DNA of 64,000 bases from the NCBI RefSeq assembly GCF_008123515.1, contig NZ_VSSR01000012.1:1-64000 (forward strand). Reading direction: 5' to 3'. How positions within the stretch are numbered: position 1 is the stretch's first letter; every line of letters begins with the position of its first letter. Origin of the DNA: Bradyrhizobium cytisi. Lineage in GTDB: Bacteria; Pseudomonadota; Alphaproteobacteria; Rhizobiales; Xanthobacteraceae. A program made the translations under genes and the position numbers. Under the pieces are notes generated by a model. That model was not told the origin of the DNA and searched no databases. It worked only from the letters and a program-made list of their open reading frames with translations. Below are positions 1 to 64,000 of the stretch, in pieces.

Positions 1-708
1 CATTCTGGATGCGGCAATACGCTCGGCATCGGCGAGCGTCGTCAGGGTCTTGTCAGCATTCACGAGCGTTGCAGCCGACACGTTAACGCTGCCGGGCACG
101 CGGCCGGGCCGGCCGTAGCGGCTCGGCTCAAGACCTTTATGAAACTGCGGTCCGAGCGCATTGACGGTGACGGCCGAAGGATCGCCGATACGCGCTTTCA
201 CGGTCGTCCTGTCGACGAAGAAGCCGGCGCGCGGCGCGGCCTTGAAGGTTGTCGCCGGATAGCCCTTCGGTGCGCCTGTCACGACAGGCCGCCCCTCGTC
301 CTTCCATTTGTCGAAGCCGCCGTCGAGCACCTGTGCGTCGACGCCGAGCGAGCGCAGCATCCACCAGAACCGCGTCGACCACATCACGGTGCCGATGCTG
401 TAGAGCACGATGGTCTTGCTTGCATCCGCGCCGTGGCGACCGAACGCAGCTTCGAGCTGGGCCACGCCAGGCATCATGAAGAATTGTTGCGCGGAGGTGT
501 CTGAGAACTCGCCCTGCAGGTCGAGGAAATCGGCGCCCGGGATGTGGCCGGCCGCGAACGTCTTGTCACCGGCGACGGCGCGATACGGCACGTCGCTGCC
601 GGGTGGGACAGGTTCGTTGTAGGTCGTGCAGTCGTAGAGGCGGAGGTTCGGATCGCTGAGAATGACGGCGAGCTGCTCGGTGGTGATGAGGGCGGTTGGC
701 TGGGACAT
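1..708 (-). CDS. sseA: Sulfurtransferase, rhodanese family (partial)
   Basis: Probable thiosulfate or 3-mercaptopyruvate sulfurtransferase, which moves sulfane sulfur from a donor to a thiophilic acceptor such as cyanide or thiols. I translated it from the minus strand: it starts MSQPTALITTEQLAVIL, has the first rhodanese domain with AAGHIPGADFLDLQ and then YSIGTVMWSTRFWWMLRSLG and VLDGGFDKWKDEG, and enters the second domain (FFVDRTTVKARI, then GRVPGSVNV) before the window ends. The non-catalytic first domain and linker are inside. The catalytic cysteine loop of the second domain lies beyond base 1, so donor specificity cannot be judged. The start at 708 is supported by GGAGAG just upstream. 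The gene name follows the two-domain layout and is tentative. Confidence 0.82.
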   Translation of the reverse strand, partial: MSQPTALITTEQLAVILSDPNLRLYDCTTYNEPVPPGSDVPYRAVAGDKTFAAGHIPGADFLDLQGEFSDTSAQQFFMMPGVAQLEAAFGRHGADASKTIVLYSIGTVMWSTRFWWMLRSLGVDAQVLDGGFDKWKDEGRPVVTGAPKGYPATTFKAAPRAGFFVDRTTVKARIGDPSAVTVNALGPQFHKGLEPSRYGRPGRVPGSVNVSAATLVNADKTLTTLADAERIAASRM

Positions 709-747
709 TGTGTGCTCTCCCAATTTGAGCTTGCGCTTCGAGGCACA

Positions 748-856
748 CTGTCATTGCCCGCGAAAGCGGGCAATCCAGTATTCCAGAGGCTGCAGTCGTA
801 TCAACCAACTCTCGCCGCGGCGTACTGGATGCCCCGGTCAAGCCGTGGCATGACAG
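748..856. repeat. Palindromic intergenic repeat, GTCATTGCCCGCG family
   Basis: The outer arms CTGTCAT and ATGACAG enclose arms related to GCCCGCGAAAGCGGGCAATCC and GTACTGGATGCCCCGGTC. It fills most of the gap between the sulfurtransferase and dihydroorotase genes. A second copy of the same family lies at 24108-24214 with the same order of motifs (GTCATGCCCGCGAAGGCGGG ... GTACTGGAT ... ATGACAG). It could fold as a cruciform or an RNA hairpin. Confidence 0.75.
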
Positions 857-871
857 CGGAGCGAGAAGCCC

Positions 872-2206
872 CTACTGCTTCAGCGTCTCCAGGAATCGCA
901 CCGGCTCGCCCTGCGAGGCCGTCACCAGCTCGCCCTGCCACATCACGCGGCGGCCGCGGATGAAGGTGCCGACGGGCCAACCCGTGACGCGGACGCCATC
1001 ATAGGGTGTCCAGCCGGCCTTGGATGCCACCCATTTGTTGGTGATGGTCTCGTTGCGCTTTAGATCGACAATCGTGAAGTCGGCATCGTAACCGGCGGCG
1101 ATGCGGCCCTTGCAGGCCATGTTGTAGAGGCGCGCGGGACCGGCGCTGGTGAGATCGACGAACCTTGCGAGCGACAGCCGGCCGGCGTTGACATGGTCGA
1201 GCATCAGCGGCACCAGCGTCTGCACGCCGGTCATGCCGGAGGGCGACGCCGGATAGGTCTTCTGCTTCTCTTCCAGCGTATGCGGGGCGTGGTCGGAGCC
1301 GAGCACGTCGATGATGCCCTGCTCGATGCCGCGCCAGATGCCGGCGCGGTGATCGGCGCCGCGCACCGGCGGGTTCATCTGCGCTAGCGTGCCGAGCCGC
1401 TCGTAGCATTCGGGTGCAACCAGCGTGAGATGATGCGGCGTCGCCTCGCAGGAGGCGACATCCTTGTGGTCGCGCAAATATTCGATCTCTTCCTTGGTCG
1501 AGATGTGCAGCACGTGGATGCGTTTGCCGGTCTCGTGCGCGAGCTTGACGAGGCGCTGCGTCGCCATCAGCGCCGCGGTCTCGTCGCGCCAGACCGGATG
1601 CGAACGCGGATCGCCCTCGATGCGGAGCGCCTTGCGATCGTTGAGGCGATACTCGTCCTCGGCATGGAACGCCGCGCGGCGGCGGATCACCTGAAAGATG
1701 CGGCGCAGGCTCTCGTCGTCCTCCACCAGCAGCGCGCCGGTCGAGGAGCCGATGAACACTTTCACGCCGGCACAGCCGGGCGCGCGCTCGAGCACAGGCA
1801 GATCCTGCACGTTCTCGCGGGTGCCGCCGATGAAGAAGGCGAAATCGCAATGCATGCGGTGATGGGCGCGCTTCACCTTATCGCTGAAAGTCGCCTCCGT
1901 CACAGTAAGCGGCGAGGTGTTCGGCATCTCGAACACTGCGGTGACGCCGCCCATCACAGCGCTGCGCGAGCCGGTCTCGAGGTCTTCCTTCTGCTCCAGC
2001 CCGGGCTCGCGGAAATGCACCTGCGTGTCCATCACGCCGGGCAGGATGTGCAGGCCCTTGCAGTCGATCACCTCGGCGGCGGAGCCTTGCGGCAGCGGGC
2101 CAAGCTCGGCGATGCGACCGCCTGCGATGCCGATATCGCGAACAGCCTCGCCGTCCTGGTTGACGACGGTGCCGCCCTTGAGGATCACATCGAAACGCTG
2201 GGTCAT
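872..2206 (-). CDS. pyrC: Dihydroorotase (class I-like amidohydrolase)
   Basis: Cyclic amidohydrolase of 444 aa, annotated by family resemblance as dihydroorotase, which interconverts carbamoyl-aspartate and dihydroorotate in pyrimidine synthesis. Visible features: beta-sandwich N-terminus (FDVILKGGTVV), metal motif DTQVHFREPG at 60-69, MPNTSP at 94-99, a candidate carbamylated Lys149 in VKVFIGSSTG, His181 in FHAED, HVLHIS near 237, ATPHHLTL, and GSDHAPHT carrying the catalytic Asp. In the first motif Gln62 replaces the first His of the usual HxH pair; the second (His64) is kept. No pyrB lies nearby, so this may be a second copy rather than the main pathway enzyme. Hydantoinase- or allantoinase-type activity is the alternative. 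It is divergent from ygfZ, with about 100 bp between them. Confidence 0.8.
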   Translation of the reverse strand: MTQRFDVILKGGTVVNQDGEAVRDIGIAGGRIAELGPLPQGSAAEVIDCKGLHILPGVMDTQVHFREPGLEQKEDLETGSRSAVMGGVTAVFEMPNTSPLTVTEATFSDKVKRAHHRMHCDFAFFIGGTRENVQDLPVLERAPGCAGVKVFIGSSTGALLVEDDESLRRIFQVIRRRAAFHAEDEYRLNDRKALRIEGDPRSHPVWRDETAALMATQRLVKLAHETGKRIHVLHISTKEEIEYLRDHKDVASCEATPHHLTLVAPECYERLGTLAQMNPPVRGADHRAGIWRGIEQGIIDVLGSDHAPHTLEEKQKTYPASPSGMTGVQTLVPLMLDHVNAGRLSLARFVDLTSAGPARLYNMACKGRIAAGYDADFTIVDLKRNETITNKWVASKAGWTPYDGVRVTGWPVGTFIRGRRVMWQGELVTASQGEPVRFLETLKQ

Positions 2207-2307
2207 GGCTGGAGACCTCTCTCATCCCCAAGCGCAGGGCTCGAGGTCTTGTCGTTTATGCCTTGCGGGCTTACGTTCCGGAGCACCATGTCGCAAGAGA
2301 TTTTCGC

Positions 2308-3189
2308 ATGAAATCAGCGTTTCTTCCGGACCGGGGCGTGATCAAGATCGCGGGCGAGGATGCGCGCAACTTCCTCAACGGCCTCATCACGACCGATATC
2401 GACAAGCTCAAGCCGGGCCTGGGGCGATTCGGTGCGCTGCTGACGCCGCAGGGCAAGATCATCGTGGACTTCCTGATCACGGAAGTCCCCGCCGGCCATG
2501 GCGGCGGGTTCCTGATCGACTGCCCGAAACCGCTGGCCGACGGCCTCGCCACCAAGCTGAAATTCTACAAGCTGCGCGCCAAGGTGACGGTGGACAACCT
2601 CTCCGACGATCTCGGCGTGCTCGCGGCCTGGGACGGCCAGCCAGCGGCTCAGCCGGATCTCTCCTTTGCCGATCCACGCAATGAGCATCTCGGCACTCGC
2701 ATCCTGATCCCCGGGGATCTCAAGCAAAAACTCTCCGACCTGATCGGCGCCGAGCTGGTCGATGCCGCCGACTACGAGGCGCATCGCATCGCACTCGGCG
2801 TGCCGCGCGGCGGGCTCGATTTCATGTACAGCGATGCGTTCCCGCACGAGACCAATATGGACCGCCTCGCCGGTGTCGATTTCGACAAGGGCTGCTATGT
2901 CGGCCAGGAGGTCGTCTCGCGCATGCAGCATCGCGGCACCGCGCGCACCCGCAGCGTGAAGGTACTGCTCGAAGGCTCCTCGCCCGAGGCTGGTGTCAGT
3001 GTCATGGCCGGCGACAAGTCCGTCGGCACCATGGGCTCGTCGGCGCAAGGCAAGGGCATCGCGCTGGTGCGCATCGACCGCGTTGCGGACGCGCTCGATG
3101 CCGGCCAGCCGCTGACCGCTGGCGGTCTCGCGTTGAAGCTGGCAGAACCTGACGTCGTCCGCATTCCCGCAAAGCAGCCCACCGCATGA
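2308..3189 (+). CDS. ygfZ: YgfZ/GcvT-like folate-binding protein
   Basis: Folate-binding protein of the GcvT fold that supports Fe-S cluster enzyme maintenance (YgfZ/IBA57 family), 293 aa. The family signature KGCYVGQE is present in FDKGCYVGQEVVSRMQHRG, with the conserved cysteine. The N-terminal half shows FLNGLITTDI and LTPQGKIIVDFLI, as expected for the tetrahydrofolate-binding barrel. The reading frame is open from 2263, but the family begins at MKSAFLPDRGVIKI, so I place the start at 2308. The stop overlaps the next start (tag) by 4 bases, showing translational coupling. Confidence 0.9.
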   Translation: MKSAFLPDRGVIKIAGEDARNFLNGLITTDIDKLKPGLGRFGALLTPQGKIIVDFLITEVPAGHGGGFLIDCPKPLADGLATKLKFYKLRAKVTVDNLSDDLGVLAAWDGQPAAQPDLSFADPRNEHLGTRILIPGDLKQKLSDLIGAELVDAADYEAHRIALGVPRGGLDFMYSDAFPHETNMDRLAGVDFDKGCYVGQEVVSRMQHRGTARTRSVKVLLEGSSPEAGVSVMAGDKSVGTMGSSAQGKGIALVRIDRVADALDAGQPLTAGGLALKLAEPDVVRIPAKQPTA

Positions 3190-3812
3190 GCCGTGCTCCC
3201 CGCCTGCATCCCGACGGAAAGACCCGCTGCCCATGGCCCGGCGAAGATCCGCTCTATGTCGCCTATCACGACATCGAATGGGGCGTGCCCGAGTATGACG
3301 ACCGCGCGCTCTATGAAAAGCTGATCCTCGACGGCTTTCAGGCCGGCCTCTCCTGGATCACGATTTTGCGCAAGCGCGACAATTTCCGCAAAGCGTTCGA
3401 CGATTTCAAGCCGGAGAAGATCGCGCGCTACAACGACAAGAAGGTGCACGCGTTGATGAACGACGTCGGCATCGTGCGCAACCGCGCCAAGATCGACGGC
3501 GCGATCCTCAGCGCAAAATCCTATCTCGACATCATGGAGAAGGGTCCCGGCTTTTCGAAGCTGTTGTGGGATTTCATGGACGGCCGGCCCAAGGTCAACA
3601 ATTTCAAGACCACGGCAAGCGTGCCGGCCTCGACACCTTTGTCGGTGCAGGTCTCCAAGGAGCTGTCCTCGCGCGGCTTCAAGTTCGTCGGGCCGACCAT
3701 CGTCTATGCCTTCATGGAGGCGACAGGCATGGTCAACGACCATCTCGTCGACTGCCACTGCCACGCGACCTGCAGCAAGATGCAGCGCAAGCCGCGCCTC
3801 AAGGCCAAATGA
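3186..3812 (+). CDS. tag: DNA-3-methyladenine glycosylase I
   Basis: Base-excision repair enzyme that removes 3-methyladenine from alkylated DNA, 208 aa, the usual family length. It has the N-terminal block RCPWPGEDPLYVAYHDIEWG with the zinc-ligand Cys and His, the DGFQAGLSWITIL segment, and the C-terminal HLVDCHCHATC block that carries the remaining zinc ligands. It is the middle gene of a three-gene run with 4-base ATGA overlaps on both sides (ygfZ before, HD hydrolase after), so it is almost certainly co-transcribed and translationally coupled. Confidence 0.94.
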   Translation: MSRAPRLHPDGKTRCPWPGEDPLYVAYHDIEWGVPEYDDRALYEKLILDGFQAGLSWITILRKRDNFRKAFDDFKPEKIARYNDKKVHALMNDVGIVRNRAKIDGAILSAKSYLDIMEKGPGFSKLLWDFMDGRPKVNNFKTTASVPASTPLSVQVSKELSSRGFKFVGPTIVYAFMEATGMVNDHLVDCHCHATCSKMQRKPRLKAK

Positions 3813-4423
3813 CGGCCGGGAAGACTTCACGCGACGTGGCTTCCCGCGCCTGGCAGCGCATGCTGTCGGGCCGGCGGCTCGATCTGCTCGATCCCTCTCC
3901 GCTCGATGTCGAGATCGGCGACATCGCGCATGGGCTCGCGCGCGTCGCCCGCTGGAACGGGCAGACCATTGGCGCACATATCTTCTCGGTGGCGCAGCAC
4001 ACGCTGCTGGTGGAAACCGTGCTGCGGCACGAGATGCCGGGCGTCGATCAGCGCATGCGCCTCGCCGCGCTGCTGCACGACGCGCCCGAGTACGTGATCG
4101 GCGACATGATCTCGCCGTTCAAGGCGGTGCTCGACGGCCATTACAAGGCCGTGGAGAAGCGCCTGCTCGGCGCCATCCACGTCCGCTTCGGCCTGCCGCC
4201 CGTTCTCGCGGACGAGATCACGCTGGCGATCAAGGCCGCCGATCGCGGCGCGGCCTATCTGGAGGCGACCGAGCTCGCCGGCTTCAGCGAGAGCGAGGCG
4301 AAGCGCCTGTTCGGGAGGGATCCGGGCCTCTCCGACAACGTCCGACGCGACTATCTGACGCCCTGGACGGCGGCGCGGGCCGAGAAGCAGTTTCTGGAGC
4401 GGTTTGGCGCCGTGTTTGCGTAA
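3809..4423 (+). CDS. HD domain phosphohydrolase (YfbR-like)
   Basis: Metal-dependent phosphohydrolase of 204 aa in the HD superfamily, resembling YfbR-type 5'-deoxynucleotidases. The motif order H...HD...D is visible: HIFSVAQHTLLV, then RLAALLHDAPEYVIGDMISP, with a later Asp in the KAADRGAAYLEATE region. The frame is open from 3566, but the 5' part is a shadow of tag; the start ATG at 3809 overlaps the tag stop as ATGA. Substrate is inferred only from family. Coupling with tag suggests a role in nucleotide clean-up or repair, but this is not proven. Confidence 0.88.
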   Translation: MTAGKTSRDVASRAWQRMLSGRRLDLLDPSPLDVEIGDIAHGLARVARWNGQTIGAHIFSVAQHTLLVETVLRHEMPGVDQRMRLAALLHDAPEYVIGDMISPFKAVLDGHYKAVEKRLLGAIHVRFGLPPVLADEITLAIKAADRGAAYLEATELAGFSESEAKRLFGRDPGLSDNVRRDYLTPWTAARAEKQFLERFGAVFA

Positions 4424-4454
4424 GTGCTGTCATGGGTCGATGGCGCTACTAATT

Positions 4455-4604
4455 CCGTCGTCGTCCCGGCGAAGGCCGGGACCCATAACCCAAGGGAGAA
4501 GTTGCGGTGCGAAACTGACAACCACGAGTCTTCGCAAAACCCGATCCTGTGGTTATGGGTCCCGGATCTGCACTCCGCTTCGCTGCGTTTGTCCGGGACG
4601 ACGG
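4455..4604. repeat. Palindromic intergenic repeat, GTCGTCCCGG family
   Basis: Inverted repeat bounded by CCGTCGTCCCGG and CCGGGACGACGG, with an inner pair GGGACCCATAACC / GGTTATGGGTCCC. It occupies most of the 234-bp gap between the HD hydrolase and the phosphatase. Directly after it, TTTGCCCACTCTACGG (about 4611-4626) resembles one arm of the GTAGGGTGGGCAAAG family seen at 31464, 38697 and 55358. Confidence 0.75.
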
Positions 4605-4657
4605 TGAGGCTTTGCCCACTCTACGGTCGCGGCTATAATCAAGAAAAAGGTCCCCCC

Positions 4658-5164
4658 ATGATCCACGTCTGTTCGCTCGCCGCACTTCCCGAAACCGTCC
4701 GCCGCACCGGGGCCAGCCATGTGCTGACGGTGATGGCGAATGTCGAGCAGGTGGCGCGGCCGGTGTCGGTGCTCCCTGCCAACCATCTCAAGGTGTCGAT
4801 GGACGACATCACCGAGGAGATGGACGGTTTCGTCGCGCCCTCGGAAACGCATGTCGAGCAGGTGCTGAATTTCGTTCGCGGCTGGGATCGCAGCGCACCG
4901 CTGGTGGTGCATTGCTATGCCGGCATCAGCCGCTCCACCGCAAGCGCGTTCGCCACGGCGTGCGCGCTCAATCCGAATCGCGACGAGATCGAGATCGCCA
5001 AGAAAATCCGCGCGGCCTCCCCGATCGCCTCGCCGAACCGGCGCATCGTCAGCCTGGCTGACCGCGCGCTGGGGCGCAACGGCCGCATGTTGCGCGCGCT
5101 CGACGAGATGGGCCCGGGCGCCATGATGGTCGAGGGCCACCCCTTCGTGATCGAGCTCGAATGA
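4658..5164 (+). CDS. Tyrosine phosphatase family protein
   Basis: Small cysteine-based protein phosphatase of 168 aa. The P-loop CX5R motif is seen as VVHCYAGISRSTASA (Cys and Arg six apart), and NHLKVSMDDITEEMDG upstream fits the general-acid loop of dual-specificity phosphatases. The open frame runs back to 4424, but that part is the intergenic repeat; I chose ATG 4658, preceded by AAGAAAAAGG. The target is unknown. It stands 19 bp upstream of the Nudix-type regulator in the same direction. Confidence 0.85.
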   Translation: MIHVCSLAALPETVRRTGASHVLTVMANVEQVARPVSVLPANHLKVSMDDITEEMDGFVAPSETHVEQVLNFVRGWDRSAPLVVHCYAGISRSTASAFATACALNPNRDEIEIAKKIRAASPIASPNRRIVSLADRALGRNGRMLRALDEMGPGAMMVEGHPFVIELE

Positions 5165-5183
5165 CATCAGCGATCGTCACCGA

Positions 5184-6146
5184 ATGAGCGACAAGCTGCT
5201 GACGCCGATCGAGATCGGCCTGACCGCCGCGATCGTCGCGATCGAGGAGCATGAGCCGCTGGTGCTGACCGCGCGCGGCGGCGACGGCTTGACCGGACTG
5301 CCGTTCGGTCCGTTCGATGCGCCGAGCCATCGCACCTTCGAGATCGGCCTGCGCGCCTGGGTCGAGGAACAGGCGGGCTTGCGGCTCGGCTATGTCGAGC
5401 AGCTCTACACCTTTGGCGATCGCGGCCGCCATGCGGAAGCCGGCGACACCGGCGCGCATATGGTGTCGATCGGCTATCTCGCGCTGACGCGCGCCGCCGA
5501 GGGCACTGCGAACGCGGCGAGCTTCGAGCCCTGGTATCGTTTCTTCCCCTGGGAAGACTGGCGCGAGGCGCCGCCTGCGATCATTGCCCGCGACATCATC
5601 CCGGCGCTGACCGCATGGGCCGAGGAAGAAACGCCGGAAACCACGCGCGCGCTGCCGCGAAAAGATCGCGTGCGGTTCTATTTCGGCCTCGAGGGTGCTT
5701 CTTGGGACGAGGAGCGCGTGCTCGATCGCTATGAACTCCTGTACGAGGCAGGCTTGGTCGAGGAGGCGCGGCGCGACGGCCGGCCGGCGGCATTGGCGCG
5801 CAGGACGCTGCCCCCGCTCGGCACCTCCATGCGGTTCGACCACCGCAGAATCCTCGCCACGGGAATTGCGCGGCTGCGCGCGAAGTTGAAGTATCGTCCT
5901 GTGGTATTTGAACTTTTGCCCGCCGAGTTCACACTCACTGAGTTGCAGTATACGGTGGAGGCGATCTCCGGCCGGCACCTGCACAAGCAGAATTTCCGCC
6001 GTCTGGTTGAAACCGAAGCCCTGGTCGAACCGACCGGCGTGATGTCGACACAGACCGGCGGGAGACCGGCGGCGCTCTATCGCTTCCGCCGCGACGTACT
6101 CCAGGAGCGGCCGGCGCCCGGCTTGCGCGTGCGCTCCCGGCGCTAG
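5184..6146 (+). CDS. nadQ: Nudix-like NAD-biosynthesis regulator (NadQ/NrtR type)
   Basis: DNA-binding protein of 320 aa with an N-terminal Nudix-like domain and a C-terminal winged helix. The Nudix box is degenerate: around 57-66 it reads RAWVEEQAGL where an active enzyme would have REUxEExGU, so it probably binds a ligand without cleaving it. The C-terminal half has the NrtR-type wing-helix block YRPVVFELLPAEFTLTELQY, then LHKQNFRRLVE and GGRPAALYRFRR. From memory, alphaproteobacterial relatives (COG4111, NadQ) control nadABC; nadABC lies in this window at 18741, behind two matching palindromes. The name is an inference from that context. It overlaps nothing and follows the phosphatase. Confidence 0.75.
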   Translation: MSDKLLTPIEIGLTAAIVAIEEHEPLVLTARGGDGLTGLPFGPFDAPSHRTFEIGLRAWVEEQAGLRLGYVEQLYTFGDRGRHAEAGDTGAHMVSIGYLALTRAAEGTANAASFEPWYRFFPWEDWREAPPAIIARDIIPALTAWAEEETPETTRALPRKDRVRFYFGLEGASWDEERVLDRYELLYEAGLVEEARRDGRPAALARRTLPPLGTSMRFDHRRILATGIARLRAKLKYRPVVFELLPAEFTLTELQYTVEAISGRHLHKQNFRRLVETEALVEPTGVMSTQTGGRPAALYRFRRDVLQERPAPGLRVRSRR

Positions 6147-6195
6147 ATCCAAGATTTGCGATCGGCCCCCGCCCGCCGATTGCCTGGAGGCCTTA

Positions 6196-8883
6196 ATGTT
6201 CGACGCCCCGTTCGACGACCTTGCGATTCTCATTGCGATCGTCGCCTTCCTGATCGCGATCAAGGCCACCAGCCAGGCGACTGAACTGCGCCGGCGGATG
6301 AACTCGCTCGAGGCAATGCTGTACGCGCAACGGCAGGTGCAGCCGCCACCGCTGATGCCCACGCCGGCGCCCGAAGCGCCCGCGACAATTGCCGCGGAGC
6401 CACCGCCGCTCGCGCCCGAAACCGAGCTGGCGCCGCCGGTCACCGAACAAGTTTCGCCGCCTCCGCTCGAGGCGAGCACCGACAATGTCGCGCCGCCTCC
6501 CGTGCCCGCCGCAGAACCCGGCTTCGAAGAACGGCTCGGCACCCGCTGGGTGGTGTGGATCGGCGGACTTGCGCTCGCACTCGGCGGCTTCTTCATGGTG
6601 CGCTATTCGATCGAGGCCGGCCTGGTCGGCCCCGGCGTGCGCGTGTTCCTCGGCGGCCTGTTCGCACTCGCCTTGCTGGGCGCCGGCGAATGGACGCGGC
6701 GCAGGGAGAGCATCTCCACCATCGCGGCGTTGCCGATCGCCAACATCCCCGCGATCCTCACCGCGGCCGGAACTGCGGTCGCGTTCGCAACGGTGTATGC
6801 GGCCTACGCGCTCTATGACTTCCTGGTGCCCGCCACGGCCTTCGTGCTGCTCGGCCTCGTCGCGCTCGGCACGCTCGCGGCAGCACTGCTGCACGGGCCG
6901 GCGCTCGCGGGCCTCGGCGTGGTCGGCGCCTTCGTGACGCCGGTGCTCGTCTCCAGCGGCAAGCCGGACTATTGGGCGCTCTACATCTATCTGGCCATCG
7001 TCACCGCCGCGAGCTTTGGCCTCGCCCGTATCAGGCTGTGGCGCTGGCTCGCGGTCACCACCATTGTCTTCGCCGTGCTCTGGATATTCCCGGGACTCGA
7101 AGCGAGCGATTTGCAGGTCGCGCCGCATGCGTTCCATGTGATCGCTGGCTTCGTGCTCGCCGTGTTGCTCGTCGTCTGCGGCTTCATGTTCGGCCCAACC
7201 ATCGAGGACGGACAGATCGAGCCGGTCTCGTCGAGTGCTCTCGGCGCCTATCTGTTCGGCGCGATGTTGATCGTGCTGTCGAGCGCGCATGCCGATCTCG
7301 CGCTGATCGCCTTCACGCTGCTCGTTGCGGCGACGCTGTTCGTCGCCTGGCGGGCCGAGGCTGCCGTCGGCGCGCTGGGTGCAGCCGCTGCGACCGTGTT
7401 CATCGTGTTCGCCGAATGGGCCGTGCGCGCCAATCCCGACATGTTGGTGCTGCCGGGCGGCCCCATGCCCGGCATCACGCCGACCGCCACCGACAGCGCA
7501 GTGACGCTGCACCTCGTGATGGCCGCGATCTTCGCCGCCGGCTTCGGCATCGCGGGCTTCTTCGCACAGGGGCGCTCGAGCTCAGCGATCATTCCCGTAG
7601 TGTGGTCGGCGGCGGGTGTCGCCACGCCGATCGCGATCCTGGTCGCGCTCTATGCCCGCATCGCCCATCTCGACCGCTCGATCCCGTTTGCGATCCTCGC
7701 GGTGCTGCTCGCTGCTGCCTTCGCGGCGGCGACCGAAACGCTCACGCGCCGCGAGACCCGGCCGGGCGTTGCGATCTCCACTGCACTGTTTGCGACCGGC
7801 ACGCTCGGCGCACTGGCGCTGGCGCTGACCTTCGCGCTGGAGAAGGGCTGGCTCACCATCGCGCTGGCGCTAATGTCGCTCGGCACCGCCTGGATTGCGA
7901 TGCAGCGACCGATCCCGTTCCTGCGCTGGCTCGCCGCCATCTTCGCCAGCATCGTCACCGCGCGCATCCTTTACGACCCCCGCATCGTCGGCGATGCCGT
8001 CGGCACCACGCCGATCTTCAACTGGCTGCTGTGGGGCTATGGCCTGCCGGCCGCCTCGTTCTGGGCGGCGAGCATGTTCCTGCGACGACGCGGTGACGAC
8101 GCGCCGCTGCGCATGGTGGAGGCGGCCGCGATCCTGTTCACCGCGCTGCTCGCCTTCATGGAGGTTCGCCATCTCGCAACCAGCGGCGACATGATCGCAG
8201 CGCCGTCACTGCTCGAAGCAGGCCTCCAGGTCTGCGTGTCATTGGCCATGGCGATCGGGCTGGAGCGATTGCGGCTGCGCAGCCACAGCATCGTGCACAA
8301 TGTCGGCGCGGTCGTGCTCACGGCAATCGCCGGCTTCATCAGCGTGTTCGGCTTGCTGTTCCTAGAGAACCCGCTGCTGTGGCGCATCGATGTCGGCGGC
8401 GCCGTGCTCAACCTGCTACTGCTTTGCTACGCGCTACCGGCGGTGCTGATGCTGCTGCTCGCCTATGCGGTCGCCGGTGCGCGCGGCAAAGTCTATGCGA
8501 ACACCATCGCGGGCGCTGCCCTCGTATTTGCGCTGTCGTACCCGACGCTGGAGATCCGCCGCTTCTATCACGGCCCGTTGCTCACCAGCGGCGAGACCAC
8601 GGGGGCTGAGCAATACAGCTATTCGATCGGCTGGCTCGCCTTCGGCGTCGTGCTGCTCGGCATTGGCCTAACAGTGAACTCCGAGCGGGCGCGGCTGGCG
8701 TCGGCCGCCGTCATCGCGCTGACGATCCTGAAGGCCTTCGTGATCGACATGTCGACGCTGACCGGCGTCTACCGCGCGCTGTCGTTCATGTGCCTCGGCA
8801 TCGTGCTGGTCGCGATCGGCTGGCTGTACCAGCGCATCCTGTTCCGGCGGCAGGCTCCGCCGGTTCAACAAACAGGCAGTTGA
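6196..8883 (+). CDS. DUF2339 multi-pass membrane protein
   Basis: Integral membrane protein of 895 aa. It starts with a short hydrophobic helix (residues 8-24), then RRRMNSLEAML and a Pro/Ala/Glu-rich cytoplasmic or periplasmic linker (about 50-110), then FEERLGTRWVVWIGGLALAL, the entry to a long run of some two dozen hydrophobic segments to the C-terminus. This architecture matches DUF2339 proteins, whose function is unknown. The start ATG has GGAGG six bases upstream. It stands 49 bp after the regulator gene and is followed tail to tail by the chemoreceptor cluster. Confidence 0.85.
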   Translation: MFDAPFDDLAILIAIVAFLIAIKATSQATELRRRMNSLEAMLYAQRQVQPPPLMPTPAPEAPATIAAEPPPLAPETELAPPVTEQVSPPPLEASTDNVAPPPVPAAEPGFEERLGTRWVVWIGGLALALGGFFMVRYSIEAGLVGPGVRVFLGGLFALALLGAGEWTRRRESISTIAALPIANIPAILTAAGTAVAFATVYAAYALYDFLVPATAFVLLGLVALGTLAAALLHGPALAGLGVVGAFVTPVLVSSGKPDYWALYIYLAIVTAASFGLARIRLWRWLAVTTIVFAVLWIFPGLEASDLQVAPHAFHVIAGFVLAVLLVVCGFMFGPTIEDGQIEPVSSSALGAYLFGAMLIVLSSAHADLALIAFTLLVAATLFVAWRAEAAVGALGAAAATVFIVFAEWAVRANPDMLVLPGGPMPGITPTATDSAVTLHLVMAAIFAAGFGIAGFFAQGRSSSAIIPVVWSAAGVATPIAILVALYARIAHLDRSIPFAILAVLLAAAFAAATETLTRRETRPGVAISTALFATGTLGALALALTFALEKGWLTIALALMSLGTAWIAMQRPIPFLRWLAAIFASIVTARILYDPRIVGDAVGTTPIFNWLLWGYGLPAASFWAASMFLRRRGDDAPLRMVEAAAILFTALLAFMEVRHLATSGDMIAAPSLLEAGLQVCVSLAMAIGLERLRLRSHSIVHNVGAVVLTAIAGFISVFGLLFLENPLLWRIDVGGAVLNLLLLCYALPAVLMLLLAYAVAGARGKVYANTIAGAALVFALSYPTLEIRRFYHGPLLTSGETTGAEQYSYSIGWLAFGVVLLGIGLTVNSERARLASAAVIALTILKAFVIDMSTLTGVYRALSFMCLGIVLVAIGWLYQRILFRRQAPPVQQTGS

Positions 8884-8886
8884 GGA

Positions 8887-10575
8887 TCAGGCCGCGCGGA
8901 CCGATTCAAGGAACTGCGCGACCTCGACCTTGAGGCGCGTACTGTCGGTCGCGAGCGATTTCGCCGCCGACAGCACCTGCGTCGAGGCCGAGCCGGTCTC
9001 GATCGCGCCGCGCTGCACGTCGGTGATGTTCATCGAGACTTCCTGCGTGCCGAGCGAGGCCTGCTGCACGTTGCGCGAGATTTCCTGCGTGGCCGCGCCC
9101 TGCTCCTCGACCGCGGCGGCGATCGCGGAGGATACTTCCGACAGCCGCTCGATGGTACCGCCGATCTCCTGGATCGCGCTGACCGATTCTTGCGTCGCCG
9201 CCTGGATGCCTGCGACCTGCGCCCCGATCTCGCCGGTCGCCTTCGCGGTCTGCTCCGCCAGCGCCTTGACCTCGGAGGCGACGACGGCGAAGCCGCGGCC
9301 GGCTTCGCCTGCGCGCGCCGCTTCGATGGTGGCGTTCAGCGCCAGCAGATTGGTCTGGCCAGCGATGGTGTTGATGAGCTCGACGACGTCACCGATGCGG
9401 GAAGCCGCCTGCGACAGCTCGTTGACGCGCGCATTGGTGCGCGCCGCCTGGTCGACCGCTTCCGCGGCCATGCGCGCCGAATCCTGTACGCGACGGCTGA
9501 TCTCGGTGACGGAGGACGACAGCTCTTCCGAGGCTGACGCAACCGACTGCACGTTGGTCGATGCTTCCTCGGACGCCGCGGCGACCGCCGTCGCGAGCTC
9601 CTGACCGCGCTGCGCGGTATTGGTCAACGTCGTTGCGGACGCCTCGAGCTCGGTCGAGGCCGAAGAGACGGTGCCGACGACTTCGCCGATCATGGCCTCG
9701 AACTTGCGGGTGATGGCATCGACGCGGCGGCCGCGTTCGATCTTGGCCTCGGCATCGCGCGCGGCCGCCTCGTCGGCGGCCCTCTTGGCGATCAGCGCTT
9801 CCTTGAAGATCTGGAGCGCATCCGCCATCGAACCGATCTCGGTCTTGTCGCCACGGTGCGGCACCTCGGCCGAGAGGTCGCCCTCGCCGAGCGACTGCAT
9901 CGGCTTGATGATCGAGGCAATGCCGCGCGAGACGTCGCGGACGAGATAATAGGCCGCGCCGATCGCGATCGCGACGGAAGCGATGATGATGCCGACCAGC
10001 ACGCGGAAGATCGTGGCGTAGCTGTCGGCCGCCTGCTTGGTCTCCAATTCGGCGCCGCGGTTGTTGAGCTCGATGTCCTTCGTCAACAACGGATCGGCGG
10101 CCTGGGCCATCTTCGCGACCTTGGTCTGCAGCAGCTCGTTGGCGTCGGCCGGGAACTTGCCGGGGCTCTTGCGCGATAGCGCCATCACGTCCTGCACACC
10201 GTTCAGATACTCGCCCCAAGCCGTCGTCCATTGTCCGTAGATGGAGCGCTCCTCGGCGGTCGTGATGAGCGCCTCGTAGGTCTTGCGGGTCTGCTCGATG
10301 CGTTCGCGCAGCGAGGCGAGGCGCTTTTCGGCCGCTTCCTTGCCCTCGGCGGTGTCCTGCATCAGGTGCAGACGGAGCGCGACGCGCAGCTCATTGACAT
10401 CAGCGCGGATCGAGCCCAGCGCACGGACGCTCGGCAGCCAGCTTTGCGCGATCTCGACGGTGTGGGAATTGATGTTCTGCATGGTGCCGATCGCCACGAC
10501 GCCGACGCCGGCGAGCGAGAGCACGAGGACCGACAACACGGTCAGAAGCTTGAAGACGATCGACAACTTCGACAT
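8887..10575 (-). CDS. Methyl-accepting chemotaxis protein (MCP 1)
   Basis: Transmembrane chemoreceptor, about 562 aa. Layout from the chosen start: TM1 (about 6-28), a roughly 160-residue alpha-helical periplasmic sensor of four-helix-bundle type ([20 protein letters not shown] ...), TM2 ([20 protein letters not shown]), HAMP, then the MCP signalling domain with hairpin tip around [20 protein letters not shown]. It signals through CheA/CheW. I chose MSKLSIVF at 10575; an in-frame start 10 codons upstream (10605) is possible. The protein ends FLESVRAA, a tail shared by all four MCPs in this window. Ligand unknown. Confidence 0.92.
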
Positions 10576-10856
10576 CACGACAATCCCGATGATACGTAAA
10601 CGCACAAGTCGCCCGCGCCGCGACCGTCGCGGCGGACGGGGCGGTGGTCATTCCAACGATGCTGGCTGGTTCTTATCCGGTAGGATTGCGCTCATAGTTG
10701 CAAACAGGCGTTAACAAGAACCTAGGGGAACCACTGATTTGCCGATTTCCGACACTTAGCCCGACTGCAATCATTTGTTGCGGCCGCACCGATACCCCGT
10801 CACGCCACACCCCCGCACCGGTGCAATACAGCATTGGGATGTGACGACCTGCGCCG

Positions 10857-12827
10857 TCAGGCCGCCCGCACCGAATCCAGGAAGCGCGCGACCTCGCTCT
10901 TCAGCCGGCTGCTCTCCTGCGACAGCGATTGCGCCGCCGAATGGACCTGGGCCGACGCAGCCCCGGTCTCGCCCGCGCCGCGCTGGACTTCGCCGATATT
11001 GGCCGATACGTCCGAGGTACCCTGCGCGGCATGCTGGATGTTGCGAGAGATCTCCTGCGTGGCGGCGCCCTGCTCCTCGACAGCGGCGGCAATGGTCGAG
11101 GAGATTTCCGACATCCGCGCGATGGTGTCGCCGATCTCCTTGATCGCGCTGACGGAGTCCTCCGTCGCGGTCTGGATCGCGCCGATGTGCTGGCCGATTT
11201 CGCCGGTTGCTTTCGCGGTCTGCTCGGCCAGCGCCTTCACCTCGCTCGCCACCACGGCAAACCCCCGGCCCGCCTCACCGGCGCGCGCCGCCTCGATCGT
11301 GGCGTTGAGAGCCAGCAGATTGGTCTGGCCGGCAATAGTGTTGATCAGATCGACCACGTCACCAATGCGCCCCGCGGCCTTGGTCAACTCGCCGACCCGC
11401 GCATTGGTGCGCTGCGCCTGCTCGACAGCGACGTCGGCGACGCGCGCCGATTCCTGCACCTGACGGCTGATCTCGGAGATCGACGACGTCATCTCCTCGC
11501 TCGCTGACGACACCGACTGCACATTCGCGGACGCTTCCTCCGAGGCCGATGCTACCGAGGTGGCAAGCCCGTTGGAGCGCTCTGCCGCGCGCGTCAGCGT
11601 ATTGGAAGAGGCTTCGAGCTCGGTTGCCGCCGATGAGACGGTCTCGATGATCTCGCCGACTGCGCCTTCGAAATCATCGGCGAGCCGCTTCATGTCCGCC
11701 TTGCGCTGCGCTCGCCGTCGCGTGTCGGCTTCCGCCTGCTCGGCGCGCAGCCGCTCGGCTTCCGTCATGTTGGTTCGGAACACCTCGACCGCACCGGCCA
11801 TCTCGCCGATCTCGTCCTGGCGTCCGACGCCGGGTACGGCAACCGAGAGTTCGCCGCGCGCAAGCCGCGTCATCGCGTCGACCATGCCGGACAATGTCTT
11901 CGAGATCGAGCGTCCGAGCAGGAAGCCGACCACGGTCAGCACCGCAACGGTGACGAGGAACGCGATCATCATCCACATGCGCACTGCGTCGCGGGTCGCC
12001 GCTTCGGCGACGTCGGCCTGCTTGTCGAGGCGCTCGACCGTGGCTCGCACCTCCCGCATCCCGGGCTCGAGCTCGCGGAACGTCTGCATCATGCTGGCAT
12101 CCAGGGCCGCACTCTGCTGCGCGGTCTCGGCCCAGGCCGCGAACTCGGACAGGTATTTCTGGAGCTTGGCCGTGACGTCGTTCATCACCGTCGTCGGGAC
12201 TGCGACGACCTCGATCGCCTTGGAGAATTCAACGGCGGCCTTCTTCACCTCGGCAATGTATTTTGGGTCGCGCCGCAACATGAAGTCCTTCTCGTGCCGG
12301 CGCATCATCAGCATCCAGCTCGTCGTCCTGGGATCGTCGATCTCCTTCAGCTTCGCCTCGATGTCATGCACCGCGGCGCGTAGCGAACCGGACAGGCCGA
12401 GCGTCTCGTTCAACCCGAGCCTGGTTTCGGCAGCGACCAGCGCGTTGAAATCCGCAGTGTAGCGCTTGAAGCCCTCCTGGGCCTGCTTCGTCTTCTCGGA
12501 CAGGGCGCCCATACCGCCTGCCGACATCAGCCGTTCGACCTCGTCGAAATCGCGGTTGATCGGGCCGATAAGCTCGGCATGCGACTTGGCATAGCTCTCG
12601 TTGCGGCGCTGCTGAAAATTCTTCTCGTTGCGGCGAGCCTCCAGCATCTCGATCGAGAGCTGCTTGTTGAGGTCGGCGATCGCGCGGGCGCGGTTGGCAA
12701 TTTCGCGGGAGGCGTCCTGGGAGAGGCTGCCGATTTCATAGATCGCACCGAAGGCGACGAGACCGACGAGGCCGAAGAGTCCGATCGCCATCACCTTATG
12801 GGTCAGGCGGATGGAAAGGCCGCTCAT
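10857..12827 (-). CDS. Methyl-accepting chemotaxis protein with HBM-type sensor (MCP 2)
   Basis: Chemoreceptor of 656 aa: TM1 about 12-33, a long helical periplasmic domain about 40-285, TM2 ([20 protein letters not shown]), HAMP ([14 protein letters not shown] ...), and an MCP signalling domain nearly identical to its neighbours. The sensor contains two similar helical motifs, [11 protein letters not shown] near 61-71 and [11 protein letters not shown] about 110 residues later. That double arrangement is typical of helical bimodular (HBM) domains, some of which bind organic acids. The ligand here is unknown. It ends FLDSVRAA. It reads in the same direction as MCP 1 and MCP 3 but with gaps near 200-280 bp, so each may have its own promoter. 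Confidence 0.92.
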
Positions 12828-13027
12828 GAATGTGCTCCAAAGCGCTAAGACGTAATACAGAAGGGCGACTCAACGCCCGGAATATTGCGGGTATCATGCC
12901 TGCGTCGCTTTTCTGGAAGGTTAACCCTGCATCTCATTCGTCGCAGCGCCGCAACATGCGCGCGAGCAAACGCCACGCAATTGCGCGCGGCGGTTGCAAG
13001 CTTGAGTCTGTTGAGGAGATAGCGCCG

Positions 13028-14770
13028 TCAGGCTGCGCGAACGGTGCCCAGGAACTTGCTGACCTCGACCTTGAGACGGGTGCTGTCGCCGGACAGCATC
13101 TGCGCAGCCGATAGCACCTGTGACGACGCCGAGCCCGTCTCGCTCGCCCCACGCTGTACTTCGGTGATATTGGACGACACCTGCTGGGTACCCTGAGCCG
13201 CCTGCGCCACGTTGCGGGAAATCTCCTGCGTGGCCGCGCCCTGCTCCTCGACGGCCGCGGCAATGGTCGAGGAAATCTCGGACAGTCTTTCGATGGTGTC
13301 GCTGATGTCCTTGATGGCACTAACCGATTGCTCGGTCGCGGCCTGGATGCCGGCGATCTGCTGCCCGATCTCGCCGGTCGCTTTCGCCGTCTGCTCGGCC
13401 AGTGCCTTGACCTCGGAGGCGACCACGGCAAAGCCGCGTCCGGCTTCACCGGCGCGCGCCGCCTCGATCGTGGCGTTGAGCGCCAGGAGATTGGTCTGGC
13501 CCGCAATCGTGTTGATCAACTCGACCACGTCGCCGATCCGCGCTGCCGCCTTGGACAACTCGCCGACGCGCTCGGTCGTGTTGCGGGCCTGACCTACGGC
13601 CTCGCTCGCCACGCGCGCGGATTCCTGCACCTGACGGCTGATCTCGGTGATCGAGGACGATAGTTCCTCGGTCGCCGACGCGACCGACTGCACATTAGTG
13701 GAGGCTTCCTCCGAGGCCGCCGCAACGACGGTGGTGAGCTGTTGCGTGCGCTCCGCGGTCGAGGTCAGCGTCGTGGCGGACGCTTCGAGCTCGGTCGAAG
13801 CCGACGATACAGTGCCGACAATTTCGCCGACGGCGCCTTCGAAGCTGTCAGCGAGCCTGCGCATCTCCAGCTTGCGCTGCTCGGTCGCGATCTGATCCTG
13901 CCGCATCTTGGCTTCCACTTCCGCGCGCGCCTTCTGCTCGGACACGATCTTGAATTTCTCGACGGCGCCGGCGACCTCGCCGACCTCGTCCTTGCGGCCA
14001 AGTCCCGGCAGCACGACAGAGAAGTCGCCGTCGGCGAGCTTTTCCATCGCAACCGTCAGTGCCCGCATGGGACGCGCGATGCTGAAGACCGAGAAGATGC
14101 ACGCAGCGATCAGGAGCAGCGCGACCAGCACGCCCGTGATGAACGACGTCCGCGCGACGGACGCGGCTTCCGCTTCTGCTTCCGCGCGAGTTTCGGTGGC
14201 CCTCTGCTTGGCAAAATTGGTGATCTGGTCGGCCAGCACGGAGATCTCTTCGTTGATCGGCGCCAGCGTTTCCCTGCGGACGCGGTCGACGTCGGCGGTC
14301 AGCTTGGCGAATTGCGCCGCCGCTTCGCCGTCCTTCTTCCCGTCGATCGCGAGCTGCTGGTTGCGGATCGATTCGATCTGCTGCTGTCCTTGGCCGAACC
14401 GGCCGACCAGCATCGTCAGGCGATCAATCCGGTTGCGATTTTCGGGCGAGCGCGAGAGCTTGGCCATCTCGCCTGCGAATTTGAGGGCGGACGTCTGGCG
14501 ATCGTTGAAATAGGTGACGGCCTTCTGCATCTCGGCCGGCGAGCTCGACGTCAGGATGTCGCGAATTCCAATCTGCATCCCGCGCACCGAGGCCTTCGCC
14601 TCGGCGGCATTTTGCGCGATCGTCTGCTGTCCGGATGCTTCATTGCCGAGCTTCCGGACCTCGGCACCTCCGCTCATCTGGAGGACGATCATCAGCGCCA
14701 CAAGGCCGATGGTCAGCACCGAGGTGACGGCGAGCTTGGTGCCAATTCGCAGGTTCTGAATGAACATCAT
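13028..14770 (-). CDS. Methyl-accepting chemotaxis protein (MCP 3)
   Basis: Chemoreceptor of 580 aa: start [17 protein letters not shown]1 about 13-31, a periplasmic helical sensor about 32-204, TM2 ([20 protein letters not shown]), HAMP ([20 protein letters not shown]), then the signalling domain with [20 protein letters not shown] at the tip. It ends FLGTVRAA. The cytoplasmic half is much more alike among MCP 1-4 than the sensors are, suggesting duplication followed by sensor replacement or gene conversion of the signalling half. Either of the first two Met codons (14770 or 14767) could be used. Confidence 0.92.
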
Positions 14771-14970
14771 TGCAATATCCCCGGGGTGCGCATTGCCGCA
14801 GCGAAGCGTGTAAACAGCCAGGAAGGCTAACCGGCAGGTTGCTCATTAACGTTAAGCGCGGGCGCTCGCCGCGTGGGTAGAAGTACGGAAATACTGCTCA
14901 AGTTACCGAATCTGCACAGCTTTCACGTGCAAGCAATTGCCATTTCGCGAAATCGCAGAGGCCGCGTTCG

Positions 14971-15237
14971 TTAACGTCCGCCCGCATTTGCGCGCGTGTC
15001 GGCGCGGCACAAGGCCTCGCCGACCAGGCTGATACGGAACACCGGCTCCTTGTTCTCGTCGAGCAGCTCCATGCTCCACTTTGCATTCGGCTTCAGATTT
15101 CGCGAGATGCTGCCGAGCAGATTGGCACAGACCTCGGTCATCTCGGTCCAGGCGGCGGTGGAATCCTCGAATTCGTACGGCTGATCGGCGGCGCCGGAAT
15201 AACGTCCGGTGCTGATGCGGAAGAAATACAGCGACAT
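14971..15237 (-). CDS. DUF6894-like small protein
   Basis: Protein of 88 aa starting MSLYFFRISTGRYSG, followed by an acidic stretch (PYEFEDSTAAWTEMTEVC) and an amphipathic helix. This fits the DUF6894 small proteins that are numerous in Bradyrhizobium; function unknown. No signal peptide. The codon start is ATG 15237, with AAGGG about nine bases upstream. That putative ribosome-binding site sits in the outer stem of a nested inverted repeat (15248-15306), so translation may be gated by RNA structure. It stands alone between MCP 3 and a secreted protein gene. Confidence 0.65.
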   Translation of the reverse strand: MSLYFFRISTGRYSGAADQPYEFEDSTAAWTEMTEVCANLLGSISRNLKPNAKWSMELLDENKEPVFRISLVGEALCRADTRANAGGR

Positions 15238-15247
15238 TTTTTTGAAC

Positions 15248-15306
15248 CCTTGGTTAGGGCCGCGCCCCGGCCGTCACGCAGGCTGGGGCGCCAGTCGCTA
15301 CCAAGG
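15248..15306 (-). promoter_or_regulatory. Nested hairpin in the leader of the DUF6894-like gene
   Basis: On the plus strand CCTTGGT (15248-15254) pairs with ACCAAGG (15300-15306), and inside it GCGCCCCGGC (15262-15271) pairs with GCTGGGGCGC (15282-15291) with one wobble position. Read as the minus-strand transcript, the 3' outer arm ACCAAGG plus the next G forms the likely ribosome-binding site for the start codon at 15237. It is not a normal terminator: the transcript continues with A residues, not U. Confidence 0.5.
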
Positions 15307-15404
15307 CATAAAAACCGCGGGCCGTATGACTACGGCGCGGCGGCTTCGTATCCGATGCATTCGTCAAAGGCGGGTGAATTGCGCTCGCAGTTTCGCGCTA
15401 GAGG

Positions 15405-16007
15405 TCACTCGGTCGAGCGGCGCAGTTCCAGCGGACCTTCGTTCTTCGAATCCGACTTGGGCTCGGACTTCACCGGCTCGATCCGGCTGCTCTCGACCCG
15501 CGGAGTCTCGACGCGCGCAGCAACCTCGGTGCTCGATGTGTTGACCGAACCGGTCTGCTCCGGTGCACGCAGCGAGCGCGGCCGCGCGACGGCGCGCGCC
15601 ATCAGCATCTGGTTGCCGCCCTGGTGGTGGAAGTCGCAATAGGCAAAGCCCATGCCCGAGACCGAGCCGCGGAAGCTGCGGTCGTCGGTCTTTTCGAGGT
15701 TGAAGCAAGGCTCGAACGGAATGCCCTTGATCGAGGCGCAAACGTTCTGGCCGCGGATCTGGAGCGTGTTGCCGGGCAGGCGGAGATGCTTGACCGGGCC
15801 TGAGCCCGAAAACTGCACCGCGCCGGCGGCGCCGAGATCGTCGAGGATACGGCCTGCACCGCGGGTGCCGTCGAAACAGGTGAAGGCGAACACCTTGCCG
15901 GCGACGAAGCGGCGCGCCTCATCCGCGTTCATACTCCCGGCCAAGGCGATGGCCGGCGCAAACGTCACGACTGCCGTGACAGCCCCCAACACAATACGCG
16001 CAAGCAT
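15405..16007 (-). CDS. Secreted hypothetical protein
   Basis: Protein of 200 aa with a clear signal peptide (MLARIVLGAVTAVVTFAPAI then ALAGSMNADE). The mature part has conserved-looking cysteines (FAFTCFDGTRGAGR, NVCASIKGIPFEPCF, GFAYCDF) that could form disulfides in the periplasm. The last 60 residues are low-complexity, rich in Ser, Glu, Pro and Lys. I do not recognise the family. The start ATG 16007 has GGAG six bases upstream; a TTG two codons earlier is also open. It stands alone on the minus strand. Confidence 0.7.
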   Translation of the reverse strand: MLARIVLGAVTAVVTFAPAIALAGSMNADEARRFVAGKVFAFTCFDGTRGAGRILDDLGAAGAVQFSGSGPVKHLRLPGNTLQIRGQNVCASIKGIPFEPCFNLEKTDDRSFRGSVSGMGFAYCDFHHQGGNQMLMARAVARPRSLRAPEQTGSVNTSSTEVAARVETPRVESSRIEPVKSEPKSDSKNEGPLELRRSTE

Positions 16008-16120
16008 GCTCAACTCCGAACTAACCCCCGCAGCGGGCGATGCCTTATCTCTTTACCCGCTGCTTACCATACCAACCATGGCGACATTGAAGCAGCTTGG
16101 TTGGTAAAGTCTGAACGTCG

Positions 16121-17107
16121 TTAGACAATTTTTACCACGATGCGACCGCGGACTTGGCCGGCCAGGATCTTCGCGCCCCATTCCGGAACTTCGGCAAGCG
16201 GAATTTCCGTTGTGATTTCAGACAGTTTCGACCGATCCAGATCGGAGGCGAGGCGCTGCCAGGCGGCTTTTCGGGGGTCGATCGGACACATCACGGAATC
16301 GATGCCGAGAAGGCACACTCCGCGCAAAATGAAGGGTGCGACAGAAGACGGCAGGTCCATGCCGGCGGCAAGTCCGCAGGCGGCGATGGCGCCGCCGTAC
16401 CTGGTCATCGACAGAAGATTCGCGAGCGTGGTCGAACCGACGCTATCGACGCCACCCGCCCAGCGCTCCTTGGCCAGGGGCTTTGGCGGTGCCGACAATT
16501 CATTGCGGTCGATCACCTCGGCGGCGCCGAGGCTCTTCAGGTAATCGGCCTCCGAGGCACGGCCGGTCGAGGCGATGACGTGGTAGCCGAGCCAGGACAG
16601 CACGGCGGTCGCGACCGAGCCGACACCGCCGGCCGCGCCGGTGACCACCACCGGACCGCTCTTGGGCGAGACGCCGTGCTTCTCCAGCGCGAGCACGGAG
16701 AGCATCGCGGTGAAGCCTGCGGTGCCGATCGCCATGGCGTCGCGGGCAGAGAGGCCCTGCGGCAGAGCGACCAGCCAGTCGCCCTTCACCCGCGCCTTCT
16801 CGGCGTAGGCGCCGAGATGAGTCTCGCCCATGCCCCAGCCGGTGCAGACGACCTTGTCGCCCGCCTTCCATTGCGGATGCGATGAGGCTTCGACGGTGCC
16901 GGCAAAGTCTATGCCGGCGATCATCGGGAAGCGGCGCACAACCGGCGCCTTGCCCGTCAGCGCGAGGCCGTCCTTGTAGTTCAGCGTCGACCATTCCACG
17001 CGGACGGTGACGTCGCCGTCCATCAGCTCGGCTTCGTCGAACTGGGTAAGTGCGGCAGTGGTGCCCTTGTCGGCCTTGTCGATCCGGATCGCCTTGAAAG
17101 TGGCCAC
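16121..17107 (-). CDS. acuI: Acrylyl-CoA reductase-like oxidoreductase (AcuI/YhdH)
   Basis: Zinc-independent medium-chain dehydrogenase/reductase of 328 aa in the AcuI/YhdH family, which reduces acryloyl-CoA to propionyl-CoA with NADPH. Visible: [29 protein letters not shown], the cofactor-binding Rossmann motif [14 protein letters not shown], and the family block [21 protein letters not shown] chose a GTG start at 17107 ([10 protein letters not shown] follows) because GGAG lies six bases upstream. The frame is open further upstream to 17164, but that sequence does not match the family. It is transcribed in the same direction as the MFS gene, 40 bp apart. Confidence 0.88.
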
Positions 17108-17147
17108 AGCAAACTCCCTGACTTGTTTGACCGGGATGTTTAGCCGA

Positions 17148-18401
17148 TCAGGCGGGCTGTGCAACCGCTCGTGCGACCGGCTTCTCCACGATCGGAAGAT
17201 TGATCAGTGCCGAGAGTACGCCGAACAGGATCGAGAGCCACCAGATCGGCGTGTAGGAACCGAACCGCTCGAACACGATGCCACCGAGCCAGACGCCGAG
17301 GAAGCCGCCGACCTGATGGCTGACAAACGCAAAGCCATAGAGCGTGGCGAGCCAGCGCGTGCCGAACATCAGCGCCACCAGCGCCGAGGTCGGCGGCACC
17401 GTCGACAGCCAGGTCAGGCCGGAGACCGCGCCGAACGCGATCGCCGAGAACGGCGTGATCGGGAACGAGATGAAGGCGAGCGTCGCGAGTGCACGGGTGA
17501 AATAGATCGCCGAGAGGATGTAGCGCTTCGGCAGTGAATTCTGGAGATAGCCGACGCTGAGCGAGCCCATGATGTTGAACAGGCCGATCGCCGCGATCAC
17601 CCAGCCGCCGGTTTGCGTCGAGATGCCGCGGTCGACCAGGAATGCCGGCAGATGCACGGTGATGAAGGCGAGCTGGAAGCCGCAGGTGAAGAAGCCGAGC
17701 ACCAGCAGCACGTAAGAGCGATGGCCGAAGGCCTCCGCGAGCGCCTTGGTAATGGTTTGCTCATCCGCAGGCGCCGCATTGGCCGTAGCTGCGACCGGCG
17801 GCGTCGAGATCGCCAGCGCCAGCGGGATGATCAGCAGCATCAGGAAGCCGAACACGGTGAGCGCCTGCTGCCAGCCGAAATTGTCGATCAACGCGACACC
17901 AATGGGCGCGAACAGGAACTGGCCGAGCGAGCCCGCCGCAGTGCCGGCGCCGAGCGCAAGGCCGCGCTTCTCGGCCGGCAGCAATTTTGTGAAGGCCGAC
18001 AGCACCAGGTTGAACGAGCAGCCGGCGAGACCGAAGCCGACCATCACGCCCGCGCCGATGTTGAGCGACATCGGCGTCGAGGAATAGCGCATCAGCAGAA
18101 GGCCGCCGGCATAGAGCAGCGCGCCGACGCACATCACCCGGAACAGGCCGAAGCGATCGCCAATTGCGCCTGCGAGCGGCTGGCCCAATCCCCACAGCAA
18201 ATTCTGGAAGGCGATGGCGAGGCCGAACACGTCGCGGCCCCAGGCGAATTCATGGCTCATCGGCTGCACGAAGAAGCCCAGCGCCGAGCGCGGTCCGAAG
18301 CCGAGCATGCCGATCGCACAGCCGCAGAGGATGATGACGGCCGGGGTGCGCCAGTTGGAGGAGCGTGAGGTCGAACCGAGCTCGCCAGCTTGTGTCGCCA
18401 T
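17148..18401 (-). CDS. MFS transporter
   Basis: Major facilitator superfamily permease of 417 aa with twelve predicted membrane helices. The signature between TM2 and TM3 is seen as [16 protein letters not shown], and [20 protein letters not shown] follows TM1, as in monocarboxylate/oxalate-formate-like carriers. Substrate unknown. Start ATG 18401 is preceded by GAGGAAG; an in-frame ATG six codons upstream (18419) is possible. It is divergent from nadA, and the shared 339-bp gap holds the two nadABC-side palindromes. The downstream acuI gene follows after 40 bp, so the two may be one operon. Confidence 0.87.
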
Positions 18402-18626
18402 GGTTTTCTTCCTCGCCATTGGCGGATCTGCAAATCGGCAGCCGCGACCAAGGCGTTTAATGCAAATGCATGAAAACCCAAAGCCAAAAGTGATTGCGTT
18501 CCACGAGGGGCTGGTTCGGGAGCATTGCATTTCATCGCGGCCTTGCCGGGCGCGACGAGACTGGACTTGACGAGAATGTGTGCGGCGGGACCTAGCGATC
18601 CCCGGATCGACGTGCTATCTATGATC

Positions 18627-18641
18627 TACTCAAATTGAGTA
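18627..18641. promoter_or_regulatory. Candidate NadQ operator 1
   Basis: TACTCAAATTGAGTA is a 15-bp palindrome (arms TACTCAA / TTGAGTA around one base). It shares the pattern TACTC-N5-GAGTA with the second site at 18700-18716; the two centres are 74 bp apart, close to seven helical turns. The position, about 100 bp before the nadA start, and the NadQ-like gene at 5184 suggest repression of nadABC by that protein. Confidence 0.65.
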
Positions 18642-18699
18642 TATGTTAGCTTTGGCGAGACCCACCGGCCCTCTCGGCCGGATTTCTCAGGCTCCATAT

Positions 18700-18716
18700 A
18701 TACTCTCAATGAGCAT
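18700..18716. promoter_or_regulatory. Candidate NadQ operator 2
   Basis: ATACTCTCAATGAGCAT has half-sites ATACTC and GAGCAT separated by five bases, an imperfect version of the palindrome at 18627. It lies 25 bp before the nadA start, so a bound protein would block initiation or early elongation. Confidence 0.65.
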
Positions 18717-18740
18717 AATTGACATGCACGGGAGGCTTCG

Positions 18741-19844
18741 ATGCCGATCACTGGAATTTACGGCCCCGACGATTTCGCCAATCGGCCGCAAGGCCAAGCC
18801 ATCTCCGCCCGGCTCGCGCCGGCGCGAACCGGCCCTGCGCTGCCGCGGCCCTCGCTGGAATGGACGAGCGAGATCGAACGCGCCACCGCGCCGATCTACG
18901 AGCGCGTCAAGCATGTGATCCCGCCGATCGAATGGCCGCTGATGGCGCCGACGATCCACGCAATCAATGAACTAAAGCGTGCGCGCAACGCGGTGATCCT
19001 CGCCCACAACTACCAGGCGCCGGAGATCTTTCATGGCGTCGCCGACATCGGCGGCGATTCGCTTCAGCTCGCCGTCGAGGCCACCAAGGTGAAGGCCGAT
19101 GTCATCGTCCAATGCGGCGTGCACTTCATGGCGGAGACATCAAAGCTGCTCAATCCGGACAAGACCGTGCTGATCCCGGACTCCCGCGCCGGCTGCTCGC
19201 TCGCCGCCAGCATCACCGGCGCCGACGTGCGGCTGCTCCGCGAGAGATTTCCCGGGGTACCGGTCGTCGCCTATGTCAACACCTCCGCCGAGGTGAAGGC
19301 CGAGGTCGATATCTGCTGCACCTCGTCGAACGCGGTGCAGGTGGTGGAGAGCCTCAACGCGCCAAGCGTGATCTTCCTGCCCGACCGTTATCTCGCGACC
19401 TATGTCGCCTCGAAGACCGACGTGAAGATCATCGCCTGGAAGGGCGCGTGTGAAGTGCATGAACGCTTCACCGGCGACGAGCTGCGCGCCCTCCGCGACG
19501 CCGATCCGTCCGTGCAGATCATCGCCCATCCCGAATGCCCGCCGGACGTGCTGGCGGAGGCCGACTTTACCGGCTCGACCGCACACATGATCAATTGGGT
19601 GCGCGCAAGGCGCCCGAAGCGGCTGGTGATGATCACGGAATGCTCGATGGCCGACAATATCCGCGCCGAGCTGCCCGATGTGGAAATGCTGCGCCCCTGC
19701 AATCTCTGCCCGCACATGAAGCGCATCACGCTGTCCAACATCCTGGAGAGCCTGCTGACGCTCGGCGAGGAAGTCACGATCGATCCGGCGCTGGCCGTAC
19801 GCGCCCGGCGGTCGGTCGAGCGGATGATCAATCTGAAGAATTGA
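18741..19844 (+). CDS. nadA: Quinolinate synthase A
   Basis: [4Fe-4S] enzyme that condenses iminoaspartate (from NadB) with dihydroxyacetone phosphate to quinolinate, in de novo NAD synthesis; 367 aa. Iron-sulfur ligands are visible in [15 protein letters not shown], in [13 protein letters not shown] and in the C-terminal [12 protein letters not shown]. Other family blocks include [34 protein letters not shown] and [18 protein letters not shown]. It heads the nadABC operon with nadB 9 bp and nadC 11 bp downstream, and two matching palindromes lie in its promoter region. Confidence 0.97.
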
Positions 19845-19853
19845 AGGCGTGAC

Positions 19854-21461
19854 ATGACAAACAATATCCACAACCTCACCCGCTCCACCGACGACGTCGT
19901 CATCGTCGGCGGCGGTCTCGCCGGCCTGTTCTGCGCGCTCAAGCTCGCGCCGCGGCCGGTAACATTGATCTCGGCGGCGCCGCTTGGACAGGGGGCGTCA
20001 TCCGCATGGGCGCAAGGCGGCATCGCAGCTGCCGTGGCGGAAGGCGACAGCCCCGAAGCGCATGCGGCGGACACGATCGCGGTCGGCGGCGGCATCGTCG
20101 ATGAGGCGGTCGCGCTCGGCATCGCGCGCGAGGCTGCACCGCGGATTCATGATCTGCTCGCCTATGGCGTGCCGTTCGATCGCGATCTCGAGGGCCGGCT
20201 TGCCGTGGGACGGGAAGCAGCGCATTCGGCGCGGCGAATCGTCCACTTCCGCGGCGACGCGGCCGGTGCGGCGATCATCGCGGCGCTGAGCGAGGCCGTG
20301 CGCCGCACGCCGTCGATCCGCCTGATCGAAGGCTTTGTCGCCGAAGCCCTGCTCACCGAGGACGGCGCCGTCACCGGTCTTCAGTTGCGCGAGGCGGGCA
20401 ATTTCGCAGCGAGGCCCATGATGATCGCCTCGCGCACGATCGTGCTGGCGACCGGCGGCATCGGCCATCTCTATGCTGTCACCACCAATCCGGCCGAGGC
20501 CAACGGATCGGGCCTTGCGATTGCCGCACGCGCCGGCGCTGACATCGCCGATCCTGAGTTCGTGCAGTTCCATCCAACCGCCATCATGGTCGGCCGCGAT
20601 CCCGCGCCGCTTGCGACCGAGGCGCTGCGCGGTGAAGGCGCGACGCTGATCAACGGCCAGGGCGAACGCTTTATGGCGGCACTTCATCCGCTCGCTGAGC
20701 TCGCCCCACGCGACATCGTGGCCCGCGGTGTGTTCGCCGAGATCGCAGGCGGTCGCGGCGCCTTCCTCGATGCGCGAGAAGCACTGGGCGAGCGCTTCGC
20801 CGACAAATTCCCGACCGTGCATGCGAGCTGCATCGCCGCCGGGATCGATCCGGCGACGCAAGCCATCCCGATCGCGCCGGCCGTGCACTATCACATGGGC
20901 GGCATTGCAGTCGACGCACGCGGCCGCAGCTCGATCGACGGGCTGTGGGCTGGCGGCGAGGTGTCGTCCACCGGTGCGCATGGCGCCAACCGGCTTGCCT
21001 CGAATTCGTTGCTCGAGGCCGTGGTCTATGCCGCACGCATTGCCGACGACATCACCGGTCACGCAATCCCTTCACCCGCCAGCCTCCCCGAGGCGCTGGT
21101 GACGCCGCGCGGCGGTGCGCCGGATGAGGCTCGCGTGAAGCAGTTGCGCACGACGATGAGCACGCATGTCGGTGTGATCCGCGAGCGCAACGGACTTGCG
21201 GACGCCGTGCGCAGTTTTGCTGCGCTCGAGCAAACGGCCACGAGCATCGCTGTCCGCAACATGGCGACAGCGGCCCTGCTCGTAGCCGCCGCAGCCTGGA
21301 GCCGTCGCGAGAGCCGCGGCGCGCATTTCCGCTCCGACCATCCTTCAGAAGTGCCCGCGCTGGCCCAGAGAACGATGACCACGCTCACCGCGGTGCGCGA
21401 GATCGCGGACGGCCTCACCGAGCATTCAACGCCGCGCATCGCGCAATCCATGATCGCCTGA
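19854..21461 (+). CDS. nadB: L-aspartate oxidase
   Basis: FAD enzyme, 535 aa, oxidising L-aspartate to iminoaspartate for NadA. The N-terminal dinucleotide fold is [18 protein letters not shown], followed by [13 protein letters not shown], and the succinate-dehydrogenase-like active-site blocks are [21 protein letters not shown] and [13 protein letters not shown]. The FAD C-terminal contact is [20 protein letters not shown]. It is the middle gene of nadABC. Confidence 0.96.
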
Positions 21462-21472
21462 CGGAGTTAGTC

Positions 21473-22351
21473 ATGATCGCCCCAACCTCCCTGCTCTATC
21501 CCGACGCGTTTCTCTCTCCGCTCGCCATCGACGCGGCCGTGCATCGCGCGCTCGACGAGGACCTTGGCCGCGCCGGCGACGTCACCTCGCTCGCGACGAT
21601 CCCGGAGGCGACCAAGGCGCAGGCAATCCTCGTCGCGCGGCAATCCGGCGTCGTCGCCGGTCTGCCGCTCGCGCTGGCGACGCTGCAAAAGCTCTCGCCC
21701 GACCTCGAGGTGCGCGCGCATGTCCGCGACGCCGCGCGCGTCGCCCGCGGCCAGCAGGTGCTGACGATCTCCGGCCCGGCCCGCGCCATTCTCACCGCAG
21801 AGCGGACCGCGCTAAATTTCGTCGGCCGGCTGTCGGGCATAGCGACGCTCACGGCCGACTACGTCGCGCGCACCGAAGGTACCAAAATGCGCATCTGCTG
21901 CACGCGAAAGACTACGCCGGGATTGCGGGCACTGGAGAAGTATGCGGTGCGCTGCGGCGGCGGCTTCAACCACCGCTTCGGGCTCGACGATGCGATCCTG
22001 ATCAAGGACAATCACATTGCGGTCGCCGGCGGCATCCGTCCTGTGCTGGAGCGCGCCCGCGCGCATGCCGGCCATCTCGTCAAGATCGAGATCGAGGTCG
22101 ATACGCTGGCGCAATTGCGCGAGGTGCTCAACACCGGCCTTGCCGACGCCGTGCTGCTCGACAACATGGATCTTGCGACGCTGCGCGAGGCGGTGCGGAC
22201 GACGGAAGGTCGCCTGAAGCTGGAGGCATCCGGCGGCGTCACGCCGGACTCGATCGCGGCAATCGCTGCGACCGGCGTCGATTACGCGTCATCCGGCGCG
22301 TTGACGCATTCAGCGCCGAATTTCGACTGCGCACTGGATATCGAAATGTGA
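21473..22351 (+). CDS. nadC: Quinolinate phosphoribosyltransferase (decarboxylating)
   Basis: Converts quinolinate and PRPP to nicotinate mononucleotide, completing the nadABC part of NAD synthesis; 292 aa. Recognisable blocks are [47 protein letters not shown] (substrate-binding Arg and Lys), NRFG-like [25 protein letters not shown], and the phosphate-binding [13 protein letters not shown]. It is the last gene of the operon; the next gene (sleB) converges on it with only 4 bp between the two stops. Confidence 0.97.
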
Positions 22352-22355
22352 GCGG

Positions 22356-23828
22356 TTACCGCCGCACGACTTCGCCCATCTCGGCGGAGCTCTTGGCTTC
22401 CTGCGCGAGCTCAGCCGAGAGTGCCGCGGTCTGTGCCGGGGTACCCCAGCTCGGCTCCTCGCTGCCGTCGCCCCAGTTGCGCGGCCGATAGAAGGTGTGC
22501 ACGCCGAATTTGTACATCTTCTTCATCTCGGCGACCCAGGACGGACGCACCCAATAAGCGTGGTAGTGCGTCGACTTGCCGACCTCGGGCAGCCAGATCT
22601 GGCCGTCGAGCATCGCCTTGGAAATTTTCCGGGCGCGCTCCCACATCTCGGGCTCGCGGATCACGTCGGGATTGTTGTCGCAGGCGAAGGTGAACTGGCA
22701 GGCGAAGTGCCGGTACTTGTTCTGGTAGACCACGCCGCACACAGTGTCCGGATATTTGCCGGAGAACACGCGGTTCATCACCACTTGAGCGACCGCGATC
22801 TGGCCGCGCACGGCTTCGCCGCGGGACTCGAAATAGACGGCTTCGGCGAGACACTTTTCCGATTTCGCGCGTGACTTGTCGTCAAGCGCGAGCCGCTCCG
22901 CCGGCGATTTGGCGCGCTGGTTGTCCGCGTTGACTTCGCCCTTCGGCGCGACACTCTCGCCGCTCTCGATCGCGTTTGCGACGTCGTCGTTCGGCGGCGA
23001 TAGCGAGGCCAGCTTCATATCGGGGTCGGGCATCACGATCAGCGGCTCGGCGCCGGGCTGCCAGCTCTCGATGCTCTCGACATTGCCGCCGAGCGAGGAG
23101 CTGCCGAAAAACAGGTTCGAGGTCTTCACGCTGAAGGGATCGCGCGGCGGGGCAGCGACCGTCGCCTGCTTCAACGCGGCGAGCGGCTGCGCCGCAAAGG
23201 ACAGCGCGTTGTCGCCGGCCTTCGGTGGATTGGCATATTGCGGCAAGGGCGGCGCGCGCATCGCCTCCTGGAGCTCGGGATCGAGCGCGGCAGCGGACTC
23301 CGGCGACATCGCTTGCGGCAACGCGGCCGGCAACTGAACCGTCTTGGCGCCAATCACCGAGCTGTTGGAGGTCGCGGGATCTTGCTCAGCAGGTGCGGCG
23401 GACGGTACGACCGCCTCCGGAGTCGCAGCAGGTGTCACGGTGGCGAGGCGATCACCCTTCAGGGCGCGATCGACCTTGGGGAAATCGGAGGCCTGGTAAC
23501 GCGGCGGCGCCTGCAGCACCGGATTGCGCGTGATGGTGCCGGTGACGTCGCGACCATCGAGGCTCGCGAGGCGAACCATTGCGCTCTGTGGAACCGACGT
23601 TCCGATCGGGCGCGAGAAACTGTAAGTGGCGAGCTGAATCGATGAGGCTGCAGAGAACACCTGCTTCTGCCAGCGCTCGGCGACGCCGGGCTGACGCGCC
23701 AGCAGAGATGCAATGTCTTGATAGCCGGTCTCTCTCGGCATCAATGCGAAGATGCAGAGACCGATTCCGAAGGATGCGAACCGCGCACCCTTCGGATGGT
23801 TACGCAACACTGACATCGATACGCTCAC
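22356..23828 (-). CDS. Cell wall hydrolase, SleB family
   Basis: Peptidoglycan hydrolase of 490 aa. The N-terminus has a membrane anchor or signal segment (FASFGIGLCIFALMPRETGY), then about 290 residues of Pro/Ala/Ser-rich spacer, then a SleB/CwlJ catalytic domain from about 335: CLAEAVYFESRGEAVRGQIA holds the catalytic Glu, followed by VVMNRVFSGKYPDTVCGVVY, QFTFACD and a C-terminal HAYWVRPSW...HTFYRP block. Active in the periplasm. Start: GTG 23828 follows AAGGG at about four bases; ATG 23816 is the alternative. Stop lies 4 bp from that of nadC. Confidence 0.87.
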   Translation of the reverse strand: MSVSMSVLRNHPKGARFASFGIGLCIFALMPRETGYQDIASLLARQPGVAERWQKQVFSAASSIQLATYSFSRPIGTSVPQSAMVRLASLDGRDVTGTITRNPVLQAPPRYQASDFPKVDRALKGDRLATVTPAATPEAVVPSAAPAEQDPATSNSSVIGAKTVQLPAALPQAMSPESAAALDPELQEAMRAPPLPQYANPPKAGDNALSFAAQPLAALKQATVAAPPRDPFSVKTSNLFFGSSSLGGNVESIESWQPGAEPLIVMPDPDMKLASLSPPNDDVANAIESGESVAPKGEVNADNQRAKSPAERLALDDKSRAKSEKCLAEAVYFESRGEAVRGQIAVAQVVMNRVFSGKYPDTVCGVVYQNKYRHFACQFTFACDNNPDVIREPEMWERARKISKAMLDGQIWLPEVGKSTHYHAYWVRPSWVAEMKKMYKFGVHTFYRPRNWGDGSEEPSWGTPAQTAALSAELAQEAKSSAEMGEVVRR

Positions 23829-24277
23829 GCTACCCTTACACTAGAGAGATCGAGCCGCAGTACATCCGTGCAATTCGATCTTTATCGTGAGTATCTAATT
23901 TAGGTTGCCGGGGCGTTAATCGACGTTGCGCGACCGACACACTCAAGCAATGTCAGGCGTTTTCGCGGGGCGATTGCGTGCGTGGTAAATGCGGGCCCAC
24001 TTGAAGCGGTAAACATCCGGTCAACGCGAATGGTGAAGGAACTCTTGCGTGTGCGTATCATTACGGGACGCGCGGTCCCGTTGTTGCAAGAAGCCTTTCC
24101 GCACCACCGCTGTCATGCCCGCGAAGGCGGGCATCCAGTACGCCGCGGCCTCTCCGCTCAATCACGATTGCCTCGGTGTACTGGATCGCCCGCCTTTCGC
24201 GGGCGATGACAGCGAGTGTGTGATGTGAATTGCTTGCTATGCTCGCAATGACGAGTGGATGGAGTATGGCCTTAAAT
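23829..24277. other. Intergenic region between sleB and ppdK
   Basis: About 450 bp with no supported gene. It holds the sleB promoter, a perfect 7-bp stem hairpin ACGGGAC-GCGCG-GTCCCGT at 24063-24081 followed by TTGTTGC, and a long palindromic repeat at 24108-24214. Reading frames crossing it look like chance frames. The 24063 hairpin could be a terminator on the plus strand or a structured leader. Confidence 0.5.
24108..24214. repeat. Palindromic intergenic repeat, GTCATTGCCCGCG family (second copy)
   Basis: Bounded by CGCTGTCAT and ATGACAGCG, with inner arms GCCCGCGAAGGCGGGC and GCCCGCCTTTCGCGGGC. It shares its motif order with the copy at 748-856, including GTACTGGAT in the right half. 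Confidence 0.8.
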
Positions 24278-24308
24278 GAAAGAGGCGGTGTTTGGCCCCG
24301 CCTCTTTC
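24278..24308 (-). terminator. Rho-independent terminator after ppdK
   Basis: Perfect 11-bp stem GAAAGAGGCGG / CCGCCTCTTTC with a nine-base loop, 24 bp beyond the ppdK stop. In the minus-strand transcript the stem is followed by ATTTAAGG, so the U tract is short, but the position and stem strength fit termination of ppdK. Confidence 0.75.
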
Positions 24309-24331
24309 GCATCTCATATTCAGTCTTCGAC

Positions 24332-27241
<2,910 letters not shown>

Positions 27242-27337
27242 AGCTTGCACACAACCTGCGAGAGGAATGGGAAATCGCGCGCCTTACACCACTTTGGGCA
27301 GGCCCGCGCAAGTCGAAGAGTTCCGGAAAATGAAGGC

Positions 27338-27493
27338 CTAGAGATGGAGCCACTTCAACAATCCGAGCCCAATCGCACCGTTGATGATGAGAAAGATCGC
27401 GACGATCAGGTTGAGAAGGCGCGGCATGATCAAAATGAGCACACCCGCGATCAGCGACAGGATCGGCGAGATGTGGGCGATGGTGAGATGCAT
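27338..27493 (-). CDS. DUF3096 small membrane protein
   Basis: Protein of 51 aa: MHLTIAHISPILSLIAGVLI followed by LIMPRLLNLIVAIFLIINGA and IGLGLLKWLHL. Two hydrophobic helices separated by a short MPR turn match DUF3096-type small membrane proteins. The ATG at 27493 has AGGAA about eight bases upstream. It is encoded on the minus strand between the DUF1236 protein and ppdK, which lies 96 bp downstream. Function unknown. Confidence 0.8.
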   Translation of the reverse strand: MHLTIAHISPILSLIAGVLILIMPRLLNLIVAIFLIINGAIGLGLLKWLHL

Positions 27494-27714
27494 GAAGAGT
27501 GTTCCTGTGGCGTGAGGCGAATCGCGGGCGGATCATACCGGATCGGGTTCCGCGGGAAGAGACGCGCGAGGCCGCAATGGGTTCCCCGCTTCGCGAAAAC
27601 TGCCTGAAATTGCCGCGTATGCGGCAGGCCTTTTCCGGAACATCACGCGCGCCGCAGCATTGGCAACCAGTCGCGCCACTGGCGCCGGCTGAAATCAATT
27701 CGAAGGAGTTGCCC

Positions 27715-28068
27715 ATGCGGAACAGGATTCTCGCCCTCGCAGCGCTTGGCGTCGCGCTCGGCTCGCCGATCGCGGCGTCCGCGCAATCCAGTGTCACCGT
27801 TGGCCGCGCGCCCGCCGTGGTCGACAGCGGCCCGACCATCCCGGTCGAACAGCGGCCGGCCTTCCGCGATTATGTCGTCGAACAACGTGTGCCGGCCTTC
27901 AGCATTCCCGATCGCGTGGTGGTCGGTGCCACCTTACCTGACACCGGCGTTACGTATTATGACGTACCGCAACGTTTCGGCGCGACGACCTATCGCTACA
28001 CCGTCGTGAACGGCGAGACCGTGCTGGTCGAGCCGCGCTCGCGGCGCATCGTCGAGGTGCTGGACTAG
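27715..28068 (+). CDS. DUF1236-like secreted protein
   Basis: Protein of 117 aa with a signal peptide (MRNRILALAALGVALGSPIA then ASAQSS) and a mature domain showing FRDYVVEQRVPAF, VVVGATLPDTGVTYYDVP and YTVVNGETVLVEPRSRRIVE, typical of DUF1236 proteins of the rhizobia. The start 27715 has GAAGGAG seven bases upstream; the frame is open earlier but without family likeness. It probably acts in the periplasm. A rho-independent terminator follows. Confidence 0.85.
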   Translation: MRNRILALAALGVALGSPIAASAQSSVTVGRAPAVVDSGPTIPVEQRPAFRDYVVEQRVPAFSIPDRVVVGATLPDTGVTYYDVPQRFGATTYRYTVVNGETVLVEPRSRRIVEVLD

Positions 28069-28137
28069 CGCAGTTCAACTCGATGTCCGGCGCGTCACAT
28101 CAATCAGGCTGACGCGCATCGCGTAGGCGGACATCAG

Positions 28138-28176
28138 GCCCCGCCCGGTCTTCCCCCCGCCGGGTGGGGCTTTTTC
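28138..28176 (+). terminator. Rho-independent terminator after the DUF1236 gene
   Basis: Stem GCCCCGCCCGG / CCGGGTGGGGC followed by TTTTT. It stands 70 bp beyond the stop of the DUF1236-like gene and abuts the left end of a palindromic repeat. Confidence 0.85.
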
Positions 28177-28299
28177 TCTCGTGTCCCGGGCAAGCGAAGC
28201 GCGACCCGGGACCAAGAAGCTACGAGCAGACGGCAGGCATGGGCCCCGGCTCTGCAGCGCACCGCCAAGAAGCGCTGCGCTGCGTCCGGGGCACGAGAG
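28176..28299. repeat. Palindromic intergenic repeat, CTCTCGTGTCCCGG family
   Basis: Bounded by CTCTCGTG and CACGAGAG, with GCCCCGGCTCTGCAGCGCACC and GAAGCGCTGCGCTGCGTCCGGGG inside. The same internal sequence recurs at 56037-56178. It lies between the terminator and the glyS stop (28301), only 1 bp from the gene. Confidence 0.85.
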
Positions 28300-28300
28300 C

Positions 28301-30400
28301 CTAATCCTGGATCCTCGAGAAATCCGCCACCGCGCGCGTGGCGCTACGGATCTCGTTCAGCAGCTTCAGGCGGTTCTCGCGCACCTTGGCATCGTCGTCA
28401 TTGACGCGGACCTTGTCGAAGAACGCATCGACCGGCGGACGCAGCTTTGCCATCGCACTCATCGCGGCGGCAAAGTCTTCCTTGGCGACAGCAGCACTGG
28501 CCTCCGCCTTCACCTCGCCGATCGCCCTGGCCAGCGCCTTCTCTTCGGCAAGGCTGTAGAGCGCAGCTTCCGGCGCGCCGTCGAACGTGCGCTTGTCCTT
28601 CTTCTCCTCGATACCAAGGATGTTGCTGGCGCGCTTGATGCCGGCGAGCAGATTCTTGCCGTCGTCGCTCTCGAGGAATTTGCCGAGCGCCTCGACGCGC
28701 CGGACGATCATCAGGAGATCGTCCTGACCGCCGAGCGCGAACACGGCATCGACGAGATCGTGACGCGCACCCTGCTCGCGAAGCTGGACTTTCAGGCGGT
28801 CGGCGAAGAAGGCGAGGAGATCGCTCGGGAGCTTCTGCGCATCCGTAGGGTTCACCGACAAGCCGGCGAGTGCGGACGCAGCCACCTTCATCAGCGACAG
28901 CCGAAGCGCGTTCTCGGCAATCAGCCTGATCACGCCCAGCGCCGCGCGACGCAGCGCATACGGATCCTTCGATCCCGTCGGCTTCTCGTCGATCGCCCAG
29001 AAGCCAACAAGCGTGTCGATCTTGTCGGCAAGCGCCACCGCGACGCTGACCGGATCGGTCGGCACGCGATCCCCGGGCCCTTGCGGCTTGTAATGTTCCT
29101 CGCACGCGGCCGCGACGGAAGCATCTTCGCCCTGGGCCAGCGCATAATACTTGCCCATCAAGCCCTGCACCTCAGGGAATTCGCCGACGACCTCGGTAAG
29201 CAAATCCGCCTTCGCCAGATGTGCAGCACGCGTCGCCTTGGCAACATCGGCGCCGATCAAGCGCGCGATCTCGGCGGCCAACCGCTCGATCCGCTTGATG
29301 CGATCCGCCTGCGTGCCGAGCTTCTCGTGAAACACGATCTGCTCGAACTTCGGCAGCCGGTCCTCGAGCTTCGTCTTCAGGTCGGTCTCATAAAAGAACT
29401 TCGCATCCGACAGACGCGGACGGATCACGCGCTCGTTGCCGGCCACGATGGTCTTGCCGCCGTCGGTCGCCTCGATATTGGCGGTGAGGACGAACTTGTT
29501 GGTCAGCTTCCCGGTCTTGGGATCCTTGACGACAAAACACTTCTGGTTGTTGCGGATGGTGGCGCGGATCACCTCGTCCGGGATCGCGAGATATTCCGCC
29601 TCGAACGATCCCAGCATGACGACGGGCCATTCGACAAGGCCCGAGACCTCGTCCAGCAGCACCTGGTCTTCGACCAGTTCGAAGCCCCGCGCAAACGTCA
29701 GCTCTTTGGCGTCGGCAAAGATGATGTCCTTGCGCGCCTGCGGATCGAGAATGACTTTTGCAGCCTTCAGCTTCGCTTCGTAGTCCTCGAACCGGCGCAC
29801 ATTGATCGCCGCCGGCGCCATGAAGCGATGGCCGTAGGTGGTCTGGCCGGTCTCGATGCCGTCGACCGAGAATTTCACGACATCCGGCTCTTCCGTCTCG
29901 GGCCCAAAGGTCGCGATGATTGAATGCAGCGGACGCACCCAACTCAGCGAGCCGGGCTTGCCCGAGCGCGCGCCCCAGCGCATCGATTTCGGCCAGGGGA
30001 AGGTGCGGATGATGACGGGCAGGATTTCCGCGAGCACGTCGATCGCGTCGCGCCCGGCCTTCTCGATCAGCGCGATGTAAAAATCGCCCTTGGGGTCGCG
30101 CTGGATCTTGGCCTCGTCCAGCGACTTCAAACCCGTCGCTTTCAGAAAGCCCTGCACGGCCGCATCGGCCCCACCGACTTTCGGTCCGCGGCGTTCGGTC
30201 TTCAGATCAGGCTGACGCGCGGGGATGCCGTGCACGGTGAGCGCGAGGCGGCGCGGCGTCGCGAACGCCTTTGCGCCCTCGTAGACGAGGCCTTCGGCGA
30301 CGAGCTTGTCGGTGACCAGGCGGCGCAGATCGTCGGCCGCCTTGGCCTGCATGCGCGCGGGGATTTCTTCCGAGAACAGTTCAAGCAAAAGATCGGGCAT
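28301..30400 (-). CDS. glyS: Glycine-tRNA ligase beta subunit
   Basis: Beta subunit of the bacterial alpha2-beta2 glycyl-tRNA synthetase, 699 aa, the normal length. It shows [20 protein letters not shown] at the start, the family block [20 protein letters not shown] and VLSD-like [26 protein letters not shown]-like [14 protein letters not shown], and the C-terminal DALR-type anticodon-binding helix. The start codon overlaps the glyQ stop by one base (TGATG), so the two are translationally coupled. Its stop is 1 bp from a palindromic repeat. Confidence 0.97.
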
Positions 30401-31347
30401 CAGGCCGCTCCGCCCGCTTCAGTGTGGATCCAGGCCTCGCCGCAGGCCTTGGCCAGCTCGCGCACGCGAAGAATGTAGCTCTGCCGCTCGGTGACGGAGA
30501 TCACGCCACGCGCGTCGAGCAGGTTGAAGACATGGCTCGCCTTGATGCACTGGTCATAGGCCGGCAGCGCCATCAGATGCGCCTTGCGCTTGCCGGACTC
30601 AGAGTTTTTTTGCCAGCCTGCGTCGAGATATTTCCGGCAGGCCGCTTCCGCCATCTTGAACTGCTCGAACAGCATCGCGGTGTCGGCGACTTCGAAATTG
30701 TGCTTCGAATATTCCCGCTCGGCCTGCAGGAAGACGTCGCCATAGGTGACCTTGGCATCGCCTTCGCGGCCGTTGAAGTTGAGGTCGTAGACGCGGTCGA
30801 CGCCCTGCACGTACATCGCGAGGCGCTCGAGCCCGTAGGTGAGCTCGCCCGCGACCGGCGCGCATTCAAAACCCGCGACCTGCTGGAAATAGGTGAACTG
30901 GCTGACCTCCATGCCATCGCACCAGCACTCCCACCCCAGGCCCCAGGCGCCCAGCGTCGGGCTCTCCCAATCGTCCTCGACGAAGCGGATGTCGTGCACG
31001 GCGGAATCGATGCCGATCGCTGCGAGCGACTTCAGGTACAGCTCCTGAAGGTTCGGCGGCGACGGCTTCATGATCACCTGGAATTGGTAGTAGTGCTGCA
31101 TCCGGTTCGGATTCTCGCCATAGCGGCCGTCCTTGGGCCGGCGCGAGGGCTGCACATAGGCCGCGTTCCAGGGCTTTGGGCCGAGCGCGCGCAAAGTGGT
31201 CGCCGGATGGAAGGTACCCGCGCCCATCTCCATGTCGTAGGGCTGCAGGATCACGCAGCCCTGCTCGGCCCAGAACCGCTGGAGCGCGAGGATGAAGCCC
31301 TGGAACGAGCGTTCCGGGCGCATATGGGCGGGCAATGAGGCGTCCAT
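30400..31347 (-). CDS. glyQ: Glycine-tRNA ligase alpha subunit
   Basis: Catalytic alpha subunit, 315 aa, charging tRNA-Gly with glycine in complex with GlyS. Family blocks: [79 protein letters not shown] and [12 protein letters not shown]. The C-terminal part ends with a short Ala/Gly tail. First gene of glyQS, coupled to glyS by a one-base overlap. Confidence 0.98.
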
Positions 31348-31463
31348 CGTCAGATCAGGCTCTCGCGGGGGGTTTTGAATCGCGCGGGACCGTATCGACG
31401 GCGGGGGTGGGAATCAAGGCAAAGGGGGCGGATTCGGGACGATCAGTCCCTCATCCCGGAAGG

Positions 31464-31565
31464 TGCGGTAGGGTGGGCAAAGCGGAAGCGTGCCCACCAT
31501 CGTCACCACGATTGCGGACGGGATGGTGGGCACGGCGTAAGAACGCCTTTGCCCACCCTACCGCA
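31464..31565. repeat. Palindromic intergenic repeat, GTAGGGTGGGCAAAG family
   Basis: Bounded by TGCGGTAGGGTGGGCAAA and TTTGCCCACCCTACCGCA, with inner GCGTGCCCACCATCG / ATGGTGGGCACGG arms. Other copies lie at 38697-38784 and 55358-55452. It fills the gap between glyQ and the small gene at 31570. Confidence 0.88.
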
Positions 31566-31569
31566 CCAG

Positions 31570-31761
31570 CTAACCCGGCCGGTAAGCTCCGGTCACGGGG
31601 TCACGCTTCAGCGTCTGGATATTCCCCATATGGGCGGCCTCGGCGACGCGCGACAGGCGCATCTCCTCCAGCTCCTGGTTGATCCGGACAGCGGTCTTGT
31701 AGGCCCAGCGGACCACGGCAAGCCCGCCCAGGACGCCCGCGAAAGCGACGAACGGCGGCAT
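31570..31761 (-). CDS. Small membrane-anchored hypothetical protein
   Basis: Protein of 63 aa: MPPFVAFAGVLGGLAVVRWA is a single N-terminal hydrophobic helix, followed by a charged helix (KTAVRINQELEEMRLSRVAE) and a polar tail. The ATG at 31761 has AAGGA seven bases upstream; a GTG six codons earlier is open. Family not recognised. It is on the minus strand, with the S49 peptidase gene ending 107 bp upstream of it. Confidence 0.6.
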   Translation of the reverse strand: MPPFVAFAGVLGGLAVVRWAYKTAVRINQELEEMRLSRVAEAAHMGNIQTLKRDPVTGAYRPG

Positions 31762-31867
31762 CGGTCGTTCCTTGTTCACAATGCTCAGCCCCCACGCGCA
31801 TTCTTGCGCAGACCGGGCTGCGCCGCAATTGGCTCAGCCCGGGCCAAATGGCGCGGCAGAGCTCGGC

Positions 31868-32776
31868 CTAGAACCCGAATTTCGCCCAGATCGCGCGGGT
31901 CTCAATCGCAGAGATCAACTCGTCCGGCAGCCCAGCCATTGATTCCATGGCTGAAAGCTGGCCCGCGCCGGGCGATTTCCGCCCCAACAGGCCCGACAGC
32001 AAGCCGCTCGGCTGCGCGATCACAGGGGTGAGAACCTTCTCGCCGTAGCGGGCACGAAGAGTTGAGCGGAGATCGCCGATGCCGTCGGCCAGTCCCAGCG
32101 CGATCGAGCTCTCGCCGGCCCAGTATTCGCCGGTGAACAGGGTGTCGTCGGCGCCCTTGAGCCGCGCGCCACGGCTTTCCCTCACCAGCGCGATGAAGAT
32201 CTGGTGGATCTCGCGCTGGAGCGCCTTCAGCTTGGCGACGTCGTCGGGATTTTCGGGCAGGAACGGATCGAGCATCGCCTTGTGCGCGCCGGCCGTGTAA
32301 AGGCGCCGCTCAATGCCGAGCCGCCTGATCGCCTCCTGGAAACCAAAACTGCCGCCGACCACGCCGATCGAGCCGAGGATCGAGGATGGATCGCAAAAAA
32401 TCTCGTCGCCGGCGCAAGCTATCATGTAGCCGCCGGAAGCCGCGACGTCCTCGACGAACACCAAAACCTTCAGCTTCTTCTCCGCAGCAAGCTGCTTGAT
32501 GCGCAGGTAGATCTGGCGTGACTGCACCGGCGAGCCGCCGGGCGAGTTGATCACCAGCGCCACCGCCTTGGCGTTGCGGACCGAAAACGCCCGCTCCAGC
32601 ACCCGCGCGAGGCCCGCCAGCGTCATGCCCGGACGCAGCGGCGTCACCGCGCCGATGACTCCGGACAGCCGCACCACCGGCACCACCGCCGTGCCCGGGC
32701 GGAAGCGCGCCGGCAGATATTGCATGAGCTTATCGGCCAGGCCGGAATTTTCGCGATCGTTCAATTGTTCGGCCAT
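31868..32776 (-). CDS. S49 family serine peptidase (SppA-like)
   Basis: Signal-peptide-peptidase-like protease of 302 aa. Visible: LVINSPGGSPVQSRQIYLRI (substrate-binding), LVFVEDVAASGGYMIACAGD holding the nucleophilic Ser, and GSIGVVGGSFGFQEAIRRLG. The N-terminus has only a weak hydrophobic stretch (PARFRPGTAVVPVVRLSGVI), so membrane attachment is uncertain. The single-domain length matches SohB/SppA-small forms. It could degrade signal peptides or membrane protein fragments. Confidence 0.9.
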   Translation of the reverse strand: MAEQLNDRENSGLADKLMQYLPARFRPGTAVVPVVRLSGVIGAVTPLRPGMTLAGLARVLERAFSVRNAKAVALVINSPGGSPVQSRQIYLRIKQLAAEKKLKVLVFVEDVAASGGYMIACAGDEIFCDPSSILGSIGVVGGSFGFQEAIRRLGIERRLYTAGAHKAMLDPFLPENPDDVAKLKALQREIHQIFIALVRESRGARLKGADDTLFTGEYWAGESSIALGLADGIGDLRSTLRARYGEKVLTPVIAQPSGLLSGLLGRKSPGAGQLSAMESMAGLPDELISAIETRAIWAKFGF

Positions 32777-32889
32777 GCCGTTACCTCTGGTTAATCATTT
32801 CTTATCACGCGACTGTCATTGAAGTTGCCTGGAACGTGTTTTGCAGTTTGCCCGTTGGCAAGCTGCAATGAAGCAGCGGAGGAAACGTC

Positions 32890-32988
32890 ATGAAGATCTA
32901 TCTGCTGTTGATGCTGATCGGTGCTCTTTTCACGGCGATTCGCTTTACGGCCCCGCAGGACCAGCAGTCGGAATCGCTTCCCCAGTAA
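32890..32988 (+). CDS. Putative 32-aa membrane peptide
   Basis: MKIYLLLMLIGALFTAIRFT followed by APQDQQSESLPQ: one hydrophobic N-terminal helix and a polar Gln/Ser-rich tail. It has a very good ribosome-binding site, GCGGAGGAAACGTC, directly before ATG. It sits 113 bp from the S49 gene start and converges on the methyltransferase gene (4 bp between stops). The strength of the translation signal argues that it is real; the function is unknown. Confidence 0.6.
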   Translation: MKIYLLLMLIGALFTAIRFTAPQDQQSESLPQ

Positions 32989-32992
32989 GCCG

Positions 32993-33760
32993 TCACGGCT
33001 CCGCCAGCGGCAAGACCGCTCTCCCCTCCAGAATATTCCTCACCTCTTTTTTAGGCACGCGTGACTCATTGTTAAGCATGAGGCCCGGCAGTAATCGCAG
33101 CGGGGCCCGGCCGCTTTTGACCGCGCGGACCAGCACACGGATTGCAGGCCTTCCCGCTTCGCCATGAACCGGCAGGATCGACACGCTGCCGAAGCCGCGT
33201 GACAGCGCTGCCAAAACGTCCGCGATTCCGTCCGCACGCCAGATCAGGGTCAGCACGCCGTTCGATCGAAGGATGCGCCGCGCTGCATGCACCCACGCAT
33301 TTAGCGTCTCCCCGGTCGCGACATGCGCGGTGTGGCGCGCCTGGTCCGGCGAGCCGCGGTGCCGGGTGGAATCGTTGAAGGGCGGGTTCATCAACACGCA
33401 GTCGGCGCGGTCGGGCATGAGCCCGTGTGCCGCAAAAGCCTGCGCATCGGCCGTGACGTCGAGCACAATCACTTCCGCGGCAATCGCATTCGCGGCCGCA
33501 TTGGCGCGCGCGAGCCCGGCCAGTTCCGGATCGATCTCGACGAGGCAAAGATCGACCCCGGCCACGCGCCGGGCCAGCGCCAGCCCGGCCGTGCCGACGC
33601 CGGCGCCGAGATCGACCACACGATCGCCAGCGCGGGCCTCGGTCGCGGCTGCAAGCAATATGGCATCGTGTCCGGCGCGATGGCCGGATCGCTTCTGCCT
33701 CAACAGCAGCTGCCCGCCGAGAAAGGCGTCCTCGGTGAGATCTGTGACGACGTCAATCAT
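32993..33760 (-). CDS. tRNA1(Val) A37 N6-methyltransferase-like protein
   Basis: SAM-dependent methyltransferase of 255 aa resembling TrmN6/YfiC. SAM-binding motif VVDLGAGVGTAGLALARRV, acidic loop LVEIDPELAGLA and catalytic NPPF in VLMNPPFNDSTRHRGSPD, as in N6-adenine methyltransferases, where the loop methylates adenine N6. It starts TEDAFLGGQLLLRQKRSGHR, a YfiC-like N-terminus. The gene overlaps the DUF2007 stop by 8 bases, so it is coupled to it. Substrate (tRNA A37) is inferred from family. Confidence 0.85.
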   Translation of the reverse strand: MIDVVTDLTEDAFLGGQLLLRQKRSGHRAGHDAILLAAATEARAGDRVVDLGAGVGTAGLALARRVAGVDLCLVEIDPELAGLARANAAANAIAAEVIVLDVTADAQAFAAHGLMPDRADCVLMNPPFNDSTRHRGSPDQARHTAHVATGETLNAWVHAARRILRSNGVLTLIWRADGIADVLAALSRGFGSVSILPVHGEAGRPAIRVLVRAVKSGRAPLRLLPGLMLNNESRVPKKEVRNILEGRAVLPLAEP

Positions 33761-33980
33761 CGCCGCGCAGTTCGTGGCTGAGGCCGGCCTCGGTCAGCAG
33801 TTGCCGGGCCTCGATGGCGTCGTCCTCATGGACCAGTATCCGCCGAGGCAGGACGCCGAGCGAGCCCTCGATGATGCTCATGTTCTGGTCCAGCACCAGA
33901 TGATGGATGTTGGCGCCGTCGAGCAGCGCGCCGATCGCCGACACCAGCACGATATCGTTGGTCCGAACCAGTTCACGCAA
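33753..33980 (-). CDS. DUF2007 domain protein
   Basis: Small protein of 75 aa (LRELVRTNDIVLVSAIGALL, then DGANIHHLVLDQNMSIIEGS, ending SHELRGDD) matching DUF2007, a small ACT-like domain of unknown role. I chose a TTG start at 33980 because GGAGG is five bases upstream and the family begins there; an ATG at 34004 is in frame. It overlaps the following methyltransferase gene by 8 bases. It is divergent from the prenyl synthase gene. Confidence 0.78.
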   Translation of the reverse strand: MRELVRTNDIVLVSAIGALLDGANIHHLVLDQNMSIIEGSLGVLPRRILVHEDDAIEARQLLTEAGLSHELRGDD

Positions 33981-34099
33981 ACGAGCCTCCTGCCTGAAAG
34001 GCAAATGTCAATTGTTCCACAGGCCTTGCCGCATCCCCGTCCAGTTTCTATTGTCCTTCCATCAGAATAGCCCCTCCGGGGCAAATATTGGAGACCGGC

Positions 34100-35107
34100 G
34101 TGGCCGTCATCGTACCTTTCGAAACTCCCGGCGCGTCGATCGAAGAGCTGGTTGCCCTTGTCGCCCCTGATATGGAGCGCGTCAACGCCACGATCCTGTC
34201 ACGGACCGGCTCGGACGTGACGATGATCCCGGAGGTCGCCAACCATCTGATCTCCTCCGGCGGTAAGCGCCTGCGGCCGATGCTGACGCTCGCCATGGCC
34301 AATCTGGCCGGCTACGCCGGCGACGGCCACATCAAGTTGGCTGCCTCCGTCGAGTTCATGCACACCGCGACCCTGCTCCACGACGATGTCGTAGACGAGA
34401 GCGAGATGCGCCGCGGCAAGCTCTCCGCGCGCATGCTCTGGGGCAATGAGGCCAGCGTGCTGGTCGGCGACTTCCTGCTCGGCCAGGCCTTCCGCATGAT
34501 GGTCGAGGTTGGCTCGCTGCGCGCGCTCGACATCCTGTCAGCGGCTGCCGCCACCATCGCCGAGGGCGAGGTCATGCAGCTCGCCGCCGCCAAGAACACC
34601 GCGACCACCGAGGACGAATATCTCGCCGTGATCCGCGGCAAGACCGCCGAGCTGTTCGCAGCCGCCTGCGAGGTCGGCCCCGTGATCGCCAACCGCCCGA
34701 AGGCCGAGCAGACCGCCTGCCGTTCGGTCGGCATGAATCTCGGCATCGCCTTCCAGCTCGTCGACGACGTGCTCGACTATGGCGGCAAGAGTGCAAAACT
34801 CGGCAAGAACACCGGCGACGACTTTCGCGAGGGCAAGATCACACTACCCGTCGTGCTGGCCTTCCGCCGCGGCAACGACACCGAGCGCGCCTTCTGGATC
34901 AAGGCGCTCGAGCGCGGCGAGATCGGCGACAGCGATCTCGACCACGCGATCGGGTTGATGAACAAGCACCGCGCGCTCGAGGACACGCTCGTCCGCGCCC
35001 AGCATTACGGCGCCATGGCGGTCGATGCGCTGGCGCTGTTCCCGTCCTCGCCGATGAAGAGCGCGCTGGAGCAGGTGGTGGCGTTCTGTCTGGCACGGTC
35101 GCATTAA
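34100..35107 (+). CDS. ispB: Long-chain polyprenyl diphosphate synthase
   Basis: trans-Isoprenyl diphosphate synthase of 335 aa that extends the isoprenoid side chain for ubiquinone (octaprenyl or decaprenyl in this group). Both Asp-rich motifs are visible: LLHDDVVDES (first, about 95-104) and LVDDVLDYGG (second). SSGGKRLRPMLTLAMANLAG and VAPDMERVNATILSRTGSDV match the family. A GTG start at 34100 has GGAG six bases upstream. It is divergent from the DUF2007 gene. The family cannot tell the product chain length; octaprenyl and decaprenyl are possible. Confidence 0.93.
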   Translation: MAVIVPFETPGASIEELVALVAPDMERVNATILSRTGSDVTMIPEVANHLISSGGKRLRPMLTLAMANLAGYAGDGHIKLAASVEFMHTATLLHDDVVDESEMRRGKLSARMLWGNEASVLVGDFLLGQAFRMMVEVGSLRALDILSAAAATIAEGEVMQLAAAKNTATTEDEYLAVIRGKTAELFAAACEVGPVIANRPKAEQTACRSVGMNLGIAFQLVDDVLDYGGKSAKLGKNTGDDFREGKITLPVVLAFRRGNDTERAFWIKALERGEIGDSDLDHAIGLMNKHRALEDTLVRAQHYGAMAVDALALFPSSPMKSALEQVVAFCLARSH

Positions 35108-35135
35108 GCGCGACGGTCCGCCTCTCTTTCAATTT

Positions 35136-35215
35136 CGTCATTGCGAGCGCAGCGAAGCAATCCAGTCTGCCTCCGCGGACAGACTCTGGATTGCTTCGCT
35201 GCGCTCGCAATGACG
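35136..35215. repeat. Palindromic intergenic repeat, GCAATCCAG family
   Basis: Near-perfect palindrome: CGTCATTGCGAGCGCAGCGA and AGCAATCCAGTCTG on the left mirrored by CAGACTCTGGATTGCTTCGC and TGCGCTCGCAATGACG. It follows the ispB stop by 29 bp and may act as its terminator. A half-copy GTCATTGCGAGAG lies at about 44518-44530. Confidence 0.88.
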
Positions 35216-35334
35216 GAGTATGGCGCACGGCCATCGCTCGCCAACGTGCACTTCAAATCGCAGCGACAGCTCAACGGCTACAGCTTCGCGGTCTCCTCGG
35301 CTCCGTCCACCAGATCTGCCACTACCCGCAGTGA

Positions 35335-35349
35335 CTTGCATTTTGCAAG
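35335..35349. promoter_or_regulatory. Palindrome before the HxlR regulator
   Basis: CTTGCATTTTGCAAG: arms CTTGCA and TGCAAG around three bases, 22 bp before the start codon of the HxlR gene. Palindromes of this kind are bound by HxlR-family proteins, so this is a candidate autoregulatory operator. Confidence 0.55.
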
Positions 35350-35370
35350 CTACTCACCTACCCTCCCGTC

Positions 35371-35886
35371 ATGCAGCCAAAGTCCCCCTCGATCCTGGAA
35401 TGCCCGGTCGGCCGCGCCGTGGAGACGGTTGGCGAGTGGTGGAGCATCCTGATCCTGCGGGATGCGTTTCAGGGCTCGACGCGGTTTGACGAGTTCGAGC
35501 GCAATCTCGGCATCGCGCCGAACATCCTGTCGCGGCGTCTCGCCCATCTCACCAAGACCGGCATGTTCGTCCGCCGCCGCTATCACGAGCGGCCGCCGCG
35601 TTACGAATATCTGCTGACGGACAAGGCGCGGGATTTCTTCCCCGTGATCGCCACACTGCTCGCCTGGGGCAACAAGCATCTCGCGCCGAAGGGCGAATCC
35701 ATCCTGCTGGCGAACCGGGGCGATCGCCGGCCGCTCGATCCAGTCGTGGTCGACGCCGCCGGCATGCAGCCAATCACGCTCGCCAATGCGGTGGTGATCG
35801 CAGGCCCCGGCGCGAGCCGCCTGATGCGGCGGCGGCTCACTACGCTCAAAGCCATGAACCCGGCCGTCGCGCCGGCTGGAGACTGA
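35371..35886 (+). CDS. HxlR family transcriptional regulator
   Basis: DNA-binding protein of 171 aa with the HxlR winged helix: ILECPVGRAVETVGEWWSIL, then LILRDAFQGSTRFDEFERNL, LGIAPNILSRRLAHLTKTGM and YHERPPRYEYLLTDKARDFF. The short N-terminal CPV is the usual HxlR start. It is the first gene of a same-strand run with a beta-ketoacyl synthase (1 bp away), a LysE-type exporter and a hydrolase, which may be its targets. A palindrome 22 bp upstream suggests autoregulation. The signal it senses is unknown. Confidence 0.85.
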   Translation: MQPKSPSILECPVGRAVETVGEWWSILILRDAFQGSTRFDEFERNLGIAPNILSRRLAHLTKTGMFVRRRYHERPPRYEYLLTDKARDFFPVIATLLAWGNKHLAPKGESILLANRGDRRPLDPVVVDAAGMQPITLANAVVIAGPGASRLMRRRLTTLKAMNPAVAPAGD

Positions 35887-35887
35887 C

Positions 35888-37150
35888 ATGCGTCGTATCG
35901 TCGTGACGGGAATGGGCGCGGTGTCGCCGCTCGGCTGTGGTGTCGAATTGTCCTGGCGTCGGCTGCTCGCCGGTCAAAGCGGGTTGCGCCCGCTGCCCCA
36001 ATGGTCGCAGGCGCTGCCCGCGCGCATTGCCGGTCTCGTGCCCGACAAGGCCGACGATGCCGATGGCGGTTTCGATCCGGCGGAGGCGGCCGCACCAAAA
36101 GATCAGCGCAAGATGGACCGCTTCATCCTGTTTGCGCTGCTCGCCACTGCAGAGGCGGTCGCACAGGCCAAATGGGCGCCGCAGGATGCAGCGTCACTGG
36201 AGCGGACCGCGACCATCATCGCTTCCGGCGTCGGCGGCTTCCCTGCGATGGCGGAGGCGGTGCGCATCACCGAGCAGCGCGGCCCGCGCCGTCTGTCACC
36301 ATTCACGATCCCCTCGTTTCTCGCCAATCTCGCCGCCGGTCACGTCTCGATCAGATACGGCTACAAGGGCGCGCTGGGCACGCCGGTCACGGCGTGTGCC
36401 GCCGGCGTACAGGCGATCGGCGATGCCGCGCGGATGATCCGCGCAGGCGAGGCCGATGTCGCGATCTGCGGCGGCGCCGAGGCCTGCATCGATATCGTCA
36501 GCCTCGGCGGCTTTGCAGCAGCACGCGCGCTGTCGAGCTCCTTCAACGACGAGCCCGCGCGCGCCTCGCGCCCGTTCGATCGCGACCGCGACGGTTTTGT
36601 CATGGGCGAAGGCGCCGGCATTCTGGTGATCGAGGAACTGGAACATGCGCTCGCGCGCGGCGCCACGCCGGTCGCCGAAATTCTCGGATATGGCACCACC
36701 GCGGATGCCTATCACATGACGTCGGGCCCACCCGACGGCGATGGCGCCCGCCGTGCCATGGAGATCGCACTGCGGCAGGCGAACCTTGCGCCCGCCGATC
36801 TGCAGCATCTCAACGCACATGCGACCTCGACGCCGGCCGGCGACGAAGGCGAGCTCGGCGCGATCGCTGCGCTGTTCGGCCGCAACAACGCCATCGCGGT
36901 GAGCGCGACCAAATCGGCCACCGGCCATCTGCTCGGTGCCGCCGGCGGCCTGGAGGCGATTTTCACCGTGCTCGCCTTGCGTGACCAGATCGCGCCGCCG
37001 ACACTCAATTTTGAAACCCCCGACGCAAACGCCGATGGTATCGACATTGTTGCGGGCCGCGCGCGGCCGATGCCGATGCTCAACGCCATCTCCAACGGCT
37101 TTGGCTTCGGCGGCGTGAATGCCAGCGCGATCTTCCGCCGCATGGTCTAA
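35888..37150 (+). CDS. Beta-ketoacyl-ACP synthase (KAS II/FabF-like)
   Basis: Condensing enzyme of 420 aa. The catalytic triad of FabF-type enzymes is visible: Cys in VTACAAGVQAIGDAARMIRA, His in NAHATSTPAGDEGELGA and His in KSATGHLLGAAGG. The active-site loop FGFGGVNASAI is near the C-terminus. It sits 1 bp after the HxlR gene. Primary fatty acid synthesis usually has fabF with acpP and fabD; this copy stands apart and may serve a specialised chain (lipid A, polyketide or oligomer). That is inference. Confidence 0.9.
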   Translation: MRRIVVTGMGAVSPLGCGVELSWRRLLAGQSGLRPLPQWSQALPARIAGLVPDKADDADGGFDPAEAAAPKDQRKMDRFILFALLATAEAVAQAKWAPQDAASLERTATIIASGVGGFPAMAEAVRITEQRGPRRLSPFTIPSFLANLAAGHVSIRYGYKGALGTPVTACAAGVQAIGDAARMIRAGEADVAICGGAEACIDIVSLGGFAAARALSSSFNDEPARASRPFDRDRDGFVMGEGAGILVIEELEHALARGATPVAEILGYGTTADAYHMTSGPPDGDGARRAMEIALRQANLAPADLQHLNAHATSTPAGDEGELGAIAALFGRNNAIAVSATKSATGHLLGAAGGLEAIFTVLALRDQIAPPTLNFETPDANADGIDIVAGRARPMPMLNAISNGFGFGGVNASAIFRRMV

Positions 37151-37193
37151 CGACAGGCCTTGCAATCGCGGCACGCTGCGCTACGAAAATGGA

Positions 37194-37826
37194 ATGATTG
37201 AAACGAATTTCTGGCTGTTCCTCGCCGCCGCCCTCGTCATTGCCGCCATTCCCGGCCCCGGCATCTTCTACGTCGCAGCGCGAACCTTGTCGGAAGGGCG
37301 CGCCAGCGGCTTTGCCTCGACCGCCGGCACGGCGCTGGGCGGCCTGGTTCACGTGGTCGCCGGCGGCCTCGGCATCTCCGCGATCATACTGGCCAGCGCC
37401 GAGCTTTTTGCCATCGTGAAATTCATCGGCGCGCTGTATCTGGTCTGGCTCGGCATCAAGACGTTTCGCAGCGCCGGCCGGGCTCTGTCGCTCGCGAGCG
37501 AGCCTGTCGGCGACAAGCGCGCGTTCCGCGACGGCGTGCTGGTCGAGGCGTTGAATCCGAAGACCGCGGTGTTCTTCCTCGCCTTCATTCCCCAATTCCT
37601 CGATCCCGCAGGAGCGAGCCCCCCACTGCAATTCGTCGCGCTCGGCGCCATCTCGGTGACACTGAACACGCTCGCCGATGTCGTCGTGGTGCTGATGGCG
37701 TCCGCGACGCGTACACAGCTGATCGGACGGCCGCGTCTGATGCGCCGCCTCACCCAAGGCTCCGGCGTCTTCATTGCCGGCCTCGGCCTGTCGCTCGCGC
37801 TGGCGCGGCGTCCGGTGAACGGGTAG
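37194..37826 (+). CDS. LysE family exporter
   Basis: Membrane exporter of about 210 aa: MIETNFWLFLAAALVIAAIP, then GPGIFYVAARTLSEGRASGF, six predicted helices and the typical KTAVFFLAFIPQFLDP block. LysE/RhtB carriers export amino acids or homoserine lactones; the substrate here is unknown. ATG 37194 is the start that matches the family; the frame opens upstream from 37119. Third gene of the HxlR run, 44 bp after the KAS gene. Confidence 0.85.
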   Translation: MIETNFWLFLAAALVIAAIPGPGIFYVAARTLSEGRASGFASTAGTALGGLVHVVAGGLGISAIILASAELFAIVKFIGALYLVWLGIKTFRSAGRALSLASEPVGDKRAFRDGVLVEALNPKTAVFFLAFIPQFLDPAGASPPLQFVALGAISVTLNTLADVVVVLMASATRTQLIGRPRLMRRLTQGSGVFIAGLGLSLALARRPVNG

Positions 37827-37832
37827 CCCGCG

Positions 37833-38702
37833 ATGCTCGCCCCGCAAAGTCGCACCTACGAGTCCCACGGCCTGCGGCTGCATTATGCGGACTGGGGCAA
37901 CGAGGACGCACCGCCACTCATCCTGGTCCATGGCGGCCGCGATCATTGCCGCAGCTGGGACGCCATCGCACGCTCGCTGCAACCGCATTTTCATGTGATC
38001 GCGCCCGACCTGCGCGGCCACGGCGATTCCGACTGGACCAAGGGCGGCAGCTACGCGCTGACGGAGTATGTCTACGATCTTGCCCAGCTTGTCCGTCACA
38101 CCGCAGCGCCTCAAGTGACCCTCATCGGCCATTCGATGGGCGGCATGGTGAGCCTGATCTTTTCAGGCTCATTCCCCGAGCAGGTCACCAAGCTCGTCGT
38201 TCTCGACGGCGTGACGATGCTGCCGGATTCACCCAAGCCGCCGACCCATGAGCGCATCGGAAAATGGGTCGGACAGCTCGACAGGCTGCACGGCCGCACC
38301 CCGCGCCGCTATGCGACCCTTGAGGACGCGGCCGCGCAGATGGTGCTTCACAACAAGCGGCTGTCCCGCGACCTCGCGCTTCATCTGGCAACACATGGCG
38401 CACGGCAGAACGAGGATGGCACTTATAGCTGGAAGTTCGACCCATACCAGCGCGCCTCCGCGCCGCACCGGCTCTGGCCGGACGACCACGTCGCGCTGTG
38501 GTCGCGCATCGCCTGCCCCACGCTGTTGCTGAATGCCGGCGAAAGCTTTCTCGCCGGCGCCAGGGCCGCAGGCCTTGAGCGCTATTTCCAGCAGGCGCGC
38601 ATCGAGATCATCGCCGGCGCCGGGCACTGGCTGCAGCATGACAAGCCGGCGGAAGTGCTGGCTGAGATCCGGCAATTTCTTGGGCTCGGCGAGCTATCGT
38701 AG
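37833..38702 (+). CDS. Alpha/beta hydrolase
   Basis: Hydrolase of 289 aa with LHYADWGNEDAPPLILVHGG, the oxyanion and nucleophile motif LIGHSMGGMVSLIFSG (Ser), DLRGHGDSDW and the C-terminal GAGHWLQHDKP carrying the catalytic His. The acid is probably in LLNAGESF. Substrate unknown (esterase, epoxide hydrolase or lactonase are possible). It follows the LysE-type gene by 6 bp. Its stop TAG (38700-38702) is inside the palindromic repeat 38697-38784. Confidence 0.87.
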   Translation: MLAPQSRTYESHGLRLHYADWGNEDAPPLILVHGGRDHCRSWDAIARSLQPHFHVIAPDLRGHGDSDWTKGGSYALTEYVYDLAQLVRHTAAPQVTLIGHSMGGMVSLIFSGSFPEQVTKLVVLDGVTMLPDSPKPPTHERIGKWVGQLDRLHGRTPRRYATLEDAAAQMVLHNKRLSRDLALHLATHGARQNEDGTYSWKFDPYQRASAPHRLWPDDHVALWSRIACPTLLLNAGESFLAGARAAGLERYFQQARIEIIAGAGHWLQHDKPAEVLAEIRQFLGLGELS

Positions 38703-38784
38703 GGTGGGCAAAGCGAAGCGTGCCCACCATGCATCCAGATCGTACGATAGAAGTGGTGGGCACGCTGCGCTTTGCCCCCTACGA
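38697..38784. repeat. Palindromic intergenic repeat, GTAGGGTGGGCAAAG family (second copy)
   Basis: Bounded by TCGTAGGGTGGGCAAAGCG and CGCTTTGCCCCCTACGA, with GCGTGCCCACCA / GGTGGGCACGC inside. It lies between the alpha/beta hydrolase stop and the ispE stop, and its first bases supply the hydrolase stop codon. Confidence 0.88.
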
Positions 38785-38794
38785 CACTTTCGCC

Positions 38795-39679
38795 TTAGCT
38801 CAACGTCCCCGCATGCACCCACCAGCCGGGGTGATCCCTGCGGATCTTCTCGGCGGCGGCATGCGCCTCAGCCGGCGCGCCATAGATCGCAAAGCAGGTC
38901 GCGCCCGAACCGGACATTCGCGCAAGCTTGACGCCCGCGGAGTCGCGCAGCGCCTCCAGCACGTCGCCGATCACCGGCTCGATGCGCAGCGCAGGCGCTT
39001 CGAGATCGTTGGGGACGGTCTCGAGAACATCGACCCAGTCCGCGATGGAGGCGCCCTCGTCGGGCCAAGCCGTGGCGTCGAGGACGGAGGTCGCGCCGAC
39101 CAGCAGTTCGCCGTTGCGCAGGCCCAACTCCTGGAACACGTCCTTTGTCGCAACCGGCACGCGCGGATTGACCATCACGCAGGGCATGCTCGGCAACGCC
39201 AGCGGCAGCAACTGCTCACCGACGCCGGTCATGTCGCAGGCGCGCGAGAACAGGCACACCGGCACGTCGGCGCCGGTCGCAAGTGCGACCTCTTGCAGGC
39301 GGGCATCATCGAGCGGCAAATTGTTGAGGCGCGCGAGCAGGCGCAGCGCCGCCGCCGCATCGGCCGAACCGCCGCCGATCCCGGCTGCAACCGGCAAGAC
39401 CTTGTCGAGCGCGAAGGCGCCGAGCTTCAAGTTCGGCACCGCGTCGGCCAACAGTTTTGCGGCCTTGAACACGAGATTGTCTGATGTCTCGCCGCAGGCC
39501 GCGGCAAGCGGCCCCGTGGTCGCAAGCCTGAGCCCGCCACCCGGCTCCAGCGTGAGCCGGTCGGCACAATCGGCAAACGCAACCACGCTCTCGAGGTCAT
39601 GATAGCCGTCAGCACGACGGCCCACCACACGAAGGCTCAGATTGACCTTCGCGCGCCCTTCTTCAACCAACGCCGGCAT
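38795..39679 (-). CDS. ispE: 4-diphosphocytidyl-2-C-methyl-D-erythritol kinase
   Basis: GHMP kinase of the MEP isoprenoid pathway, 294 aa, phosphorylating CDP-methylerythritol at O2. The ATP-binding loop is PVAAGIGGGSADAAAALRLL. RAKVNLSLRVVGRRADGYHD opens the family domain and LARMSGSGATCFAIY holds the second GHMP glycine motif. The start 39679 is MPALVEEGRAKV. It is downstream of the TPR gene, separated by a short palindromic repeat; the two genes are often together in Rhizobiales. Confidence 0.95.
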   Translation of the reverse strand: MPALVEEGRAKVNLSLRVVGRRADGYHDLESVVAFADCADRLTLEPGGGLRLATTGPLAAACGETSDNLVFKAAKLLADAVPNLKLGAFALDKVLPVAAGIGGGSADAAAALRLLARLNNLPLDDARLQEVALATGADVPVCLFSRACDMTGVGEQLLPLALPSMPCVMVNPRVPVATKDVFQELGLRNGELLVGATSVLDATAWPDEGASIADWVDVLETVPNDLEAPALRIEPVIGDVLEALRDSAGVKLARMSGSGATCFAIYGAPAEAHAAAEKIRRDHPGWWVHAGTLS

Positions 39680-39712
39680 CGGCGGTACGCCCCCAGTTGC
39701 TTATTTTGCTTT

Positions 39713-39761
39713 GCGCATGATCTGGTCGGAAAACCGCTGCACACTTTTCCGGATCATGCGC
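39713..39761. repeat. Short palindromic repeat GCGCATGATC...GATCATGCGC
   Basis: Perfect 10-bp arms GCGCATGATC (39713-39722) and GATCATGCGC (39752-39761), with GGTCGGAAAACCGCTGCACA and CTTTTCCG between. This is a widespread rhizobial repeat sequence as I recall it. It lies between the TPR gene and ispE, both on the minus strand, and could act as a processing or attenuation hairpin. Confidence 0.85.
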
Positions 39762-39765
39762 AGCC

Positions 39766-41562
39766 TCAACCGCCCTTGCCGTCGTCTTTCTTCTTGTCCG
39801 CCTGCGCGGCCGAAGAGTTCGAATTCTCATCCGTCATGCCATTGGCGATCTTGGCCTCGATCTTCGGCAGATCGTCCGGCTCGGGCTTGAGATCGCGAGC
39901 ATGCGCCCACTGGAATTTTGCCTCCAGCGTGCGGCCGACGCGCCAATAGGCGTCGCCGAGATGGTCGTTGATCGTGGGATCCTCGGGCTTGAGGTCGATC
40001 GCGCGCTCGAGGTTCTTCACCGCCTCTTCGTAGTTGCCGATGCGGTAATAGGCCCAGCCGAGGGAATCGACGATGTAGCCGTCGTCGGGCCGCTGCTCGA
40101 CGGCACGCTTGATCATCTTCATGCCTTCGTCGAGGTTCACGCCCTGGTCGATCCAGGAATAGCCGAGATAGTTGAGGACATGCGGCTGATCGGGCTGCAG
40201 CTCGAGCGCCTTCTTCATGTCGGCTTCGGCCTTGCCCCACTCCTTGGTGCGTTCCTCGCAAATGCCGCGATAGTAGTACCAGACGCTGTTGGCCTTGTCG
40301 TTGCCGGCCGGCAGCGCGTCGATGCCGCGCGAATAGGTCGCGCCGCAGTCGCCGAACTTCTTGCGGCCGCGCTCGATATTGCCGAGCGCCATAACGGCCT
40401 CAATATCCTTGGAGTCCTCGGCGGTCACACCCTTGAGGATCTTGATCGCCTCGTCGGTGCGGTCGGCCGAATCCAGATCGATGGCGAGCTGGATCTGCGC
40501 GTTACGCTTCAAGGGCGAGCTCGACGGGACCCGCTCATAGATCTTGATCGCCATCTGCGGCCGCTTCACCGATTCATAGAGGTCGGCGAGCGAGAGCAGG
40601 GCCAGCGGATGACTGGGCTGGAGATAGAGTGCGAGCTGGAGATAGACCAGCGCGAGATCTTCGCCGCCGCGACGAGTCAACGTGGCGCCGATGCCGTAGA
40701 GCGCCTCGGCAGCACCAGCCTGCGCGGAATCGACCAGCGACGGCATCTTCTTGCCGGCCTTGGTCTCGCGCAGGCCTTCCACGATCAGCGGATGGCGGGC
40801 GAGCTTCTTGTCGAAGGCTTCATAGATCGCGGTCGCCGAGGCCGCGTCCTTGTTGCGCGACAGCCAGCGCGCATAGGCCTCGCTGACGCGCAGCATGGAA
40901 TCGTCGAGTTTGTAGGCGCGCTCGAAGCGGGCGCCTGCGTCCTTCTCCTTGCCGGCGTTCTCGAGAATCATGCCGGCGTGCAGGTCCTTGAACAGCGGAT
41001 ACCATTCCGGGCCCGCCAGCTTATCGATGGTCGCGACCGCGCCCTTGGCATCGCCCGCACCATAGGCGGCCCAGCCGGACAACAGCGTTGCGACGAGATC
41101 GGTGATCGGCCCGCGAACCGACTGGTTGATGTTGCTCTGCGCGCTCGGATACTTCTTCAGCTTCAAATCATGCACGCCGACCACGAGGCGCGCGACGCGA
41201 TTGGTCTTGTCGATGGCCAGGATGCGCTCGGCGAGCTTCACCGCTTCCTCGATGTCGCCATCGCCGAGCGAGGAAATGAAAGCGCGGTCGAGCAGCTCGT
41301 TGTTCTTGGGGTCGGTCCGCAGCGCGGAGCGGTAAAAGGCGGCGGCCGAGGTCGCGTCGCGCTCGACGCTGGCGTGACGGGCGGCGAGATAGCTGCCGGC
41401 GGTGGTGAGCGACTTCAGATCGTTTCGGGTCGGAAACTGCGCCGCCGTGTCGGCCGGATGATCCGGCGTCTGCGCCAGCACCCCGCCAGGGACCGCCACG
41501 ATCGCAGAGCCGGCAAGGGCGATGGCAGCAGCAGTCCAGCGGTTGAAACGATTTGAAAACAT
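39766..41562 (-). CDS. Tetratricopeptide repeat protein
   Basis: Exported TPR protein of 598 aa. An N-terminal signal peptide (AAAIALAGSAIVAVPGGVLA then QTPDHPAD) is followed by at least ten helix-turn-helix TPR units, recognisable from repeats such as AAFYRSALRTDPKNNELLD, ALYLQPSHPLALLSLADLYE, KALELQPDQPHVLNYLGYSW and NLERAIDLKPEDPTINDHLG. It ends in a Lys/Asp-rich tail (KKKDDGKGG). Such proteins serve as periplasmic scaffolds. Function is unknown, and its partnership with ispE is only positional. Confidence 0.87.
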   Translation of the reverse strand: MFSNRFNRWTAAAIALAGSAIVAVPGGVLAQTPDHPADTAAQFPTRNDLKSLTTAGSYLAARHASVERDATSAAAFYRSALRTDPKNNELLDRAFISSLGDGDIEEAVKLAERILAIDKTNRVARLVVGVHDLKLKKYPSAQSNINQSVRGPITDLVATLLSGWAAYGAGDAKGAVATIDKLAGPEWYPLFKDLHAGMILENAGKEKDAGARFERAYKLDDSMLRVSEAYARWLSRNKDAASATAIYEAFDKKLARHPLIVEGLRETKAGKKMPSLVDSAQAGAAEALYGIGATLTRRGGEDLALVYLQLALYLQPSHPLALLSLADLYESVKRPQMAIKIYERVPSSSPLKRNAQIQLAIDLDSADRTDEAIKILKGVTAEDSKDIEAVMALGNIERGRKKFGDCGATYSRGIDALPAGNDKANSVWYYYRGICEERTKEWGKAEADMKKALELQPDQPHVLNYLGYSWIDQGVNLDEGMKMIKRAVEQRPDDGYIVDSLGWAYYRIGNYEEAVKNLERAIDLKPEDPTINDHLGDAYWRVGRTLEAKFQWAHARDLKPEPDDLPKIEAKIANGMTDENSNSSAAQADKKKDDGKGG

Positions 41563-41868
41563 CAGGGCTCGCCTTGAGTTTGTAGTGCCTGGGTTTGAAG
41601 CAAATGGCCGTCTCGCACGCGAACGCCGCCGGCGACACGGGACCCGGAACCGTCTGGGCCGGACAATGCCGCTTTTGGCGCTTCACCGCAAGGATTCGGG
41701 CCGGGCGATCCCTTCCGCACGCCCCAAATCGGCCAAGTGACGGTCAAGAGCGCCCCAAGACGCTGTCACTATGGCCTTATCGTGGCCGGGGGCACCCGTG
41801 GTGCTCCCGTTCTCACGCGAACGTGCGTTACATCACCCTTCGGACCTATTTGGTCGCCTGGCGCACCG
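41563..41868. other. Intergenic region between ETF-QO and the TPR gene
   Basis: About 306 bp with no supported gene. It carries the promoter and leader of the TPR gene and the 3' end region of the ETF-QO transcript. A hairpin GGGGGCACC-CGT-GGTGCTCCC near 41789-41809 is the only clear secondary structure I can see; without a U tract it is a weak terminator candidate. Confidence 0.4.
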
Positions 41869-43530
41869 TTACATCGCCTCGTAGTTCGGACCGCCGCCTC
41901 CCTCCGGAGGAACCCAGGTGATGTTGCCGTTGGGGTCCTTCACGTCGCAGGTTTTGCAGTGGACGCAGTTCTGGGCGTTGATCTGGAAGCGCGGGCCCGA
42001 ACCTTCCTCGATCCACTCATAGACGCCGGCCGGGCAATAGCGATTCGACGGACCGGCGAACACGTCGTGCTCGGAAGTCTTCTGCAGGTTCATGTCGGCC
42101 ACCAGGAGGTGGACCGGCTGATCCTCCTCGTGATTGGTGTTGGACAGGAACACCGAGGACAGCTTGTCGAAGGAGATCTTGCCGTCCGGCTTCGGATAGT
42201 TCTTCGGCGCGTGTTGCTTGGCCGGATCGAGCGTCGCGCGATCGGGCTTGGCATGGGACTGCGTGCCGAACAGCGAGGTGCCGAACAGCGTGTTGAACCA
42301 CATGTCGAAGCCGCCGAGCGCGACGCCAAGCACGGTGCCGAACTTCGACCACAGTGGCTTGACGTTGCGGACCAGGAACAGATCCTTTCCGACCGACGAG
42401 GACCGCCACGCGTTCTCGTAGTCGACGATCTCGTCGTTGGCGCGATCGGCCGCGAGCGCGGCTGCAACATGCTCAGCGGCAAGCATGCCGGTGCCCATCG
42501 CATTGTGCACGCCCTTGATGCGCGGCACGTTGACGAAGCCGGCCGCACAGCCGACCAGCGCGCCGCCGGGGAAAGTCAGCTTTGGCACCGACTGGTAGCC
42601 GCCTTCGGTGATGGCACGCGCACCATAGGCAAGGCGCTTGGCACCTTCGAAGGTGCCGCGGATCGACGGATGAGTCTTGAAGCGCTGGAACTCGTCGAAC
42701 GGCGATAGATACGGATCGTCGTAGTTCAGATGCACGACGAAGCCGACCGCGACGAGATTATCGTCGTAGTGATAGAGGAACGACCCACCGCCGGTCTTGA
42801 GGTCGAGTGGCCAGCCGAACGAATGCTGGATCATGCCCTTCTGGTGCTTGGCGGGATCGATCTGCCAGACCTCCTTGAGGCCGATGCCGAACTTCGCCGG
42901 CTCGCTGTTGGAATCGAGCGCGAATTTTGCGATCAGCTGCTTGGTCAGGCTGCCGCGCGCGCCTTCGGCGAACAGCGTGTACTTGCCGAGCAACTCCATG
43001 CCGCGGGTGAAGGAGTCTTTCGGCTTGCCGTCGCGGCCGATGCCCATGTCGCCAGTGGCGATGCCCCTCACCGCGCCCTGCTCGTCATAGAGCACTTCGG
43101 CGGCGGCAAAGCCCGGGTAGATCTCGACGCCGAGCGCCTCGGCCTTGCGCGCCAGCCAGCGGCAGACATTGCCGAGCGAGCCGATATAGCAGTGATGGTT
43201 GTCCATCAGCGGCGGCATCATGAAGTTCGGCAGCTTGATCGCGCCTCCGGCCGTCATCCAGTAGAAGCGGTCGTCCTTCACCTGGGTCTTCAGCGGGCAG
43301 TCGGAATCCTCGCGCCAGTCCGGGGTCAGCTTGTCGAGCCCGGCCGGATCGATCACGGCGCCGGAGAGAATGTGCGCACCGACCTCGGAGCCCTTCTCCA
43401 CCACGACGACGTTGAGATCGGCATTGATCTGCTTCAGCCGGATCGCCGCAGCCAGGCCCGAGGGGCCGGCGCCGACGATGACGACGTCGAATTCCATGGA
43501 TTCCCGCGGGGGAAGTTCTTCGGTGCTCAT
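41869..43530 (-). CDS. Electron transfer flavoprotein-ubiquinone oxidoreductase
   Basis: Membrane-linked flavo-iron-sulfur enzyme that moves electrons from ETF to ubiquinone in fatty-acid and amino-acid catabolism; 553 aa, family length. FAD motif DVVIVGAGPSGLAAAIRLKQ at the start, FAD/quinone blocks HPSIRGTFEGAKRLAYGARA and LTFPGGALVGCAAGFVNVP, and the [4Fe-4S] ligands in CPAGVYEW and NCVHCKTCDVKDP near the C-terminus. The N-terminal start is MSTEELPPRESMEFD. It is divergent from the UDG gene. etfAB are not in the window. Confidence 0.96.
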   Translation of the reverse strand: MSTEELPPRESMEFDVVIVGAGPSGLAAAIRLKQINADLNVVVVEKGSEVGAHILSGAVIDPAGLDKLTPDWREDSDCPLKTQVKDDRFYWMTAGGAIKLPNFMMPPLMDNHHCYIGSLGNVCRWLARKAEALGVEIYPGFAAAEVLYDEQGAVRGIATGDMGIGRDGKPKDSFTRGMELLGKYTLFAEGARGSLTKQLIAKFALDSNSEPAKFGIGLKEVWQIDPAKHQKGMIQHSFGWPLDLKTGGGSFLYHYDDNLVAVGFVVHLNYDDPYLSPFDEFQRFKTHPSIRGTFEGAKRLAYGARAITEGGYQSVPKLTFPGGALVGCAAGFVNVPRIKGVHNAMGTGMLAAEHVAAALAADRANDEIVDYENAWRSSSVGKDLFLVRNVKPLWSKFGTVLGVALGGFDMWFNTLFGTSLFGTQSHAKPDRATLDPAKQHAPKNYPKPDGKISFDKLSSVFLSNTNHEEDQPVHLLVADMNLQKTSEHDVFAGPSNRYCPAGVYEWIEEGSGPRFQINAQNCVHCKTCDVKDPNGNITWVPPEGGGGPNYEAM

Positions 43531-43639
43531 CTGATCTCAGCCCTTGAGACGGTTCCTCGTCATTTGCGCTCCCTTGTTTCCGATTTTTCCGGGTAGGACA
43601 ACCACGGAAATGCGTTCCGTTGGGATGCAAGGCGCCTTA

Positions 43640-43685
43640 AGATGAACTAATAGTCTGACTTTAGATGAACTAATAGTCTGACTTT
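43640..43685. repeat. Exact 23-bp tandem duplication before the UDG gene
   Basis: The 23-bp unit (AGATGAACTAATAGTCTGAC plus TTT) occurs twice head to tail at 43640-43662 and 43663-43685, then four bases later the UDG start codon. Both copies contain TAATAG, similar to a -10 box. Perfect identity suggests a recent slippage event. Confidence 0.95.
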
Positions 43686-43689
43686 CCAA

Positions 43690-44496
43690 ATGATCCCCGA
43701 GCCCGCACCTACCGTCCGAGAGCTTCTCGCCTTCTATCTGGAGGCCGGTGTCGATTGTGCGCTCGCCGAGGAACCGGTCGACCGCCTGGCGGAATTGGAC
43801 GCCCCGCCGCCGGCCCCGCGCGCGGTGCCGGTCGAAGCACCGCGGCCTGTCGCCGCGCCTGCGGTGATGCGCGGCGAGGCCGCACTGGCGCCCGACGTCG
43901 CTATCGCCTCGGCCCGCGAGGCCGCGCGCACTGCGCCAACACTCGAGGCGCTGCGAGAGCTCATGCAAAACTTCGAGGGCTGCGCGCTCAAGCACACTGC
44001 GACGCGGCTGGTGTTCGCCGACGGCAATCCGCAGGCGCGCATCATGTTCGTCGGCGAGGCGCCGGGCCGCGACGAGGATATCGAGGGACTTCCGTTTGTG
44101 GGACGCAGCGGCAAGCTGCTCGACCTCATGATCGGCGCGATCGGGCTCAACCGCACCACGGCCTACATCACCAACGTCATTCCCTGGCGGCCACCCGGCA
44201 ACCGTACGCCGACGCCGCAGGAGACGCAGATCTGCCTGCCCTTCATCCAGCGTCATATCGAGCTGGTGAACCCAGATGTGCTGGTGACGCTCGGCAATCC
44301 CTCGACGCAGACGCTGCTCTCGACCCGCGAGGGCATCATGCGGACGCGCGGCCGCTGGTTCGACTACGACACGGGTAGCCGCACCATCCGCGCGCTGCCG
44401 ACCTTTCACCCGGCCTACCTCTTGCGCTCGCCGTCCTACAAGCGGCTTGCCTGGCAGGATCTGCGCGCGATCGCGAAGTTGCTGGCGGGCGCGTGA
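43690..44496 (+). CDS. Uracil-DNA glycosylase, family 4-like, with atypical cysteines
   Basis: DNA repair glycosylase of 268 aa. The first motif [20 protein letters not shown] (about 120-139) and the second [13 protein letters not shown] (about 236-248) are clear. Canonical family 4 enzymes ligate [4Fe-4S] by four cysteines. Here only Cys98 (GCALKH) and Cys182 (ICLPF) remain in place; the first is Phe95 and the third is Trp166 ([10 protein letters not shown]). So the cluster is probably absent. From memory, a distinct UDG class lacking the cluster was reported from B. diazoefficiens; this may be its counterpart. N-terminal residues 38-60 are a Pro/Ala linker. Divergent from the ETF-QO gene. 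Confidence 0.88.
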
Positions 44497-44532
44497 GGGA
44501 CGGGACACTCCCTCCCCGTCATTGCGAGAGCC

Positions 44533-46041
44533 TTACGTCCCCTTCGGCCGCACGATGGCCCAGCCGATCCGCAGCAACTGCTGGCGGCCGGTCACCAGCC
44601 ATTCGAAGGCGCGTGGCACTTCCGGCACGATGCCGGGAAAGCGCGCGAGGATTTCGGGCGGCGGAGTGCCGGCAGTATCTGAGGCGCGCCAGACCACGAC
44701 GCCGCCGGTCTCGCTGAATTTTGCCTGTGACATCCAGGGCGTACGCACGGGCGCGCCTTCGATGAACAGATGCGGCCGGCCGGAGTGCATCGCAATCAAG
44801 CTCGCAAGCTCGGTTTCACCTGCGACCGCGCGCAGGCGATGGTTGGTGCGGCGGGCAAAGCTGTCGTCGAAGAAGTCCGAGATCGCGCGCGCCGGCATCG
44901 ATGTCGCGATCTCACCGGTGCCGCTCCAGGGCAGGAACAGCACGGCCAGCACGACGCCGGCCGCGGGCGCCACGATGGCCGCTATCCACACCGTGCGCAG
45001 CATCCGGGCGCGGCGCATCGCAATGAGATCGCCGGCCACGACGACCATGGCGAGGCCCGACACAACCAGCACCACGCCGGCACCGCCGACGACAGCATCG
45101 AGCCCGAACAGGCCGGAGATCAGGACCGCACCGAGCGCGGGCGCCAGCGTGAAGAAATGGACGAAGTTGCGCGCGAGCGGCTCGACGGGCGGCCGGTAGA
45201 TGATCGGCACCTCCTCGGTCTTGCCGGCGAACAGGGGTGAGTTGAGGAAGGTCAGCACAGGGATCGCCGCTGCGCCGAGCACGAGCCCGCCGAGCAGCCA
45301 GACGGCGTGGATCGCGCGGGCGCCGAGGTCGGCAATTTGCGGCAGGGCCGGCAGCACAAGGGTCTCGGCGCGCATCAGCCAGACCGCATAGGGCAGCGCC
45401 AGCACGGCGACGACGACGAGCGCGAACAGCGGATCGAGCGCGCGCAATGTCCGGCGGCCTGCGGCGGTCGACAGCGCGAAGACGACGAGCAATGCGAGCA
45501 GGAAGATCGCGGCCGGCGTGGTCAGGAGCAGCAGGCCGGCCTCGATCGACCAGGCGAACCAGGCATTGCCGCGGCGCTGGCCGATGATCTGCCAGGAATG
45601 CAGCAGCAACAGCGCCCAGATCGGCCGCGCGAGAACCAGGGGACCGAAGTCGAGCGCGGACGAGGAGAAAGCCAGCACCGTCATGGTCAGGAGCACAGCG
45701 AGCACCGCCTGCTGCGTGCCGACCACGGCGCGCGCCAGATGATAGAGCGTGATGAAGGTCGCGATCTCGCAGAGCTCGGCCAGGACGTAAACGCCGAACA
45801 TATGTCCGCCGACGGCGCGATAGGCGATATCGGCGAGCCAGACCGACAGCGGCGGGCCGAGATCAGTGCCGACCTGGTACTCGCGACCGAAGGCCAGCAG
45901 GGTCGCGAGGCTGCCGGGCGGAGTGCGATAGAACAAGAGCGCCACCAGCAGCCACATCGCGGCCTGCAACAGCACGGCGATCCAGACGATCAGCCGCGGC
46001 CGGGCGCGAATGAGCTCGATGACCAGGGAGGTAAACCGCAT
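44533..46041 (-). CDS. GT39-like membrane glycosyltransferase
   Basis: Integral membrane protein of about 502 aa with ten or more predicted helices. It shows FRTPPG-like FYRTPPGSLATLL and GTDLGPPLSVWLADIAYRAV near the first loop, the Asp-containing loop of ArnT/PMT-type (GT39) transferases that use polyprenyl-linked sugar donors. The C-terminal 130 residues are a soluble domain. The start ATG 46041 is MRFTSLVIELIRARPRLIVW; a TTG 24 bases upstream is also open. Substrate and acceptor are unknown, possibly a lipid A or cell-envelope component. Confidence 0.75.
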   Translation of the reverse strand: MRFTSLVIELIRARPRLIVWIAVLLQAAMWLLVALLFYRTPPGSLATLLAFGREYQVGTDLGPPLSVWLADIAYRAVGGHMFGVYVLAELCEIATFITLYHLARAVVGTQQAVLAVLLTMTVLAFSSSALDFGPLVLARPIWALLLLHSWQIIGQRRGNAWFAWSIEAGLLLLTTPAAIFLLALLVVFALSTAAGRRTLRALDPLFALVVVAVLALPYAVWLMRAETLVLPALPQIADLGARAIHAVWLLGGLVLGAAAIPVLTFLNSPLFAGKTEEVPIIYRPPVEPLARNFVHFFTLAPALGAVLISGLFGLDAVVGGAGVVLVVSGLAMVVVAGDLIAMRRARMLRTVWIAAIVAPAAGVVLAVLFLPWSGTGEIATSMPARAISDFFDDSFARRTNHRLRAVAGETELASLIAMHSGRPHLFIEGAPVRTPWMSQAKFSETGGVVVWRASDTAGTPPPEILARFPGIVPEVPRAFEWLVTGRQQLLRIGWAIVRPKGT

Positions 46042-46140
46042 GCAACGCCCGCAAGATGCAGCCAACCCGTCCAGCCGGCCCTATTCGCTCACGCCTGTTT
46101 TGATAAAGGGCGCTGCGCGTCGTGGCAACGACAGTCTACG

Positions 46141-46926
46141 CTAGAGGCCTGCCGAAGCATCGATTTCAACTGTGGTCTCAACCTGCACCTCGACCTCGGT
46201 GACCGCAAACAGATCCCGCACCGGCTCGACGGTCCAGGGCATGTGCTTGGCGCGGGCGGCGGCGACCGGGGCGAAGAAGCTGCGGTGGTGCGCGGTGGGG
46301 CCGAGACGGTCGAGCGCGTCGAGATGCTCGGGGACGGCGTAGCCCTTGTGCTGCTCGAAACCGTAGCCCGGGCAGTCCTGCGCCAGCGCGCACATCAGCC
46401 GGTCGCGCGTCACCTTGGCGACGATCGAGGCGGCCGCAATCGACAGCACGATGCCGTCGCCGCCGATCACGGCCTCGCAGTCGCATGCAGTATCGAGCCG
46501 GTCGCGGCCGTCGACGAAGACGTGCTTCGGCGTCTCCGGCAGCGCGATCACCGCGCGCTTCAACGCCCAGAGCGAGGCGCGCAGGATGTTGTCGCGGTCG
46601 ATGCGGAAGCGCGAGGCGACCGCGACCGAGACCTGGGCGGTGGCACAGATCTTGTCGAAAAGCTTCTCGCGCTCCTCCGCCGTCAGCCGCTTGGAATCGT
46701 CGATGCCGCGCGGAATGCGGTCGGGGTCGAGAATCACCGCAGCCGCCACCACGGGGCCGGCGAGCGGCCCGCGACCGGCCTCGTCGCAGCCAGCCACCGG
46801 CCAGATGCCGCGCTTGATCAGCGCGCGCTCACGACGGAAGCTCGCTTTCGCTGGCGCGGCATTCCTGGCAGCGTCGTTCTTTGACGCCTCTTTGGCTGGT
46901 GTCTTGGTGGACTTGTCCCGAATCAT
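46141..46926 (-). CDS. rnhB: Ribonuclease HII
   Basis: Endoribonuclease removing RNA from RNA-DNA hybrids, including misincorporated ribonucleotides; 261 aa. The catalytic block is [20 protein letters not shown] (Asp-Glu pair), then [18 protein letters not shown] and the C-terminal [16 protein letters not shown]. The N-terminus has a 40-residue Lys/Ala-rich extension ([20 protein letters not shown]), longer than in enterobacteria. The start ATG 46926 was chosen because upstream frame sequence to 47262 has no family match. The C-terminal tail is acidic and non-conserved. Confidence 0.93.
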
Positions 46927-47012
46927 GGCCGGGATCGTGCGCAAGCGATCCGGCCTGCGCAACAGGGAACCCCAACAATTCCCGTTATTCAGACAGGTTG
47001 TTGCTCCGCGCC

Positions 47013-48176
47013 TCAGAACAGGCTGAGCTGCTCGCCGTTCTGCTTTGGCCGGGCAAAATGATCCGTGGTCAGTTTCGCGCGGCGCTTGTTCAGCCCGAGC
47101 CGGTCGCAGGCGATCTCGAAGCGACGGCCGATGGTCCAGGCCATCGGGCCGGTGCCCTTCATCCGCTCGCCCCATTTGGCGTCGTAGTCGCGGCCGCCGC
47201 GCATGTCGCGGATCAGCGTGAAGACGTGGCGATAGCGGTCCGGATAGTTCGCCATCAGCCATTCGCGGAAGAGATCGCGGACCTCGAGCGGCAGCCGCAG
47301 CAGCACGTAGGAGGCTTCCTTGACGCCGGCGTGCGCCGCGGCATCGAGAATGCGCTCGATCTCGGAATCGTTGAGCGCGGGGATCACGGGCGCGACCATC
47401 ACCGTGGTCGGAATGCCGGCGTCCGAGAGCTGCTTCAGCGCCTCAAGCCGCTTCGGCGGCGTCGAGGCGCGCGGCTCCATGGTGCGCGCGAGTTTTGGGT
47501 CGAGCGAGGTCACCGATATCGCGACCTTGGCGAGGTTGCGCTTGGCCATGCGGGCGAGAATGTCGATGTCGCGCACCACCAGCGCCGACTTGGTGACGAT
47601 GCCGACGGGATGGCCGGCGCGCTCCAGCACCTCCAGAATGCCGCGCATGATTTTGCGCTCGCGCTCGATCGGCTGATAGGGATCGGTGTTGGTGCCGATC
47701 GCGATCATCCGCGGCTCGTAGCCGGCGGCCGCGAGCTCCTTCTCGAGCAGCGCCGGCGCCTCGGGCTTCACGAACAGCTTTGACTCGAAGTCGAGGCCCG
47801 GCGACAGGCCGAGATAGGCATGCGTCGGCCGCGCGAAGCAATAGACGCAGCCATGCTCGCAGCCGCGGTAGGGATTGATCGACCGATCGAAGCCGATGTC
47901 GGGGGAATCGTTGCGGGTAATCACCTTGCGCGAGGTGTCGACACCGACCGTGGTCTTGAACGGCGGCAGCTCTTCCAGGCTCTGCCAGCCGTCGTCGAAG
48001 GCGACGCGTGCCTCGGCCTCGTAGCGGCCGCTGGCGTTGGATTGCGCGCCCCGCCCTCGCTTGCGCGCACGGTCGATGGCGACGCCAAGCTCGGGGAAAT
48101 CAGAAGGCGCACCCGCCGGCTCGGAGGGCGCCGTGACCGGCGGGTGCTTGAGAGCAGAAGAAGAAGCTGGACTCAT
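47013..48176 (-). CDS. PA0069 family radical SAM protein
   Basis: Radical SAM enzyme of 387 aa, SplB-related. The cluster-binding CxxxCxxC is visible as [20 protein letters not shown], following [46 protein letters not shown] and [20 protein letters not shown] match the family, whose members act on nucleic acids or photoproducts only by hypothesis. Start ATG 48176 ([17 protein letters not shown]); the frame is open seven codons further. Substrate unknown. It stands 86 bp from the rnhB start, same strand. Confidence 0.88.
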
Positions 48177-48218
48177 GAAGCCAAGATAGCACGCCACAGG
48201 AACAAATCAAGAACACAA

Positions 48219-48359
48219 ATGAAAAACGCGAAAACAACCCCATGCACAGTAGAGCTGCCCAAACCTCGCGCGCTGACTGTTGGCCTCACGCAACAACGCG
48301 TGACCTCGATCCCGCTTGATGCGGCTGAAGGATCGATCTTGCCGGAACTCGGTTGGTGA
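48219..48359 (+). CDS. Possible 46-aa small protein
   Basis: Open frame MKNAKTTPCTVELPKPRALT, then VGLTQQRVTSIPLDAAEGSI, ending LPELGW. No hydrophobic helix and only a weak, distant AGGA upstream. It lies between the radical SAM and phosphoketolase starts and ends 27 bp before the phosphoketolase ATG. The codon use is ordinary, but I cannot say it is translated. Confidence 0.3.
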   Translation: MKNAKTTPCTVELPKPRALTVGLTQQRVTSIPLDAAEGSILPELGW

Positions 48360-48386
48360 CGGTCCCGGGTGAAAGTCGGCAGGAAC

Positions 48387-50774
48387 ATGACAAATCAACG
48401 ACAATCGGCCGCGGCGAGCAGCGACCTCGATCTCCTCGATCGCTACTGGCGCGCCGCGAACTACCTCTCGGTCGGGCAGATTTATCTCCTCGACAATCCG
48501 CTCCTTCGCGAGCCGTTGCGGCCCGAGCACATCAAGCCGCGCCTGCTCGGCCATTGGGGCACGACGCCGGGGCTGAACTTCATCTACGCCCACCTCAACC
48601 GCGTCATCCGCGCGCAGGACCTCGATATGATCTATGTCTGCGGTCCCGGTCATGGCGGCCCGGGCATGGTCGCCAACACCTATCTGGAAGGCAGCTACAG
48701 CGAGATCTATCCAGACATCCCGCGCGATGCGGACGGATTGCGAAAACTTTTCAGGCAGTTCTCCTTCCCCGGCGGCATTCCGAGCCACGCCGCGCCGGAA
48801 ACGCCGGGCTCGATCCACGAAGGTGGCGAGCTCGGTTATGCGCTGGTGCACGCCTATGGCGCGGCATTCGACAATCCCGACCTCATCGTCGCCTGCGTCG
48901 TCGGCGACGGCGAAGCCGAGACCGGCCCGCTTGCCACGTCCTGGCACTCCAACAAGTTCCTGAATCCCGCCCACGACGGCGCGGTGCTGCCGATCCTGCA
49001 TCTCAACGGCTACAAGATCGCCAATCCGACCGTGCTCGGCCGCATGCCTGACAGCGAGATCCGCGATCTTTTCCGCGGATTCGGCCACGAGCCGCTGTTC
49101 GTCGAGGGCAACGATCCCAAATTGATGCACCGGGCCATGGCGGACGCGCTCGACGTCGCGCTCGCCAGCATCCGTTCTATCCAGCAGCACGCGCGCGATG
49201 GGCGCACAAGCGTCGAACGGCCGCGCTGGCCGATGATCGTGCTGCGCAGCCCGAAGGGCTGGACAGGCCCGAAGGAGGTCGACGGCAAGAAGGTCGAAGG
49301 ATTTTGGCGTGCGCATCAGGTGCCCGTTGCTAGCTGTCGCGAGAACCCTGCGCATTTGAAGATTCTCGATGACTGGATGCGCAGCTACCAGCCGGAAAAG
49401 CTGTTCGACGCCAGCGGCGCGCTCATTCCCGAGCTTCAGTCGCTGGCGCCCGAAGGTAACAGGCGCATGGGAGCCAATCCGCACGCCAATGGCGGGCTGG
49501 TGAAGAAGGAGCTGAAGCTGCCGGACTTCCGCAGTTTTGGCGTCGACGTGCCGCAGCCCGGCGGCGTCACGGGCGAAGCGACGCGTGAGCTTGGCAAGTT
49601 TTTGCGCGACGTCATCCGCCACAACGCGCAAGAGCGCAACTTCCGCCTCATGGGTCCGGACGAGACCGCATCAAACCGTCTCGATGCCGTATTCGACGCC
49701 ACCGAACGGGTCTGGATGGAGCCGGTCGAATCCTACGACGTGCATCTCGCGCAGGACGGCCGCGTGATGGAGGTGCTGAGCGAGCATCTCTGCCAAGGCT
49801 GGCTCGAGGGCTACCTGCTCACCGGACGCCACGGCTTCTTCTCCTGCTACGAGGCCTTCATCCACATCGTGGATTCCATGTTCAACCAGCACGCCAAATG
49901 GCTGAAGGTGACGCGACATCTGCCGTGGCGGCGTCCGATCGCCTCGCTCAATTATCTTCTGACCTCGCATGTCTGGCGGCAGGACCATAACGGCTTCAGC
50001 CATCAGGATCCCGGCTTCGTCGACCTCGTCGCCAACAAGAAGGCCGACATCGTCCGCATCTATTTCCCGCCGGACGCCAACACCCTGCTGTGGATCGCCG
50101 ACCACTGCCTGCGCACTTACAATCGCATCAACGTGATTGTCGCCGGCAAGCAGCCGGCGCCGCAATGGCTCTCGATGCAGGATGCCGCTAACCATTGCGA
50201 CGCCGGCATTGGCATCTGGACGTGGGCCGGCAACGAGGACGCGGTTGGCGAGCCCGATGTGGTGATGGCCTGCGCCGGTGACGTGCCGACCTTGGAGACG
50301 CTCGCGGCCGTCGATCTCCTGCGCAAGGCGCTGCCGGACATCAAGATCCGTGTCGTCAACGTCGTCGACCTGATGACGCTGCAACCGAAAGAGCAGCATC
50401 CGCATGGCCTGTCCGATCGCGACTTCGACAGCCTGTTCACGCACGACAAGCCTGTCATCTTCGCCTATCACGGCTATCCTTATCTGATCCACCGGCTGAC
50501 CTATAACCGCACCAACCATGACGGCTTACATGTGCGCGGCTTTGCCGAGGAAGGCACCACGACGACGCCGTTCGACATGGTCGTGCTCAACGGGCTCGAC
50601 CGCTACCACCTCGCGATCGAGGCGATCGAGCGTGTGCCGGGACTTGCGACCAAGGCTGCGCAGGTGAAGCAACAGTTCCGCGACAAGTTGATCGAGCATT
50701 CGCGTTACGTGCGCGAGCACGGCGAGGACATGCCGGAGATCCGCGATTGGGTCTGGCCGGGCAAGTCGGGCTGA
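48387..50774 (+). CDS. xfp: Xylulose-5-phosphate/fructose-6-phosphate phosphoketolase
   Basis: Thiamine-diphosphate enzyme of 795 aa that splits xylulose 5-phosphate (or fructose 6-phosphate) with phosphate to acetyl-phosphate and glyceraldehyde 3-phosphate (or erythrose 4-phosphate). Family signature [20 protein letters not shown] and the ThDP/Mg motif [20 protein letters not shown] are seen, plus [20 protein letters not shown]. Start [18 protein letters not shown] at 48387 matches family N-termini; a GTG six codons upstream is open. ackA follows after 4 bp and uses the acetyl-phosphate product, so the pair forms a phosphoketolase bypass of glycolysis. Confidence 0.97.
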
Positions 50775-50778
50775 CATC

Positions 50779-51975
50779 ATGGCGGCCTCCAACGCGGTCC
50801 TCGTCCTCAACGCAGGCTCGTCGAGCATCAAGTTCGGCCTGTTCGAGATCTCGGGCAGCGAACCAGCCCTGCTCTGCAAGGGCCTGCTCGACGAGCACGA
50901 GGCCAAGCCCAGGCTTGTGGCAAAGAGCCCATCGGGCGAGACGCTGTTCGAGACGCAGAGGGAGACGTCGGACGCGGATGGCGGCCATCTGTTCGCCGAT
51001 GTGCTCGGCTTCATCGAGGACCGTTTTGGCCAGGGCCGCCTGCACGCCGTGGGTCACCGGATCGTCCATGGCGGTCCGGATTATTCCGGCCCGATCGCGC
51101 TGACGGACGACGTCTATGCGAAGCTGGAAGCACTCACACCACTAGCGCCGCTGCATCAGCCCCGTTGCCTGGCACCGGTCCGCGCCATCGGGGCGCTCCG
51201 TCCCGCACTGACGCAGATCGCCTGCTTCGACACCGCCTTCCATCACGGCCTGACGCCGCCAGCGAGCCGCTTCGCCATTCCGAGACGCTACGAGGCACAG
51301 GGTCTCCGGCGCTACGGCTTTCACGGTCTCTCATTCGAATATATCGCGGGGCGGCTCGCCGTGATCGCGCCCGAGCTTGCAGCCAGACGCACCGTCATCG
51401 CTCATCTCGGCAATGGCGCGAGCCTCTGCGCCTTGCGCGACGGCCGCAGCGTCGACACCACGATGGGGCTGACGCCGCTCGACGGCCTGGTCATGGGCAC
51501 GCGCTGCGGCACCATCGATCCCGGCGTGCTGCTCTACATGTTGCAGCAGGAAACGATGACGGTCGAGGATTTGCAGCACCTGCTCTATCACGAGTCCGGC
51601 CTGCTCGGCGTTTCCGGCATCTCCGCGGATATGCGGACGCTGCTGACGAGCGGCGAGGCTTCGGCGCGCGAGGCGGTCGATCTCTTCGCCTTCCGTGCGG
51701 CACAGGAGGTGACGGTGATGGCGAACACGCTTGAAGGACTGGAGTGCCTCGTTTTCACCGGCGGCATCGGCGAGCACGCCAAGCAAATCCGCAGCGCCAT
51801 TGGCGAGCGGCTCGCCTGGCTCGGCGTGCGCATCGATGCCGCGGCGAATGATGCCGCGCGCGAGCGCATCAATGCCGACGACAGCGCCGTGGATGTGCTC
51901 GTCATCCCGACCAACGAGGAACTGACGATCGCACGGCACTGCGCCGCGGTGCTGCAGCGGGGCTGCCTCCCTTGA
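50779..51975 (+). CDS. ackA: Acetate kinase
   Basis: Transfers phosphate from acetyl-phosphate to ADP, forming ATP and acetate; 398 aa. ASKHA fold motifs: VLVLNAGSSSIKFGLF at the N-terminus, HRIVHGGPDYSGP, RYGFHGLSFEYIAGRL, AHLGNGASLCALRDGRSVDT and LVFTGGIGEHAKQIRSAIGE. It is the second gene of the xfp-ackA pair, 4 bp downstream, so acetyl-phosphate made by Xfp can be used directly for ATP synthesis. No pta is present nearby. Confidence 0.97.
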   Translation: MAASNAVLVLNAGSSSIKFGLFEISGSEPALLCKGLLDEHEAKPRLVAKSPSGETLFETQRETSDADGGHLFADVLGFIEDRFGQGRLHAVGHRIVHGGPDYSGPIALTDDVYAKLEALTPLAPLHQPRCLAPVRAIGALRPALTQIACFDTAFHHGLTPPASRFAIPRRYEAQGLRRYGFHGLSFEYIAGRLAVIAPELAARRTVIAHLGNGASLCALRDGRSVDTTMGLTPLDGLVMGTRCGTIDPGVLLYMLQQETMTVEDLQHLLYHESGLLGVSGISADMRTLLTSGEASAREAVDLFAFRAAQEVTVMANTLEGLECLVFTGGIGEHAKQIRSAIGERLAWLGVRIDAAANDAARERINADDSAVDVLVIPTNEELTIARHCAAVLQRGCLP

Positions 51976-51997
51976 GAAAGCATGGGAGGTTGTGGCC

Positions 51998-52038
51998 ATC
52001 CTTCGAGACGCCCGCTTGGCGGGCTCCTCAGGATGAGG
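51998..52038. repeat. Palindromic repeat, CATCCTTCGAGACGC family (copy 1)
   Basis: CATCCTTCGAGACGCCCGC mirrored by GGCTCCTCAGGATGAGG, a compact hairpin 23 bp after the ackA stop. Sister copies occur at 52135-52180 and 52480-52523, so three lie within 530 bp. It may act as the ackA terminator. Confidence 0.88.
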
Positions 52039-52134
52039 TCGAGTATGTGGCACCAACAGGTTTTAATCGATGGACAGTCGTCCGATAGCCAAGAGTCTTT
52101 TCGGCACTTGCACCAAAACACGCATGCCGGTTAG

Positions 52135-52180
52135 CCTCATCCTGAGGAGCGCGCCCTTGCGCGCGTCTCGAAGGATGGGG
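52135..52180. repeat. Palindromic repeat, CATCCTTCGAGACGC family (copy 2)
   Basis: CCTCATCCTGAGGAGCGCGC on the left and GCGCGTCTCGAAGGATGGGG on the right. It runs in opposite orientation to copy 1 and ends 9 bp before the GIY-YIG start codon, so its right end supplies purine-rich sequence (GGATGGGGCGGG) close to the position of a ribosome-binding site. Confidence 0.88.
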
Positions 52181-52188
52181 CGGGCACG

Positions 52189-52521
52189 ATGACAGAAGGC
52201 GCATACCTCTACATTCTCAAATGTGCCGATGGCAGCTACTACATCGGGACGACGCGAACCGAGCTTGAGCTCCGGATTGCGCAGCACAACGCCGGCACGT
52301 TCGCCGGCTACACAAGGTCGCGCAGACCCGTGACCCTCGTCTTCTCGCAATGGTTCGACAGGGTGACCGACGCGATCGAATGCGAACGCAAACTCAAGAA
52401 ATGGAGTCGCGCCAAGAAGGAAGCTTTCATGCGCGGCGACTTTGCTGAGCTCCATGAATTGGCGAAGCGCGGACCTCATCATCCTTCGAGACGCCCGCCT
52501 ATTGCGGGCTCCCCAGGATGA
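52189..52521 (+). CDS. GIY-YIG nuclease superfamily protein
   Basis: Small GIY-YIG domain protein of 110 aa (YhbQ-like). Motif AYLYILKCADGSYYIGTTRT holds the YIG signature, LELRIAQHNAG follows, and the conserved Arg and Glu lie in RSRRPVTLVF and ECERKLKKW. Function in the family is uncertain; some members are DNA nucleases, others appear degenerate. The last 14 residues (HHPSRRPPIAGSPG) and the stop codon are encoded by a palindromic repeat, and another repeat lies just upstream. Only residues 1-95 match the domain. Confidence 0.87.
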   Translation: MTEGAYLYILKCADGSYYIGTTRTELELRIAQHNAGTFAGYTRSRRPVTLVFSQWFDRVTDAIECERKLKKWSRAKKEAFMRGDFAELHELAKRGPHHPSRRPPIAGSPG

Positions 52522-52523
52522 GG
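52480..52523. repeat. Palindromic repeat, CATCCTTCGAGACGC family (copy 3)
   Basis: Same arms as the copy at 51998. It overlaps the 3' end of the GIY-YIG gene and supplies its stop codon at 52519-52521. Confidence 0.88.
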
Positions 52524-52544
52524 GCTGAACTTGCGGCTTTCAGC

Positions 52545-53384
52545 TCAATGAACCCCGGTATAGATCTGGAAACACCCGATCGCGACCTCGATCACGATCA
52601 GCACCACCACCGCGATCTCGAGGCGCAGCGAGCGCTGGGTGTCGATGATGTCGGTCAGCGCATCGGCCGTCTCCGCGACGACCGTGAGCTTGCGCTCGAG
52701 CGTGTCGAGACGCTCCTTCAGCTCGTACTCGTCTTCGAGACGCGCATAGAGCCGGTCGAGCTGCGGCTTTTCCCAGAGCGCGTCGGGTTTTTCGGCAACC
52801 GCGACGCGGCCGGCGACGCGCTGCTGGACCAGCAGCGCGTTGCCGATGAGCTGCAGGATGCCCTTGCGCCGTCGCGACGTACGGCCTTTCTCGGCGAGCT
52901 CGCGTGCAAAAGGCTCGATGACGTCGAAAACCGCAGCGACGCGACGCTCGTCGCGCGCCAGCGACGTGCTCTTGGCGAGTGCGTCCGCGATCAGCAGCAG
53001 CCGCTCGTCGGAAAATTTCGAGAGGCAGATCGGCCCGCCGGGCTGGATCGCCTCGGCGTTTTCGTCGTGACAGAGCTGAGCCTGCGCGGTCTCCTCCTCA
53101 TAGGGGCTGAGCTCGCCGGTCACGCGCGACTTGAGACTGTCGATGAGGACCTTCTCCTCCGATGGCAACAGCCCGATCAGCACCACAACGCCGTAGCGGA
53201 AGATCACGGCCAGGCCGCCATGGACCCGGAAGGCAGCCGGCGTCGAGGATACCAGCGTGCCGATCTCGAGGCCCGACGGATTGATGCGTTCGCCCAGCAT
53301 CACGGCGCGGATCCGCAAGGTCGGCGCGGCCTCCGGCTTCGGCAATGGCGGCGTCGCGCCAATGGGAAGTTGATCGGCGTTCAT
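52545..53384 (-). CDS. RMD1/YagE family (DUF155) protein
   Basis: Protein of about 279 aa with a soluble N-terminal domain (TLRIRAVMLGERINPSGLEI, then GGLAVIFRYGVVVLIGLLPS) and a C-terminal helical region with one transmembrane helix (LRLEIAVVVLIVIEVAIGCF), matching the RMD1/DUF155 family. Yeast members act in mitochondria; bacterial function is unknown. The start is MNADQLPIGATPP at 53384; an ATG three codons upstream (53393) is in frame. The ORF continues upstream without family match. The protein is probably anchored by its C-terminal helix. Confidence 0.8.
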   Translation of the reverse strand: MNADQLPIGATPPLPKPEAAPTLRIRAVMLGERINPSGLEIGTLVSSTPAAFRVHGGLAVIFRYGVVVLIGLLPSEEKVLIDSLKSRVTGELSPYEEETAQAQLCHDENAEAIQPGGPICLSKFSDERLLLIADALAKSTSLARDERRVAAVFDVIEPFARELAEKGRTSRRRKGILQLIGNALLVQQRVAGRVAVAEKPDALWEKPQLDRLYARLEDEYELKERLDTLERKLTVVAETADALTDIIDTQRSLRLEIAVVVLIVIEVAIGCFQIYTGVH

Positions 53385-53688
53385 TGGACACATCTCGCTT
53401 TGCGCAATGGCGATTGCTCGTTTTTCCCGTCGGCACGGGAACAGCGCCGTTTCCCCGACGATATCGGCGGAGAAAAGCCTCGTTTGAAGGTCACGAGACC
53501 GAAAATCGCCGAAACATTCGGCAATTTGACCACCCGTGCACGACATATTCGGCCGGGACGGGCGCACGCCGGTTTACCATCGCACGCCGAACGGCTTGCG
53601 AAAAGTTGCACTCGGCAGCGCAGCATGTTTATGACAACATCATAACGCGTTGCGCTTCTCCCGAATTGCGGACATCGAAGTCTCAATC

Positions 53689-54264
53689 ATGCTGAGCGTC
53701 ATCATTCCGACCGAAGGCGTCGAGCAGACCGCGGTCGCAACACTGGCCGCGCTGGTCCCCGGTGCCGCGGCAGGCATCATCAAGGAAGTCCTGCTGGTCG
53801 ACGGCACAAGCAACGGCGTCATCGAGCGCGTTGCCGACGTCGCCGGCTGCCGCTTCGTCGGCTGCGAGGGATCTTCGCAAGGCGCAGCACTGGCCGCCGG
53901 CGCGCTCCAGGCCCGTTCGCCCTGGCTGATGTTCCTCCCTGCCGGCGCGGTGCTGGACACCGGCTGGATCGAGGAGACCACCCAATTCATCCAGGCCGTC
54001 GCGGCCAGTGGCCGGGATCGTGCGGCCGTGTTCCGCTACGCCCGTTCGCCTTACGCCGATACCGGCTTCCGCGACGTCCTGTGGTCCGTCGCTCGCAAGG
54101 TGGTCGGCCCCCTCGGCGATCAGGGGCTTTTGATCGCGCGAGATCATTACGACCGGATCGGCGGCTATCCGCCCCAGGCCCGCCGGTCCGAGGCGCGGCT
54201 ACTGCGGCGGCTCGGCCGCTCCTCCCGGACAATGTTGCGCAGCCGGATCGTCATGGTCGCTTGA
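53689..54264 (+). CDS. GT2-like glycosyltransferase (short)
   Basis: Protein of 191 aa starting MLSVIIPTEGVEQTAVATLA, then EVLLVDGTSN, the GT2-type Rossmann opening with a DG pair, and a SPWLMFLPAGAVLDTGWIEE segment where DxD-type acceptor loops lie. It is shorter than normal GT2 enzymes and lacks a clear DXD, so it may be inactive or use a divergent donor. The frame is open upstream to 53650, but the family begins at 53689. Ends in an Arg-rich tail. Neighbours do not suggest a pathway. Confidence 0.7.
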   Translation: MLSVIIPTEGVEQTAVATLAALVPGAAAGIIKEVLLVDGTSNGVIERVADVAGCRFVGCEGSSQGAALAAGALQARSPWLMFLPAGAVLDTGWIEETTQFIQAVAASGRDRAAVFRYARSPYADTGFRDVLWSVARKVVGPLGDQGLLIARDHYDRIGGYPPQARRSEARLLRRLGRSSRTMLRSRIVMVA

Positions 54265-54276
54265 GGCACCCGATAC

Positions 54277-54310
54277 TTGCCAAAGTCAATTAATTATTTG
54301 ACAATGGCAA
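54277..54310. promoter_or_regulatory. Palindrome before the MarR-GNAT gene
   Basis: TTGCCA-AA-GTCAA, then an AT-rich centre TTAATTATT, then TTGAC-AA-TGGCAA: arms of eleven matching positions in mirror order. Sixteen bp further begins the start codon at 54326. A dimeric MarR-type protein would be expected to bind such a site; autoregulation is inferred. Confidence 0.6.
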
Positions 54311-54325
54311 TTATTGAGGTGTCCC

Positions 54326-55255
54326 ATGCCAATTAACGGTACCGACGACCAGATCGCAGCGGTTCGCGCCTTCAACCGCTTCTATACCCGCAAGCTCGGC
54401 GTGCTCGACCAGCACCTGGGAAATAGCCCGTTCTCGCTCAGCGAGGCTCGCGTGCTCTATGAGCTCGCGCATCGCGACGACCTCGCGGCAAAAGAGATCG
54501 GAAACGAGCTCGGCCTTGACGCCGGCTACCTCAGCCGCATCGTCCAGAGCTTTGACGAAAAGGGGCTGATCACGCGGAAGCCCCTGCCGGCAGATCGCCG
54601 ACAATACCAGCTCTGCCTCACCGCCAAGGGCCGCCAGAGCTTCGCCAAGCTGAACCTGAGCTCGCAAAACGAGGTTGCCGCAATGCTGGCGCAGCTTTCG
54701 GCCGGCGATGCAACGCGGCTAACGCAGGCGATGGCGACCATTCAGGCCGTGCTGGAGCAACGTCAAAGCCAGCCCGCTTCCGTCGTGCTGCGCAGCCACC
54801 GCGTCGGTGACATGGGCTGGGTCATCTCCAAGCAAGCCGCCGCTTATGCCGCGGACTACAACTGGGACATCAGCTACGAGGCGCTGGTCGCCGAGATCTG
54901 CGCTCAGTTCATCAAGAATTACGACGCCGCGCGCGAGCATTGCTGGATCGCGGAAGTCGATGGCGAGCCGGTCGGCTCGATCTTTCTGGTCAAGGCCACG
55001 GACGAGATCGCCAAGCTCCGCCTGTTGCAGGTGGAGAAGAAAGCCCGTGGGCTCGGCGTCGGCCATGCGCTTGTGGAGCAATGCATCCAGGGCGCGCGCG
55101 AGCGGGGCTACAGCCGGATGACGCTGTGGACGCAAAGCATTCTGGTCGCCGCACGCAGCATCTATCAGAGCACCGGCTTCAAGCTCGTGAAGGAAGAGAA
55201 GCACCATAGCTTCGGTGCCGATCTGGTCGGCGAGACCTGGGAACGGGATCTGTAG
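54326..55255 (+). CDS. MarR-GNAT fusion protein
   Basis: Protein of about 309 aa with two domains. Residues 1-145 form a MarR-type winged helix (FSLSEARVLYELAHRDDLAA, then GYLSRIVQSFDEKGLITRKP, PADRRQYQLCLTAKGRQSFA). Residues 150-309 are a GNAT acetyltransferase (DNT...WDISYEALVAEICAQF, then GSIFLVKATDEIAKLRLLQV and the acetyl-CoA loop KARGLGVGHALVEQCIQGAR). Fusions of this layout are common in Rhizobiales and may link ligand acetylation to DNA binding. The start ATG 54326 has GAGG six bases upstream. A palindrome just upstream suggests autoregulation. Confidence 0.9.
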   Translation: MPINGTDDQIAAVRAFNRFYTRKLGVLDQHLGNSPFSLSEARVLYELAHRDDLAAKEIGNELGLDAGYLSRIVQSFDEKGLITRKPLPADRRQYQLCLTAKGRQSFAKLNLSSQNEVAAMLAQLSAGDATRLTQAMATIQAVLEQRQSQPASVVLRSHRVGDMGWVISKQAAAYAADYNWDISYEALVAEICAQFIKNYDAAREHCWIAEVDGEPVGSIFLVKATDEIAKLRLLQVEKKARGLGVGHALVEQCIQGARERGYSRMTLWTQSILVAARSIYQSTGFKLVKEEKHHSFGADLVGETWERDL

Positions 55256-55357
55256 CTGCGCGATGCGCATGAATGCGCCCTCGCCCCTTGTTGTGGGAGA
55301 GGGCAGCGACGCCGGCGGACACAGGCCCACTTGGGGGTATCTCTCCGCGAGTCTGGA

Positions 55358-55452
55358 ATCGTAGGGTGGGCAAAGGCGCGTTAGCGCCGTGCCCACCGAT
55401 CCAGCATCGCGATAGAAGTGGTGGGCACGCTTCGCTTTGCCCACCCTACGAT
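55358..55452. repeat. Palindromic intergenic repeat, GTAGGGTGGGCAAAG family (third copy)
   Basis: Bounded by ATCGTAGGGTGGGCAAAG and CTTTGCCCACCCTACGAT, with GCCGTGCCCACCGATCCAGC and AGTGGTGGGCACGC inside. It fills most of the gap between the convergent MarR-GNAT and moaB genes and could terminate both. Confidence 0.9.
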
Positions 55453-55463
55453 ACTGTCCCCGC

Positions 55464-56027
55464 CTACGCAGTCGCGCCCTGCGCCTTTGGCCTGCGCAGG
55501 TGCTCGTCCAGCCGCGGCATGATCTCGACGAAATTGCAGGGGCGCGTGCGATAGTCGAGTTGAGCAGCGAGGATGCCGTCCCAGCCGTCGCGGCAGGCGC
55601 CGGGCGAGCCTGGCAGGCAGAAGATGTAGGTCGCACCTGTTACGCCCGCGGTGGCGCGGCTCTGGATCGTCGACGCGCCGATCTTGGCGTGGCTCAGCAT
55701 GTGAAAGGCGATCGAGAAACCATCCATGCGCTTCTCGAGCAGCGGCTCGATCGCCTCCGGCGTGACGTCGCGCCCGGTAAAACCTGTGCCGCCGGTGGTG
55801 ATGACGACGTCGACGCCGGCGTCTGCGACCCAGCGCCGGATCACGGCGCGGATGGCCTCGACGTCATCGGTCACGATCTCGCGCGCGGCGAGATGATGGC
55901 CGGCTGCGGTGAGACGGTCGACAAGCGTCTGGCCGGACTTGTCATCGGCGAGCGCCCGCGTGTCGGAGACGGTGAGCACCGCGATGTTGAGCGGGATGAA
56001 CTGTTTGGTTTCGTCGATGGAGGCCAT
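55464..56027 (-). CDS. moaB: Molybdenum cofactor biosynthesis protein B
   Basis: MogA/MoaB-type protein of 187 aa acting in molybdopterin adenylylation for molybdenum cofactor. [20 protein letters not shown], the phosphate-binding loop [20 protein letters not shown] and [18 protein letters not shown] match the family. The start 56027 has GAGG upstream, and the bases of this ribosome-binding site touch the end of a palindromic repeat (56037-56178). Confidence 0.93.
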
Positions 56028-56036
56028 TGCTCATTC

Positions 56037-56178
56037 CTCTCGTGTCCCGGACGCGCTGCGGCGTGAAACGCTGCTGCGCAGAGCCGGGACCCATTTTGAG
56101 ACTTGAGTAACCGGCAATTTGGGCCCCGGCTCTGCAGCGCACCGCTGAAGAAGCGCTGCGCTGCGTCCGGGGCACGGG
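56037..56178. repeat. Palindromic intergenic repeat, CTCTCGTGTCCCGG family (second copy)
   Basis: Left end CTCTCGTGTCCCGGACGCGC, then GCCCCGGCTCTGCAGCGCACC and GAAGCGCTGCGCTGCGTCCGGGGCACGGGG. It shares the internal sequence of the copy at 28176-28299. It spans between the zinc protease stop (56189) and the moaB start, and on the moaB side its terminal GAGAG contributes to the ribosome-binding site. Confidence 0.85.
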
Positions 56179-56188
56179 GTACGCGTGG

Positions 56189-57136
56189 CTACGGCCCGCC
56201 GCCGCCGAACGTGTTGCAGGCCTGCAGTGAGCCCTGCTGATAGCCGGTCATGAACCACTGCTTGCGCTGCGCGGCCGAGCCGTGGGTGAAGGAATCAGGC
56301 ACGACGCGCCCGGTGGCCTGACGCTGCAGCGTATCGTCGCCGATCGCGCTCGCCGTGGTCAGCGCGGCGTCGATGTCGCCGGATTCGAGGAAGTTCGGGC
56401 GCTTCTTCGCCTCGCGATTGACCCAGACGCCGGACAGACAGTCGGCCTGCAATTCGACCTTCACCTGGAGCGCATTGGCCTCGGCCTTGCTGCCGGCCTG
56501 TTGCTGCAGTCGCGTCACCTTCGGAATGATGCCGAGCAGGTTCTGGATGTGATGGCCGGCTTCGTGCGCGATGATATAGGCGGTAGTGAAATTGCACGCG
56601 GATTTGCCGGAGCAGCCGCGGAAGCGCGTCTCGACCTCGCGGAAGAAGCCGGTGTCGAGGAAGATGGTGCGGTCCGGCGGGCAGTAGAACGGGCCCATCG
56701 CCGACTCCGCCCGGCCGCAGCGGCCGCCATTGGTGGCGTTGCGGAACAGCACGACCTTCGGGCCGGTGTAGGACTGGCCGCTGGCCTGGAAGATCTCGCT
56801 CCAGCGATCGTCGATCTCGCCGAGGATGCCGGAGATCATGCTGCCCATCTCGTCGGTCGGCGCGCCGCGCTTGGCCTGACTCGAGGGACGGTCGCTCTGG
56901 TAGCTCGGCGCCTGGCCGCCACCGGTGAGGATCTCGGCGCCGCCGATCAGGATGCGCGGATCGATGCCGAAGGCATAGCCGACCAGGCCAAGCACGATGA
57001 TGGTGCCGATGCCGAGGCCGCCACCGCCCATCGGCAGGCCGAATCCGCCGCCTCCTCCACCGCCGCCAAATCCTCCACCACCATCGTCGCGACGATCCTC
57101 GACGTCGTCGCTGCGGCGGAAATCATCGTAGCGCAT
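56189..57136 (-). CDS. Neutral zinc metallopeptidase (YpfJ family)
   Basis: Putative metalloprotease of 315 aa. The zinc motif is IIAHEAGHHIQNLLGI (HExxH). Upstream lies DRTIFLDTGFFREVETRFRG. A Gly-rich N-terminal stretch (about 16-35) precedes one hydrophobic helix (LGIGTIIVLGLVGYAFGI), so it is probably membrane-anchored with the catalytic part outside. The C-terminal segment SFTHGSAAQRKQWFMTGYQQ is a family block. Substrate unknown. It is divergent from ccrM across a 415-bp gap. Confidence 0.9.
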   Translation of the reverse strand: MRYDDFRRSDDVEDRRDDGGGGFGGGGGGGGFGLPMGGGGLGIGTIIVLGLVGYAFGIDPRILIGGAEILTGGGQAPSYQSDRPSSQAKRGAPTDEMGSMISGILGEIDDRWSEIFQASGQSYTGPKVVLFRNATNGGRCGRAESAMGPFYCPPDRTIFLDTGFFREVETRFRGCSGKSACNFTTAYIIAHEAGHHIQNLLGIIPKVTRLQQQAGSKAEANALQVKVELQADCLSGVWVNREAKKRPNFLESGDIDAALTTASAIGDDTLQRQATGRVVPDSFTHGSAAQRKQWFMTGYQQGSLQACNTFGGGGP

Positions 57137-58682
<1,546 letters not shown>

Positions 58683-58693
58683 CCGCGCTCTTG

Positions 58694-58797
58694 GTCATTC
58701 CGGGGCTCGCGAAGCGAGAACCCGGAATCCATCGAACCACGTCACAAGCCGCGTGATGGATTCCGGGCTCGCGCCAAGAGGCGCGCCCCGGAATGAC
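58694..58797. repeat. Palindromic intergenic repeat, GTCATTCCGGGGC family
   Basis: GTCATTCCGGGGCTCGCG on the left mirrored by GCGCGCCCCGGAATGAC on the right, with AACCCGGAATCCATCG / TGATGGATTCCGGGCTC inside. It starts 12 bp after the ccrM stop and probably terminates it. The rest of the 323-bp gap to the GST gene (58798-59005) holds the GST promoter and no other gene that I can support. Confidence 0.88.
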
Positions 58798-59005
58798 GGC
58801 CGCGGTTGTCGGGGCGGCCGCAGCCCTTACGGCCGCGAACAGCCTTTGTTACGCTGGCCGGTCTGCGCGGAGCGCAGGCACCACCTGTCAATCTCATCCC
58901 TTGTGCGACCAGCTTCACTTCAGGCAAGAGAAAGCCGCCGCGCGGCAATGATGCTGCGTCCACTCTCGGCCGCCAACACTTGCACCACCCCTTGGGAGAC
59001 GCCCG

Positions 59006-59686
59006 ATGCTCAAATTCTATTTCAACGGATCGCCGAACCCGACCAAGGTCGCGCTGTTCCTCGAAGAGACTGGCCTGGCCTACGAGCCCGTGAAGATCGA
59101 TACCCGCACGGGCGAGCAGTTCACGCAGGACTATCTGAAGATCAATCCGAACGCCAAGGTGCCGGCGATCGACGACAACGGCACGATCGTGTTCGACTCG
59201 AACGCCATCCTGCTCTATCTCGCCGAGAAGACCGGACAATTCCTGCCCGCGAACCGCGCCGAATTGCTGTCCTGGCTGATGTTCGTGGCCACCGGCGTCG
59301 GGCCGTATTCGGGTCAGGCCGTGCACTTCAAGCATTTTGCGCCGAAGGACCAGAACCACGACTACGCCCACAACCGCTACCAGTACGAGACCGATCGCCA
59401 CTACAGGATTCTCGACGGCCACCTCAAAGGCCGCCGCTATATGGTCGGCGACGATTATTCGATCGTCGACATGGCGCTGTGGGGCTGGGCGCGGATGGTG
59501 CCGTTCAAGCTCGGCGACGACGCCTTCGCGCGCTACCCGAACGTGAAGCGACTGATCGACGAGATCGCGGCGCGCCCGGCGGCGGCGCGCGCGATCGCGC
59601 TGAAGGACAAGTTCACCTTCAAGGCCGAGATGGACGACGAGGCCCGCCGCAACATGTTCGGGCACATGACGACGAAAGTGGCCTGA
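59006..59686 (+). CDS. Glutathione S-transferase family protein
   Basis: Soluble enzyme of 226 aa. The N-terminal thioredoxin-like domain is MLKFYFNGSPNPTKVALFLE (Ser/Asn rather than Cys at the catalytic turn), with the glutathione site NAKVPAIDDNGTIVFDSNAI. The C-terminal helical domain includes RRYMVGDDYSIVDMALWGWA. It resembles YghU/beta-like GSTs. A ribosome-binding site GGGAGA lies six bases upstream. The substrate is unknown. A perfect hairpin follows as terminator. Confidence 0.9.
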   Translation: MLKFYFNGSPNPTKVALFLEETGLAYEPVKIDTRTGEQFTQDYLKINPNAKVPAIDDNGTIVFDSNAILLYLAEKTGQFLPANRAELLSWLMFVATGVGPYSGQAVHFKHFAPKDQNHDYAHNRYQYETDRHYRILDGHLKGRRYMVGDDYSIVDMALWGWARMVPFKLGDDAFARYPNVKRLIDEIAARPAAARAIALKDKFTFKAEMDDEARRNMFGHMTTKVA

Positions 59687-59706
59687 TCAGATCTTGCCAC
59701 GATCAA

Positions 59707-59737
59707 GGGCCACGCGCATGCGCGTGGCCCTTTGCTT
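59707..59737 (+). terminator. Hairpin terminator after the GST gene
   Basis: Perfect palindrome GGGCCACGCG-CATG-CGCGTGGCCC (59707-59730) followed by TTTGCTTT. It sits 21 bp after the GST stop and 8 bp before the MCP 4 stop, so it may serve both convergent genes; only the plus-strand side has a T-rich tail. Confidence 0.85.
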
Positions 59738-61747
59738 TCAGGCGGCGTGGACCGAGCCCAGGAACCTGGCGACTTCCTGCTTCAGCCGGTTGCTGTCGGC
59801 CGACAGCGAGCGCGCCGCCGAGAGCACCTGCGAGGACGCCGAGCCGGTGTCGGAGGCGCCGCGCTGGACATCGCCGATATTGGTCGAGACGCGCTGGGTG
59901 CCGTGCGCGGCCTGCTGGACGTTGCGGGAGATCTCTTGCGTCGCCGCGCCCTGCTGTTCCACGGCGGCGGCAACCGTCGAAGAGATTTCCGACAGCCGCT
60001 CGATGGTGCCGCTGATCTCCCGGATGGAGCCAGCCGATTCTTCGGTCGCGGCCTGGATGCCTGAGACCTGCTGGGCGATCTCGCCGGTGGCTTTTGCGGT
60101 CTGCTCGGCCAGCGCCTTGACCTCGGAAGCGACCACGGCAAAGCCGCGGCCGGCTTCGCCCGCGCGCGCCGCCTCGATGGTGGCGTTCAACGCCAGCAGA
60201 TTGGTCTGGCCGGCAATGGTGCTGATCAGCTCGACCACGTCGCCAATGCGGGCCGCCGCCCTGGAGAGCTCGCTGACGCGGGCGTTGGTCCTGGTCGCCT
60301 GCCCCACGGCCTCGCTGGCGATGCGGGCGGATTCCTGGACCTGGCGCGCGATCTCGGAAACCGAGGAGGACAGCTCTTCGGTGGCGGACGCGACGGCCTG
60401 GACGTTGGCGCTGGCTTCCTGCGAGGCGGAGGCGACTTCCGTCGACAGATCCTGGGCGCGGGTCGCGGTCGCCGTCAGCGTGCCGGCGGAGGCCTCGAGC
60501 TCGCTCGAGGCCGACGACACGGTATCGACGATCTCGCCGACGGCCTGCTCGAACCGGTCGGCGAGCCGGACCATGTCCTTCTTGCGATCCTCGGCCTGCC
60601 GCGCCTCGGTCTCGGTCTGCTCGTGGCGCATGCGCTCGGTGTCGATCATGTTGTCCTTGAACACCTGGATCGCCTTGGCCATGTCGCCGATCTCGTCGGC
60701 CTTGCCGCGCGAGGGGATCTCGACCGCGAGATCGCCGCCCGCCAACGCGCCCATCGCCCGCGTCATCGCGGTCAGCGGCCCGACGATGCTGCGGGCGATC
60801 AGGACGGCGACGATCAAGCCAAGGAGAGTGGCAATACCGCCCGCGATCGCCTGCACGGATGTCGTGCCGTCGATCACGGCTTCGGCTTGGCTGCGCGAGT
60901 CCTTGTAGTCCTTCTTGAGGGCAGTCTCGGCGACCTTGAGCTTGGCGATGCTGTCGACGATGAGGGGCGCGAGGCTCTTGTGGTAGATCTCGTCGGCCTG
61001 GAGCATCGCGGCCGACGTGGTCTCGAATGCGGATTTGTAGATTCCGAGCGAGGACTTCACCGGCGCGAGCGTGGCGCGCAATTCGCTCGCCTGCGGGCTC
61101 TTTTCGAGCGCGGCGAGCCGTTGCGACGCCCTGTCCACATTGGTTCTGAAATTGGCGGGCCCTTTGGTGTCACGCAGCGCCAGGAAGCGCCAGTTTGCGA
61201 TCTGAACCAGCAGCAGCCGGGACTCGAGGTCTGCGACGAGCGAGGCGGTGTCCTCATCGACGGCCGCGCGCGCCACGTCGACCAGCTTGTTCATCTTGAC
61301 GGTCAGCTCGTCGCCACTCGGCAGCAGCGTCGCCTTGCCGGTCCGCGCCTCGTTGACGGCGTCGCCGAGATTGTCGCGCAGGCTTTTCATCTTCGCGATA
61401 TCGGCGATCAGATCGTTGTAGAGCTTGCGCCGCTCCCCGGAGGCCGTGCCCTTGGCGCCGACCTGAAGCAACTCGGTCGCCGCGGTCTCCCGCTCGGACG
61501 CCTCCCGCATCGCGGTCTCATTGGCGTCGTAGATGTAGCGCAGATTGGCGCGCTGGATCGCCTGGAGATGGGTCGATATCTCCAGGACCCGCGCCGTGCT
61601 GTCCGAAAATGCCGAGGCCTTTGCGACCTGGTCCTGCACCGACCGCAAATTCCAGATGGCCACCACCGCCATCACGAGACCAACCACGACCAGCGCCATG
61701 AAGCCGGCATAGAGACGGCCCCTGATCCGCAAACGAAAGCTCGGCAT
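59738..61747 (-). CDS. Methyl-accepting chemotaxis protein with HBM-type sensor (MCP 4)
   Basis: Chemoreceptor of about 669 aa starting [22 protein letters not shown]1 about 11-33, a long helical periplasmic domain about 35-300 of HBM character, TM2 ([20 protein letters not shown]), HAMP ([20 protein letters not shown]), then the signalling domain with [20 protein letters not shown] near the tip. It ends FLGSVHAA, the tail shared with MCP 1-3. An upstream Met at 61792 is open, but the family starts at 61747. It is about 45 kb from the other three MCP genes. Ligand unknown. Confidence 0.92.
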
Positions 61748-62043
61748 TCCCAGTGTCCACCCGGAAGCATGTGAATTCAGGCGGACGCACAACTCCGGCG
61801 ATCGTCACGGCCACCCCAGCAGCCGCGCGTCACCTCATCGGCGACTCGCGCTGCACCGCGACACAATGCGGGACACTTCTTAATTGAACCTTCTAATTTT
61901 TCGCGCATCTCGCCAAAGCCCCGCACAAAACCTGCTGATATTAGCGGCATCTGCGCAAGGTTTTGGCGCACGGCCCGCAAGCGTATGCAGATCGCTGCAA
62001 AGGGCGCGGCGACGGACGTTTGTCAGGCCGTCGCCTGCTGCAA
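61748..62043. other. Intergenic region between MCP 4 and the SnoaL-like gene
   Basis: No supported gene. It contains the MCP 4 promoter and an AT-rich stretch around 61880-61950 (TTAATTGAACCTTCTAATTT), compatible with promoter function. I see no clear terminator in it. Confidence 0.35.
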
Positions 62044-62487
62044 TCAGCTCGCGGCCCTCGCACCCGTTTGCGGAAACGGGCCCAACGCCTTCTCGGTCAG
62101 GACCGAGTCACAGTACTCCCGGATCTCCTTGATCTTGCCGCCCTCGAGCCGAAACACCAGGCAATAATCATTGTCGTAGCGCACGCCCTCGGGCGTGACA
62201 TTGTCGCCCTTGGCCTCCACCGCGACGATGTCGCCATCGGCGATGAAGCGCTCGGCGACCGTGCGCGTCCGGTCACGCAGGCGGGTCCGCACATAGCCAT
62301 GCAAATCATTCATGATCGCATCCTTGCCAGAGAAAGTGCGCGACCAGGAATACTGGCCGGTGACGATCCATTTGGCGTCGTCGGCAAGGCTTGCGGCGAA
62401 TAGCGCGCGGTCGCGCACCGCCGGATCGGGGTTGGCGGCGGCGGCGAAAATATCCTGCATCAGTTTCTTGTTGGCGCTCGCGCTCAT
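62044..62487 (-). CDS. SnoaL/NTF2-like protein
   Basis: Small protein of 147 aa starting MSASANKKLMQDIFAAAANP, then LADDAKWIVTGQYSWSRTFS, GKDAIMNDLHGYVRTRL and DNDYCLVFRLEGGKIKEIRE, the cone-fold pattern of SnoaL/NTF2-like ketosteroid-isomerase relatives. It could be an isomerase or a ligand-binding protein; catalytic residues are not clear. The start 62487 has GGAG eight bases upstream. It is divergent from the LysR gene; they share a 91-bp gap with a perfect 21-bp palindrome, so it is a likely target of that regulator. Confidence 0.8.
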   Translation of the reverse strand: MSASANKKLMQDIFAAAANPDPAVRDRALFAASLADDAKWIVTGQYSWSRTFSGKDAIMNDLHGYVRTRLRDRTRTVAERFIADGDIVAVEAKGDNVTPEGVRYDNDYCLVFRLEGGKIKEIREYCDSVLTEKALGPFPQTGARAAS

Positions 62488-62554
62488 GGCGGCATCTCCG
62501 TTTGGTGACAACAGGGAGAGCATCGCTGCCCGACGGCAATTCTTCAAATCGATA

Positions 62555-62575
62555 GTGAATATGATATCTATTCAC
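62555..62575. promoter_or_regulatory. Perfect palindrome between the SnoaL and LysR genes
   Basis: GTGAATA (62555-62561), seven-base centre TGATATC, TATTCAC (62569-62575). The arms are exact inverse complements. It lies 3 bp before the LysR start codon and 67 bp before the SnoaL start codon, ideal for autorepression and divergent control by a LysR protein. Confidence 0.75.
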
Positions 62576-62578
62576 CTC

Positions 62579-63493
62579 ATGAATTTGAATTCGCTCGACC
62601 TCAATCTATTGACCGCGCTCGACGCGCTGCTGCGCGAGGCCAATGTCAGCCGGGCAGCCATGCGCATCGGCCTGTCGCAGCCGGCCACCAGCCACGCGCT
62701 GCAACGCCTGCGCGATATCTTTGGCGACCCGCTGCTGGTGCGCACCGGCGCGCGGATGGAGCTGACGCCGCGAGCACAAGCGCTGCGCGCGCCGCTTGTG
62801 CAGGCGCTGGACCAGGTGCGCGGGCTGTTCGTGCCGGATGAATTCGACGCGGCGCGCAGCGAGCGGCCATTCCGCCTGATGATGCCGGACCTCGCGGTCG
62901 AGCTGCTGATGCCGCCCCTGATGGAGAAGGTGACGCGCCTTGCGCCCAACGTCCGCATCGACGTCGTGCCGTGGCGGGGTCCGGCGATCTTCCACGCCGA
63001 GTTCGCCCGCACCATCGATCTCGTGATCTCGATCGGCAACGCCTTCAAGGGTTTTCACCGCCAATTGCTCTACACCGACAGCGACGCGCTGGCGGTGCGC
63101 CGCGGCCATCCCATGGCCGCAAAGCTGAAGCGGCGCGAGACGTTCCTCGCCGCACGCCACGTCGGCGTGATCATCCGCGGCAACAGCGAGGATCTGATCG
63201 ACACCTGGCTCCGCACCAAGGGCATCGAGCGGCACATCTCGCTGGTGGTGTCGGGCTATCTCGAAGCGCTGCACGTGGCCGCGCGCACCGACCTCGTCGC
63301 GTTCGTGCCGCGCCGGCTGATCGCGGCGCTGTCAAAACAGCTCGCTCTCGTCACGGTGACGCCGCCGCTCGATCCCGGAATCGACGAGCAGTTCATGTTC
63401 TATCCGACGCGGGCGCAGATGGATCCGGGCTCGATCTGGCTGCGGCGGCTGATGCTGGAGACCGGACGGGAGTTGGAGCGACACAAACGCTGA
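62579..63493 (+). CDS. LysR family transcriptional regulator
   Basis: Regulator of about 304 aa. N-terminal helix-turn-helix: LDLNLLTALDALLREANVSR, AAMRIGLSQPATSHALQRLR and LRDIFGDPLLVRTGARMELT, followed by a substrate-binding domain in two lobes (RLMMPDLAVELLMPPLMEKV ... LVAFVPRRLIAALSKQLALV), as in NodD/SyrM-like LysR proteins with an AT-rich target. The start ATG at 62579 is MNLNSLDLNLL; upstream frame sequence to 62312 does not match. It is divergent from the SnoaL gene, and the perfect palindrome 3 bp upstream is its likely operator. The inducer is unknown. Confidence 0.92.
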   Translation: MNLNSLDLNLLTALDALLREANVSRAAMRIGLSQPATSHALQRLRDIFGDPLLVRTGARMELTPRAQALRAPLVQALDQVRGLFVPDEFDAARSERPFRLMMPDLAVELLMPPLMEKVTRLAPNVRIDVVPWRGPAIFHAEFARTIDLVISIGNAFKGFHRQLLYTDSDALAVRRGHPMAAKLKRRETFLAARHVGVIIRGNSEDLIDTWLRTKGIERHISLVVSGYLEALHVAARTDLVAFVPRRLIAALSKQLALVTVTPPLDPGIDEQFMFYPTRAQMDPGSIWLRRLMLETGRELERHKR

Positions 63494-63584
63494 GCACCAC
63501 GGCGGCGTCGCAAGGCGCTCGACTTGAAACAAACCCTCAGGGCCTTTAATGAGCCAGCCATAGGAACCGAAGGGGATCGACAGC

Positions 63585-64000
63585 ATGCTGGGCCCGCACC
63601 AACCACTTGGATGGTTGATCCGTCTTCCGTTCAAGCTGGTTTCGCCGTCTTCCGTCATGCGGGTGCTCACCGGGCCGAACCGAGGCCTGAAATGGGTCGT
63701 CGGGGCCGGTAACCAGAGTTGCTGGCTCGGAACATATGAAAGCGATCATGCCAAGGCGATCGCCGCCCGCGTGAAACCAGGCATGACGGTTTTCGATGTC
63801 GGCGCACACGCCGGATATTACACCTTGATGCTATCCAGGCGCGTTGGACCGCAAGGCCGTGTTCTTGCGTTCGAAGCGAACGCCGCCAACGCGGCAAAGC
63901 TCCGCAAACATCTGCATCTCAACGACGTCGGGAATGTCGAGGTGATCGAGGCGGCCGTAACTGACCGAGACGGCGAGACGTTTTTCCATAGCAACGATGA
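63585..64000 (+). CDS. FkbM family methyltransferase (partial)
   Basis: Start of a methyltransferase cut by the window end; about 138 residues are seen. It begins MLGPHQPLGWLIRLPFKLVS, then the SAM-binding motif MTVFDVGAHAGYYTLMLSR, VLAFEANAANAAKLRKHLHL (acidic motif II) and IEAAVTDRDGETFF, typical of FkbM domains that methylate sugars or polyketide hydroxyls. AAGGGGA lies about nine bases before the start. The rest of the gene and its neighbours are outside the window, so the pathway is unknown. Confidence 0.85.
   Translation, partial: MLGPHQPLGWLIRLPFKLVSPSSVMRVLTGPNRGLKWVVGAGNQSCWLGTYESDHAKAIAARVKPGMTVFDVGAHAGYYTLMLSRRVGPQGRVLAFEANAANAAKLRKHLHLNDVGNVEVIEAAVTDRDGETFFHSND

Follow-up and report, generated by a model that had tools for sequence, protein, structure and literature searches.

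Background

The role of the [4Fe-4S] cluster in DNA glycosylases is still argued, with stability, DNA binding and charge-transport signalling all put forward. The loop located between the cluster cysteines is reportedly the subject of work by Engstrom in 2012, and BdiUng, an enzyme of B. diazoefficiens that has the UDG fold and no cluster, is said to have been described by Chembazhi in 2017.

The closest described systems are the family 4 uracil-DNA glycosylases (UDGa) of Thermus thermophilus (1ui0/1ui1), Thermotoga maritima (1l9g) and Sulfolobus tokodaii (4zbx), in which four cysteines bind the cluster. PMC5295032 reports from its own data that breaking the cluster cysteines of a family 5 enzyme costs only part of the activity, and by citation it gives the same partial cost for family 4; on that basis, a working enzyme devoid of the cluster is plausible. 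UdgX of Mycobacterium smegmatis combines a GEQPG motif, an R-loop and a 4Fe-4S cluster, according to PMC10359453. PMC10776899 reports that UdgX uses Lys94 to bond with the backbone of its catalytic Asn and that a K94A variant was unfolded; in Thermus UDGa, Lys83 could potentially form an equivalent contact.

Here we analyze a UDGa-like gene lying in a 64,000-nucleotide stretch of Bradyrhizobium cytisi DNA (contig NZ_VSSR01000012.1), hereafter the window. With a probability of about 0.82, we read it as an alphaproteobacterial family 4 UDG whose class ancestor lost the [4Fe-4S] cluster and which functions as a uracil glycosylase in its absence. An old-looking, widespread and naturally cluster-free family 4 enzyme, in which the replacing residues can be named, would provide a clean natural control for the debate on cluster function, and labelling the alphaproteobacterial orthologues as cluster enzymes on the grounds of family 4 membership would mislead. 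No description of a cluster-free family 4 enzyme in Alphaproteobacteria was found in the literature searched, key subscription papers lying outside that search.

Locus, family assignment and predicted fold

The open reading frame starts with an ATG and its features are collected in Table 1. The preliminary description had placed the gene at 43640-44496; the end of that span stands, and its start takes in 50 upstream bases. The encoded protein scores 212.8 bits against the family 4 model TIGR00758 (cut-off 125.3), matches PF03167 and has Thermus thermophilus UDGa 1ui0 as its closest solved structure (E 7.9e-44). The glycosylase motifs, previously described as intact, were indeed found: GEAPG, a GE(A/G)PG-type motif A, at residues 122-126, the catalytic-loop Asn at N162, and HPAYLLR, with the HP of motif B, at 240-246.

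Table 1. Features of the UDGa-like locus, in coordinates of the window.
Feature	Position	Strand	Basis or remark
Putatively cluster-free family 4-like uracil-DNA glycosylase (UDGa-like), 268 aa	43690..44496	+	TIGR00758, PF03167, 1ui0
N-terminal motif, residues 12-32, followed by Pro/Ala-rich linker	43723..43785	+	alignment
Phe95 codon, site of cluster cysteine 1	43972..43974	+	alignment
Cys98 codon, site of cluster cysteine 2; absent from some relatives	43981..43983	+	alignment
Ala104 codon; Arg in 37/38 rows outside the class	43999..44001	+	alignment
Motif A GEAPG, residues 122-126	44053..44067	+	sequence motif
Pro165-Trp166 codons; usually Lys-Cys (cluster cysteine 3)	44182..44187	+	alignment
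Cys182 codon, site of cluster cysteine 4; absent from some relatives	44233..44235	+	alignment
Motif B HPAYLLR, residues 240-246	44407..44427	+	sequence motif
ETF-QO (electron-transfer flavoprotein-ubiquinone oxidoreductase), divergent neighbour	41869..43530	-	orthology marker, no mechanistic role proposed

An AlphaFold2 model of the protein has a mean pLDDT of 87.9; its input alignment consisted mostly of four-cysteine relatives, which biases it towards the canonical family 4 fold. Superposition on 1ui1 gives 1.1 Å for 181 residues, with Z 29.4 and 43% identity. The family 4 structures compared match the model at Z 28.5-29.6, and the earlier expectation of a structurally distinct enzyme does not hold for the predicted core, which is that of a family 4 UDG. 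The window protein shares with family 4 UDGa motifs A and B, N162 and the RPPGNRxP loop, but lacks cluster ligands 1 and 3 (where F95 and W166 are found) and the nearby Arg and Lys; with respect to the Thermus chain it also carries an extra N-terminal motif and linker. Since the four-cysteine set is incomplete, we treat the protein as a derived, putatively cluster-free variant instead of classing it as a canonical UDGa. By descent, motifs and predicted fold it is a family 4 enzyme, by its predicted cofactor it is not a canonical one, and the name that we propose is cluster-free, family 4-derived UDG of Alphaproteobacteria.

Other UDG families fit less well. Motif A is GEAPG and not of the GLAPA type of family 5 (Z 20.4 to 2d3y). 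UdgX belongs to the same superfamily branch and has a similar fold (Z 26-28), but the window protein has no GEQPG, lacking the Gln in motif A, and no KRRIH-type R-loop insertion, and its TIGR03914 score (129.9 bits) lies below the cut-off of 189.95. The same genome encodes a UdgX-type gene that carries a fused TIGR03915 domain (contig C106), a GLAPG gene with a CxxC that is read as family 5 from its motif (contig C146), and a MUG-like gene scoring under the model cut-off (contig C68). Contig C146 also holds, at about 2285-2752, a GEAPG paralogue (L004) without cluster cysteines and with NAIPFRP at ligand 3, which scores below the TIGR00758 and TIGR03914 cut-offs.

Loss of the cluster ligands across the Alphaproteobacteria

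Alignment with HMMER places the cluster cysteines of Thermus 1ui0 and Thermotoga 1l9g/1vk2 on F95, C98, W166 and C182, and MAFFT yields the same four columns, confirming the previous placement of Phe95 and Trp166 at the sites of the first and third cluster cysteines. The best 80 of 251 loci in a genome scan, which are Bradyrhizobium by title except for L011 (Frankia) and L032 (Bradyrhizobiaceae), carry F-C-P-W-C without exception at residues 95, 98, 165, 166 and 182; the nearest named relative among them is Bradyrhizobium rifense, at 99%. Core dN/dS values of 0.02-0.13 in eight pairwise comparisons with scan loci indicate purifying selection. The agreement of 80 loci and the selection acting on the core thus make it clear that F95 and W166 are not a sequencing accident.

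To these loci we added 190 genomes sampled evenly from the class. Matches with an E-value of at most 1e-10 were obtained in 180 of them, two of which (G012 and G145) have a UdgX-like protein as top match. Rows correspond to the best match per genome, plus further draws from the order and the phylum, and second matches were read in only two cases. The final class tally comprises 328 rows, made up of the 80 scan loci and 248 others; outside it stand the paralogue-like L143, L144, L420 and L421, the fragment L142, the window's own L087, the duplicates L464 and L465, and L422, which gave no alignment, while L466 and L467 were read after the tallies and are counted in none.

No class row has four cysteines (0/328), and the only two with three come from a single genus. 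Among the 248 non-scan rows, with gaps scored as no cysteine, 184 retain two cysteines, 32 retain one and 30 none. Trp occupies position 166 in 322 of the 327 rows without a gap there, and Cys in none of them; at position 95 a Cys occurs in just 6 of 320 ungapped rows, and the remaining pair is more often kept (Cys98 in 280/321 rows, Cys182 in 280/328). Outside the class, on the other hand, four cysteines are present in 37 of 40 rows, Thermus and Thermotoga being counted along with 38 loci. The three deviating rows are L299, with a gap at 95; L312, a UdgX-like protein with Tyr at 166 and the other three Cys in place; and L319, a haloarchaeal Halobaculum plasmid protein that contains no cysteine whatever and has Val at 166, yet keeps motif A. 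L319 shows that cluster loss is not limited to the Alphaproteobacteria. L312 and L319 are included in the 37/40 count and excluded from the 38-row outside set used below.

Four changes are diagnostic of the class: C95F, R104A, K165P/F/Y and C166W. Position 104 is Arg in nearly all rows of the outside set and Ala in 178 of 183 class rows, whereas position 165, Lys in 35 of 38 outside rows, is never Lys in the class, where Pro, Phe or Tyr mostly take its place. The Halobaculum protein retains Lys at the equivalent of position 165 without any cysteine, and hence the loss of Lys is not forced by the loss of the cluster. The 183 class rows placed in a tree have Trp (180 rows) or Tyr (three rows) at position 166 and no Cys; on that tree, Cys98 was lost through at least 22 changes and Cys182 through at least 19, and both are missing from 20 rows. 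Such repeated loss makes essential binding by these two residues unlikely and, together with the class-wide disappearance of ligands 1 and 3 from the orthologues, argues that the cluster is very probably absent, in line with the preliminary description of the enzyme as probably cluster-free.

Two loci of one genus, L132 and L414, retain the CxxC and Cys182 alongside Trp166, that is, three of the four ligands, a state that is possibly an intermediate or a partial reversal. L132 falls in an unresolved part of the 183-row tree; L414, the match of which contains one internal TAA, is absent from both trees described below. A different situation is found in genome G090, which encodes a canonical four-cysteine UDGa with intact motifs (L467) alongside a degenerate cluster-free copy (L133). 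L467 is probably an acquired gene, and might represent a second kind of replacement. Its four cysteines restrict our claim to the orthologues of the window gene, as opposed to every UDGa of the class.

Origin and orthology

Two trees were built, both of them excluding the 80 scan loci. The smaller one combines 52 of 182 class rows and the window protein with 38 outside rows and one UdgX, and the larger one the full 182 class rows and the window protein with 18 of the 38 outside rows. Excluded from both beforehand were the UdgX-like L143, L144 and L312, the haloarchaeal L319, and a set of degenerate, fragmentary or long sequences (L320, L307, L311, L134-L136, L138, L139, L141, L142, L145 and L146); the degenerate L137, L133 and L140 were kept in the larger tree, where L140 and L137 form long branches. 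With the cluster columns omitted, a single branch of the smaller tree splits the 53 alphaproteobacterial rows from the 38 outside rows and UdgX (SH-aLRT 93), and the same branch appears in the larger tree (SH-aLRT 91), neither value being starred. The simplest reading is that the cluster was lost once, in the class ancestor.

The orthology of these loci is further supported by a conserved neighbour, named ETF-QO after an annotated homologue adjoining the Sphingomonas orthologue. In divergent orientation, it adjoins the UDG gene at all 83 Bradyrhizobium loci and at 50 of a further 90, many loci being too short to show a neighbour; three of the 90 come from outside the class and two are UdgX-like, and neither group contributes to the 50.

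Catalytic motifs and the distribution of Ung

All catalytic positions tested are intact in the window protein and in 173 of 194 class rows, the remaining 21 (one of them the fragment L142) missing at least one catalytic residue. Degenerate copies occur, among others, in Sphingomonas and Sinorhizobium records, and ETF-QO lies beside 5 of the 14 degenerate rows checked for neighbours (L134, L136, L137, L145 and L320). Motif A, the catalytic Asn or motif B is absent from orthologues such as L320, L317, L308, L310, L241 and L263, and L134, L136, L145 and L466 are likewise degenerate; from their sequences, these orthologues look like pseudoenzymes.

The occurrence of intact UDGa is complementary to that of family 1 Ung. 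Ung (TIGR00628) scores above the cut-off in 12 of the 190 class genomes, and UDGa is intact in two of these and degenerate or missing in ten, as compared with 158 intact and 20 degenerate or missing among the 178 genomes without Ung (Fisher p 1.2e-7). For this comparison motif status was scored by hand and the locus was read for each of the 180 matched genomes; G012 is tabulated as missing and has a degenerate copy (L466), which leaves the table unaffected. A stricter count, which takes G128 and G100 (mild changes from intact) and G090 as intact, with G069 being a fragment, gives 2/12 against 161/175 (p 9.9e-9). Both p-values are indicative, since related genomes are not independent. The 12 Ung genomes represent nine family codes. 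Within a draw of 101 genomes from the order, which overlaps the class draw, Ung exceeds the cut-off in five, with UDGa degenerate in G224, G420 and G454 and intact in G380 and G447; among the other 96, part of which were read for motifs, UDGa is degenerate in G373, G375, G417 and G451 (one of them mildly) and four have no UDGa match. The link is not strict, as 20 of the 30 class genomes with degenerate or missing UDGa have no Ung. A search of the contigs of the window genome returned no Ung match.

That UDGa is mostly degenerate or missing where Ung is present suggests that UDGa is usually the working uracil glycosylase, and the distribution of the two suggests that the cluster-free UDGa acts as the usual stand-in for Ung. 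In most Alphaproteobacteria, where family 1 Ung is lacking, it is probably, on this genomic evidence, the main uracil glycosylase for general use, and may indicate how most of the sampled members of the class manage without that enzyme.

Proposed mechanism and alternative explanations

In the mechanism that we propose, the class ancestor would have replaced ligand 1 with Phe or Tyr and ligand 3 with Trp, and two nearby cationic positions, Arg104 and Lys165, would have changed as well. Aromatic packing presumably refills the vacated cluster site, and the refilled site would still hold the RPPGNRxP loop, which is located between cysteines 3 and 4 of the canonical enzymes. Catalysis would proceed as in family 4, with GEAPG making a main-chain contact, F136 stacking against the uracil, N162 recognizing the base and H240 of motif B taking part, and with an AP site as the putative product. 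If UdgX needs Lys94 for folding, as PMC10776899 indicates, the absence of this Lys from the class implies that the site must have been rebuilt.

The two cysteines left in most rows lend themselves to another interpretation, in which Cys98 and Cys182 would preserve a metal centre: a mononuclear metal, a smaller cluster, or a cluster for which other ligands or a small thiol make up the set. Most rows retain both residues, and in the raw counts their losses strongly coincide (both present in 183 of 241 ungapped non-scan class rows, Cys98 only in 17, Cys182 only in 14, neither in 27), which could mean that the pair still serves some joint purpose, such as a disulfide or metal binding; a tree-based pair test had 2-4 supported pairs, too few to weigh on either side. 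Against a metal centre, many of the 27 rows without either residue have intact catalytic motifs, and the combinations that replace the Cys98 and Cys182 pair (S+F, L+T, C+L and C+M) look, as residue types, like core packing. Moreover, an alternative ligand for the missing two, the finding that would have told against the preliminary description, was looked for in the alignment without yielding a candidate: no other Cys or His column near the site is conserved in the class alignment except H189 (and the catalytic H240), and H189, the sole class-enriched His column near Cys182, is kept in 23 of the 27 rows without both cysteines and is hence not ligand-like. We regard a residual metal centre as improbable. 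We attach still lower odds to the idea that the cluster was lost through decay or that the protein is now a non-catalytic DNA- or protein-binding factor. The retention of the gene, in part next to ETF-QO, in rows that lack a catalytic residue speaks for it, but strong purifying selection, the complete catalytic set of the window protein and most class rows, and the concentration of degenerate or missing copies in genomes with Ung (10/12 vs 20/178) all go against it.

The preliminary description had also raised the possibility that the gene is of the cluster-free B. diazoefficiens type, and the shared genus and UDG fold make BdiUng (Blr0248, PDB 5gn2) an obvious candidate. Its orthologue is nonetheless a separate gene of the same genome, on contig C164, which matches Blr0248 over its whole length (E 9.1e-162) and bears the GQDPA motif A of that enzyme. 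The window protein, with GEAPG and a full motif B, is much closer to 1ui1 (Z and identity as above) than to 5gn2 (Z 14.2, 17%). The identification with BdiUng is consequently rejected, the odds in its favour being negligible.

Beyond the loss of the cluster in a family 4 enzyme that stays active, a broader scenario can be put forward tentatively, although we consider it rather doubtful as a whole. The ancestor might have dropped the cluster through the four coupled diagnostic changes, so that uracil repair in most of the class would do without redox sensing or signalling through a cluster; in genomes that later gained another uracil glycosylase (Ung, or a four-cysteine UDGa in the case of G090), the catalytic motifs might have been lost and the protein kept for a non-catalytic job via the same loop and the N-terminal motif.

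Phage relatives and additional features

Ligand loss is also seen among phage contigs, where four cysteines are present in 64 of 79 non-empty rows (row L347 being empty). Six ungapped phage rows have none of the four (L342, L354, L362, L370, L397 and L404), and L342, L354, L362 and L370 align with the window protein at only 34-39% identity across the matched region. Like the class, these six and the haloarchaeal L319 keep motif A in the absence of the ligand cysteines. Position 166 reads W, Y, Y, F and F in the cysteine-free phage rows other than L404, which has His; the His of L404 and the Val of L319 imply that an aromatic residue at 166 is common in the cluster-free state and not needed for it. 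The phage and haloarchaeal cases are probably separate losses; disappearance of the cluster seems to have happened more than once.

The N-terminal motif, LLxFYxEAGVDxAIxxxPVDR, is present with its linker in many class rows, and residues 22-37 have pLDDT values below 50 in the AlphaFold2 model. This motif may resemble the clamp-loader-binding peptide of DNA polymerase III psi. A short, comparable motif of the YLxxxGI type is found in several other proteobacterial UDGa.

Directly 5' of the start codon, at 43640-43685, a 23-base unit, agatgaactaatagtctgacttt, is tandemly duplicated. The second copy is absent in the 16 relatives compared, and the duplicated unit holds a -10-like stretch near the ATG.
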